37,267 nucleotides of DNA from a virus, in the IMG/VR virus record IMGVR_UViG_3300023179_000270, positions 1-37,267 of that record; one strand, written 5' to 3'. Position numbers and translations under genes: made by a program. The first letter of the stretch is position 1; every line of letters begins with the position of its first letter. Shown here piece by piece: positions 1 through 37,267 of this stretch. A model generated the notes under the pieces. That model worked only from the letters and a program-made list of their open reading frames with translations, was not told where the DNA came from and made no database searches.

Positions 1-2
1 TT

Positions 3-815
3 CAGAAAATCACATCAAATATAATCTCAGGACTCGCTAATACTGCGATTACTGGTAATATCATTTCTTCTCAAATTACATCTGTTGCTAACACACAAAT
101 TACTGGCAATATCATTTCGTCCCAAATTACATCTGTTGCTAACACGCAGATTACTGGAGTAATTACTAGCGCACAAATGGCAAACACCGGTATCACTGCT
201 GGAGTATATGGTGGTGCTAGTAATGCAGCTTCAATCACAGTAGACGCTACTGGTCGTGTAACTTCAGTCTCAAATATTGCTTGGACTAGCACTAGCATTA
301 CCGGTGGCTTTTCTAATATGCAAGTGTTTACTGCAAACGGTACCTTTACTGTTCCAACTGGTATAACAAAGGTAAAAGTATATGTTACTGGCGGCGGTGG
401 TGGTGCAGGAACAGATGCTGATGGCGCAGGAACTTCTGGTAATACTTCATCGTTTGGTCCTCATTGTTCTGCTACTGGTGGGGCTGGCGGAGGAGGAACC
501 GACGGATCGCATCCATTCGCTTCGGGCGGAACTGGATCTAATGGCGATTTAAATTTTTCAGGACTTTACGGCACTGGCGCTGGCGCTGGTAACTTTAATA
601 CACCAGGAGCCGGAGGCTTCACTTTTTTTGGTTCTTATGGAAAAGGTGGAAATTCAAGTGGGAATTCAACTGCTGGTGGAGGAGGCGGTACTTCAATTAA
701 AATTGTTAGTGGCTTGACTTCTGCACAGACTATTACAGTTGCCGTTGGAATTGGAGGTAAAACTGGCGCAGGAAGTGCAAGTGGTGCTAATGGTGTTGTA
801 GTCGTAGAGTATTAA
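3..815 (+). CDS. Glycine-rich tail fibre/adhesin protein, 5' partial
   Basis: The frame is open to the left edge, so the gene starts outside the window; 270 residues plus stop are visible. The first ~57 residues are shaft-like repeats of the form SQITSVANTQITGN, about 17 residues each. A short linker follows (GITAGVYGG, then VDATGRVTSVSN, a motif common in phage fibres). From about residue 130 the protein is glycine-rich (GGGGGAG, GGAGGGG) and ends in VVVVEY. Glycine-rich tips of this type form host-binding adhesins in some T4-like phages; that role is inferred here. The layout is the same as the gene at 1109, and the ending matches the remnant at 4029-4181. A 74-bp stretch of its repeat region is identical to DNA in the fibre gene at 2238. 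An internal ATG at 177 is not the natural start, because the repeats upstream are in frame. Confidence 0.8.
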   Translation, partial: QKITSNIISGLANTAITGNIISSQITSVANTQITGNIISSQITSVANTQITGVITSAQMANTGITAGVYGGASNAASITVDATGRVTSVSNIAWTSTSITGGFSNMQVFTANGTFTVPTGITKVKVYVTGGGGGAGTDADGAGTSGNTSSFGPHCSATGGAGGGGTDGSHPFASGGTGSNGDLNFSGLYGTGAGAGNFNTPGAGGFTFFGSYGKGGNSSGNSTAGGGGGTSIKIVSGLTSAQTITVAVGIGGKTGAGSASGANGVVVVEY

Positions 816-816
816 T

Positions 817-1098
817 ATGGTAACTAATATAACTCCAACTCATTCATTCGTCTATGATGGCGCTACAGTAAATGTATATCATGCAAATAAAGGCGAAGGA
901 CTACCTAAGCACGAACACAGATATAGTCATGTGACTATGTGTAATTCAGGATCATGTTTTGTTCGTAAAGAAAATATAGAAGTTCTAATGGATAAGCACA
1001 CACAACCAATCAATCTATTAGCACCTGATTGGCATGAGATAGAAGCAGCAGAAGACAATACAGTTTTTGTAAATATATTCTCCGAAGGTAAATACTAA
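817..1098 (+). CDS. Cupin-like small protein of the fibre cassette
   Basis: This 93-residue protein starts one base after the preceding fibre gene. It carries a cupin-like first motif (GEGLPKHEHRYSH, with His-x-His) and a later PDWHEIEAAEDN stretch that fits the second cupin motif with its His. The fold is therefore probably a small single-domain beta-barrel that may bind a metal. No reaction can be named. Its position between two glycine-rich fibre genes suggests an accessory or decoration protein of the fibres, or a fibre maturation factor. A second, truncated copy exists at 3910-4077, about 87% identical over 84 nt by hand count, which shows the gene travels with the fibre genes. Cupin assignment is moderately sure; function is unknown. 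Confidence 0.7.
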   Translation: MVTNITPTHSFVYDGATVNVYHANKGEGLPKHEHRYSHVTMCNSGSCFVRKENIEVLMDKHTQPINLLAPDWHEIEAAEDNTVFVNIFSEGKY

Positions 1099-1101
1099 AT
1101 A
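1094..1101 (+). promoter_or_regulatory. Late-promoter-like box ACTAAATA overlapping a stop codon
   Basis: The box contains the TAA stop of the cupin-like gene and ends 7 nt before the ATG of the next fibre gene. It is a one-sided match to the T4 late consensus TATAAATA (C instead of the second T). It belongs to a set of four boxes with the same 7-nt distance to an ATG. Confidence 0.3.
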
Positions 1102-1108
1102 ATCCATT

Positions 1109-1975
1109 ATGCCATTATCTAAAATACCAGCAAACGGAATTTCATCTATCGCTAATACAGCAATTAGCGGTAATGTTACATCATCTCAAATTACTTCAGT
1201 ATCTAACACTCAGATTACTGGCAATATCGTTGCATCTCAAATTACTTCAGTATCTAACACTCAGATTACTGGCAATATCGTTGCATCTCAAATTACATCT
1301 GTTGCTAACACACAGATTACTGGTTTAATTACTAGCACACAAATTGCTAACACAGGTATCACCGCAGGTGTTTATGGTGGTACTGGAAACACTACCTCTA
1401 TTACTGTAGATGCACAAGGTCGTATTACTTCTGTATCTAATGTTGTGTGGACAAACACTTCCATTGGTGGTGGTTTTAGTGGAATGCAATTGTTTACATA
1501 TACAGGTTCTGTTCAGACATTTACTATCCCAGCTGGCGTAACAAAGATTAAAGCGCACATCGTAGGCGGCGGTGGCGGTGCAAGCGGTTGCGGTTATAAC
1601 GGTGGTACCGGTGGAACAAGTAGCCTTGCAAACGGAACTCAAACCATTTCTACTGTATCTGCTACTGGCGGCGGTGGTGCTTCAGACTCTAATGGAGCAT
1701 ATGGTAGCGGTGGAAACGGTAGTGGTGGTACAATAAACCTTGTAGGAACTCCAGGACAAGGATCTGGTCCGATTGGTGGTTATTCTACTTTATCATTTAC
1801 ATACGGTAGTGGTGGTAGAAATACTGATGGTAGAAATGCTACTAACGGCGGCGGCGGTGGCGGTACTGCTATTAAATACATCACTGGTCTTACAGCAGGT
1901 CTTACTTTAAATGTAACAGTTGGTGCAGCAGGATCAGGCGGTGGCCAAGCCGGTGCTGTATTGATTGAATATTAA
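1109..1975 (+). CDS. Glycine-rich tail fibre/adhesin protein
   Basis: A complete 288-residue paralogue of the partial gene at the left edge. Residues ~1-25 form a short N-terminus (MPLSKIPANGISSIANTAIS). Residues ~26-75 are three or four repeats of 17 residues, two encoded by exactly identical 51-nt units. The linker GVYGGTGNTTSITVDAQGR follows, then a glycine-rich domain from about residue 152 to the end, closing in VLIEY. The short N-terminus has no obvious virion-attachment domain, so it may bind another fibre protein instead of the baseplate directly. The start is the first ATG after the upstream stop; no good Shine-Dalgarno sequence is visible. Role as a host-recognition tip is inferred from composition and context. 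Confidence 0.78.
   Translation: MPLSKIPANGISSIANTAISGNVTSSQITSVSNTQITGNIVASQITSVSNTQITGNIVASQITSVANTQITGLITSTQIANTGITAGVYGGTGNTTSITVDAQGRITSVSNVVWTNTSIGGGFSGMQLFTYTGSVQTFTIPAGVTKIKAHIVGGGGGASGCGYNGGTGGTSSLANGTQTISTVSATGGGGASDSNGAYGSGGNGSGGTINLVGTPGQGSGPIGGYSTLSFTYGSGGRNTDGRNATNGGGGGGTAIKYITGLTAGLTLNVTVGAAGSGGGQAGAVLIEY
1183..1284 (+). repeat. Two perfect tandem 51-nt coding repeats
   Basis: Units 1183-1233 and 1234-1284 are identical over 51 nt and each encodes SQITSVSNTQITGNIVA. A third unit starts at 1285 and diverges after about 12 nt. The perfect identity, unlike the diverged repeats of the neighbouring fibres, indicates recent duplication or gene conversion. Confidence 0.9.
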
Positions 1976-1991
1976 TTCATAAGAGGGAAAA

Positions 1992-2231
1992 ATGAAAGCA
2001 TTAATTTCATCCATAGAAATTGTTCACAAATATGATGGATCGGTTCTAGGGCATCGTGTTGCTCAAGTAGAACAAGATAATTCAATTTTTGAAGTTGCTG
2101 AATCTCTATCATGGGTTGATTGTGCAGACAATATTGTTGCAGATCAATGGTACTTTGATCCTAACGATAGTCAAATTAAAGAAATTCCATTAAGACCACA
2201 ACCAGAAACTACTGGTACACAGAACATCTAA
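1992..2231 (+). CDS. Conserved small hypothetical protein of the fibre cassette
   Basis: A 79-residue protein preceded by a good Shine-Dalgarno sequence (AAGAGGGAAAAATG). It has no membrane segment or repeat; the core contains HRVAQVEQDN, SWVDCADNIVADQWYFD and a Pro-rich end. From memory this resembles small hypothetical proteins placed beside fibre genes in T4-like cyanophages; I cannot name a domain. It lies between a glycine-rich fibre gene and a fibre gene with a carbohydrate-binding-like tip, with gaps of 16 and 6 nt, so a role as fibre chaperone or minor fibre component is the simplest guess. Confidence 0.65.
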   Translation: MKALISSIEIVHKYDGSVLGHRVAQVEQDNSIFEVAESLSWVDCADNIVADQWYFDPNDSQIKEIPLRPQPETTGTQNI

Positions 2232-2237
2232 TAAACT

Positions 2238-3728
2238 ATGTCATATATCGGAACTTCTCCTGTTGGCGGGATTATTCGTTCAGAGTTTTTCTCTGGTGAC
2301 GGATCCACTACAACTTTTAATTTAACTTATTCGTACGGTAGTGAAGCCTCGCTTCTAGTATTCATTTCCGGTGTAAAACAAAAAACAAATACTTACTCTT
2401 TGCTGAGTGGGCAATTAATATTTTCTTCGCCGCCCACTTCTGGTTCTTCAAACATAGAAGTCATTTATCTAAGTGGTTCTATACTTACTGCACTTGCAAG
2501 TGTTGCTAATACAAACATCATTGGTCTGATTAAGTCTACTCAGATTGCAAATGTAGCAAATACGCAGATTGCCGGTAACATCATTTCATCACAAATTACA
2601 TCTGTTGCTAACACACAAATTACTGGCAATATCATTTCGTCCCAAATTACATCTGTTGCTAACACTCAGATTACAGGCAATATTGTTGCTTCACAAATTA
2701 CATCTATCGCTAATACACAGATTACCGGTTTAATTACTGCAACTCAAATCGCTTCAACAGTAGCAGTTAATAGAATCATTAATGGTGCGATGATGATTGA
2801 CCAGAGAAACAATGGCGCAGAGGTTAATCCTGCGGTTGCTTCTACATATTATCTTGATAGATGGTCAGTTACATCTAGCGCCGCGTCAAAATTTAAAATT
2901 GGCCAAAACGCTGGCTCTGTGACACCTCCAGCAAATTTCATAAATTATTTAGGATGTACTTCTTTATCTGCTTATACTGTTGGTACAAGTGAAATATTTG
3001 GAATTAGACAAATTATTGAAGGATATAATATAGCAGATTTGAATTGGGGAACAGCAAACGCAGCAACAGTAACGCTTTCTTTTTGGGTGCGTTCAAGTCT
3101 TACTGGCACATTTGGTGGAGCTTTAAAAAATAGTGCAGGAAGTAGAAGTTATCCTTTTAGTTATACTATTTCATCTGCTAATACTTGGGAGCAAAAATCT
3201 ATAACTATTTCTGGAGATACAAGTGGAACTTGGTTGACCACAAATGGCATAGGATTACAAGTTTTTTTTAGTATTGGTACTGGCGCAACAGTATCAGGAT
3301 CTGCTGGAGCATGGAGTTCTACAAACTATAGTTCAGCCACAGGCGCAACATCTGTTGTAGGTACAAACGGCGCAACTTTCTACATCACAGGCGTACAACT
3401 AGAAAAAAGTTCAACTGCGTCAAATTTTGAATTTAGAAATTATATTACTGAGTTGGCTTTGTGCCAACGCTATTACGAAACTGGCTACAACGCTATGTGG
3501 GGAAGAAGTGAAAATCCTATGGGTTGTTGGACTGCTTTCAAGGTTACCAAGAGAGCCGCCCCAACTATGGCGTACAGTAACTTTACCCAACTAGGTGGTG
3601 CTGGTACATGTTCACTTAATGGTACTTCCTATGGCCCCACAACCGATGGATTTTTGGTCACTTGTAGCACCACTGTCGGAACAAACCAAGGGTTTTCTGT
3701 TCAATGGACTTCGGATATAGAGTTATAA
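2238..3728 (+). CDS. Tail fibre protein with repeat shaft and carbohydrate-binding-like tip
   Basis: A 496-residue protein in three parts. Residues 1-~80 are an N-terminal beta module (MSYIGTSPVGG, FFSGDGSTTTFNLTYS, VFISGVKQ) typical of phage fibre N-termini, probably the attachment end. Residues ~90-173 are SQITSVANTQITGN repeats. Residues ~174-496 form a C-terminal domain starting [14 protein letters not shown], with DRW, YNIADLNWGT, GATFYITGVQLE and ALCQRYYE motifs. The same C-terminal domain ends the genes at 21064 and 22580. It is widespread in phage fibres and looks like a galactose-binding or CBM-type beta-sandwich; ligand unknown. A small GNTP-type gene follows one base later, as it does for the two paralogues. 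Part of its shaft DNA is identical to the gene at the left edge. Confidence 0.85.
   Translation: MSYIGTSPVGGIIRSEFFSGDGSTTTFNLTYSYGSEASLLVFISGVKQKTNTYSLLSGQLIFSSPPTSGSSNIEVIYLSGSILTALASVANTNIIGLIKSTQIANVANTQIAGNIISSQITSVANTQITGNIISSQITSVANTQITGNIVASQITSIANTQITGLITATQIASTVAVNRIINGAMMIDQRNNGAEVNPAVASTYYLDRWSVTSSAASKFKIGQNAGSVTPPANFINYLGCTSLSAYTVGTSEIFGIRQIIEGYNIADLNWGTANAATVTLSFWVRSSLTGTFGGALKNSAGSRSYPFSYTISSANTWEQKSITISGDTSGTWLTTNGIGLQVFFSIGTGATVSGSAGAWSSTNYSSATGATSVVGTNGATFYITGVQLEKSSTASNFEFRNYITELALCQRYYETGYNAMWGRSENPMGCWTAFKVTKRAAPTMAYSNFTQLGGAGTCSLNGTSYGPTTDGFLVTCSTTVGTNQGFSVQWTSDIEL
2592..2665 (+). repeat. 74-bp exact repeat shared with 72-145
   Basis: Bases 2592-2665 equal bases 72-145 exactly; extended to 90 bp (2581-2670 versus 61-150) there are three mismatches. 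Both copies encode the SQITSVANTQITGN shaft. Synonymous sites are also identical, so this reflects DNA-level exchange and not only protein conservation. Confidence 0.9.
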
Positions 3729-3729
3729 A

Positions 3730-3906
3730 ATGTATAAACAATTAATTATTCCCGGAACACAAGAAATTTCTCAGAACACTATTCGTCTGTTAGTAGAAGG
3801 CGCTCATGTGGAAATCCCATTCGACCACGCCAACAGAGACTATCAAGAATATTTAAAGTGGCTTGCTGAAGGCAACACACCTTTACCTCCGGATGAACAC
3901 AATTAA
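3730..3906 (+). CDS. Small GNTP-motif protein, probable fibre assembly partner (copy 1)
   Basis: A 58-residue protein beginning MYKQLIIPG and ending with DYQEYLKWLAEGNTPLPPDE. The ending, YxxYLxWxAxGNTPxPxDE, is shared with the small genes at 22415 and 23686. From memory, similar ends occur in phage tail-fibre-assembly and XkdW-like proteins. The gene starts one base after the stop of a fibre gene, and all three copies follow fibres with the same C-terminal domain, which supports a dedicated chaperone or capping role for that tip. The function is inferred. Its start MYK and upstream context resemble copy 2 (22415), including TATAAAATGTATAAA around the start codon. Confidence 0.7.
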   Translation: MYKQLIIPGTQEISQNTIRLLVEGAHVEIPFDHANRDYQEYLKWLAEGNTPLPPDEHN

Positions 3907-3909
3907 GAT

Positions 3910-4077
3910 ATGGAATCTAAAATTATACAAGTTATGCCTGCACATATGTTCACCTATGATGGTGCTACAGTGAGTGTATATCATGCAAATAAAGGTGAAG
4001 GATTACCTAAGCATCAACATAGTTATAGTCATCGCAGTATAACGAAGGTGCTGGTGCTGGTGGTGGCACAGCAATGA
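3910..4077 (+). pseudogene. 5' remnant of a cupin-like gene, broken by deletion
   Basis: Reading from ATG 3910, the product resembles the cupin-like protein at 817 (FTYDGATVSVYHANKGEGLP, then KHQHSYSH). Over 3949-4032 the DNA is about 87% identical to 847-930 by hand count. Similarity stops abruptly after codon SH at 4032; beyond it the frame reads unrelated VLVLVVAQQ and stops at 4077. The second half of the cupin, including the second His motif, is missing. A 55-residue peptide could still be made, but it lacks half the barrel. Confidence 0.8.
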
Positions 4078-4181
4078 AAATAATTTCTGGTTTAACTCCA
4101 GGTAATACCGTAACCGTAACTATTGGCGCAACTGGAAGTGGTAACGCTGGAACTGCTGGAATCGTAGTCGTAGAATACTAA
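4029..4181 (+). pseudogene. 3' remnant of a glycine-rich fibre gene
   Basis: In the frame that is shifted relative to the cupin remnant, the DNA reads YNEGAGAGGGTAMKIISGLT and ends GIVVVEY, the typical end of the glycine-rich fibres at 3-815 and 1109-1975. No start codon or N-terminal part is present. Together with the upstream remnant this shows one deletion that joined a cupin 5' half to a fibre 3' end and removed everything between, in the same gene order (cupin then fibre) that survives intact at 817-1975. It fills the 327-nt interval between 3907 and 4233, which has no intact gene. Confidence 0.8.
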
Positions 4182-4199
4182 GTTTAGATTACCTGTTTG

Positions 4200-4207
4200 A
4201 CTAAATA
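4200..4207 (+). promoter_or_regulatory. Late-promoter-like box ACTAAATA
   Basis: The box lies 26 nt before the ATG at 4234, leaving room for a short leader with a Shine-Dalgarno sequence (TAGGAG, 4222-4227). It is the first candidate promoter after the deletion scar. Confidence 0.35.
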
Positions 4208-4233
4208 GTGTATCAACGCACTAGGAGTGTCAA

Positions 4234-4566
4234 ATGGCAGGTTTCGCAGAAATTACTATTGAGCAGGGTGCTGACTACTCAACCACTATTACTGTAAATG
4301 ATTCATCAGGCACCGCACAGAATTTAACATCATACACCGCAGCATCACAAATCCGAAAGTCATATTACTCAACAACAGCAACAAGTTTTGTTGTTTCTAT
4401 TACAAATGCAGCTAATGGTCAAATAACAACTTCAATGACCTCTTCTGTAACGGCTAATTTAACTCCTGGTCGTTATGTTTATGATGTTGTAATCACTAGC
4501 CCTGCAAATACAAAAACTAGAATTGTAGAAGGTATTGCCACAGTTCTTCCATCTGTTACTAGGTAA
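4234..4566 (+). CDS. Ig-like/beta-sandwich virion structural protein
   Basis: A 110-residue protein, MAGFAEITIEQGADYS at the start and GRYVYDVVITSPANTKTRIV near the end. The alternating pattern, the EQGADYS opening and the GxYVYDV strand resemble BppU-N-like beta-sandwich modules of phage baseplates and conserved proteins of T4-like cyanophages. It has a clear Shine-Dalgarno sequence and a possible late promoter upstream, and the following giant fibre gene starts 2 nt after its stop. The likely role is a baseplate or fibre-attachment subunit; this is inference from fold pattern and position. Confidence 0.65.
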   Translation: MAGFAEITIEQGADYSTTITVNDSSGTAQNLTSYTAASQIRKSYYSTTATSFVVSITNAANGQITTSMTSSVTANLTPGRYVYDVVITSPANTKTRIVEGIATVLPSVTR

Positions 4567-4568
4567 TA

Positions 4569-7409
4569 ATGGCAAACACTATTATACTGGCGGCTAATAC
4601 CTCCATTATTCAACTAAAGCAAAACAAAACTTTAGTTACGCAAACTACTGGTACAGCAACGGCTGATCCAGTAGCAAGACTTGATGCATCGGCTGCTTTT
4701 GCTAAAGCCAACGCTGCAAATACTTTAGCACAATCTGCATACGATGCAGCGAATGCAGCCGGCTCAAGTGCGCTTACTCAAGCTGCATTTAATAAAGCAA
4801 ACACCGCTAATGTAACAGCGGAAGCCGCATATTCAAAAGCCAATAGCGCAAACAGTCTCGCACAATCGGCATATGATAAAGCAAATACACCAGGTTATAC
4901 TAACGCTAATGTTGCTAATTATTTACCAACATATGGTGGTAATGTCAATGCAATCACGGTGTTCAGTAACACTAATATTGCTATTCAGGGTAAAAATTGG
5001 GTACAATTGCAATATAATCCAGACGGTACTCCACATGAACAAGTCAGTATAGGAACAGGTTCTTGGTTTTATTTGGACTCTTCTGGAGCAGCGTTTGAAA
5101 GTAACACCACTGGATCAGTTAAAACACTTCAATTTAGCAACAAAGGTGATGTTGTTGCATCTGGTAATATAACAGGTGTTAATATTATTGGTAATGGTAG
5201 TCAACTAACTAATATTCCTCCTAGTATCGTAGCAAACTCAGGATTTAATAAAGCAAATGCAGCTAATGTTCTTGCACAAGCCGCATTTGATGCTGCAAAT
5301 ACAAAATTATCTGCTACAGGCGGTACACTTTCAGGTGATGTTACTGTAACTGGTAATCTGACTATTATAGGTAATACTGTTTATGCAAATACAGAAAAGG
5401 TATTAATCAAAGATAACATTATCACGCTGAATGCAGCCATCAGTCAATCTGGCACACCTGCGTCAAATGCTGGTATAGAAGTAGATCGTGGCACACTAGC
5501 GAATTCATATTTGCTTTGGGATGAAACAGGTGATAGATGGGTTTTTTCAAATGATGGTGTAACTTATTATCCAATAGCAGATGGTGACAGATTAAATAGT
5601 GCATTTTCACAAGCAAATGCCGCTAACATATTAGCACAATCGGCATATGACTATGCCAACAATTTAGTTAGTGGTGGTTCATCAATAGACAATTATGCAA
5701 GATCAAAAGCAAACGCGGCTAATGTTTTAGCACAAGCCGCATTTGATGCAGCTAATAGTGCTGGCAGTACCGTCACTGGTAATACAATAAACTTAGGTTC
5801 AAATACAGTTGGACAACTAATTAGTAATGCAGTTACACTCACCACATCAACAAAAGTTACAGATGGTTTAGCATTGTTGAATAATGTTTTAGGTAAATTA
5901 GTACCTGCATCTCCAACAGCATTCCCTGGTTCAACAACTTTGAGCATCAACAGTTTGTCAACTTATCGTATGACAAATTTTGCTCAAACAGATAGAACAA
6001 CAACAGGTGGTAAATCTGTTGCTGGTGGTTCTACAGTAACTTCGGTTCGTAGAGCATCTTCATATACAACAAATACATTTAATGATTTAGGTCCAGGTGA
6101 CTCTGGTACAATTACGATATTTAAAAATAACGTTGCTACTGGTAATGTCACATTTACTTCTGCAAGTGCAAACTCAACAAATGGTGAGATAATTGTCACA
6201 GACAGTAAAGATTATGCTTTAGTCACAGGTGCAGCAGCAGGATTTTGGAGAAGTTTTGATGTTCAAGGATCAGGTACAGTTTCTTCAGGCTGGAATGAAA
6301 TCTATATTGCTCACACCGGTGCAGGCAATACTACAACTGTTTCTTGGTATTATGACGCATCAGCACCAGGCACGCCAACATTTACTTCAGCAAGCATGGT
6401 ACCTTTATCTGAAGTTTTATATTATTCAAGTACAGTACCACATTATACAAGTTCAACTACATTTAAATTAGGTGCAAATGTATCTAAGTTAAGTGGTGAT
6501 ATGTTTCCAACAAGCAACACATTCTTAACTGGTACTGCTGGAGGAGCATTTAGCGCACCAGCAAGTAACACATATTCAGGTGTTGGTATAACTTATCCAC
6601 TAGCACAAAATCTATATGTCTCAAGTGGTAACGTTACGGTGAATACCACTGCTTCAGTAATATCAGGGTTTGGTTCTTCTTCTACTGGTCCAAGCATTAC
6701 TGTAGATAATAGTTACAATACAGGTACACAAGTATTTACAACGGCACTTGCAAACACTGTACTATATAAAACAGGTAATACAAGTTCAAATACTGTGATC
6801 GCTGGAGAAGATAATATTTTCTTTGGCTCTACTGTTGGTGTTGGTTCAGGTGTTGCTGCTAGGATTGTAAATCCAGGTTCAACGGATACTCCTGCACAGT
6901 CTGCAAGTGCCTCATTGTTTAATAGCCAATCGGGTACATTACAGAGTTATGATGCTACACTTGTTGCTGGTGTACTGAAACATGACCAAACAAATTATGC
7001 ATCAGGTTATTTACCTGTAGGACCAAATTTAAGTTCTGGAAGAACAGGCGCACAATACTTTACATTTAAATTTGTGAGAACATCAGTATCTAAATTTGAT
7101 ATTCAGTTTACAGGAACGATTGCGGGAATGTGGGTTGCTTTACCAGGCAGTTCAATTGATACAGCAGCAGCAGCTACAAATGGATGGATTGATATGTCTA
7201 TTGCATATGGTGGTTCTGGTGTACCGTCAAGCGGTGCTTCTGTTGGTGGTGTAGTCACATTGAATTCATCAGTTACAAATCACAGAAAAACTTGTACATT
7301 TGGTACGGTATCCAGTTCAAGTACAGCAACAAATGAAATTTATGTTCGTATTAAACTTACAAGCGGTCAAACTGTAACTGCTTTATCATTACAGGCTCCG
7401 AGCAACTAA
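4569..7409 (+). CDS. Long tail fibre protein with Ala/Asn-rich shaft repeats
   Basis: A 946-residue fibre. Residues 1-~40 form the N-terminal cap (MANTIILAANTSIIQLKQNK). Residues ~43-107 contain FAKANAANTLAQSAYDAANA-type repeats; more copies occur near residues 225-245 and 345-400. The motif GNGSQLTNIP (~210) and the block GNTVYANTEKVLIKDNIITL to DRWVFSNDGV (~270-335) recur in T4-like cyanophage fibres as I recall them. The C-terminal half (~400-946) is Ser/Thr/Gly-rich beta structure without a domain I can name and is probably the exposed receptor-binding part. The Ala-rich repeats have the spacing expected of trimeric helical shaft segments, which I infer rather than show. It overlaps the next gene by one base (TAATG). 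Confidence 0.82.
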   Translation: MANTIILAANTSIIQLKQNKTLVTQTTGTATADPVARLDASAAFAKANAANTLAQSAYDAANAAGSSALTQAAFNKANTANVTAEAAYSKANSANSLAQSAYDKANTPGYTNANVANYLPTYGGNVNAITVFSNTNIAIQGKNWVQLQYNPDGTPHEQVSIGTGSWFYLDSSGAAFESNTTGSVKTLQFSNKGDVVASGNITGVNIIGNGSQLTNIPPSIVANSGFNKANAANVLAQAAFDAANTKLSATGGTLSGDVTVTGNLTIIGNTVYANTEKVLIKDNIITLNAAISQSGTPASNAGIEVDRGTLANSYLLWDETGDRWVFSNDGVTYYPIADGDRLNSAFSQANAANILAQSAYDYANNLVSGGSSIDNYARSKANAANVLAQAAFDAANSAGSTVTGNTINLGSNTVGQLISNAVTLTTSTKVTDGLALLNNVLGKLVPASPTAFPGSTTLSINSLSTYRMTNFAQTDRTTTGGKSVAGGSTVTSVRRASSYTTNTFNDLGPGDSGTITIFKNNVATGNVTFTSASANSTNGEIIVTDSKDYALVTGAAAGFWRSFDVQGSGTVSSGWNEIYIAHTGAGNTTTVSWYYDASAPGTPTFTSASMVPLSEVLYYSSTVPHYTSSTTFKLGANVSKLSGDMFPTSNTFLTGTAGGAFSAPASNTYSGVGITYPLAQNLYVSSGNVTVNTTASVISGFGSSSTGPSITVDNSYNTGTQVFTTALANTVLYKTGNTSSNTVIAGEDNIFFGSTVGVGSGVAARIVNPGSTDTPAQSASASLFNSQSGTLQSYDATLVAGVLKHDQTNYASGYLPVGPNLSSGRTGAQYFTFKFVRTSVSKFDIQFTGTIAGMWVALPGSSIDTAAAATNGWIDMSIAYGGSGVPSSGASVGGVVTLNSSVTNHRKTCTFGTVSSSSTATNEIYVRIKLTSGQTVTALSLQAPSN

Positions 7410-7975
7410 TGGCATACACTGACGCACAGAAAGTAGATTTACTCTACAAGAAATTATCAGGTGTCGCAAAGACAGATACTAGCTCAAATAAAGGTGCTAG
7501 TAATGAGGCTAATTCTAGTCCAACATTAATTCGTTTAGATACGGTATGGGATTATTCTAGCCAAATTCCTTCTACACCACCCGCAGCGAATACAAGTATC
7601 GTTACATTACACCAAACAACAAAAGCAATTCAATGTTCAGCAGACGTTACAACAACTCCTACCAGTAGTGTTTATCCAACTTGGCAGACACAGCTAACAG
7701 ATTGGATTCCACCTGAATTTGGCAGTGGATATTTTATTAAAGTTTATGCAGATAGTGCTGGTGTTGCTAATGCTGTTGCCACAGGAACACAATTATCTGA
7801 TGCTGGTATAGCAGGAGTAGGAGAATGGTTTTTTGACTACCAAGCAGGAATATTAAATTTCGTAGGTTCATCACCTATTCCTGCTGCATTAACTTCATCT
7901 AAAGTAATCTATATTACTGGTTATAGGTATACGGGAAGTAAAGGATTAACTACCTTGAACGGTGGAAATTTCTAA
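7409..7975 (+). CDS. Conserved virion structural protein
   Basis: A 188-residue protein, opening MAYTDAQKVDLLYKKLSGVA and containing WIPPEFGSGYFIKVYAD, GEWFFDYQAGILNF and VIYITGYRYTGSKG. I recall this pattern from a structural protein conserved in T4-like cyanophages, usually beside fibre genes. No catalytic motif or repeat is visible. Its start overlaps the stop of the giant fibre by one base, so the two are probably translationally coupled and may act in the same fibre or its attachment site. It is followed by the longest non-coding gap of the cassette and a consensus late promoter, so it likely ends a transcription unit. Confidence 0.7.
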   Translation: MAYTDAQKVDLLYKKLSGVAKTDTSSNKGASNEANSSPTLIRLDTVWDYSSQIPSTPPAANTSIVTLHQTTKAIQCSADVTTTPTSSVYPTWQTQLTDWIPPEFGSGYFIKVYADSAGVANAVATGTQLSDAGIAGVGEWFFDYQAGILNFVGSSPIPAALTSSKVIYITGYRYTGSKGLTTLNGGNF

Positions 7976-7987
7976 ATATAGCATAAA

Positions 7988-7995
7988 TATAAATA
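7988..7995 (+). promoter_or_regulatory. T4-type late promoter box TATAAATA
   Basis: An exact match to the T4 late promoter octamer in a 68-nt gap, 48 nt before the ATG at 8044. A Shine-Dalgarno sequence (AAGGA, near 8033) sits between them, giving a normal leader. A second weaker box, TCTAAATA, overlaps the stop codon of the upstream gene at 7971-7978. Confidence 0.6.
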
Positions 7996-8043
7996 AATTG
8001 CATCTGCAAAAAATAATAAGATCCATTTACTAAGGACAAAAAA

Positions 8044-9813
8044 ATGGCAAATACCGTTATTCAACTTAAGTACTCTGACGCGACAGCAACACCGACTACG
8101 CTAACATCAGGCGAAGCCGCTTATTCTAATAATTCCAATAAATTATTCATAGGTTTAAGCGACAATTCTGTAGTAGCAATTGGTGGTAAATATTACACTG
8201 ATATTATTGATGCTGCTACTAATGCGAATACTAGTAATACGCTGGTCAAGAGAGATTCTCTTGGAATGTTTTCTGCAACCGCAGTTAAAGCATCGTTGTT
8301 TGGTAACGCTAATAGTGCTACTGTTCTTCAAAACGCTCGTAACTTTGGTCTTACTGGTCCTGATATCACATCTAGCAACATTGGATTTGATGGATCCTCT
8401 GCTATAACTTTACAAGCAAACCTTTCAAACACTGGCGTTACTGCTGGTACATATGGTGGACAAACACAGATTCCTACTTTTGCTGTTGATGCAAAAGGTC
8501 GTATTACTTCTGCTGCTAACGTAGCGATTTCAACTGTTCTAGCGTTTGCTGGTGATAACGGTTCAGGTAATGTAACTCTTCTTTCAGATACTTTCACTAT
8601 CACTGGTGGTGTAGGTATCGATTCATATGCTTATGATGCAAACAATACTGTTGTTCTGTCTGTTGATAACACAGTTATTCGTACAACAGGTAATCAGACA
8701 ATCACTGGTAACACGACCATTCAAGGTAACTTGTATGTAACAGGTAATACCTTTACTGTTGGTGTAACAAACCTTGATGTTACAGACTCAATTATCAATC
8801 TTGCTAACGGTAACTTCTTTAGCGATACACTAGACATTGGTCTTGCTGGTTCGTACAACAACGGTGTTAATGCACACGTTGGTTTCTTCCGTGATGCAGA
8901 AACAAAAGAATGGTATGCTTTTGAAGGATACACACCTGATATCACTGCAAACAGCATCAACGTTTCTCACTCATCTTTTGCAACTTCAAACATCAACGCA
9001 AGTTACTTCAAAGGTAATATCATCTCGCGTGGTGTTGATGTTCAAACATTTGCTGCTGCTGGATATACTCAAGCAAACACAGCATTGACTGTTGGTAGTG
9101 CTGCATTCAGTAAAGCAAACGTAGCAAATACAATCGCTCAAGCAGCATACGATTTTGCTAATACACTATCTGGTGGTTCTTCTACAGACGGTTACGCAAG
9201 ACAAACTGCTAATGCAGCGTTCGCTCAAGCCAATGCTGCTTACGATAGAGCAAATACAGATGTAACAAGCATCACAGTCTCTTCAGGAGATTATGGTGCT
9301 CCTTCAATAGTACCAGTATTTCACCTAGAAGCAAATGGTCGTATCAATTCAATTTCAAATACCTCTATCGCAATTGGTGCAAGTGCAATCACAAGCGGTA
9401 CATTACCAATTGCCCGTGGCGGTACAAATAATAATACATTCACAGCAAATCAACTTGTTAATTATGACGGTACTAAACTTGCTTCTCTTGCTAATGCTTC
9501 ATACACATTATCTGGTGCATTTTCAACTAGCAACACAATTACATCACTAACTGTTGATGGTTATGGTCGTGTAACTGCTGCAACGGGTGATATAATTGCA
9601 ATCGCTGCTTCTCAAATTACATCAGGTACACTTGGTGTTGTGAGAGGTGGTACAGGAGCATCTTCATTCACCGTTAAGGGTGTTATTGTTTCAGATAATT
9701 CATCATCAACAGGTGCATTAAGTTCATTAACTTCTTCAACAGAAGGACATATTTTAACAATCAACGCTTCAGGAGTACCAACATTTGCTTACCTAACAGG
9801 TGGCTCATTCTAA
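8044..9813 (+). CDS. Tail fibre protein, MANTVIQLK N-terminal family (copy 1)
   Basis: A 589-residue fibre. Residues 1-~60 are an N-terminal module (MANTVIQLKYSDATATPTTL, SGEAAYSNNSNKLFIGLSD) shared with the gene at 10428 and likely the attachment end. VDAKGRITSAAN lies near residue 150. Residues ~229-327 contain a block with NLYVTGNTF, LDVTDSIINLANGNFF, DAETKEWYAFEGYTPD and ASYFKGN; the gene at 10428 has the same block. Residues ~341-405 are AAFSKANVANTIAQAAYDFA-type repeats. The C-terminus has two GTLxxxRGGTxxx motifs (~453 and ~529) and ends ILTINASGVPTFAYLTGGSF, a common fibre end. It is the first gene after the best promoter of the cassette. Confidence 0.85.
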   Translation: MANTVIQLKYSDATATPTTLTSGEAAYSNNSNKLFIGLSDNSVVAIGGKYYTDIIDAATNANTSNTLVKRDSLGMFSATAVKASLFGNANSATVLQNARNFGLTGPDITSSNIGFDGSSAITLQANLSNTGVTAGTYGGQTQIPTFAVDAKGRITSAANVAISTVLAFAGDNGSGNVTLLSDTFTITGGVGIDSYAYDANNTVVLSVDNTVIRTTGNQTITGNTTIQGNLYVTGNTFTVGVTNLDVTDSIINLANGNFFSDTLDIGLAGSYNNGVNAHVGFFRDAETKEWYAFEGYTPDITANSINVSHSSFATSNINASYFKGNIISRGVDVQTFAAAGYTQANTALTVGSAAFSKANVANTIAQAAYDFANTLSGGSSTDGYARQTANAAFAQANAAYDRANTDVTSITVSSGDYGAPSIVPVFHLEANGRINSISNTSIAIGASAITSGTLPIARGGTNNNTFTANQLVNYDGTKLASLANASYTLSGAFSTSNTITSLTVDGYGRVTAATGDIIAIAASQITSGTLGVVRGGTGASSFTVKGVIVSDNSSSTGALSSLTSSTEGHILTINASGVPTFAYLTGGSF

Positions 9814-9837
9814 ACTTATTATGAAAAGGAATATATT

Positions 9838-10428
9838 ATGGATGCAGATTTTATTAATGTTTATACCGAGGTCTTGCTTGAAAATGCTGAAGCTGTCATA
9901 AGACAAAACTTCATGCTTCAAGCAAGACTCAAGGTGATGGAAAAAACTCTTGAGGAAAAAGAAAAGACAAAACAGCAATTTGAACAAAGTATATTAAATA
10001 ATGATACGGAAAAAGAAGGTTTAAGAAACACTGTAGACAGATTGAATAATCAAATTGCTGAATTGCAAAATAAGGTTGATTCGTTTAAAAGAGACAATGA
10101 TTCGTTAAATAGTCAGATTGCAGATTGGCAAAATAGAGCAAATTCATTTGAATCAGATGCTACAATTGAAAAGCAAAGAATTCAACAAGCATACAATGAT
10201 AGCCAAAAAACAATCTCTTCTTTGACGACGGAAAAAGATTCTTTGAATAAGCAGATTACTGAATTACTATCACAAATAGAATCTTTAAAACCAAGTCAAG
10301 TTATTACAGAAGAATCTAAAGTTACAAAGCGTAAACCAAAGAGTGAAGTTGTGATTGATGAAACAGGTGGAAGCAGCAAGATAAATACCACAACATCAAC
10401 CAGAACTGAATTCGGCGGAACGTTTTAG
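9838..10428 (+). CDS. Coiled-coil structural protein between two fibre genes
   Basis: A 196-residue protein, preceded by AAAAGGA. Residues ~20-155 are almost continuous heptad-like sequence (MEKTLEEKEKTKQQFEQ, LRNTVDRLNNQIAELQNKV, LNKQITELLSQIESL), predicted as a long coiled coil, probably a parallel oligomer. The last ~40 residues are basic then Ser/Thr-rich (TKRKPKSEVVIDETGGSS, then EFGGTF). The opening MDADFINVYTEVLLENAEAV resembles, from memory, a conserved cyanophage protein. Given that T4 wac (a fibrous coiled-coil trimer) also lies in this interval, an analogous whisker or connector is possible, but there is no sequence motif that proves it. Its stop overlaps the GTG start of the next fibre by one base. 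Confidence 0.72.
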   Translation: MDADFINVYTEVLLENAEAVIRQNFMLQARLKVMEKTLEEKEKTKQQFEQSILNNDTEKEGLRNTVDRLNNQIAELQNKVDSFKRDNDSLNSQIADWQNRANSFESDATIEKQRIQQAYNDSQKTISSLTTEKDSLNKQITELLSQIESLKPSQVITEESKVTKRKPKSEVVIDETGGSSKINTTTSTRTEFGGTF

Positions 10429-13400
10429 TGGCAAACACAGTAATACAACTTAAATTTTCTACCGTTGCATCCAATACTCCTTCGGAGTTGGCCAATGGAG
10501 AACTTGCTATCAACTCCGCTGATGGCAAGTTATACTATCGCACTCCAAGCGGTAGTATAACATATTTAAATGCAACATATCCCGCAGGTCTAACAACCGA
10601 AGTCCAGTTTAATGATGCTGGATCTATAGGTTCTAATTCTGGATTTACGTTCAGTAAGTCTAGTCAATTATTAACAGTTACAGGTTCAGCAAATATTGGT
10701 GGTATGAATATCGTACCAACCATAACGTCTGCATATGCTTTTGCAAATACGGTTAACATCAAAACAGATGCCGCATTTACAAAAGCAAACTCAGCCAATA
10801 TTTTAGCACAAGCAGCATACGATTTTGCTAATACACTTTCGGGTGGAACTTCTTCTGATGGTTTTGCAAGAGCAACAGCAAACGCTGCATTTGATAAAGC
10901 TAACTCTGCAAATATTTTTGCACAAGCTGCATTCAATCAAGCAAATTCAGAACCTATTGGTTCAGCAGCATTCACAAAAGCTAACTCTGCAAATATTCTT
11001 GCACAAGCTGCATTTGATTATGCAAATACTTCTGGTGGAACATATGCGACTGCCGCATTCGCAAAGGCTAATGCTGCAAATGTACTAGCACAATCTGCAT
11101 ACAATAATTCCAACACAAAGTTCGCATCAGCTGGTGGTACAATTTCTGGTGATGTTACTCTTACAGGTAATTTAATACCAACAACAGATAATGTTTATTA
11201 CTTAGGTTCTACTACAAAACGTTGGCGTTCTATCTTTGTTGGTGCTAATTCTATTGACGTTGGTGGTATTGTTATCAGTAACTCAGGTGGTTCAGCATCA
11301 CTTTCTGGCGCAACAGATTTTGCGTTGCCTGATAGTCCAGTTCCTTCTCTTGGTACATTATCAAATACAGCAAACGCGGCATTCGCTCAGGCTAATGCCG
11401 CAAATGTACTAGCACAAGCATCATATACATGGGGTAACACGGTAAATATATTTACTCAATCAGCATTTACGAAAGCGAATACCGCTAACACAACTGCTGA
11501 AGCAGCATATGCTTGGGCTAATACAGTCAACATCTTCACTCAGTCTGCTTATGCAAAAGCAAACGCAGCTAATGTTTTAGCACAAGCAGCATTTGATAAT
11601 TCAAATACAAAATTCGCAACTGCTGGTGGTACAATCACCGGTAACGTAACTATTTCAAACGGTAGAGATTTAACCGTTACCGGTAACTTGTATGTTCAAG
11701 GTAATACTGTATCTCTGAACACATCAACACTTGATGTTGTTGATGCTTTAATCACACTTGGATCAGGAAATTATACAACCGATATTTTAGATATCGGTTT
11801 TGCTGCACACTATAACGCAGGAACAAACGCACACACCGGTCTGATTCGTGATTATGGAACTAAAGAGTGGTATTTCTTTAAAGGTTACACTCCTGAATTA
11901 TCAGGCAACAATAACATCAATCTTAATGATGCATCTTTTGCAACCGATAATGTTAATGCAAACTTCTTCAAAGGTAATTTAATTGGAAGCACTGTTGTTA
12001 CTACTGGTAACGTAAGTGCAAATTATTTTGTAGGTAATGGTAGTGCATTAACAGGTATTGCAAGAGCATCTTATGCTGATTCTGTTGCAAATGGAACTTC
12101 AAACGTTAATATTGTTACTGCGAATGGTAACGTAACAATCGCGGTTGGTGGTGTTTCTCCAATAGTTACTATTGCAAACACTGGCATCATAACAACAGGC
12201 AACGTAACTGCGAATTATTTTAGTGGCAATGGTAGTTTATTGACAGGTGTTGCCAGAGCATCTTATGCTGATTCTGTTGCAAATGGAACTTCAAATGTAA
12301 ACATCGTTACTGCAAATGGCAACGTAACGATTGCTGTTGCTGGTGTATCACCTGTTGTTACAATAGCAAACACTGGATTATTCACTAGTAATTTAATCTC
12401 AAGTGGTTATATTCAGTTTGCAGATGGAACTAAACAGTATACAGCGAATGCTGGAAGTGGTAGTGGATCAGGTACTGCTAATACAAGCGGTTGGTTAGCG
12501 AATAGTGTAATCTTCGCAAACGCAACTGGATATCTATCCAACACAAATAATTTACAATTCTTCTCATCAAACAACGTATTACAAGTTACGACACTTACCA
12601 CAGTAGGAACAAGCGGTAACATCACAAACGTAAATTATATTTCTGCCAATGGTATTACAACGACAGGTAGTTCTGGTAATATCTCAGGCGTAAACTTTGT
12701 TTATTCTAATGTGCATGTTGCCAATACAGGCGGTTATTTCCAGTTTGCTGATGGTACAAAACAATATACAGCGAATGCTGATTCAGGTGCATATGCGTTT
12801 GCTAACACAGTAAATATCAAAGTAGATTCTGCATATGCATTCGCTAACATTGCAAACATTAAAGTAGATTCTGCATATGCATTTGCAAATACTGTAAATA
12901 TTAAAACTGATTCAGCATATGCATTTGCTAACACAGTAAACATTAAAACTGATGCAGCATTCACTAGAGCAAATACTGCTAATACTACTGCTGATGCTGC
13001 ATTCAGCAAAGCAAACGTAGCAAATACAATCGCACAAGGTGGCTATGATAAAGCGAATGCTGCTAACGTTCTTGCTCAAGCGGCATTTAATGCAGCCAAT
13101 TCTTCAAGTGGTTCTGCTGCTGCATTTGATTTTGCCAATACAGTAAACGTTAAAGTTGATTCAGCCTATGCATTTGCTAACACAGTAAACGTTAAAGTTG
13201 ATTCAGCCTATGCGTTCGCTAATACTGTAAATATTAAGACTGATGCCGCATTTACTAAAGCTAATTCTGCTAACGTATTAGCACAAGCGGCATTTAATGC
13301 TGCTAACTCAGCCGGTGGTTCAGCATCTCAAGCAGCATTTGACAAAGCTAATTCTGCTAACGTATTAGCACAAGCGGCGTTTGACAAAGCAAATACTGGT

Positions 13401-13607
13401 GGTGGCGGCGGCGGTTCTTCTGTAAGCATCAGTGATGCACCACCAACTTCACCCACAGCAAACAGTTTGTGGTGGCAGAGTAACACAGGTATTCTAAAAA
13501 TTTATTATACAGACGCAGATTCATCTCAATGGGTTGATGCATCACCACCAAGCGGTGGATCATCAACCACAGATGTGTTGAGTCCATTCTTACTGATGGG
13601 AGCATAA
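10428..13607 (+). CDS. Giant modular tail fibre protein, MANTVIQLK family (copy 2)
   Basis: A 1059-residue fibre with a GTG start inside TAGTG. Residues 1-50 match the gene at 8044. Shaft repeats of the type AAFTKANSANILAQAAFD occupy ~100-235, ~313-394 and ~787-997. DNVYYLGSTTKRWRSIFVG (~254-272) is a motif known from several T4-like fibres. The block NLYVQGNTV to ANFFKGN (~420-514) is shared with the gene at 8044. A 64-residue module is duplicated at ~523-650. FADGTKQYTANA occurs twice. After a poly-Gly stretch the last ~55 residues carry NSLWWQSNTGILKIYYTDAD, shared with the small protein at 17809. Internal duplications suggest the shaft length changes by recombination. Confidence 0.85.
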   Translation: MANTVIQLKFSTVASNTPSELANGELAINSADGKLYYRTPSGSITYLNATYPAGLTTEVQFNDAGSIGSNSGFTFSKSSQLLTVTGSANIGGMNIVPTITSAYAFANTVNIKTDAAFTKANSANILAQAAYDFANTLSGGTSSDGFARATANAAFDKANSANIFAQAAFNQANSEPIGSAAFTKANSANILAQAAFDYANTSGGTYATAAFAKANAANVLAQSAYNNSNTKFASAGGTISGDVTLTGNLIPTTDNVYYLGSTTKRWRSIFVGANSIDVGGIVISNSGGSASLSGATDFALPDSPVPSLGTLSNTANAAFAQANAANVLAQASYTWGNTVNIFTQSAFTKANTANTTAEAAYAWANTVNIFTQSAYAKANAANVLAQAAFDNSNTKFATAGGTITGNVTISNGRDLTVTGNLYVQGNTVSLNTSTLDVVDALITLGSGNYTTDILDIGFAAHYNAGTNAHTGLIRDYGTKEWYFFKGYTPELSGNNNINLNDASFATDNVNANFFKGNLIGSTVVTTGNVSANYFVGNGSALTGIARASYADSVANGTSNVNIVTANGNVTIAVGGVSPIVTIANTGIITTGNVTANYFSGNGSLLTGVARASYADSVANGTSNVNIVTANGNVTIAVAGVSPVVTIANTGLFTSNLISSGYIQFADGTKQYTANAGSGSGSGTANTSGWLANSVIFANATGYLSNTNNLQFFSSNNVLQVTTLTTVGTSGNITNVNYISANGITTTGSSGNISGVNFVYSNVHVANTGGYFQFADGTKQYTANADSGAYAFANTVNIKVDSAYAFANIANIKVDSAYAFANTVNIKTDSAYAFANTVNIKTDAAFTRANTANTTADAAFSKANVANTIAQGGYDKANAANVLAQAAFNAANSSSGSAAAFDFANTVNVKVDSAYAFANTVNVKVDSAYAFANTVNIKTDAAFTKANSANVLAQAAFNAANSAGGSASQAAFDKANSANVLAQAAFDKANTGGGGGGSSVSISDAPPTSPTANSLWWQSNTGILKIYYTDADSSQWVDASPPSGGSSTTDVLSPFLLMGA
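12063..12295 (+). repeat. Two 64-residue modules with 41-nt identical cores
   Basis: Bases 12063-12103 and 12255-12295 are identical over 41 nt, with a period of 192 nt, and each lies in a copy of a 64-residue module (TTGNVxANYFxGNGSxLTGxA, then ASYADSVANGTSNVNIV). The two modules are diverged outside this core. Confidence 0.85.
12785..13260 (+). repeat. 42-nt coding repeats (AYAFANTVNIKVDS)
   Basis: At least seven copies of a 14-residue unit occur in two clusters (about 12,785-12,958 and 13,120-13,250). In the second cluster 32 nt are exactly repeated 42 nt apart (13140-13171 and 13182-13213). Downstream, 35 nt at 13257-13291 are identical to 13344-13378. Confidence 0.85.
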
Positions 13608-13617
13608 GGAACAACAA

Positions 13618-13947
13618 ATGGCTATCGCATACAAAATACTAGGGCAATTAATTTCAACAGCAAATACTGCTGCTAACTTATATTCAGTTCCAGCAGCAAC
13701 AAGTACCGTTATCAGTACCGTTTGTGTATGTAACCAAGCAAATAGTGCAGCAACATTTAGAGTAGCAGTTCGTCCTGTTCTTACTGCATTAGGTTCACAA
13801 CACTATATCAATTTTGATACACCAATTCCAGGTAACGATACTATTACGTTGACTTTAGGTATCACGATGGGAAATACTGATGTTATGGTTGTAAATGCAT
13901 CAACAAGTAACATTAGTTTCTCTGCATTTGGCAGTGAGATTACCTAA
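13618..13947 (+). CDS. Conserved small beta-sandwich structural protein
   Basis: A 109-residue protein with Shine-Dalgarno AAGGAA. It contains YKILGQLISTANTAANLYSV, STVCVCNQANSAATFRVAVR, NDTITLTLGITMGNTDVMVV and ends SFSAFGSEIT. I recall the same pattern (LGQ, LYSVPA, VCNQ, FGxEIT) as a conserved small protein in T4-like cyanophage structural regions. Probably a beta-sandwich. It sits between the giant fibre and the LamG adhesin, and its TAATG stop-start overlap with the adhesin suggests coupled synthesis, so it may connect or decorate that adhesin. Confidence 0.7.
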   Translation: MAIAYKILGQLISTANTAANLYSVPAATSTVISTVCVCNQANSAATFRVAVRPVLTALGSQHYINFDTPIPGNDTITLTLGITMGNTDVMVVNASTSNISFSAFGSEIT

Positions 13948-16900
13948 TGGCAACAAGAACAGGCAGCACTCGCCGCACTTCAGCGTTCAGTGCAATTTCT
14001 AGCGGTGCTCAACCAAGCCCAACAATTTCTAGTGTTGTTGTAACAGACAGCAACTATGTTGAGTTGGATGATACTGCTGTTGGTACAACAGGTGGCTACA
14101 TTAAAATAAAAGGTTATGGTTTTGTCGCAAACTCTAATGTTTATTTTAATGGAGCCACAATAACAAACACTTATGTTAGTTCAACAGAATATCGTGCAGT
14201 AATTCCAGCAACAACAGCAAATACTTATACACTGATGGTGTTTAAAGGTGCGTCATCAGGTGCAATCTATTATTCTGGTATTGCCACATCAGGTTTTCCA
14301 TCTTTTACTTCTACATCTTATACTAATACTGGTACTGACGTTAGTATTCAATTACTGGCAACTGGCGATGCACCATTAACTTATACTTTATATTCAGGTG
14401 CGTTACCATCTGGTGTATCGTTGGCGGCTAATGGATTGATTTCGGGTACAATAACCGGATCAAGTACAAATACAGTAACGTTGTTAGTCAATGATGGGCA
14501 AAATCAAACAACACAACAAGACATAACAATAACTCTTACTGGAACAGATCTGTATTTTAATAGTACCGTTTTATTGATGAATTCTGAATCATCAGGTAAT
14601 ACATTTATCAATGATGCAAGTAATAATGCATTTGAAATTTCTACGGTTGGAACTTTTCGCCCATATAAATTTAATCCACACACTCTTGGATACTATAGTT
14701 GCTATTTTGATGGAACAGGCGATTACATAACATCTTCAAATACTTCATCTGTGAGTATGGGTTCAGGAGATTTCACAATTGAATTTTGGATGAATGTTTT
14801 AAGCAGTACAGATCCTCAACGTATCGTTAATAGTTGGGATACATCTACTGTAAGTTGGGCAGCATGGGAAGTTGGTTGTAATGGAACTACTGTGTTTTTT
14901 GATGTTAGTGCAGCTGGTGCATCTGCTGCGGTAAATATTAATACTGCCACAATAACTAGAGGTGTATGGTATCATGTTGCTTGTGTGAGAAACGGAAACG
15001 TATTTACAATTTATATTAATGGAACTGCTTCTGCCACTGCAACCGCATCAGTGACATTACAAGCAGCAAATAGGGTAACCATAGGTGCTAGAAATAGCGG
15101 TAGTACTTATCAAGAATTTTTTAATGGATGGTTAAGTAATCTTAGAATTACTAAATCTGCTGTTTATACCGCAAACTTCACACCATCATCTACAACAACA
15201 TTAACTGCAATCGCAAACACTCAACTATTAGCTTGCCAAGCCAATCGTTTTATTGATACCAGTAATGTTGCATCTACTTTAACACCAAATGCTGATGTTG
15301 CAATTGCAGCAGCACATCCATTTACTCCTAATACAACATATAGTTTATATGGCAGTACCTATTTTGATGGTAGCACAAATTATCTTAGCGTTCCTGATAG
15401 TACGGGATTTGATTTTGGTAGCGGAGATTTTACAGTAGAAGCATGGATATATCGCGCAAGCGGAAGTAATAGAACGGGTTCTTGTGTTCTTGCTCAATCA
15501 ATTTCTGGTGCATCTTCAAACTCAGCAACTTTTTTTGGAGCAGGTAGTGATGGACTTTCAATATATCTTTCTACTTCAGGCACTGCTTGGACTAATAATA
15601 TAGAAACTGGTGTTGCTCCAACCAATAACAGTTGGTCACATGCAGTATGGCAAAGACGTTCAAATACTTTAGAAATTTATTTAAATGGAACACTCCAAAC
15701 TGTTGTTTCTGGTACTGCTGCATTTAGTGGAACTGTATATAATTCTAGTAGAGCAGTAACAATTGGTTCACAAAGTGGAGGTGCATTCTTTACAGGATAT
15801 ATTTCTAATTTAAAAGTCACTAAAGGCGTTGCTCTTTATTCTGCAACATTCACACCAAGTTCTACTCCATTTACTGCTGATGCAAATACACAACTATTAA
15901 CTTGTCAAACGAATTTAGCCGCTACCTCTAAAGCCATCGTAGACGGAAGTAATTACGATAGTACAATAACAGTATCAGGCAACACAGCAATAGGTTCATT
16001 TAGTCCATATTCTCTTACAGGATGGAGCAATTACTTTGATGGAAACGGTGATTATCTAACCATAGCATCAAATACTAACTTTGCAATTGCTTCTGGAGAT
16101 AATTATACAATTGAAGCATGGGTAAATTATAATGGTAATGCAGCAGGTGCTATATTTCAAACAGATACAAATATTTCATCAACTACCAGTACTCTTTGGG
16201 TTGGATATAGTGGTGGTTTAATATATGTTTCTAAACACGGTGCAGGACAAGGCACTCAACTTACATATGCATGGACTCCATCTGCTGAAAGATGGTATCA
16301 TATTGCTGTATCAAGAAATTCAGGAACATTAAGACTTTTTGTTGATGGTGCTTTAGCTAATACCGTTTCAGATTCAACTACTTATTCTCAAAGTGGTGTT
16401 GCTATCGGTGTGATTACAACACCTACTTACATGACTGGATATATTTCTAATCTTAGATTTATAAAAGGTACAGGACTTTATACCGCTGCATTTACTCCAT
16501 CAATAACACCTTTAACTGCTGTTGCTAATACTATATTATTAACTTGTCAAAGTAATCGTTTTATTGATAATAGTAATAACGCATATTCAATAACCGTTAA
16601 TGGTGATACTTCAGTAAAACCATTTTCACCATTTGCACCTACATCCGATTATGCAGCAAATACTGTTGGAACATCACTCTATTTTGATGGAACAGGTGAT
16701 TTCATAACATCAAGTTATAGTATAAATTGGAGTACTTTTGGTTCTTATACTATGGAATTTTGGGTATATCACACCACATTATCTGGAACTAATCAAACAT
16801 ATGCAAGTACGGGTGATACTGGATATACTAACTTTTATATTTACACTGATGGAAGAATTGGAGTAGGTATTCAAGGAACAAATGAAATTGCAAGTACAGC

Positions 16901-17798
16901 CGGCGCTATGACTGCGAATCGTTGGAATCATGTTGCATATACTTATGATGGAACAACTACTAGAATATTTGTTAATGGCACTTCTGTCGCATCTGGAACA
17001 ACGGCTGTTTATTCTAACAACTCAGCCTCATTAAGAATTGGTCAAGGTTTAAGTGGTCTACCAATTGCCGGATATATCGCAGATTTTCGTTTGACAAGAG
17101 GTCAAGCAAGATATACAGCCGCATTTAGTGTTCCAACTTCACCCGTTACACTAACATCAAACAATACAATAGCATTATTCAATCAATCACCTGGTGTTGT
17201 AGATTACTCAGGTAGAAGTATTATTGAAACTTTAGGTGATTCTAAAGCATCTCAAGCAATTGAAAAGTTTGGCACACGTTCTTTGTATTTTGATGGAACT
17301 GGAGATTTAATGATTATACGAAATGATCCGTTATTCAATTTTAGTAAAGGAGACTTTACGATTGAATTTTGGATCTATCGTTCTGCAACAGGTGATTTTA
17401 TGCCTGTTGCGAAAACAATTTCCGGACAATTTGGATCGTGGTATATGGAATTCACTAGTGCAACTAGTACACTAAAATGGAATTCTTCAACTACTGGAGC
17501 ATCTAATGATATGTTCAATGGTGTCTCTATGGGAACATTACCTAGTTTAAGTACTTGGTATCATGTTGCTATGGTCAGATATGGATCAGCATTTACTGGT
17601 TATATCAATGGAACTGGAACTTCAGTAGGAACAAGTGCAGGCACAATATATAATTCTTCTTATGATTTAACGATAGGTGCATTAAAAGGATCAGCATCAT
17701 ATAATCTCAATGGTTATATTGACGATTTAAGAATAACGAAATATGCAAGATATGTTGGCAACTTTAGTGTTCCAACATCTCCATTCTTAACAAGATAA
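13947..17798 (+). CDS. Giant adhesin with five LamG-like domains
   Basis: A 1283-residue protein. Residues ~25-115 look like an IPT/TIG-like Ig module (GGYIKIKGYGFVANSNVYFNG). Residues ~116-200 resemble a putative-Ig/cadherin-like module (PLTYTLYSGALPSGVSLAAN, VTLLVNDG). Five LamG/concanavalin-type domains follow, starting near residues 251, 470, 694, 911 and 1112. Each has a YFDGxGDYxxxxS opening, DFTIEFW core, a GxISNLRxTKxxxYxxxF closing strand, and the first three end in CQxN-type linkers. LamG domains bind glycans or proteins, so this is a strong candidate for receptor recognition. No signal peptide or membrane anchor is visible, consistent with a virion protein. The number and spacing (about 200-220 residues) point to growth by domain duplication. 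Confidence 0.85.
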   Translation: MATRTGSTRRTSAFSAISSGAQPSPTISSVVVTDSNYVELDDTAVGTTGGYIKIKGYGFVANSNVYFNGATITNTYVSSTEYRAVIPATTANTYTLMVFKGASSGAIYYSGIATSGFPSFTSTSYTNTGTDVSIQLLATGDAPLTYTLYSGALPSGVSLAANGLISGTITGSSTNTVTLLVNDGQNQTTQQDITITLTGTDLYFNSTVLLMNSESSGNTFINDASNNAFEISTVGTFRPYKFNPHTLGYYSCYFDGTGDYITSSNTSSVSMGSGDFTIEFWMNVLSSTDPQRIVNSWDTSTVSWAAWEVGCNGTTVFFDVSAAGASAAVNINTATITRGVWYHVACVRNGNVFTIYINGTASATATASVTLQAANRVTIGARNSGSTYQEFFNGWLSNLRITKSAVYTANFTPSSTTTLTAIANTQLLACQANRFIDTSNVASTLTPNADVAIAAAHPFTPNTTYSLYGSTYFDGSTNYLSVPDSTGFDFGSGDFTVEAWIYRASGSNRTGSCVLAQSISGASSNSATFFGAGSDGLSIYLSTSGTAWTNNIETGVAPTNNSWSHAVWQRRSNTLEIYLNGTLQTVVSGTAAFSGTVYNSSRAVTIGSQSGGAFFTGYISNLKVTKGVALYSATFTPSSTPFTADANTQLLTCQTNLAATSKAIVDGSNYDSTITVSGNTAIGSFSPYSLTGWSNYFDGNGDYLTIASNTNFAIASGDNYTIEAWVNYNGNAAGAIFQTDTNISSTTSTLWVGYSGGLIYVSKHGAGQGTQLTYAWTPSAERWYHIAVSRNSGTLRLFVDGALANTVSDSTTYSQSGVAIGVITTPTYMTGYISNLRFIKGTGLYTAAFTPSITPLTAVANTILLTCQSNRFIDNSNNAYSITVNGDTSVKPFSPFAPTSDYAANTVGTSLYFDGTGDFITSSYSINWSTFGSYTMEFWVYHTTLSGTNQTYASTGDTGYTNFYIYTDGRIGVGIQGTNEIASTAGAMTANRWNHVAYTYDGTTTRIFVNGTSVASGTTAVYSNNSASLRIGQGLSGLPIAGYIADFRLTRGQARYTAAFSVPTSPVTLTSNNTIALFNQSPGVVDYSGRSIIETLGDSKASQAIEKFGTRSLYFDGTGDLMIIRNDPLFNFSKGDFTIEFWIYRSATGDFMPVAKTISGQFGSWYMEFTSATSTLKWNSSTTGASNDMFNGVSMGTLPSLSTWYHVAMVRYGSAFTGYINGTGTSVGTSAGTIYNSSYDLTIGALKGSASYNLNGYIDDLRITKYARYVGNFSVPTSPFLTR

Positions 17799-17801
17799 AT
17801 A
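17794..17801 (+). promoter_or_regulatory. Late-promoter-like box GATAAATA at a stop codon
   Basis: The box includes the TAA stop of the LamG adhesin and ends 7 nt before the ATG at 17809, with no Shine-Dalgarno sequence between. One mismatch (G) to the T4 late octamer. Confidence 0.35.
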
Positions 17802-17808
17802 GAACACT

Positions 17809-18120
17809 ATGGCAATTAATTTTCCAGCAAGCCCAACTGTCGGACAAACATTCAACTCAGGATATAACACATATACTTGGGATGGAAGGTCTTGGACTAC
17901 AGCAGGCGGTGGTAGTGGCGTAACCATTTCTATTGGTGATAGTAAACCTACTGGTGTTACTGCTAACAGTTTATGGTGGCAAAGCAATACGGGTATGTTA
18001 AAAATCTATTATACAGATGCAGATTCATCTCAGTGGGTTGACGCAATCCCTGTAGCAAACACAGCATCATTTGCAACAACAGGTAAATCTATTGCAATGG
18101 CAATAGTATTCGGAGGATAA
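17809..18120 (+). CDS. Small fibre-like protein with WWQSNTG domain
   Basis: A 103-residue protein. The N-terminus MAINFPASPTVGQTF plus YTWDGRSWT is a short module repeated in the gene at 19849 and common in T4-like fibre proteins. Residues ~40-75 contain NSLWWQSNTGMLKIYYTDAD and QWVDA, nearly identical to the C-terminal domain of the giant fibre at 10428. It thus looks like a minimal fibre made of a head module and a tip module with no shaft. The next gene begins after one base. The shared tip may allow it to replace, cap or co-assemble with the giant fibre; this is inference. Confidence 0.72.
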   Translation: MAINFPASPTVGQTFNSGYNTYTWDGRSWTTAGGGSGVTISIGDSKPTGVTANSLWWQSNTGMLKIYYTDADSSQWVDAIPVANTASFATTGKSIAMAIVFGG

Positions 18121-18121
18121 A

Positions 18122-18490
18122 ATGGCAGCACCAAATATTGTAAACGTAACAACAATTACTGCTAAGACTAACGTAGCAAACTTGACTAATGCAGTATTTT
18201 CAAGTGCCAATATTTTAACAAATGCTGCAAGTAGTGGGCAAGTTTATAAACTAAACGATATCTTAGTTGCAAATTATACAGGAACTACTGTTCTTGCAAA
18301 TGTTGTTTTTAATAAAAGTGGATCTGGTCCATTTTATTTGGCAGGTGCAATTTCTGTACCCGCAACATCAACACTTGTTGTTTTAGGAAAAGACACTTGT
18401 ATATACATGGAAGAAGGTGATGTGTTACAAGCAAATGTTTCATCAAATAATGCAGCACATCTAGTAGCATCTTATGAAATTATAAGTTAA
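18122..18490 (+). CDS. Conserved small structural hypothetical protein
   Basis: A 122-residue protein with beta-rich pattern: NVTTITAKTNVANLTNAVFS, VYKLNDILVANYTGTTVLAN, FYLAGAISVPATSTLVVLGK, then YMEEGDVLQANVSSNNAAHL. Its general organisation (VPATSTLVVLGK followed by EEGDxLxA) resembles that of small beta-sandwich proteins found beside phage fibres, and the gene at 13618 has a comparable size and context. No enzymatic motif. It is separated by one base from each neighbour, indicating one operon with the glycine-rich adhesin that follows. Confidence 0.65.
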   Translation: MAAPNIVNVTTITAKTNVANLTNAVFSSANILTNAASSGQVYKLNDILVANYTGTTVLANVVFNKSGSGPFYLAGAISVPATSTLVVLGKDTCIYMEEGDVLQANVSSNNAAHLVASYEIIS

Positions 18491-18491
18491 A

Positions 18492-19454
18492 ATGAGAACA
18501 AGAGGAAATAGAGGAATAATTGGACCTCAAACATTAGTCACCACTTCTAGTGGTTCTGGTGTACATAGCATTTATGATGCACAACAATTAAAAGGTGCTG
18601 GCACATGGCCACTTTTTGTTCTTCCTGTTACTCCAACAGTAGAATATTTGGTTGTTGCAGGTGGTGGTGGCGGTGGTGGTAGCACATCAGCAGATAAAGG
18701 CGGTGGTGGCGGTGGTGCGGGTGGCTATAGAGCCAATACTGGATATACTATCACTGCTAATAGTGCAATCACAGTTACAGTAGGTGGAGCAGGTAGTGCA
18801 GGATCTGGTGGTGTTGGAGGATCCGGCACTTCTAGTGTATTCGGTACAATAACATCAAATGGTGGTGGTGGCGGTGGATATGGTACTGGAGGACAAGGCA
18901 CCGGTAGAAGCGGCGTAAACGGTTTATCAGGTGGTAGTGGCGGTGGTGGCGGTGGCGGTATAACGAATGGTGGTACTGGAAATACTCCATCAACAACACC
19001 AAGTCAAGGAAATAATGGTGGTGCATCAACAGCAGATCCATCAGGTGGTGGTGGCGGTGGTGGAGCAAATGCGGCTGGTACTGCTGCATCAACTTCAAAT
19101 GGATTTGCAGGTGGTGCTGGACTGTTTTCAACAATCAGTGGAGCGAATACAGGATATGCTGGTGGCGGCGGTGGTGGTGCGTATGTAGGACCAGGTACTG
19201 CCGGTACAGGTGCAGTATCATATGGTGCTGGTAGCGGAGGAAGTCCTGGCGGAACAGCAAATACAAATACAGGTTCGGGTGGTGGTGGAGGGCAAGCAGG
19301 AGGTTCTGGTGGTGCAGGTGCTTCAGGTATCGTAATTATACGTTATTCAAACACTTATGCTAATGCTAACACTACTACTGGATCTCCCACCTTTACAAAT
19401 GATGGTACATATAAAATATATATGTTTACTGGTTCTGGAACAATAACGTTTTAA
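18492..19454 (+). CDS. Glycine-rich adhesin-like protein
   Basis: A 320-residue protein. The first ~50 residues (MRTRGNRGIIGPQTLVTTSS, DAQQLKGAGTWPLF) are an ordinary N-terminus. Then VEYLVVAGGGGGGG opens a glycine-rich domain (~56-280) with many GGGGGG and GGSGG runs and ends ASGIVIIRYSN, the classical frame of phage glycine-rich tip domains. About 40 residues follow (GSPTFTNDGTYKIYMFTGSG). Glycine-rich domains of this type can pack as polyglycine-II sandwiches in phage adhesins; here that is inferred. It differs from the glycine-rich fibres at 3 and 1109 by lacking shaft repeats and by having its own C-terminal strand block. Confidence 0.8.
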   Translation: MRTRGNRGIIGPQTLVTTSSGSGVHSIYDAQQLKGAGTWPLFVLPVTPTVEYLVVAGGGGGGGSTSADKGGGGGGAGGYRANTGYTITANSAITVTVGGAGSAGSGGVGGSGTSSVFGTITSNGGGGGGYGTGGQGTGRSGVNGLSGGSGGGGGGGITNGGTGNTPSTTPSQGNNGGASTADPSGGGGGGGANAAGTAASTSNGFAGGAGLFSTISGANTGYAGGGGGGAYVGPGTAGTGAVSYGAGSGGSPGGTANTNTGSGGGGGQAGGSGGAGASGIVIIRYSNTYANANTTTGSPTFTNDGTYKIYMFTGSGTITF

Positions 19455-19463
19455 GAGGAAAAA

Positions 19464-19838
19464 ATGGCACATTTTGCACAACTTGATGATAATAATATAG
19501 TGACACAAGTTATTGTTGTTCACAATAATGAATTGATGCTTGATGGTGAAGAGTCTGAAGATAAAGGTGTTTTATTTTGTAAATCACTTTACGGCAGCGA
19601 TACAAAATGGAAACAAACATCTTATAACGGCAGTTTTCGTAAAAACTATGCAGGCATTGGATACACTTTTGACAAAGACAGAAATGCATTTATTCCACCA
19701 AAATCATATAATAGTTGGGTGCTAAATGAAACAACTTGTCTTTGGGAAGCACCTGTTGCATATCCAACAGACAATAAAGTTTATGTTTGGAATGAAGATA
19801 CTATTTCATGGCAAGAAATTGTAGAAACAGCACTATAA
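19464..19838 (+). CDS. Conserved T4-like phage protein (MAHFAQLDDNNIV family)
   Basis: A 124-residue protein with a strong Shine-Dalgarno sequence (AAGAGGAAAAAATG). Highly characteristic sequence: MAHFAQLDDNNIVTQVIVVH, WKQTSYNGSFRKNYAGIGYT, then WEAPVAYPTDNKVYVWNEDT. I recall close homologues in many T4-like and other aquatic phages, usually near fibre genes and without assigned function. The YAGIGYTFDKxRxAFIPPK segment and repeated W residues suggest a compact beta fold. No active site is visible. Probably a minor virion or fibre-associated protein. Confidence 0.78.
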   Translation: MAHFAQLDDNNIVTQVIVVHNNELMLDGEESEDKGVLFCKSLYGSDTKWKQTSYNGSFRKNYAGIGYTFDKDRNAFIPPKSYNSWVLNETTCLWEAPVAYPTDNKVYVWNEDTISWQEIVETAL

Positions 19839-19841
19839 ATA
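19834..19841 (+). promoter_or_regulatory. T4-type late promoter box TATAAATA at a stop codon
   Basis: An exact TATAAATA octamer overlapping the TAA stop of the preceding gene and ending 7 nt before the ATG at 19849. No Shine-Dalgarno sequence lies between, so a transcript from here would be nearly leaderless. Confidence 0.42.
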
Positions 19842-19848
19842 AAATATT

Positions 19849-20106
19849 ATGGCACTTAATTTTCCATCAAATCCTTCCGTAGGTCAAACATATGTTTCTA
19901 ACTACGCCACATATACTTGGGATGGATCATCATGGGCAACATCTGTAGTAGTAACTGCTTCAGGTGGATATCTTTTAAATAGTAATACAATTACATCTAA
20001 TGTAACACTAGCATCTGGTTACAATGCATTAAGTGTTGGACCATTAACAATCGCAGCGAACGTTGTCGTAACGCAAGCGAATAGTACAAGGTGGTTAATC
20101 CTATGA
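19849..20106 (+). CDS. Short fibre-type protein with MALNFPSNPSVGQTY module
   Basis: An 85-residue protein. Its first ~35 residues (MALNFPSNPSVGQTYVSNYA, YTWDGSSWA) are the same module as in the gene at 17809. The rest (YLLNSNTITSNVTLASGYNA, LSVGPLTIAANVVVTQANST, RWLIL) resembles common fibre end strands. It ends with a 4-nt ATGA overlap with the next fibre gene, so the two are likely coupled. It may be a short separate subunit of that fibre. A frameshift splitting one larger gene was considered, but the RWLIL ending looks natural. Confidence 0.62.
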   Translation: MALNFPSNPSVGQTYVSNYATYTWDGSSWATSVVVTASGGYLLNSNTITSNVTLASGYNALSVGPLTIAANVVVTQANSTRWLIL

Positions 20107-21017
20107 GTAGCATTGTTATTGGAGGAGATACAAGCGGTTCTATCACTATAGCAGCTCCTGCGGTTGCTGGTTCAAACACGCTTACTCTTCCCGTGGGTTC
20201 TGATACTCTTGTAGGTAAAAATACTACAGACACTTTAGCGAATAAAACATTAACAAATCCAGTAGTATCAGGAAATATTACTGTTACTAGTCAAATAGCA
20301 ATATCTAACGGGCAATCTTTTGTAAACTACACGGGCGCTAATGGTAACTCTGCTATAATCGTTACTGCTGCAAACACAAGAGGTGGTACAGGATATGCAG
20401 ACTTCATACAAGCAACAAACACTTCTGGTGGTGCAACTAATCCAAACAAATATTTTAGATTGACCAGTACCGGTAGTATAGAAATTATTAATAGTGCGTA
20501 TAGCACAACCTTACTGTCTTTGAGTGATACTGGTACAATGAGTGTCAATAGTGCATATCAGATTGCTGGTAAAAAAGCAGTCAACGGTCCTGCGTTTAGT
20601 GCTTATGCAAACGCTACCGGACAAACAATAACATCTGGTAGTCAACAAAAAGTTCTTTTCCAAACAGAAGAATTTGATACAGATAACTGCTATGCCAACT
20701 CACGATTTACACCAACAATAGAAGGTTACTATCAACTGAATGCTGAAGTTCGTTTAGATGGAGCATCCGGTACTGGTGAAATGATGATTGTTCTTTACAA
20801 AAACGGAGCAGAACACAAACGCGGCACAAACCAATCGGGCACACAAATTGCCGCAAACTTTTGGGCAATGCAAGTAAGTTCTGTAGTATACGCAAACGGC
20901 ACTAGTGACTACTTTGAAATATATGTTCAACAGGGGTTGGGATCGAACGTAACTGTTACAGCAGTAAATGCTGCTGCTATCACTTGGTTCAATGGTTGTA
21001 TGTTGCGTGGTGCATAA
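20103..21017 (+). CDS. Tail fibre protein with C1q-like tip
   Basis: A 304-residue protein starting at ATG 20103, which overlaps the upstream stop as ATGA; an in-frame GTG at 20091 adds only four residues and is less likely. The N-terminus MSSIVIGGDTSGSITIAAPA with LVGKNTTDTLANKTLTNPVV is a module seen in many phage fibres. Residues ~157-304 form a C1q/TNF-like jelly-roll: GPAFSAYANATGQTITSGSQ, FDTDNCYANSRFTPTIEGYY, MIVLYKNGAEHKRG, then YFEIYVQQGLGSNVTV and WFNGCMLRGA. Such domains trimerise and serve as receptor-binding tips in phages. Tip role is inferred; the domain call is fairly sure. Confidence 0.82.
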   Translation: MSSIVIGGDTSGSITIAAPAVAGSNTLTLPVGSDTLVGKNTTDTLANKTLTNPVVSGNITVTSQIAISNGQSFVNYTGANGNSAIIVTAANTRGGTGYADFIQATNTSGGATNPNKYFRLTSTGSIEIINSAYSTTLLSLSDTGTMSVNSAYQIAGKKAVNGPAFSAYANATGQTITSGSQQKVLFQTEEFDTDNCYANSRFTPTIEGYYQLNAEVRLDGASGTGEMMIVLYKNGAEHKRGTNQSGTQIAANFWAMQVSSVVYANGTSDYFEIYVQQGLGSNVTVTAVNAAAITWFNGCMLRGA

Positions 21018-21063
21018 AGATAACTTACGAATGCGTATAATAGATGAGTAAAAAAGGTTAAAG

Positions 21064-22413
21064 ATGAGTTCAATACAAGCAGGAACACTAGCAGCAAACG
21101 CTATCGTATATTCAACAGATACGACAGGTAATCTTGTATTCAAAACGGGTGCTAGTGGTAATACTGCATTAACTTTAGATACTAACCAGTTAGCAACTTT
21201 TTCTAACGGTATTTCCGTAACAGGTAACGTTTCTGGTAATTTAACTGTTACTGGTAATACAACAACAGGCAATTTGACGATTACCGGTAGATCAACATCA
21301 AATTCTGCTGTTGTTGATAATGTTATAGTATCACCTTACACGGGCTTTAAAAACCGTATCATTAATGGTGCAATGTTAATTGACCAAAGATATGCTGGTG
21401 TAGCAGTAACAGTTAATAGTTCAACTGCAACGTATGGTTTAGATCGTTGGAGAGGATTTGGACAATCTTCAGCGGGTGTTTTTACTATTCAACAAAACGC
21501 AGTTGCTCCTTCAGGTTTTGCAAATTCCATCAACATAAAAGTTTCAACAGCAAACACAACAATTCCTGCTGCTGGCTTTTATACGCTTCAACAAGCGATA
21601 GAAGGATATAATATTTCAGATTTAAATTGGGGAACTTCTACAGCAAAAAATATAACTTTATCGTTTCAAGCAAACTCAAGCGTTACTGGAACTCATAGTG
21701 GATCTGTTAAGAACAGTGATGGTACAAGAAGTTATCCTTTCGCATATTCAATTGCATCAGCAAATACATGGACGCCTGTTTCTATAACTGTTCCTGGTGA
21801 TACAACAGGTACATGGTTTACAAATACATCTATTGGTTTAACTCTTACATTTAATTTAGGATCAGGGCGTGTTGCAACAGCAAACGCTTGGGCTGCTGGA
21901 AACTATGATGGTGCTACTTCATCTGCTAACGTAATTTCTACAGCAGGCGCAACTTTCTTTGTTACTGGTGTTCAAGTAGAAGCAGGAAATACGGCCACTT
22001 CTTTTGAGTATCGTAGTTTTGGTACTGAAGTAAGTTTATGTCAAAGATATTATCAAAAATCTTTTTCTCTTGGCATCGCGCCAGTAGATGGTATCAGTCA
22101 AAGTACGACCGATGGCACTTCACTACATTTATTTAATTCTTATGATACAGGAAATGGTTTTTTCAGTCCAGTTTATTTTCAAACTAAAATGCGAACATCT
22201 CCTACAATCACATTCTTTAGATCAGGTAGTAATGGTGTAACGAATGGTGTTTGGGGTACATTTGATGCTGGGACTTGGACAAGTGTCACAAGTATATCGG
22301 TTACTACTTGTAATGATATGTCATTTCTTGCTACTGGCACTAGAACATCAGCATTTACAACCAAAACCGCATACATAGGTTCTGGTACTTGGACTGCTTC
22401 TTCGGAGTTATAA
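21064..22413 (+). CDS. Tail fibre protein with carbohydrate-binding-like tip (copy 2)
   Basis: A 449-residue protein. The N-terminal ~90 residues are short beta repeats ([40 protein letters not shown]). From about residue 91 ([20 protein letters not shown]) it matches the C-terminal domain of the gene at 2238, including [44 protein letters not shown] and SLCQRYYQ. The last ~100 residues differ between the copies, which is where specificity would be expected to vary. A TATAAT hexamer at 21036 lies upstream but has no convincing -35 partner. The small GNTP gene follows one base later. Confidence 0.84.
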
Positions 22414-22414
22414 A

Positions 22415-22573
22415 ATGTATAAAGAAATTAAAAATCCTATGACTAATGATATTAGTGTGATTAAACGTTTATCGGATGGAGCACAAATTCCTTTACATCC
22501 AAATAATACTGATTATCAAGAATATTTGCATTGGGTTGCACAAGGCAACACACCAGAACCAGCGGATGGGTAA
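22415..22573 (+). CDS. Small GNTP-motif protein, probable fibre assembly partner (copy 2)
   Basis: A 52-residue protein ([20 protein letters not shown] at the start) ending [20 protein letters not shown]. It starts one base after the fibre at 21064, in the same arrangement and with the same local sequence around the start as copy 1 at 3730. Sequence outside the C-terminal motif differs strongly from copies 1 and 3, which would fit one partner per fibre tip. Function inferred from the constant pairing only. Confidence 0.7.
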
Positions 22574-22579
22574 AGAAAA

Positions 22580-23689
22580 ATGGCACTTACATTAGACGGA
22601 TCTTTAGGAATTACTTTTCCAGCAGGCGGTACAGCGAATACTACTGGTGCTGTTGTTGGTACCACAGATACACAGACGTTAACTAATAAAACATTAACAA
22701 GCCCAATATTCACATCACCCAATATAGGTGGTGCCATATTATCATCATATACAGGATTTAAAAATAGAATACTTAATCCATTGATGGCGGTTGACCAACG
22801 CAACGCTGGTGCAAGTCAAACTATTACCGCAGCGGCTGCTTTAGCATATACAGTAGACCGTTGGTACGCTTATTGTACTGGTGCAAACGTAACAGGCCAA
22901 CGTGTTGCTGGTGCATATACCTCTTCACAGTACCGATATCAATTTACAGGTGCTGCATCAGTTACAGCGATTGGTTTTGGTCAGCGTATTGAAGCGGCTA
23001 ATTGTTATGATTTAGCTAATACTACAGCAACATTATCTTGTTATATTTCCAATTCTTTATTAACTACTGTTACATGGACTGCTTACTATGCCAATACCGC
23101 TGATACATTTGGATCATTAGCAAGTCCAACGCGCACTCAAATTTCTACTGGCACTTTCACTGTTTCTAGTACACGGACGCAGTACACAACAAACATCAGT
23201 ATTCCTAGTGCGGCTACAACTGGTATTGAAATTGTGTTTACTGTTGGCGCTCAAACATCAGGTACTTGGATCATTGATAGCGTTCAGTTGGAAGCAGGTA
23301 GTACAGCAACTAGTTTTGAGTACCGTTCGATAGGTACCGAATTAGCATTATGCCAAAGATATTTACCTGCAATTTCTTCTGCCAGCAGTGGCGCCACTAT
23401 GTTAACTATTGGGTATGCTTCTTCAACTACTGCTGGAAAATTTACTTTTCCAAATCCGGTTACTGTTAGAACGCCTGCAACTGGTGTTGTTATTTCTTCA
23501 GCAGCACATTTTTTTCAATATCAAGTAGGCTTGGTAATTAATTGTACAGCAATAACGTTTAACTCTGCAGGCCCCGGTTTTAGTGCTGTAGATGCATCAG
23601 TGGCTTCAGGATTAACGGCGGCTGCACCTACCATGTTTGGCCCGCAATCAACTTCTGCTTTAATGTATTTTACTGGATGTGAGTTATGA
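22580..23689 (+). CDS. Tail fibre protein with carbohydrate-binding-like tip (copy 3)
   Basis: A 369-residue protein. Residues 1-~54 are the common fibre N-terminus MALTLDGSLGITFPAGGTAN with TDTQTLTNKTLTSP. From ~55 ([20 protein letters not shown]) it is a third member of the family that ends the genes at 2238 and 21064, but more diverged: [56 protein letters not shown] and ALCQRYLP. It has almost no shaft, so it may form a short fibre. Its stop overlaps the start of the third small GNTP gene (ATGA), a tighter coupling than for the other pairs. Confidence 0.84.
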   Translation: MALTLDGSLGITFPAGGTANTTGAVVGTTDTQTLTNKTLTSPIFTSPNIGGAILSSYTGFKNRILNPLMAVDQRNAGASQTITAAAALAYTVDRWYAYCTGANVTGQRVAGAYTSSQYRYQFTGAASVTAIGFGQRIEAANCYDLANTTATLSCYISNSLLTTVTWTAYYANTADTFGSLASPTRTQISTGTFTVSSTRTQYTTNISIPSAATTGIEIVFTVGAQTSGTWIIDSVQLEAGSTATSFEYRSIGTELALCQRYLPAISSASSGATMLTIGYASSTTAGKFTFPNPVTVRTPATGVVISSAAHFFQYQVGLVINCTAITFNSAGPGFSAVDASVASGLTAAAPTMFGPQSTSALMYFTGCEL

Positions 23690-23850
23690 GCGATCCTGTT
23701 TGGAAACTGGTTAAAAATTTCATGACAAACCAATATGATGTTGTCTGGCGTGAGTGGCCTGACGGTCGTCAAGAATCTTGTTTAGTTACCGCACCAGAGT
23801 ATTTATCGTGGATCGCGCAAGGCAACACACCCCTACCAGCGGATGAATAA
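23686..23850 (+). CDS. Small GNTP-motif protein, probable fibre assembly partner (copy 3)
   Basis: A 54-residue protein starting MSDPVWKLVKNFMTNQYDVV and ending APEYLSWIAQGNTPLPADE, overlapping the upstream fibre by 4 nt. The C-terminal motif is shared with copies 1 and 2; the middle (WREWPDGRQESCLV) is its own. Its stop codon is part of a late-promoter-like box for the gp13 gene. Confidence 0.7.
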   Translation: MSDPVWKLVKNFMTNQYDVVWREWPDGRQESCLVTAPEYLSWIAQGNTPLPADE

Positions 23851-23853
23851 ATA
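23846..23853 (+). promoter_or_regulatory. Late-promoter-like box AATAAATA at a stop codon
   Basis: Overlaps the stop of the small gene and ends 7 nt before the ATG of the gp13 gene. One mismatch to TATAAATA. It would mark the start of the neck and terminase transcription unit. Confidence 0.35.
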
Positions 23854-23860
23854 GACTACT

Positions 23861-24817
23861 ATGGCTAAACCTACAACAAGAGAAGAATTCAAACAATACT
23901 GTCTTCGCAGACTTGGTCATCCAGTTATTCAGATTAACGTGGATGATGACCAAGTAGATGATCGTATTGACGATGCTTTATCTTTTTATGCCGACTATCA
24001 TTACGATGGTACCGAAAAGATTTTTATGAAGCACATGATTACACAAGCAGACATTAATAGACGTTGGATTTATTGCCCAGATGCAGTAAATTTTGTCACT
24101 GGAGTTATTCCATTTGACCAATCCAACTCATCTATCAATATGTTTGATTTGCGTTATCAGTTACGCCTTCACGATCTTTATGACTTTACTTCTGTTTCGT
24201 ATGTCTCATATGAGATTACGATGCAGCACATTCGTACATTGAATCTGTTGTTCTCAGGTACACCACAGTTTCGTTTCAATCGTCATCAGAACAAGCTATT
24301 CTTAGACATTGACTGGTCTGGTGATTTACATCCAGGCGATTATGTTATCGTAGAATGCTATCGCAAATTGATTCCTGATGTAGTCACACTTACCGGTACT
24401 GTAACAGGTAACACTTCGTCAAACACTATCATTGGTTATGGTACAATTTTTGACCAAGAAATTCTAGAGAACGATGTTATTGTACTAGCCGATGGACAAG
24501 AAGTTCAAGTTCGTCATATCAATACTGCAACACAAATGACAGTGATTAGCAATCTATCTGCTAACGTATCTAATGTTTCAGTTAGTAAGACTGGTATCAC
24601 AGACATTTGGAATGATCGTTTCTTGAAACAATATGCAACAGCAAAAATTAAATACCAATGGGGTTCTAACCTTTCTAAGTTTGCTGGTATTCAAATGCCT
24701 GGTGGTGTAACATTTGATGGTCCAAGAATCATGCAAGAAGCGAATGAAGAAATTCTTAAACTAGAAGAAGATATGTACAACATGGGTAGCCTGCCAAGCG
24801 AGATATTCACAGGCTAA
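23861..24817 (+). CDS. 13: Neck protein, T4 gp13 homologue
   Basis: A 318-residue protein, close to T4 gp13 (309). The N-terminus TREEFKQYCLRRLGHPVIQI followed by DDDQVDDRIDDALSFYADYH is characteristic of T4-like gp13. Later motifs are YDFTSVSYVSYEI, NRHQNKLFLDIDW and DYVIVECYRKL. In T4, gp13 and gp14 close the filled head and form the platform where the tail joins. Position directly before gp14, gp15 and the terminases confirms the call. It has no Shine-Dalgarno sequence but a late-promoter-like box 7 nt upstream of its ATG. Confidence 0.93.
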   Translation: MAKPTTREEFKQYCLRRLGHPVIQINVDDDQVDDRIDDALSFYADYHYDGTEKIFMKHMITQADINRRWIYCPDAVNFVTGVIPFDQSNSSINMFDLRYQLRLHDLYDFTSVSYVSYEITMQHIRTLNLLFSGTPQFRFNRHQNKLFLDIDWSGDLHPGDYVIVECYRKLIPDVVTLTGTVTGNTSSNTIIGYGTIFDQEILENDVIVLADGQEVQVRHINTATQMTVISNLSANVSNVSVSKTGITDIWNDRFLKQYATAKIKYQWGSNLSKFAGIQMPGGVTFDGPRIMQEANEEILKLEEDMYNMGSLPSEIFTG

Positions 24818-24819
24818 TC

Positions 24820-25728
24820 GTGTCAACAAATTTCTATTTCAATAATTTTCCTGCAAACCAGATAACCAGTGAGCAATTGCTGGTCGAAGATTTGGTCATT
24901 GAAGCTATGCAGATTCATGGCATGGATGTATTCTACTTGCCTAGAGAGTTGAGAAGTGGAAGCGATTTTGATTTCCTATACGGTGAAGACACAGTAAAGA
25001 GTTATACTAAAGCATACAATCTTGAAATGTATCTAGAGAATGTCACTGGTATGGATGGTGAAGGTGATATCATGTCCAAGTTTGGACTTGAGATTCGTGA
25101 TGAAATTACGCTTCTAGTTTCTCGCCGTAGATTTAAATATGCAACAGCAGCATCAAATTTATTTCGTCCCAGAGAAGGCGATTTAATTTATGTACCGCTA
25201 GTACAAAACTTTTTTGAAATTACTTCTGTAGAACATGAAAACGATCAAGCAATGTTTTATACATTAGGTCGTGGTCGTGGTAACAACGTCTATGTCTATG
25301 CACTCAAGTGCAAACAATTTGTGTTCTCTGAAGAATACATTCAGACTGGTGTTGAAGAAGTTGATGAACAGATTCGTGATGCATACAAGAGAACAGAACT
25401 ATCAATGAATGCTGGTGGTTCAGGTACTTATTTGGTTGATGAGGTTGTATATCAAGGTACAAACTACAATAATTCTACATATCGTGCAACTGTACACTCA
25501 TGGTATCCAACAACACGAAAACTAGATGTTGTTATGGTTCAAGGTGATTTTTCTGCGAACGCAAACACAATTGGTGTTAAAAGTGGCGCAACTTGGGTAT
25601 CTTCTGCATCTGATGATACGGTGTTTGATAATAATGCATTTGAAGATATCGTTGACAATACAAGAATTCAATCGGAAGCTAATTCAATAATTGACTTCTC
25701 TGAGCATAATCCATTTGGTGAAGTATAA
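24820..25728 (+). CDS. 14: Neck protein, T4 gp14 homologue
   Basis: A 302-residue protein (T4 gp14 has 256) with a GTG start two bases after the gp13 stop. Diagnostic sequence: NFYFNNFPANQITSEQLLVE, GMDVFYLPRE, FLYGEDTVKSYTKAYNLEMY and GLEIRDEITLLVSRRRF. gp14 forms the neck ring with gp13 after DNA packaging. The end (DFSEHNPFGEV) is typical for the family. The next gene starts on its last base, giving three neck genes that are tightly coupled. Confidence 0.93.
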   Translation: MSTNFYFNNFPANQITSEQLLVEDLVIEAMQIHGMDVFYLPRELRSGSDFDFLYGEDTVKSYTKAYNLEMYLENVTGMDGEGDIMSKFGLEIRDEITLLVSRRRFKYATAASNLFRPREGDLIYVPLVQNFFEITSVEHENDQAMFYTLGRGRGNNVYVYALKCKQFVFSEEYIQTGVEEVDEQIRDAYKRTELSMNAGGSGTYLVDEVVYQGTNYNNSTYRATVHSWYPTTRKLDVVMVQGDFSANANTIGVKSGATWVSSASDDTVFDNNAFEDIVDNTRIQSEANSIIDFSEHNPFGEV

Positions 25729-26720
25729 TGCTTAATAATCCACATTTCTATCATCGCACGATTCGCAAAGTTGTTGTTGCATTTGGTACTGTCTTTAATG
25801 ACTTATACGTTATTCGTCAATCATCAACAGGTCGTAATTTAGAAAAGTTTAAAGTACCACTGAACTATGGTGCAAAAGAAAAGTATATCGTTCGTTTAAC
25901 AACTGATCCTACGCTTACCAAATCAATTGCAACAGTAGTTCCTAGAATTTCGTTTGAATTAACTGGCATGACTTATGATGAATCACGTAAGTTACCTTCT
26001 ACACTTCGTAACTTTACCGCAAATACTTCAACATCAATCAATGCTCAGTTTGTTCCAGTGCCATATAACTACTCATTTTCAATGTCAATCTATGTGCGTA
26101 ATACAGAAGATGGCGCACAGATTATGGAACAAATTCTACCGTTCTTCACACCAGACTATACGGTAACTCTTGATTTCATTCATTCAATGGGTCACAAATA
26201 TGACATGCCTATCATTTTAAATTCTGTTTCCAATCAAACAGACTATGAAGGTGATATGATGTCAACCCGTTTGATTATTTGGAATCTAGAATTCACAGCA
26301 AAAGGATATGTCTGGCCACCTGTGCAGAATGCGGAAGTTATTCGTCAAGCTAATACAAGTGTTTACTATGAAACATCTTCAAGAAATTCACAGAAAGTTT
26401 ATGTTGATTATGCAAACGGTGTGGGTTATTTTAATCAGACAGAAAATATTCATGTTGCAAACAGAGGTGTAACAGGACAAGTTGTTTATTTTAGCAACAA
26501 CGATACTGGTGTTTTAATTGTAGATAATCTAAACAAACTACTAAAAGCAAATGATAAAGTGGTCGGTGATACTACAAATGCATCATTTACAATTACCACA
26601 ATTGATACTAATCCATTGAAATCGGTGTTGATTGTAACTAAACCTGCACCTAATACAGCATTACCGAATCAAGCATTTGGATTTTCTGAAACAATATCTG
26701 AATACCCTAATATAACTTAA
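25728..26720 (+). CDS. 15: Tail sheath stabiliser and completion protein, T4 gp15 homologue
   Basis: A 330-residue protein (T4 gp15 272). Motifs: NNPHFYHRTIRKVVVAFGTV, LEKFKVPLNYGAKEKYIVRL, PRISFELTGMTYDESRKL and PVPYNYSFSMSIYVRNTED. In T4, gp15 forms the hexameric ring that ends the tail and binds the neck. The C-terminal ~100 residues beyond the conserved part (VYFSNNDTGVLIVDNLNKLL) explain the greater length and look like an added small beta domain, as seen also in the gp13 homologue (GTGTIFDQEIL-like segment). Confidence 0.92.
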   Translation: MLNNPHFYHRTIRKVVVAFGTVFNDLYVIRQSSTGRNLEKFKVPLNYGAKEKYIVRLTTDPTLTKSIATVVPRISFELTGMTYDESRKLPSTLRNFTANTSTSINAQFVPVPYNYSFSMSIYVRNTEDGAQIMEQILPFFTPDYTVTLDFIHSMGHKYDMPIILNSVSNQTDYEGDMMSTRLIIWNLEFTAKGYVWPPVQNAEVIRQANTSVYYETSSRNSQKVYVDYANGVGYFNQTENIHVANRGVTGQVVYFSNNDTGVLIVDNLNKLLKANDKVVGDTTNASFTITTIDTNPLKSVLIVTKPAPNTALPNQAFGFSETISEYPNIT

Positions 26721-26722
26721 TC

Positions 26723-27124
26723 ATGTCTAAATTGAATGAAAAATTATCTGAGGTTCTTGATGTAGAACCTATTGAGATTGAATCTGCTCCTGTTGTGGCT
26801 AAAGACCATACAGAAGACGATGCTGAGTTTGCTCGTAAGAACATTCGCAATCTGATTGAAAAAGGTAATGTTGCTATGGATAATTTATTGATTGTTGCAA
26901 AAGAATCCGAGCATCCAAGAGCATATGAAGTTGCTGCTGGTTTTATTAAGAATTTATCTGACTTAAATAAAGATTTACTTGAAGTACAAAAACGTAAAAA
27001 AGACTTGACTGGCGAAACGCAAAGTGCAAAAAACATAAATGTAGATAAGGCAGTCTTTGTTGGATCTACAACCGAATTAGTAAAATTTTTAAAGAATAAG
27101 GACAATCATGGAACAACTAATTGA
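26723..27124 (+). CDS. 16: Small terminase subunit, T4 gp16 homologue
   Basis: A 133-residue protein (T4 gp16 164). The core DAEFARKNIRNLIEKGNVAM and HPRAYEVAAGFIKNLSDLNK is typical of gp16 and forms the central helical hairpin of the ring; KDLLEVQKRKKDL continues it. The end VFVGSTTELVKFLKNK is also typical. gp16 forms a ring that recognises DNA and regulates the large subunit. Its last 17 nt overlap the start of the Dps-like gene, which carries its own Shine-Dalgarno sequence inside the gp16 gene. Confidence 0.9.
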   Translation: MSKLNEKLSEVLDVEPIEIESAPVVAKDHTEDDAEFARKNIRNLIEKGNVAMDNLLIVAKESEHPRAYEVAAGFIKNLSDLNKDLLEVQKRKKDLTGETQSAKNINVDKAVFVGSTTELVKFLKNKDNHGTTN

Positions 27125-27542
27125 ACAACTCAAAGTAATTTTAGGTACAAATTTTGGTCTGTATCTTAAAGCACACAACTATCATTGGAACATAGAAGGT
27201 AATAATTTTCCACAATATCATTCTTTTTTGGATAGTTTTTATAATTCTGTTTTTGAACAAACAGATAATATTGCAGAACATATTCGTGCATTGAATGCAT
27301 ATGCACCAGGTTCATTTACACGTTTCATTGAGTTGTCTGCTGTTGAAGAGGCAACAACAGTGCCTGATGCATTAACAATGATGACCAATTTAAAAAATGA
27401 TAACGACAAATACATTATGCAGCTAAGAGCAGGTATCGTTGTTGCTGATGCTGCTGGTGAACCTGCTGTATCAAACTTTCTACAAGACTTGTTAGGTGCT
27501 CATCAGAAACATGGCTGGATGCTCCGTAGCATCGTGAAGTAA
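27108..27542 (+). CDS. Dps-like ferritin-family protein inside the terminase operon
   Basis: A 144-residue protein with Dps sequence: YLKAHNYHWNIEGNNFPQYH, then FLDSFYNSVFEQTDNIAEHI and RALNAYAPGS. The five ferroxidase residues of Dps align with the expected spacing: H26, H38, D42, D53 and E57 (12, 4, 11 and 4 residues apart, as in E. coli Dps). Dps proteins form 12-subunit shells that oxidise and store Fe(II) with peroxide and may bind DNA. The protein is shorter than E. coli Dps (167) and lacks the Lys-rich N-terminal tail used there for DNA binding. An AAGGA sequence at 27098-27102 supports this start. It overlaps gp16 by 17 nt and its stop overlaps the gp17 start by one base, so it is made with the terminase subunits. 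Role in the phage is unknown. Confidence 0.9.
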   Translation: MEQLIEQLKVILGTNFGLYLKAHNYHWNIEGNNFPQYHSFLDSFYNSVFEQTDNIAEHIRALNAYAPGSFTRFIELSAVEEATTVPDALTMMTNLKNDNDKYIMQLRAGIVVADAAGEPAVSNFLQDLLGAHQKHGWMLRSIVK

Positions 27543-29161
27543 TGTCTGACGGATATCTTGGTAATGACCGACTCAAAAAAGTCGGTGTTGAATTATCCTA
27601 CACACAAGAACAAGTTGCAGAGATTTTAAAATGCACTGATGATCCAGTGTATTTTATTAGAAAGTATGTACAGATTGTAAACGTTGATTTGGGTCTTGTA
27701 CCTTTTAATATGTGGGGGTTTCAAGAACAAATGGTTCGTGATTTTCATGCGAATCGTTTTTCAATCTGTAAGATGCCTCGGCAGGTAGGAAAAACAACCA
27801 CAACAGTAGGTTATATGTTGTGGGCTGTTCTATTCCAATCCGATTATACTGTAGGTATTCTTGCGAACAAAGGATCGTTAGCAAGAGAGATTCTAAGCCG
27901 TCTTCAGAAAGCATATGAATATTTGCCTATTTGGCTACAACAAGGTATCGTTGTGTGGAACAAAGGTAACATTGAATTAGAAAACGGTTCAAAAATATTC
28001 GCATATGCAACATCTGCTGCTGGTGTTCGCGGTGGTACGTATAATTTAATTTTCTTAGATGAATTCGCATTTGTGCCTCATAACATGGCACAAGAATTCT
28101 TCACATCAACTTACCCTGTTATTTCTTCAGGTAAGACTACAAAGGTTATTATTGTTTCAACGCCAAACGGTCTGAATCAATTCTATAAGATGTGGACTGA
28201 TGCGATAGAAGGTCGTTCTACTTACAAGCCAATTGAAGTGCATTGGTCTATGGTGCCAGGTCGTGATGCTGCATGGAAAGATGAAACGATTCGCAACACT
28301 TCTGAAGAACAATTTAGACAAGAATTTGAAACAGAATTCATTGGTTCATCTGCAACACTCATTTCTGGCGCTAAACTAAGAAGCCTTGCATTTCATAATC
28401 CATTATCTTCAGTTGAAGGACTTGACATATACGAAGAACCAGTTCAAGGTAAATTGTATATCTGTACCGTAGATTGTGCCGAGGGCGTAGACCAAGATTA
28501 TTCAACAATTAATGTTATAGATGTATCACAAACACCGTATAGACAAGTAGCAAAGTATCGTAATAATAAGTTACCGTTATTATTCTTTCCAACGGTAATC
28601 TATTCTTTAGCCAGAAAATACAATGAAGCCTACGTTCTGATTGAAACGAATAACGTAGGACAACAAGTTGTTGACATTCTACACTATGAATTGGAATATG
28701 AGAATGTCTACAAACTTGAGCATCATCATATTAAAGGACAAAGTATTTCTGGTGGTTTCAAACGTTCTTCTTCTTTTGGCATCAGAACAACAAAGACAGT
28801 TAAAAAGATCGGTTGCGCTAACTTGAAAACGCTTATAGAGAACGACAAGTTAATTATCAACGATTTTGATACGATTGCAGAAATGAATACTTTCGTAAGA
28901 ATTCGTGATTCATATGCAGCAGAAGAGGGAAATAATGATGACTTAGTTATGGGCTTAGTTATATTTGCTTGGCTATCCGCGCAGTCATACTTCAGAGATT
29001 CTACGAATATTGACATTCGCCGTGTACTACTCCAAGAAAATAGCACATTTGATGAAGAAAACCTGACTCCCGTTGGCATCATTGATGACGGTAGAAAAGA
29101 AGAAGTTATCAATGATGGGAAAGACATTTGGTCTACCCAAGGGTATTCTTCAACTTTCTAA
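27542..29161 (+). CDS. 17: Large terminase subunit, T4 gp17 homologue
   Basis: A 539-residue protein (T4 gp17 610). ATPase part: Walker A PRQVGKTTT (residues 79-87, with Lys84), Walker B LIFLDE (169-174, catalytic Glu174) and coupling motif VSTPNG (205-210). Nuclease part: DCAEGVDQDYS with Asp311, IETNNVG with Glu368, and NNDDLVMG with Asp466/Asp467, matching the acidic triad of gp17. It pumps DNA into the prohead and cuts the concatemer. It begins on the last base of the Dps-like gene. The acidic N-terminal extension of T4 gp17 is shorter here. All catalytic residues appear intact. Confidence 0.96.
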   Translation: MSDGYLGNDRLKKVGVELSYTQEQVAEILKCTDDPVYFIRKYVQIVNVDLGLVPFNMWGFQEQMVRDFHANRFSICKMPRQVGKTTTTVGYMLWAVLFQSDYTVGILANKGSLAREILSRLQKAYEYLPIWLQQGIVVWNKGNIELENGSKIFAYATSAAGVRGGTYNLIFLDEFAFVPHNMAQEFFTSTYPVISSGKTTKVIIVSTPNGLNQFYKMWTDAIEGRSTYKPIEVHWSMVPGRDAAWKDETIRNTSEEQFRQEFETEFIGSSATLISGAKLRSLAFHNPLSSVEGLDIYEEPVQGKLYICTVDCAEGVDQDYSTINVIDVSQTPYRQVAKYRNNKLPLLFFPTVIYSLARKYNEAYVLIETNNVGQQVVDILHYELEYENVYKLEHHHIKGQSISGGFKRSSSFGIRTTKTVKKIGCANLKTLIENDKLIINDFDTIAEMNTFVRIRDSYAAEEGNNDDLVMGLVIFAWLSAQSYFRDSTNIDIRRVLLQENSTFDEENLTPVGIIDDGRKEEVINDGKDIWSTQGYSSTF

Positions 29162-29172
29162 ATAACTAAATA
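29157..29172 (+). promoter_or_regulatory. Two late-promoter-like boxes before the sheath gene
   Basis: TCTAAATA (29157-29164, containing the gp17 stop) and ACTAAATA (29165-29172) lie in tandem 45 nt before the sheath ATG. The gene has a strong Shine-Dalgarno AAAGGAG at 29204-29210. Placement fits a late promoter for the highly expressed tail genes. Confidence 0.42.
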
Positions 29173-29217
29173 GACAATCAAAACGAATTTGACCCATTCT
29201 ACTAAAGGAGAAATCCA

Positions 29218-30897
29218 ATGGCATTTCAGTTATCACCTGGGGTAAACGTATCAGAAATTGACCTGACTACAATCGTCCCCTCAGTCGCCACATCCATTGG
29301 CGCATTTGCCGGTCCGTTTGCATGGGGTCCAGTTGGTGAAATCATTACTATTTCCGATGAAGTCCGTCTTGCTGCAACATTTGGCAAGCCAGACTCAACA
29401 AATTATGAATACTGGTTCTCAGCAGCAAACTTCTTGGCTTATTCAAGCAATTTAAAAGTCGTTCGTGCAGTCAATGCTGCTACAGCACGAAACGCATCTG
29501 CAAATGGTACTGTCGTTCTAATTAAAAATAGCGATGATTGGTTAGACAACTATTCTAGTGGTGCAAACACTTATGGTTATTTTACTGCACGTTATGCTGG
29601 AGCAATCGGCAATTCATTAAAAGTTTCAATGGCTGATGCTAACACATATAACAACTGGACTTATTCATCACTATTCACATCAACACCAGGAACATCAACA
29701 TATGTTTCAAACAAAAATGGTGCAAACGATGAAATTCATATCGTTGTTATTGATGAAGATGGTTTGTTTACAGGTACAGCAAACACAGTTCTAGAAAAAT
29801 ATGCTTTTGTTTCTAAAGCTGCCGATGCAAAAGATGACTCAGGTAATGCAAACTATTACAAAACAGTTCTTCAGAACAAATCTAATTACATTAACTGGAT
29901 GGCTCATCCAGGCACCACCGGTTCTGGAACTGCATGGGGATCAAATGCAAATGCATCAACATTTGCTGGTCTAACAGGTAACGTTACAGTGTCTCTATCA
30001 GGCGGTGTTGACGGTACAACTTCAACAGCAAACGTTGTGACAGCATACGATTATTTCAATAACGCAGAAGCAGTTGACATTTCTCTAATCGTTAGCGGTC
30101 CAGGTGATGCAACAGTCGCAACATCACTTATCGCAACTTGCGAATCAAGAAAAGATTGTGTTGTATTCTTGTCACCTACAAAAGCAAGCGTTGTTGACAA
30201 TGCAGGTTCAGAGACAACATCAGTCACAAGTTATCGCAATTCATTAACAAGCTCATCATATGCTGTCATTGATTGCAACTGGAAGTATCAATATGACAAG
30301 TACAATGATGTGTATCGTTGGTTGCCATTAAACGGTGACGTTGCTGGTCTATGTGCAAGAACAGACCTTGAAAGAGATCCATGGTTCTCACCAGGTGGTT
30401 TGAATCGCGGTATCATCAAGAATGTTATTAAACTTGCATGGAATCCAACAAAGACAAACCGTGATGACCTCTATATCAAGGGTGTTAACCCAATCGTTTC
30501 ATTCCAAGGCGAAGGTACAGTTCTATTTGGTGATAAGACAATGCTTTCTAAGCCAAGTGCATTTGATCGTATCAATGTTCGCCGCTTGTTTATTGTCCTT
30601 GAGAAGGCAATTTCAAGAGCAGCAAGATTCTCAATGTTTGAATTCAACGATCAATTTACACGCGCACAGTTTGTTTCACTAGTTGAACCATATCTACGCG
30701 ATGTTCAAGGTCGCCGTGGTATTACTGACTTCCGTGTTGTCTGTAACGAAACCAATAACACTGGTGAAATTATTGACCGCAACGAATTCGTTGGTGATAT
30801 CTACATCAAACCTGCCCGTTCAATCAACTTTATCCAACTTAACTTTGTCGCAGTACGCACTGGCGTATCGTTTGATGAAGTGGTTGGAAAGTTTTAA
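29218..30897 (+). CDS. 18: Contractile tail sheath protein, T4 gp18 homologue
   Basis: A 559-residue protein (T4 gp18 659). Diagnostic sequence: FQLSPGVNVSEIDLTTIVPS, ATSIGAFAGPFAWGPVGEII at the N-terminus, and in the C-terminal polymerisation domain DPWFSPGGLNRGIIKNVIKL, FGDKTMLSKPSAFDRINVRR and GDIYIKPARSINFIQLNFVA. These are the conserved sheath core strands. The middle (~110-300) is the variable outer part and is shorter than in T4. Strong Shine-Dalgarno AAAGGAG 7 nt before the ATG and codons unlike the fibre genes (more C-ending) fit high expression. The gene identifies the phage as a myovirus. Confidence 0.96.
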   Translation: MAFQLSPGVNVSEIDLTTIVPSVATSIGAFAGPFAWGPVGEIITISDEVRLAATFGKPDSTNYEYWFSAANFLAYSSNLKVVRAVNAATARNASANGTVVLIKNSDDWLDNYSSGANTYGYFTARYAGAIGNSLKVSMADANTYNNWTYSSLFTSTPGTSTYVSNKNGANDEIHIVVIDEDGLFTGTANTVLEKYAFVSKAADAKDDSGNANYYKTVLQNKSNYINWMAHPGTTGSGTAWGSNANASTFAGLTGNVTVSLSGGVDGTTSTANVVTAYDYFNNAEAVDISLIVSGPGDATVATSLIATCESRKDCVVFLSPTKASVVDNAGSETTSVTSYRNSLTSSSYAVIDCNWKYQYDKYNDVYRWLPLNGDVAGLCARTDLERDPWFSPGGLNRGIIKNVIKLAWNPTKTNRDDLYIKGVNPIVSFQGEGTVLFGDKTMLSKPSAFDRINVRRLFIVLEKAISRAARFSMFEFNDQFTRAQFVSLVEPYLRDVQGRRGITDFRVVCNETNNTGEIIDRNEFVGDIYIKPARSINFIQLNFVAVRTGVSFDEVVGKF

Positions 30898-30903
30898 TAA
30901 ATA
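30896..30903 (+). promoter_or_regulatory. Late-promoter-like box AATAAATA
   Basis: Overlaps the gp18 stop and lies 19 nt before the tube gene ATG at 30923, with AGGAG at 30911-30915 between. One mismatch to the T4 octamer; the short leader would just include the Shine-Dalgarno sequence. Confidence 0.35.
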
Positions 30904-30922
30904 AGAGAACAGGAGAACAATA

Positions 30923-31468
30923 ATGGCATTCAGTGTAAATGATTTTAGAGCGCAAATGCAAGGTGACGGTGCCCGCCCGAACCTATTTGAAGTCTCTATG
31001 CCTTTCCCTGGTTTCTCTGCACCAGGAAATGCACAAACAAAACTTACATTCATGTGTAAGACTGCTCAATTGCCAGGTTCAACACTCGGTGTTGTTCCTG
31101 TGCAATACTTTGGTCGTGAACTAAAGTTTGTTGGTAACAGAACGTTCGCAGATTGGACAATCACAGTTATCAATGATGAAGACTTTGTTATCCGTAACGC
31201 ATTTGAAAGATGGATGAACGGTATCAATAGTCACAACCTTAACGTTCGTAATCCATTAGCCGCTGCGCCTCTAGGATACTCAGTTGACGGCGAAGTAAAG
31301 CAGTTTGGTAAGAAAGGTGATGTACTCAAAAAGTATAAGTTTATTGGTCTATTCCCAACGGATGTTACTCCAATTGATGTTGATTGGGGTTCAAACGATA
31401 CCATTGAAGAGTTTTCAGTAACTCTAACATATCAGTGGTGGGAATCAGTAGAAGACGGTGTAGTGTAA
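30923..31468 (+). CDS. 19: Tail tube protein, T4 gp19 homologue
   Basis: A 181-residue protein (T4 gp19 163). Motifs: FSVNDFRAQMQGDGARPNLF, TFMCKTAQLPGSTLGVVPVQ, FVGNRTFADWTITVINDEDF and ATPase-free beta-barrel strands ending EFSVTLTYQWWE. gp19 hexamers stack as the inner tube around which the sheath contracts. It follows gp18 with a good AGGAG site. A stable hairpin stands two bases after its stop codon, consistent with the end of the tail transcription unit. Confidence 0.95.
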   Translation: MAFSVNDFRAQMQGDGARPNLFEVSMPFPGFSAPGNAQTKLTFMCKTAQLPGSTLGVVPVQYFGRELKFVGNRTFADWTITVINDEDFVIRNAFERWMNGINSHNLNVRNPLAAAPLGYSVDGEVKQFGKKGDVLKKYKFIGLFPTDVTPIDVDWGSNDTIEEFSVTLTYQWWESVEDGVV

Positions 31469-31469
31469 C

Positions 31470-31491
31470 GAAGAGGACTTCGGTCCTCTTC
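31470..31491 (+). terminator. Perfect 9-bp hairpin with UUCG tetraloop
   Basis: The arms GAAGAGGAC and GTCCTCTTC pair perfectly around a TTCG loop, closed by C-G, the exceptionally stable C(UUCG)G type that is common in T4 intercistronic regions. The run of T expected of an intrinsic terminator is weak (TATCAACTTT), so it could be a terminator, an mRNA 3'-end stabiliser or both. Confidence 0.75.
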
Positions 31492-31515
31492 TATCAACTT
31501 TAGGATGAATTATTA

Positions 31516-32160
31516 ATGGCAATTTACCTTCTTATCAAAGAACATGCTTACACAGGTTTAAAATATCTGTGTAAGCATGTTGCATCTTCTTTTTCCGATT
31601 GTGAAAAGTATAAAGGTTCTGGCACTTATTGGAAAAGACATTTAAAGCAATATGGCAATAATGTAAAAACTACCTGTCTTTTTGTTACAGATGATAAAGA
31701 TGAATTTAGGGAAATAGCCAAAAAATATTCTTTAAAATTTGATGTAGTTAATTCTAAAGAATGGGCAAATTTATGTACGGAGGAAGGTCAAGGTGGAAAT
31801 ACTGTACTTGATAAAAAACTTCACGGTGAGAAAAGCAAAAAAACATGGCAAAATCCATTTGTTAGAGAAAAATTACTAAGTCATTTATCGGAACATATAA
31901 AAATCATTCAACCTTTAGCTGCAAAAGCTGCAAAAGAAAAATTAACCGGTATTTCTAAGACGGAACAGCACAAACAAAACATGAGAGGAAAAAGACCTCA
32001 TGTTAATCAAACTGGTAATAAAAATAATAATGCTAAAAGCATTCAAACTCCATTTGGAATATTTGGAAGTATTCGTGAAGCATCTCAACAAATTAAAGGA
32101 TACACATATAAAATGATTTGGGATAGATTACAAAATGATAAAGAGTGGAGGTACGTCTGA
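31516..32160 (+). CDS. Probable free-standing homing endonuclease (GIY-YIG-like with NUMOD)
   Basis: A 214-residue protein inserted between tube and portal genes, which are adjacent in T4. The N-terminus YLLIKEHAYTGLKYLCKH, then YKGSGTYWKRHLKQYGNNVK looks like the degenerate GIY-YIG-type domain of a phage endonuclease family; the middle (GKRPHVNQTGNKNNNAKS) resembles NUMOD3, and the end (TPFGIFGSIREASQQIKGYT) resembles an IENR1/NUMOD1 DNA-binding helix. By eye it is more A-rich and Lys-rich than the flanking virion genes, as expected of a mobile gene. It ends ATGA-overlapping the portal gene, whose Shine-Dalgarno sequence lies inside its last codons. Active-site residues cannot be assigned with confidence. 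Confidence 0.72.
   Translation: MAIYLLIKEHAYTGLKYLCKHVASSFSDCEKYKGSGTYWKRHLKQYGNNVKTTCLFVTDDKDEFREIAKKYSLKFDVVNSKEWANLCTEEGQGGNTVLDKKLHGEKSKKTWQNPFVREKLLSHLSEHIKIIQPLAAKAAKEKLTGISKTEQHKQNMRGKRPHVNQTGNKNNNAKSIQTPFGIFGSIREASQQIKGYTYKMIWDRLQNDKEWRYV
32147..32152 (+). promoter_or_regulatory. Ribosome-binding site GGAGGT that decides the portal start
   Basis: GGAGGT ends 7 nt before ATG 32160, an ideal distance. An in-frame GTG at 32145 would extend the portal by five residues but lies upstream of this site, so ATG 32160 is the better start. The site is inside the coding sequence of the endonuclease gene. Confidence 0.7.
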
Positions 32161-33839
32161 TGGCTGTGCGGCTATTCGGTTTTACCTTAGGTAAAAAAGA
32201 CGTTGTTCAGGTTGAATCGCCTGAGCAACGCTCTTTTGCTTTGCCTACGGAAGCAATTGATGATGGTGCAGTTACTATCACATCCAATGCTTACTACGGA
32301 ACTTATGTTGATTTAGAAGGTTCTGTTCGTAATGAAATAGAACTAGTAACAAGATATCGTGAAATGGCTAATCATCCAGAATTGGAAATGGCTATTGATG
32401 ATATTGTAAATGAAGCAATCTCACATGATAAATCTGGTAAATCTATTGATATTCGCCTTGAAAAACTTAAGCAACCAGAAAATATCAAAAAGAAAATCAT
32501 TGAAGAATTTCAGAAGATTACTGCTCTATTAAACTATGGTAATCTTGCCGATGACTTGTTCAAGCGTTGGTATATTGACGGTAGAATTTACTATCATATC
32601 ATCGTTGATGAAAAGAAACCTAAAGAAGGTATTCAAGAATTACGATACATTGATCCACGCAAGATTCGTAAAGTGCGTGAAATCAAAAAAGGTAAAGACC
32701 CTAAGACTGGTGCTTTAATCATTGAATCAATGGCAGAGTATTATGTCTACAACGACAAGGGTACTACAACACAAACATATACCAGTGCAGTAAATGCTGG
32801 TTTGAGAATTGCACCTGATGCGATTCTAAATGTAAACTCAGGTTTGATGGATGCTAAAAATACATTCGTCATTTCATATCTACACAAAGCAATCAAACCT
32901 CTGAATCAGTTGCGTATGATTGAAGATGCGGTTGTTATCTACCGTGTCTCAAGAGCACCAGAGCGCAGAGTATTTTACATTGACGTTGGTAACTTACCAA
33001 AAGGTAAAGCAGAACAGTACCTACGCGATGTAATGATTAAGTACAAGAACAAAATTGTTTACGATGCACAAAGCGGAGAAATTCGTGATGAGCGTAAACA
33101 TATGTCAATGCTTGAAGACTTTTGGTTGCCTCGCCGTGAAGGTGGTAAAGGTACAGAAATCACTACATTACCAGCAGGTCAAAACTTAGGTGAACTTGCT
33201 GATGTTATTTACTTCAGACAGAAACTTTTAAACTCGCTGAATGTACCAATCTCTCGCTTAGAACCACAGCAAGGTGGTATGATTGGTGTAGGTAAGACAA
33301 CAGAAGTTACCCGTGATGAAGTTAAGTTTACACAATTCATTGACAGACTTCGTAACAAGTTTTCACAAATATTTGATAAAGCATTAGGCACTCAACTTGT
33401 TCTTAAAGGTATCTGTACTAAAGAAGAATGGAACGAATTTAAAGAATTCATCTATTATGATTTTGTAAAAGATAATAACTTTTCTGAAATGCGTGATGCA
33501 GAATTGTTGCGCGAAAGAGTTAGCTTACTAAGCGTTGTTGATCCATATGTTGGTCGTTACTACTCAGCAGAATGGGTAAGAAGAAATGTTCTGCAAATGT
33601 CCGATGAAGATATGAAGATGATTGACAAACAGATCAAAAAAGAAGCAGACTTAGGTATTGGCGGTCCAACTATGCCACCACAACCTGAGCAACCACAACA
33701 AGAAGAACAGGTAGATCCTGCACAATATCCTCCTGAAGATAATACAGCAGATGATAAATCTGAAGAATCAGATACACCTGATCTAGATGCTGAGGTGGAA
33801 AAATATACATCATTACTAAATAAGGGTAAAGGAAAATAA
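32160..33839 (+). CDS. 20: Portal vertex protein, T4 gp20 homologue
   Basis: A 559-residue protein from ATG 32160 (T4 gp20 524). Conserved sequence: VTRYREMANHPELEMAIDDI, ELRYIDPRKIRKVREIKKGK, FVISYLHKAIKPLNQLRMIE, DAVVIYRVSRAPERRVFYID, GNLPKGKAEQYLRDVM and LEPQQGGMIGVGKTTEVTRD. The dodecameric portal starts head assembly and is the docking site of the terminase. The last ~60 residues are acidic and Pro/Gln-rich (PPQPEQPQQEEQ), a disordered tail. Translation is probably coupled to the upstream endonuclease gene through an ATGA overlap. Confidence 0.96.
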   Translation: MAVRLFGFTLGKKDVVQVESPEQRSFALPTEAIDDGAVTITSNAYYGTYVDLEGSVRNEIELVTRYREMANHPELEMAIDDIVNEAISHDKSGKSIDIRLEKLKQPENIKKKIIEEFQKITALLNYGNLADDLFKRWYIDGRIYYHIIVDEKKPKEGIQELRYIDPRKIRKVREIKKGKDPKTGALIIESMAEYYVYNDKGTTTQTYTSAVNAGLRIAPDAILNVNSGLMDAKNTFVISYLHKAIKPLNQLRMIEDAVVIYRVSRAPERRVFYIDVGNLPKGKAEQYLRDVMIKYKNKIVYDAQSGEIRDERKHMSMLEDFWLPRREGGKGTEITTLPAGQNLGELADVIYFRQKLLNSLNVPISRLEPQQGGMIGVGKTTEVTRDEVKFTQFIDRLRNKFSQIFDKALGTQLVLKGICTKEEWNEFKEFIYYDFVKDNNFSEMRDAELLRERVSLLSVVDPYVGRYYSAEWVRRNVLQMSDEDMKMIDKQIKKEADLGIGGPTMPPQPEQPQQEEQVDPAQYPPEDNTADDKSEESDTPDLDAEVEKYTSLLNKGKGK

Positions 33840-33884
33840 ATGGAAAACTCAAATTTTTTAGATAAATCTAAAGGAAAATAAATG
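33828..33884 (+). repeat. 42-nt imperfect tandem duplication with a decoy start
   Basis: AAAGGAAAATAAATG occurs at 33828-33842 and again at 33870-33884, 42 nt apart, and the bases after each (TGGAAAACTCAAATTTTTTA versus TGAAAACCTCTCAATTTTTA) are also alike. The first copy opens a 13-codon frame (33840-33881, MENSNFLDKSKGK) that resembles the start of the next gene and ends on the base before its ATG. Confidence 0.8.
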
Positions 33885-34409
33885 AAAACCTCTCAATTTT
33901 TAGATAATGTTATTGCAGGTAATGCATCAGTAGCAAAAGAATCTTTAAATGATTTACTTTCTGCCCGTGCTTTTGAAGCACTAGAAGGTCGTAAAGTTGA
34001 ACTTGCACAAAGAATTTATAGTCGTGCTGAAGTTCAAGAAGAACAATTAAATTTAGAAGATTATTCTTTAGAAGAATTGAAAGAATTTATTGATTCTGAA
34101 GAATTTGACCAACTTGATGAATTAAAAAAATCTACATTACAATCATACTATAAAAAATCTGTTGACAGTGGATTAAGAGCGCAACACCGTGCTACAAATA
34201 GTTTGATGGGCGGTAGTGATGCTGAACATAAAAAAAATGTTGCTGCTATAGATAAAAGAATGTCTGGTCAAGATGCTGTCACCAAACGTTTGGGTAGTAA
34301 AGCAACTATGGCTATGGACAAAGAAATGGGTGTTTCACGTTACAAATCACCTAGACATAAACCTACCCGTCCAAATCCAAAAAGATATAGCGAAGAAGTT
34401 GAAGAGTAA
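33882..34409 (+). CDS. Prohead core protein candidate at the T4 gp67 position
   Basis: A 175-residue protein. The opening KTSQFLDNVIAGNASVAKES, with LNDLLSARAFEALEGRKVEL is a pattern recalled from core-region proteins of T4-like cyanophages. Residues ~55-85 are very acidic and helical (LEDYSLEELKEFIDSEEFDQ), and the C-terminal third is basic (KSPRHKPTRPNPKRY). T4 encodes gp67 and gp68 here, internal proteins of the prohead that are cut by gp21; QLDEL would fit the T4 cleavage preference (L/I-x-E). Direct homology to gp67 is not provable by eye. The start is set by GGA 5' of ATG 33882. Confidence 0.68.
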   Translation: MKTSQFLDNVIAGNASVAKESLNDLLSARAFEALEGRKVELAQRIYSRAEVQEEQLNLEDYSLEELKEFIDSEEFDQLDELKKSTLQSYYKKSVDSGLRAQHRATNSLMGGSDAEHKKNVAAIDKRMSGQDAVTKRLGSKATMAMDKEMGVSRYKSPRHKPTRPNPKRYSEEVEE

Positions 34410-34420
34410 TGGCTAACTAA

Positions 34421-35308
34421 ATGAAATCTTTATTAGAATTCAAATCTATTGTTGAAGAAGAAAAATCAGACTATTCAAAGTTTGATGTTTTGGTTCGTGC
34501 TGGTCTTGCCAATAAGGCACAGATGCAACGTATTCACAGCATCTTAGACAGAATGCAGGAAGAGAAACCTACATTCAGCAATGCCGACAGAGCAATCATT
34601 CAGAACCTATTCAATCGCATGGTAGATTTAATTTCTAATAATAAACAGATTAATATGCAAGCTCGTAGAGCAGTGAAAGAAGATGTTGAGCAGTTAGATG
34701 AAATTAGAACCTCTGATGTTCCTAATGATCCACCTTACGTTCTTGTATTGAGAAGAAAAGCAATTCGTTTATACCCTGATGGTGCAAGAGTTGCTTTGTA
34801 TTATACTCCACAAATAAACAAGTACTTTTCAGTACCTTATGGTGTGGATATTGATTCTACAATACAAGCCGAAGAAGTTGAATCTATTGATGAATTATCA
34901 TCAGGATTATTAGACCGTTATAAAGAGAAGGCAAAAAAATCTGCCGATGATTTAACTGCACAAGGTAAGTATAGTCAAGCAAATGACAGAACATTAAATG
35001 TTATGAGAGCAACAGGTAAACAAATTAATAAAACCGTTGCAGGTATTAAAAAAACTTTAAACAAAGAAGAATATGTTGAAGAAGCAGTAATGGATCAGTT
35101 GCATAAAATTGTAGCAAACAAATCAGCACAGTCTGTTAAATTTGGTTCAGGTCATACTCGTAAAGTAGATCATTTTACTGCATCGGCTATTACTCAAGTA
35201 CACAAAGCATTGAATGATGAAAACAAAAAGAAGTTTGAGGCAATGGTACATAAATCACCAGAGCATCTAATGAAAGCTGCTGACTTTGCTTTCAAACATA
35301 CAAAATGA
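34421..35308 (+). CDS. Conserved prohead-core-region protein with EEVE-linked modules
   Basis: A 295-residue protein. Residues ~18-75 (YSKFDVLVRAGLANKAQMQR, then NADRAIIQNLFNRMVDLISN) match a protein recalled as conserved beside the portal in T4-like cyanophages. Three further modules are separated by acidic linkers: VLRRKAIRLYPDGARVALYY (~110-145), IDELSSGLLDRYKEKAKKSA (~153-215) and VMDQLHKIVANKSAQSVKFG to the end (~223-295). The acidic linkers contain L/I-D-E sites that gp21 could cut, so the protein may be a polyprotein-like core component. It overlaps the next gene by 4 nt (ATGA). Confidence 0.68.
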   Translation: MKSLLEFKSIVEEEKSDYSKFDVLVRAGLANKAQMQRIHSILDRMQEEKPTFSNADRAIIQNLFNRMVDLISNNKQINMQARRAVKEDVEQLDEIRTSDVPNDPPYVLVLRRKAIRLYPDGARVALYYTPQINKYFSVPYGVDIDSTIQAEEVESIDELSSGLLDRYKEKAKKSADDLTAQGKYSQANDRTLNVMRATGKQINKTVAGIKKTLNKEEYVEEAVMDQLHKIVANKSAQSVKFGSGHTRKVDHFTASAITQVHKALNDENKKKFEAMVHKSPEHLMKAADFAFKHTK

Positions 35309-35733
35309 ATTTTATAGATTTAATTATTGCAAATAAATTAAATGAGGCTAAAGAAAGTTTACTGACTCGTTTGAATGAAATTGCAAAGAAAAGATTAGAA
35401 GAAGCAAAGAATTATGTAACAGAAGAAATGTTTGATGAAGCACAAATAAAAAGTTCAAACATTGTTAAGATGGGTCGTATCACTAAGATTCGCCGTAGAA
35501 TTAGAAGAAATAAAAAAGGTCGTATTGTTGTTCAAAAGAATATTAGAAGATCAGGAATTAAAGGTTACAGAATTTCAGGCAACACAGTAAAAAGGATACC
35601 AGCAACAGCAAGAATTCATAAAGCTCGTATGTTGAAACGGGCTTGGAAAACAAAATTAAAAGCTAAATTACGCCGCACATTGCTAAAAAGAAAAATGTCA
35701 ATGAGAAGGCGTTCTTCACTAGGACTAAGATAA
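35305..35733 (+). CDS. 68: Prohead core protein, T4 gp68-like, with strongly basic C-terminus
   Basis: A 142-residue protein (T4 gp68 141). The first ~45 residues are helical and mixed charge (MNFIDLIIANKLNEAKESLL, NEIAKKRLEEAKNYVTEEMF). From ~58 on it is very basic: KIRRRIRRNKKGRIVVQKNI, then RAWKTKLKAKLRRTLLKRKM and SMRRRSSLGLR. That distribution and the position between core genes and gp21 fit gp68-like core proteins of T4-like phages. The basic part could contact scaffold or packaged DNA. A possible gp21 cut site is at FDEA. Symbol is tentative. Confidence 0.7.
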   Translation: MNFIDLIIANKLNEAKESLLTRLNEIAKKRLEEAKNYVTEEMFDEAQIKSSNIVKMGRITKIRRRIRRNKKGRIVVQKNIRRSGIKGYRISGNTVKRIPATARIHKARMLKRAWKTKLKAKLRRTLLKRKMSMRRRSSLGLR

Positions 35734-36084
35734 ATGGCACTTGAAATTATCAACACACAGCGTTCATCATCAATCATTCGTATGGTTGATCCTGGATCAT
35801 ATAACGTTTCAATCAGCAACGTAGCATTCAATGCAAATGAAACTGTAAACTCAATGAACATTCGTAAACTTGCTTGGTCGACAAACGGCAACATTTCTAT
35901 TGCCCGTGGTTCTGTACCAATCTTTTCATTACACAATACAGGTTCATTGCAGCTAGACGAATTAAATCATGTCGTTGCTAACAACAATACAGATTATCTT
36001 TTAGTTACAATTACAACAGGTGGTTTCTGTTTGATTGAAGTTACTAAAGATACGAAATACACAACTCCATTAACAGGCATGTAA
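35734..36084 (+). CDS. Conserved hypothetical protein between core and protease genes
   Basis: A 116-residue protein directly after the gp68-like stop. Sequence pattern: LEIINTQRSSSIIRMVDPGS, MNIRKLAWSTNGNISIARGS, then DELNHVVANNNTDYLLVTIT and TGGFCLIEVTKDTKYTTPL. It looks beta-rich, without repeats or membrane segments. T4 has no gene between 68 and 21, but I recall a comparable small gene in T4-like cyanophages here. It could be a minor head or decoration protein; function unknown. Confidence 0.68.
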   Translation: MALEIINTQRSSSIIRMVDPGSYNVSISNVAFNANETVNSMNIRKLAWSTNGNISIARGSVPIFSLHNTGSLQLDELNHVVANNNTDYLLVTITTGGFCLIEVTKDTKYTTPLTGM

Positions 36085-36085
36085 T

Positions 36086-36736
36086 ATGAAACTTATTAGA
36101 GAAACGGTAGAGAAAGTTCGCTATATTACAGAAGCTGCCGAAAACGGCAAGAAGCATCTGTATATTGAAGGCACATTTCTCGTTGGCGATGCCGTAAATA
36201 AAAATAATCGTATGTATAAGATGGATACTCTACGTAACGAAGTTGCTCGTTACAACGAAGAGTATGTAAAAACAAATCGTGCGTTAGGCGAACTAGGACA
36301 TCCCGATACTCCATCTATTAATCTAGAAAGAGTTTCACATAAAATTGTTTCCTTGGTTGAAGATGGAAATACATTCTATGGTAAGGCTCGTATCCTTGAA
36401 ACACCATATGGGCAAATTGTGAAGAACTTTATTGATAATGATGTAAGCGTTGGTGTTTCATCTCGCGCTCTAGGCTCTCTTGTTCAAACAAAAGAGGGCT
36501 ATAATCTTGTTCAAGACGACCTAAAACTAGCAACAGCAGCAGATATCGTTGCTGATCCTTCGGCTCCAGGTGCTTTTGTCAACGGCATCATGGAGAACAA
36601 AGAATGGATGTTTGTGGAAGGCAAGTTTGTAGAGTCGGACTTTGACTATGCAAAGAGACAAATTATAAAAGCGTCTTCCAAGCAGATTGAGGAAGTTGCT
36701 CTAAAATTGTTTGAAAACTACCTCAGAAAACTTTAA
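36086..36736 (+). CDS. 21: Prohead maturation protease, T4 gp21 homologue
   Basis: A 216-residue protein (T4 gp21 212). Typical sequence: LYIEGTFLVGDAVNKNNRMY, RALGELGHPDTPSINLERVS, then FIDNDVSVGVSSRALGSL and DIVADPSAPGAFVNGIME. The protease is a herpes-type serine protease relative; His72 or His85 and Ser125 or Ser126 (in GVSSRALG) are the likely catalytic residues, judged only from motif conservation. It cleaves scaffold, core and capsid proteins after prohead assembly. The start is one base after the preceding stop. Confidence 0.94.
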   Translation: MKLIRETVEKVRYITEAAENGKKHLYIEGTFLVGDAVNKNNRMYKMDTLRNEVARYNEEYVKTNRALGELGHPDTPSINLERVSHKIVSLVEDGNTFYGKARILETPYGQIVKNFIDNDVSVGVSSRALGSLVQTKEGYNLVQDDLKLATAADIVADPSAPGAFVNGIMENKEWMFVEGKFVESDFDYAKRQIIKASSKQIEEVALKLFENYLRKL

Positions 36737-36739
36737 TTT

Positions 36740-36747
36740 TATAAATA
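36740..36747 (+). promoter_or_regulatory. T4-type late promoter box TATAAATA before gp22
   Basis: Exact TATAAATA, 22 nt before the ATG at 36770, with a strong AAGGAG at 36757-36762. The same arrangement (late promoter before genes 22 and 23) is known in T4. Confidence 0.55.
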
Positions 36748-36769
36748 AGAAATCATAAGGAGATTCCTA

Positions 36770-37267
36770 ATGGCAACAAACAAACTTATGGAAGCCGCAG
36801 CAGAAATTCTTGCAGGTAGCAAGGGTAAAGCGCCGGCCATGCCAATGCAAAAACCTGAAGGTTCATCATACGTTGAACTTGGTGGTCCTATTAACAAACC
36901 AGCTGAACATGAAGATAAAGTTGGTGAAGATCCTTACAAGGATTACAAAATGACTCTACCTAATGTTAAAAAGGCCGAAGCACCATCCGCTAAGCCTTCA
37001 TCGGCTTCTTCAGACACCCAATTGAAACTTGGTGGTGGTAAGAAAACCATGGGTGAAGAAGAAGTAACTGATGAAGAAATCATCGCTGAAAAAATGCATG
37101 ATGACGAAGCAGAAGATAAAGCAATGATGAAGAAAATGAAAATGAAAGAAAAGATGAAAGAGGATGTTAATGCCCTTTTCTCAGACGATTCTACCATTTC
37201 AGAAGAATTCAAATCTAAAGTTTCTACAATTTTTGAAGCTCGCGTGAATGATCGTATTACACAGATT
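36770..37267 (+). CDS. 22: Prohead scaffold core protein, T4 gp22 homologue, 3' partial
   Basis: The frame runs open to the right edge; 166 residues are visible (T4 gp22 269). The opening MATNKLMEAAAEILAGSKGK and the segment EDVNALFSDDSTISEEFKSK with VSTIFEARVNDRI are characteristic of gp22 of T4-like phages. Residues ~20-125 are a low-complexity linker rich in Lys, Glu and Pro, ending in a Met/Lys-rich stretch (KAMMKKMKMKEKMKE). gp22 builds the core on which the capsid assembles and is then degraded by gp21. The start is fixed by AAGGAG 7 nt upstream. The capsid gene 23 should follow outside the window. Confidence 0.92.
   Translation, partial: MATNKLMEAAAEILAGSKGKAPAMPMQKPEGSSYVELGGPINKPAEHEDKVGEDPYKDYKMTLPNVKKAEAPSAKPSSASSDTQLKLGGGKKTMGEEEVTDEEIIAEKMHDDEAEDKAMMKKMKMKEKMKEDVNALFSDDSTISEEFKSKVSTIFEARVNDRITQI

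Follow-up and report, generated by a model that had tools for sequence, protein, structure and literature searches.

A Dps mini-ferritin gene between the terminase subunit genes of an uncultured T4-like phage lineage

Dps proteins encoded by phages are regarded in publications as oxidative-stress enzymes (PMC8008677, PMC6669764). In the phiEco32-like phages SU10, 7-11 and Privateer, dps is a middle gene near those for thymidylate synthase, thioredoxin and phoH; the protein has been detected with purified virions of Privateer (PMC7881722) and of SU10, whose preparations likewise contained DNA polymerase and thioredoxin (PMC4281155). The closest solved structure to the protein described here is that of the cellular stress protein Dps of Pseudomonas aeruginosa (PA0962; PDB 8ff9), in whose crystals iron is bound by H37, H49, D64 and E68 while a fifth acidic position is not a ligand. 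Its oxidant is H2O2, not O2, and its deletion renders cells sensitive to H2O2 (PMC10002758). Other annotated phages carry dps near genes for thymidylate synthase, ribonucleotide reductase, tRNAs or sulfate adenylyltransferase. In Synechococcus phage S-SRM01 and in freshwater phages related to it, the gene is part of a metabolic island remote from the terminase, where it lies downstream of porin genes or of genes that we take to be PstS-like. Among the contigs we collected, a large group with Dps of this type (L397-L476) often has such porin or PstS-like genes upstream of dps and, next after it, a gene for a small zinc-ribbon-like protein of ~85 residues.

Here we describe dps in a different setting, the late structural operon of an uncultured T4-like phage. 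The DNA analysed, which we call the window, is a 37,267-nt viral record (IMG/VR IMGVR_UViG_3300023179_000270) with the following features around the gene:

25728..26720, + strand: tail sheath stabilizer, gp3-like, the upstream neighbour (phrog_227, 1e-74)
26723..27124, + strand: small terminase subunit, gp16-like (TerS; PF11053, phrog_445), without a Shine-Dalgarno sequence
27097..27102, + strand: Shine-Dalgarno sequence TAAGGA for Dps, within the 3' end of the small terminase gene (from the sequence and family-wide statistics)
27108..27542, + strand: Dps mini-ferritin gene, 144-aa product (profile, PHROG, PDB and model evidence)
27542..29161, + strand: large terminase subunit, gp17-like (TerL; PF03237, PF17289, phrog_2), without a Shine-Dalgarno sequence
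29218..30897, + strand: tail sheath protein, gp18-like, the downstream neighbour (phrog_23, 1e-139)

Both terminase subunits are of T4 type (TerS: PF11053 at 1.1e-10 and phrog_445 at 1.3e-33; TerL: PF03237 at 6.8e-28 and PF17289 at 3.3e-15). Their genes lie inside a T4-like late operon that runs from neck and head-completion genes through sheath stabilizer, TerS, Dps, TerL, sheath, tube and portal to prohead protease, so the locus is a T4-type terminase locus with gp16-type and gp17-type subunits. As originally predicted, the dps reading frame shares 17 nt with that of TerS and 1 nt with that of TerL, the Dps stop and TerL start being joined in TAATG. The whole 37-kb record holds one dps copy. 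No fusion of Dps to a terminase was seen in the reading frames examined, and no iron-enzyme gene adjoins dps in the window.

By its sequence and its modelled fold, the product is a complete, true Dps mini-ferritin. The original prediction had read a Dps-type ferritin between TerS and TerL, and a profile search that could have placed the protein outside the ferritin superfamily instead matched PF00210 (Ferritin) at 5.4e-24 and 85 bits (cut-off 24.5) across residues 5-143, which is the whole protein; the best PHROG match was phrog_3636 at 1.9e-34. A sequence search of the PDB matched 66 chains, the best of them all Dps proteins and the top one P. aeruginosa Dps 8ff9 (1.5e-22). An AlphaFold monomer model, computed from 47 related sequences, has a mean pLDDT of 97.5 and helices at residues 2-28, 34-61, 70-76, 88-115 and 119-143. 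This is the Dps subunit fold: a four-helix bundle with a short helix (70-76) in a long loop, a fifth C-terminal helix being absent. Foldseek aligned the model to Dps structures at TM 0.94-0.96 (S. aureus Dps 0.96; P. aeruginosa Dps 0.95-0.96), and essentially all of the 50 best PDB structural matches are Dps or Dps-like. Twelve such subunits would be expected to assemble into a shell.

Aligned with E. coli Dps, the window protein is missing the basic N-terminal tail, as had been noted beforehand, and so does not have the Lys-rich tail of DNA-binding Dps. It is acidic (10 K+R against 16 D+E) and carries no N-terminal extension, a composition that favours the earlier view that removal of iron and peroxide is likelier than coating of DNA. 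P. aeruginosa Dps is similar in its four iron ligands, its short helix within a long loop and its want of a basic tail, but is only 31% identical in structural alignment and has Glu at position 42, where the window protein has Asp and its relatives mostly Gly or Asn; it is also a cellular stress protein, whereas the window gene belongs to a phage late operon. The S-SRM01-type proteins are 35% identical, tail-less and share the common ligands, but form a separate clade of the tree; the phiEco32-like proteins are about 27-31% identical. A recent acquisition from a bacterium is not supported: identity to the best bacterial match is 41%, and the phage proteins group separately in the tree (support 0.95). 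Selection on the gene is purifying, with a median dN/dS of 0.12 over 187 pairs. A capsid-targeting peptide on the window protein was considered and rejected, since residue 6 is not kept as Glu and the extension is absent.

Residues H26, H38, D42, D53 and E57 align without gaps to H51, H63, D67, D78 and E82 of E. coli Dps, the known ferroxidase positions of that protein. Across 289 distinct sequences (128 from the terminase slot, 82 from other phage loci and 79 bacterial), H26, H38, D53 and E57 are invariant (289/289). Position 42 is not: the 128 terminase-slot proteins have G in 73, N in 28, D in 23, K in 2, and A and S in one each, and the 79 bacterial relatives have E in 70, M in 8 and Q in 1. 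The presence of all five ferroxidase residues, as first proposed, therefore holds for the window protein but not for its family, in which four are fixed and the other is usually G or N. Because it varies across relatives, D42 appears unnecessary in the family although the window protein has it; the absence of an acid there in most relatives could change the second iron site. The four invariant residues map to the P. aeruginosa iron ligands H37, H49, D64 and E68, and by homology to that crystal structure they would be placed between subunits. W27 and Y45, which correspond to the radical-trapping Trp/Tyr pair W32/Y50 of L. innocua Dps (offset 5, from the ligand alignment), are invariant in 128/128 terminase-slot proteins.

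A survey of terminase neighbourhoods, which the original prediction had called for, was made in IMG/VR with the large terminase as bait and returned 80 loci: 57 with the order TerS-Dps-TerL, 5 with Dps-TerL where TerS lies off the contig, 11 with TerS-TerL and no Dps, and 7 with uninformative edges. Dps thus occupies the slot in 62 of 73 informative contigs (85%), a count that describes the window's lineage rather than all phages because the sets were chosen by similarity and include near-identical contigs. In the 11 contigs without Dps the terminase genes are adjacent, and their TerL is 70-84% identical to that of the window. When Dps served as bait, nearly all near relatives were found in the TerS-TerL slot. 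By contrast, Dps was at the junction in none of 80 loci with Mosig-type and cyanophage-type terminases (TerS and TerL were both visible in 59). Pelagibacter phage Mosig and Synechococcus phage S-T4 share with the window the order neck, sheath stabilizer, TerS, TerL, sheath, tube, portal as well as extra genes between TerS and TerL, but in place of Dps Mosig has a gene for a 69-aa protein of unknown function and S-T4 has three genes, one of them for a virion structural protein. In the open-access papers that we searched, no report places Dps at a terminase junction. Dps between the terminase genes is a real, conserved and unusual arrangement that is apparently unreported, phage-borne Dps as such being already known. 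Genes for reaction-centre proteins of the psbA/psbD type are absent from 13 long related contigs, which, as these contigs are incomplete, speaks at most weakly against a cyanobacterial host.

Dps has repeatedly entered, left or been exchanged in this slot of the late operon. A tree of 180 large terminases implies at least 5 changes of Dps presence or absence and at least 7 swaps between two deep clades of Dps; in contig L086, whose TerL is sister to that of the window, Dps belongs to the other deep clade. Spacing across relatives ranges from -14 to +78 nt between TerS and Dps and from -1 to +35 nt between Dps and TerL, where a gene of ~580 nt is sometimes inserted. In one contig (L183, 2859-4976) and its relatives, two putative structural genes stand between TerS and Dps, one for a 152-aa unknown and the other for a 551-aa glycine-rich, tail-fibre-like protein. 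Two long T4-like contigs (L227, L232) carry a related dps 48-52 kb from TerL. Dps therefore need not be encoded near the motor, as these distant copies and the other genes that share or fill the junction indicate, and the link to packaging first drawn from position weakens: related phages hold unrelated genes there and close relatives of this Dps lie away from the terminase. Nevertheless, its persistence in exactly one slot, used by two deep clades, could mean a functional tie to packaging or to the head.

Several further features of these contigs deserve mention. Endonuclease-like genes (GIY-YIG-like and HNH-like by eye) lie exactly at the Dps-TerL or the TerS-Dps boundary (L004, 4112-4690; L189, 4469-4999). 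In two contigs (L003, L011) the large terminase gene seems to be interrupted near codon 263, and the match picks up again at residue 264, some 1.8 kb beyond Dps; an intron or an intervening gene may be responsible. Away from the terminase, dps in four contigs (L227, L232, L233, L234) adjoins genes whose products have short amphipathic N-termini (for example MKTFQEFILE and MKSLKQFIAEE) resembling T4 capsid-targeting peptides.

Translation signals set Dps apart from its neighbours. Scoring an anti-Shine-Dalgarno match of at least 4 nt upstream of the start, with tail sheath as the high-expression control, we found such a match for Dps in 100 of 123 cases (81%), as against 4/134 for TerS, 3/85 for TerL, 82/82 for tail sheath and 14% of random positions. 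After collapse at 85% identity the counts were 42/54, 3/64, 0/28 and 56/56 for Dps, TerS, TerL and tail sheath. Because dps has its own Shine-Dalgarno sequence and the terminase genes do not, Dps is predicted to be far more abundant than the motor proteins; to judge from these signals, it is probably made in large amounts, unlike the packaging motor. The earlier argument that the overlaps cause Dps to be expressed with the motor is not borne out by this comparison, as the overlaps are not conserved either, but co-transcription with the terminase genes is still plausible. No T4-type late promoter TATAAATA was found directly upstream of TerS, so the transcription unit is drawn from gene order. 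The window contains three exact TATAAATA matches (7988-7995, 19834-19841 and 36740-36747), all on the + strand and at or beside gene boundaries as expected of T4 late promoters, a number not above chance expectation.

On balance, we favour, with some reserve, a late-made Dps mini-ferritin that detoxifies peroxide and iron from a cargo slot and is not part of the packaging motor. The phage would make Dps late in infection, from the late operon. Shells of twelve subunits would oxidise Fe2+ with H2O2 at sites between subunits and keep the ferric iron inside. Fenton damage should thereby be lowered, both in the large pool of phage DNA that is replicated but still unpackaged and in the dying cell, which has yet to assemble phage. 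The position of dps between TerS and TerL, we propose, reflects a junction in the late operon where short cargo genes are tolerated and late expression is assured. The Dps fold, the di-iron ligands, the Trp/Tyr pair, the acidic tail-less surface, the strong ribosome-binding site and long-term selection, as read from sequence and model, are consistent with this role.

The leading rival, which we consider doubtful, is that the shell is carried in the virion, inside the head or attached to it, and protects the packaged genome or enters the next host. High predicted synthesis and the late-operon position agree with it, and the virions of SU10 and Privateer provide precedent, although the polymerase and thioredoxin in the SU10 preparations make carry-over possible. 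Dps folds also occur within three larger proteins of uncultured Caudovirales phages named 'Prohead protease' in a viral structure library (BFVD A0A6J7XDU5, A0A6J7WPK9 and A0A6J7WIS1; 333, 763 and 432 aa); the structure matches and entry names suggest Dps domains delivered into proheads, but when viral contigs were scanned with a bacterial-type seed, every Dps recovered stood alone, none being such a fusion. The capsid-targeting-peptide-like N-termini encoded beside dps in related T4-like contigs point weakly the same way, on our own reading, but an N-terminal extension is lacking in the window protein, whose candidate protease-site residue, E6, is variable, being Q or N in many relatives. In its fuller form, in which Dps is a virion or head-assembly protein made in structural-protein amounts that travels with the head and is delivered alongside the genome as a ready-made antioxidant shell, we judge this unlikely for the lineage; if it were true, the terminase slot, the internal-protein-like neighbourhoods and the prohead protease fusions would be three versions of one theme.

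Could the placement be purely selfish or neutral, the gene being mobile cargo that serves host fitness in general, persists through drift and recombination at a hotspot and does nothing late in infection? Repeated gain, loss and swapping at the junction, homing-endonuclease-like genes at both of its edges in some contigs, and the presence of phage Dps elsewhere in metabolic gene islands would all be expected. T4-like phages are usually lytic, however, and so gain little from the fitness of a host outside infection, and strong purifying selection, a maintained Shine-Dalgarno sequence and retention in 85% of informative contigs make such a history quite improbable. Iron hoarding, in which the shell takes host iron or stores it for iron-dependent phage enzymes and peroxide removal is secondary, would draw on the intact di-iron ligands and on the frequent position of other phages' dps beside ribonucleotide reductase or nucleotide genes; with no iron-enzyme gene adjoining dps in the window and position 42 often non-acidic, we find it very unlikely. 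We give least credence to a direct part in packaging, by which Dps would bind, protect or nick concatemeric DNA together with terminase. The gene does lie between both terminase subunits, and P. aeruginosa Dps cleaves DNA in vitro without a basic tail (PMC10002758), but the window protein is acidic and tail-less, its predicted expression is strongly unlike the motor's, and other T4-like genomes encode near relatives of it at a distance of 48-52 kb from TerL. Because close relatives (the 11 contigs with TerL 70-84% identical) do without Dps, the motor does not need it.

It is important to note that adjoining a packaging motor does not by itself imply a role in packaging. Phage Dps, with a putative role, was known already, and this large uncultured T4-like lineage gives a defined gene to study. 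That Dps is kept in its most conserved late operon, with a ribosome-binding site like that of a structural protein, suggests that the late stage of infection is genuinely constrained by oxidative or iron stress.
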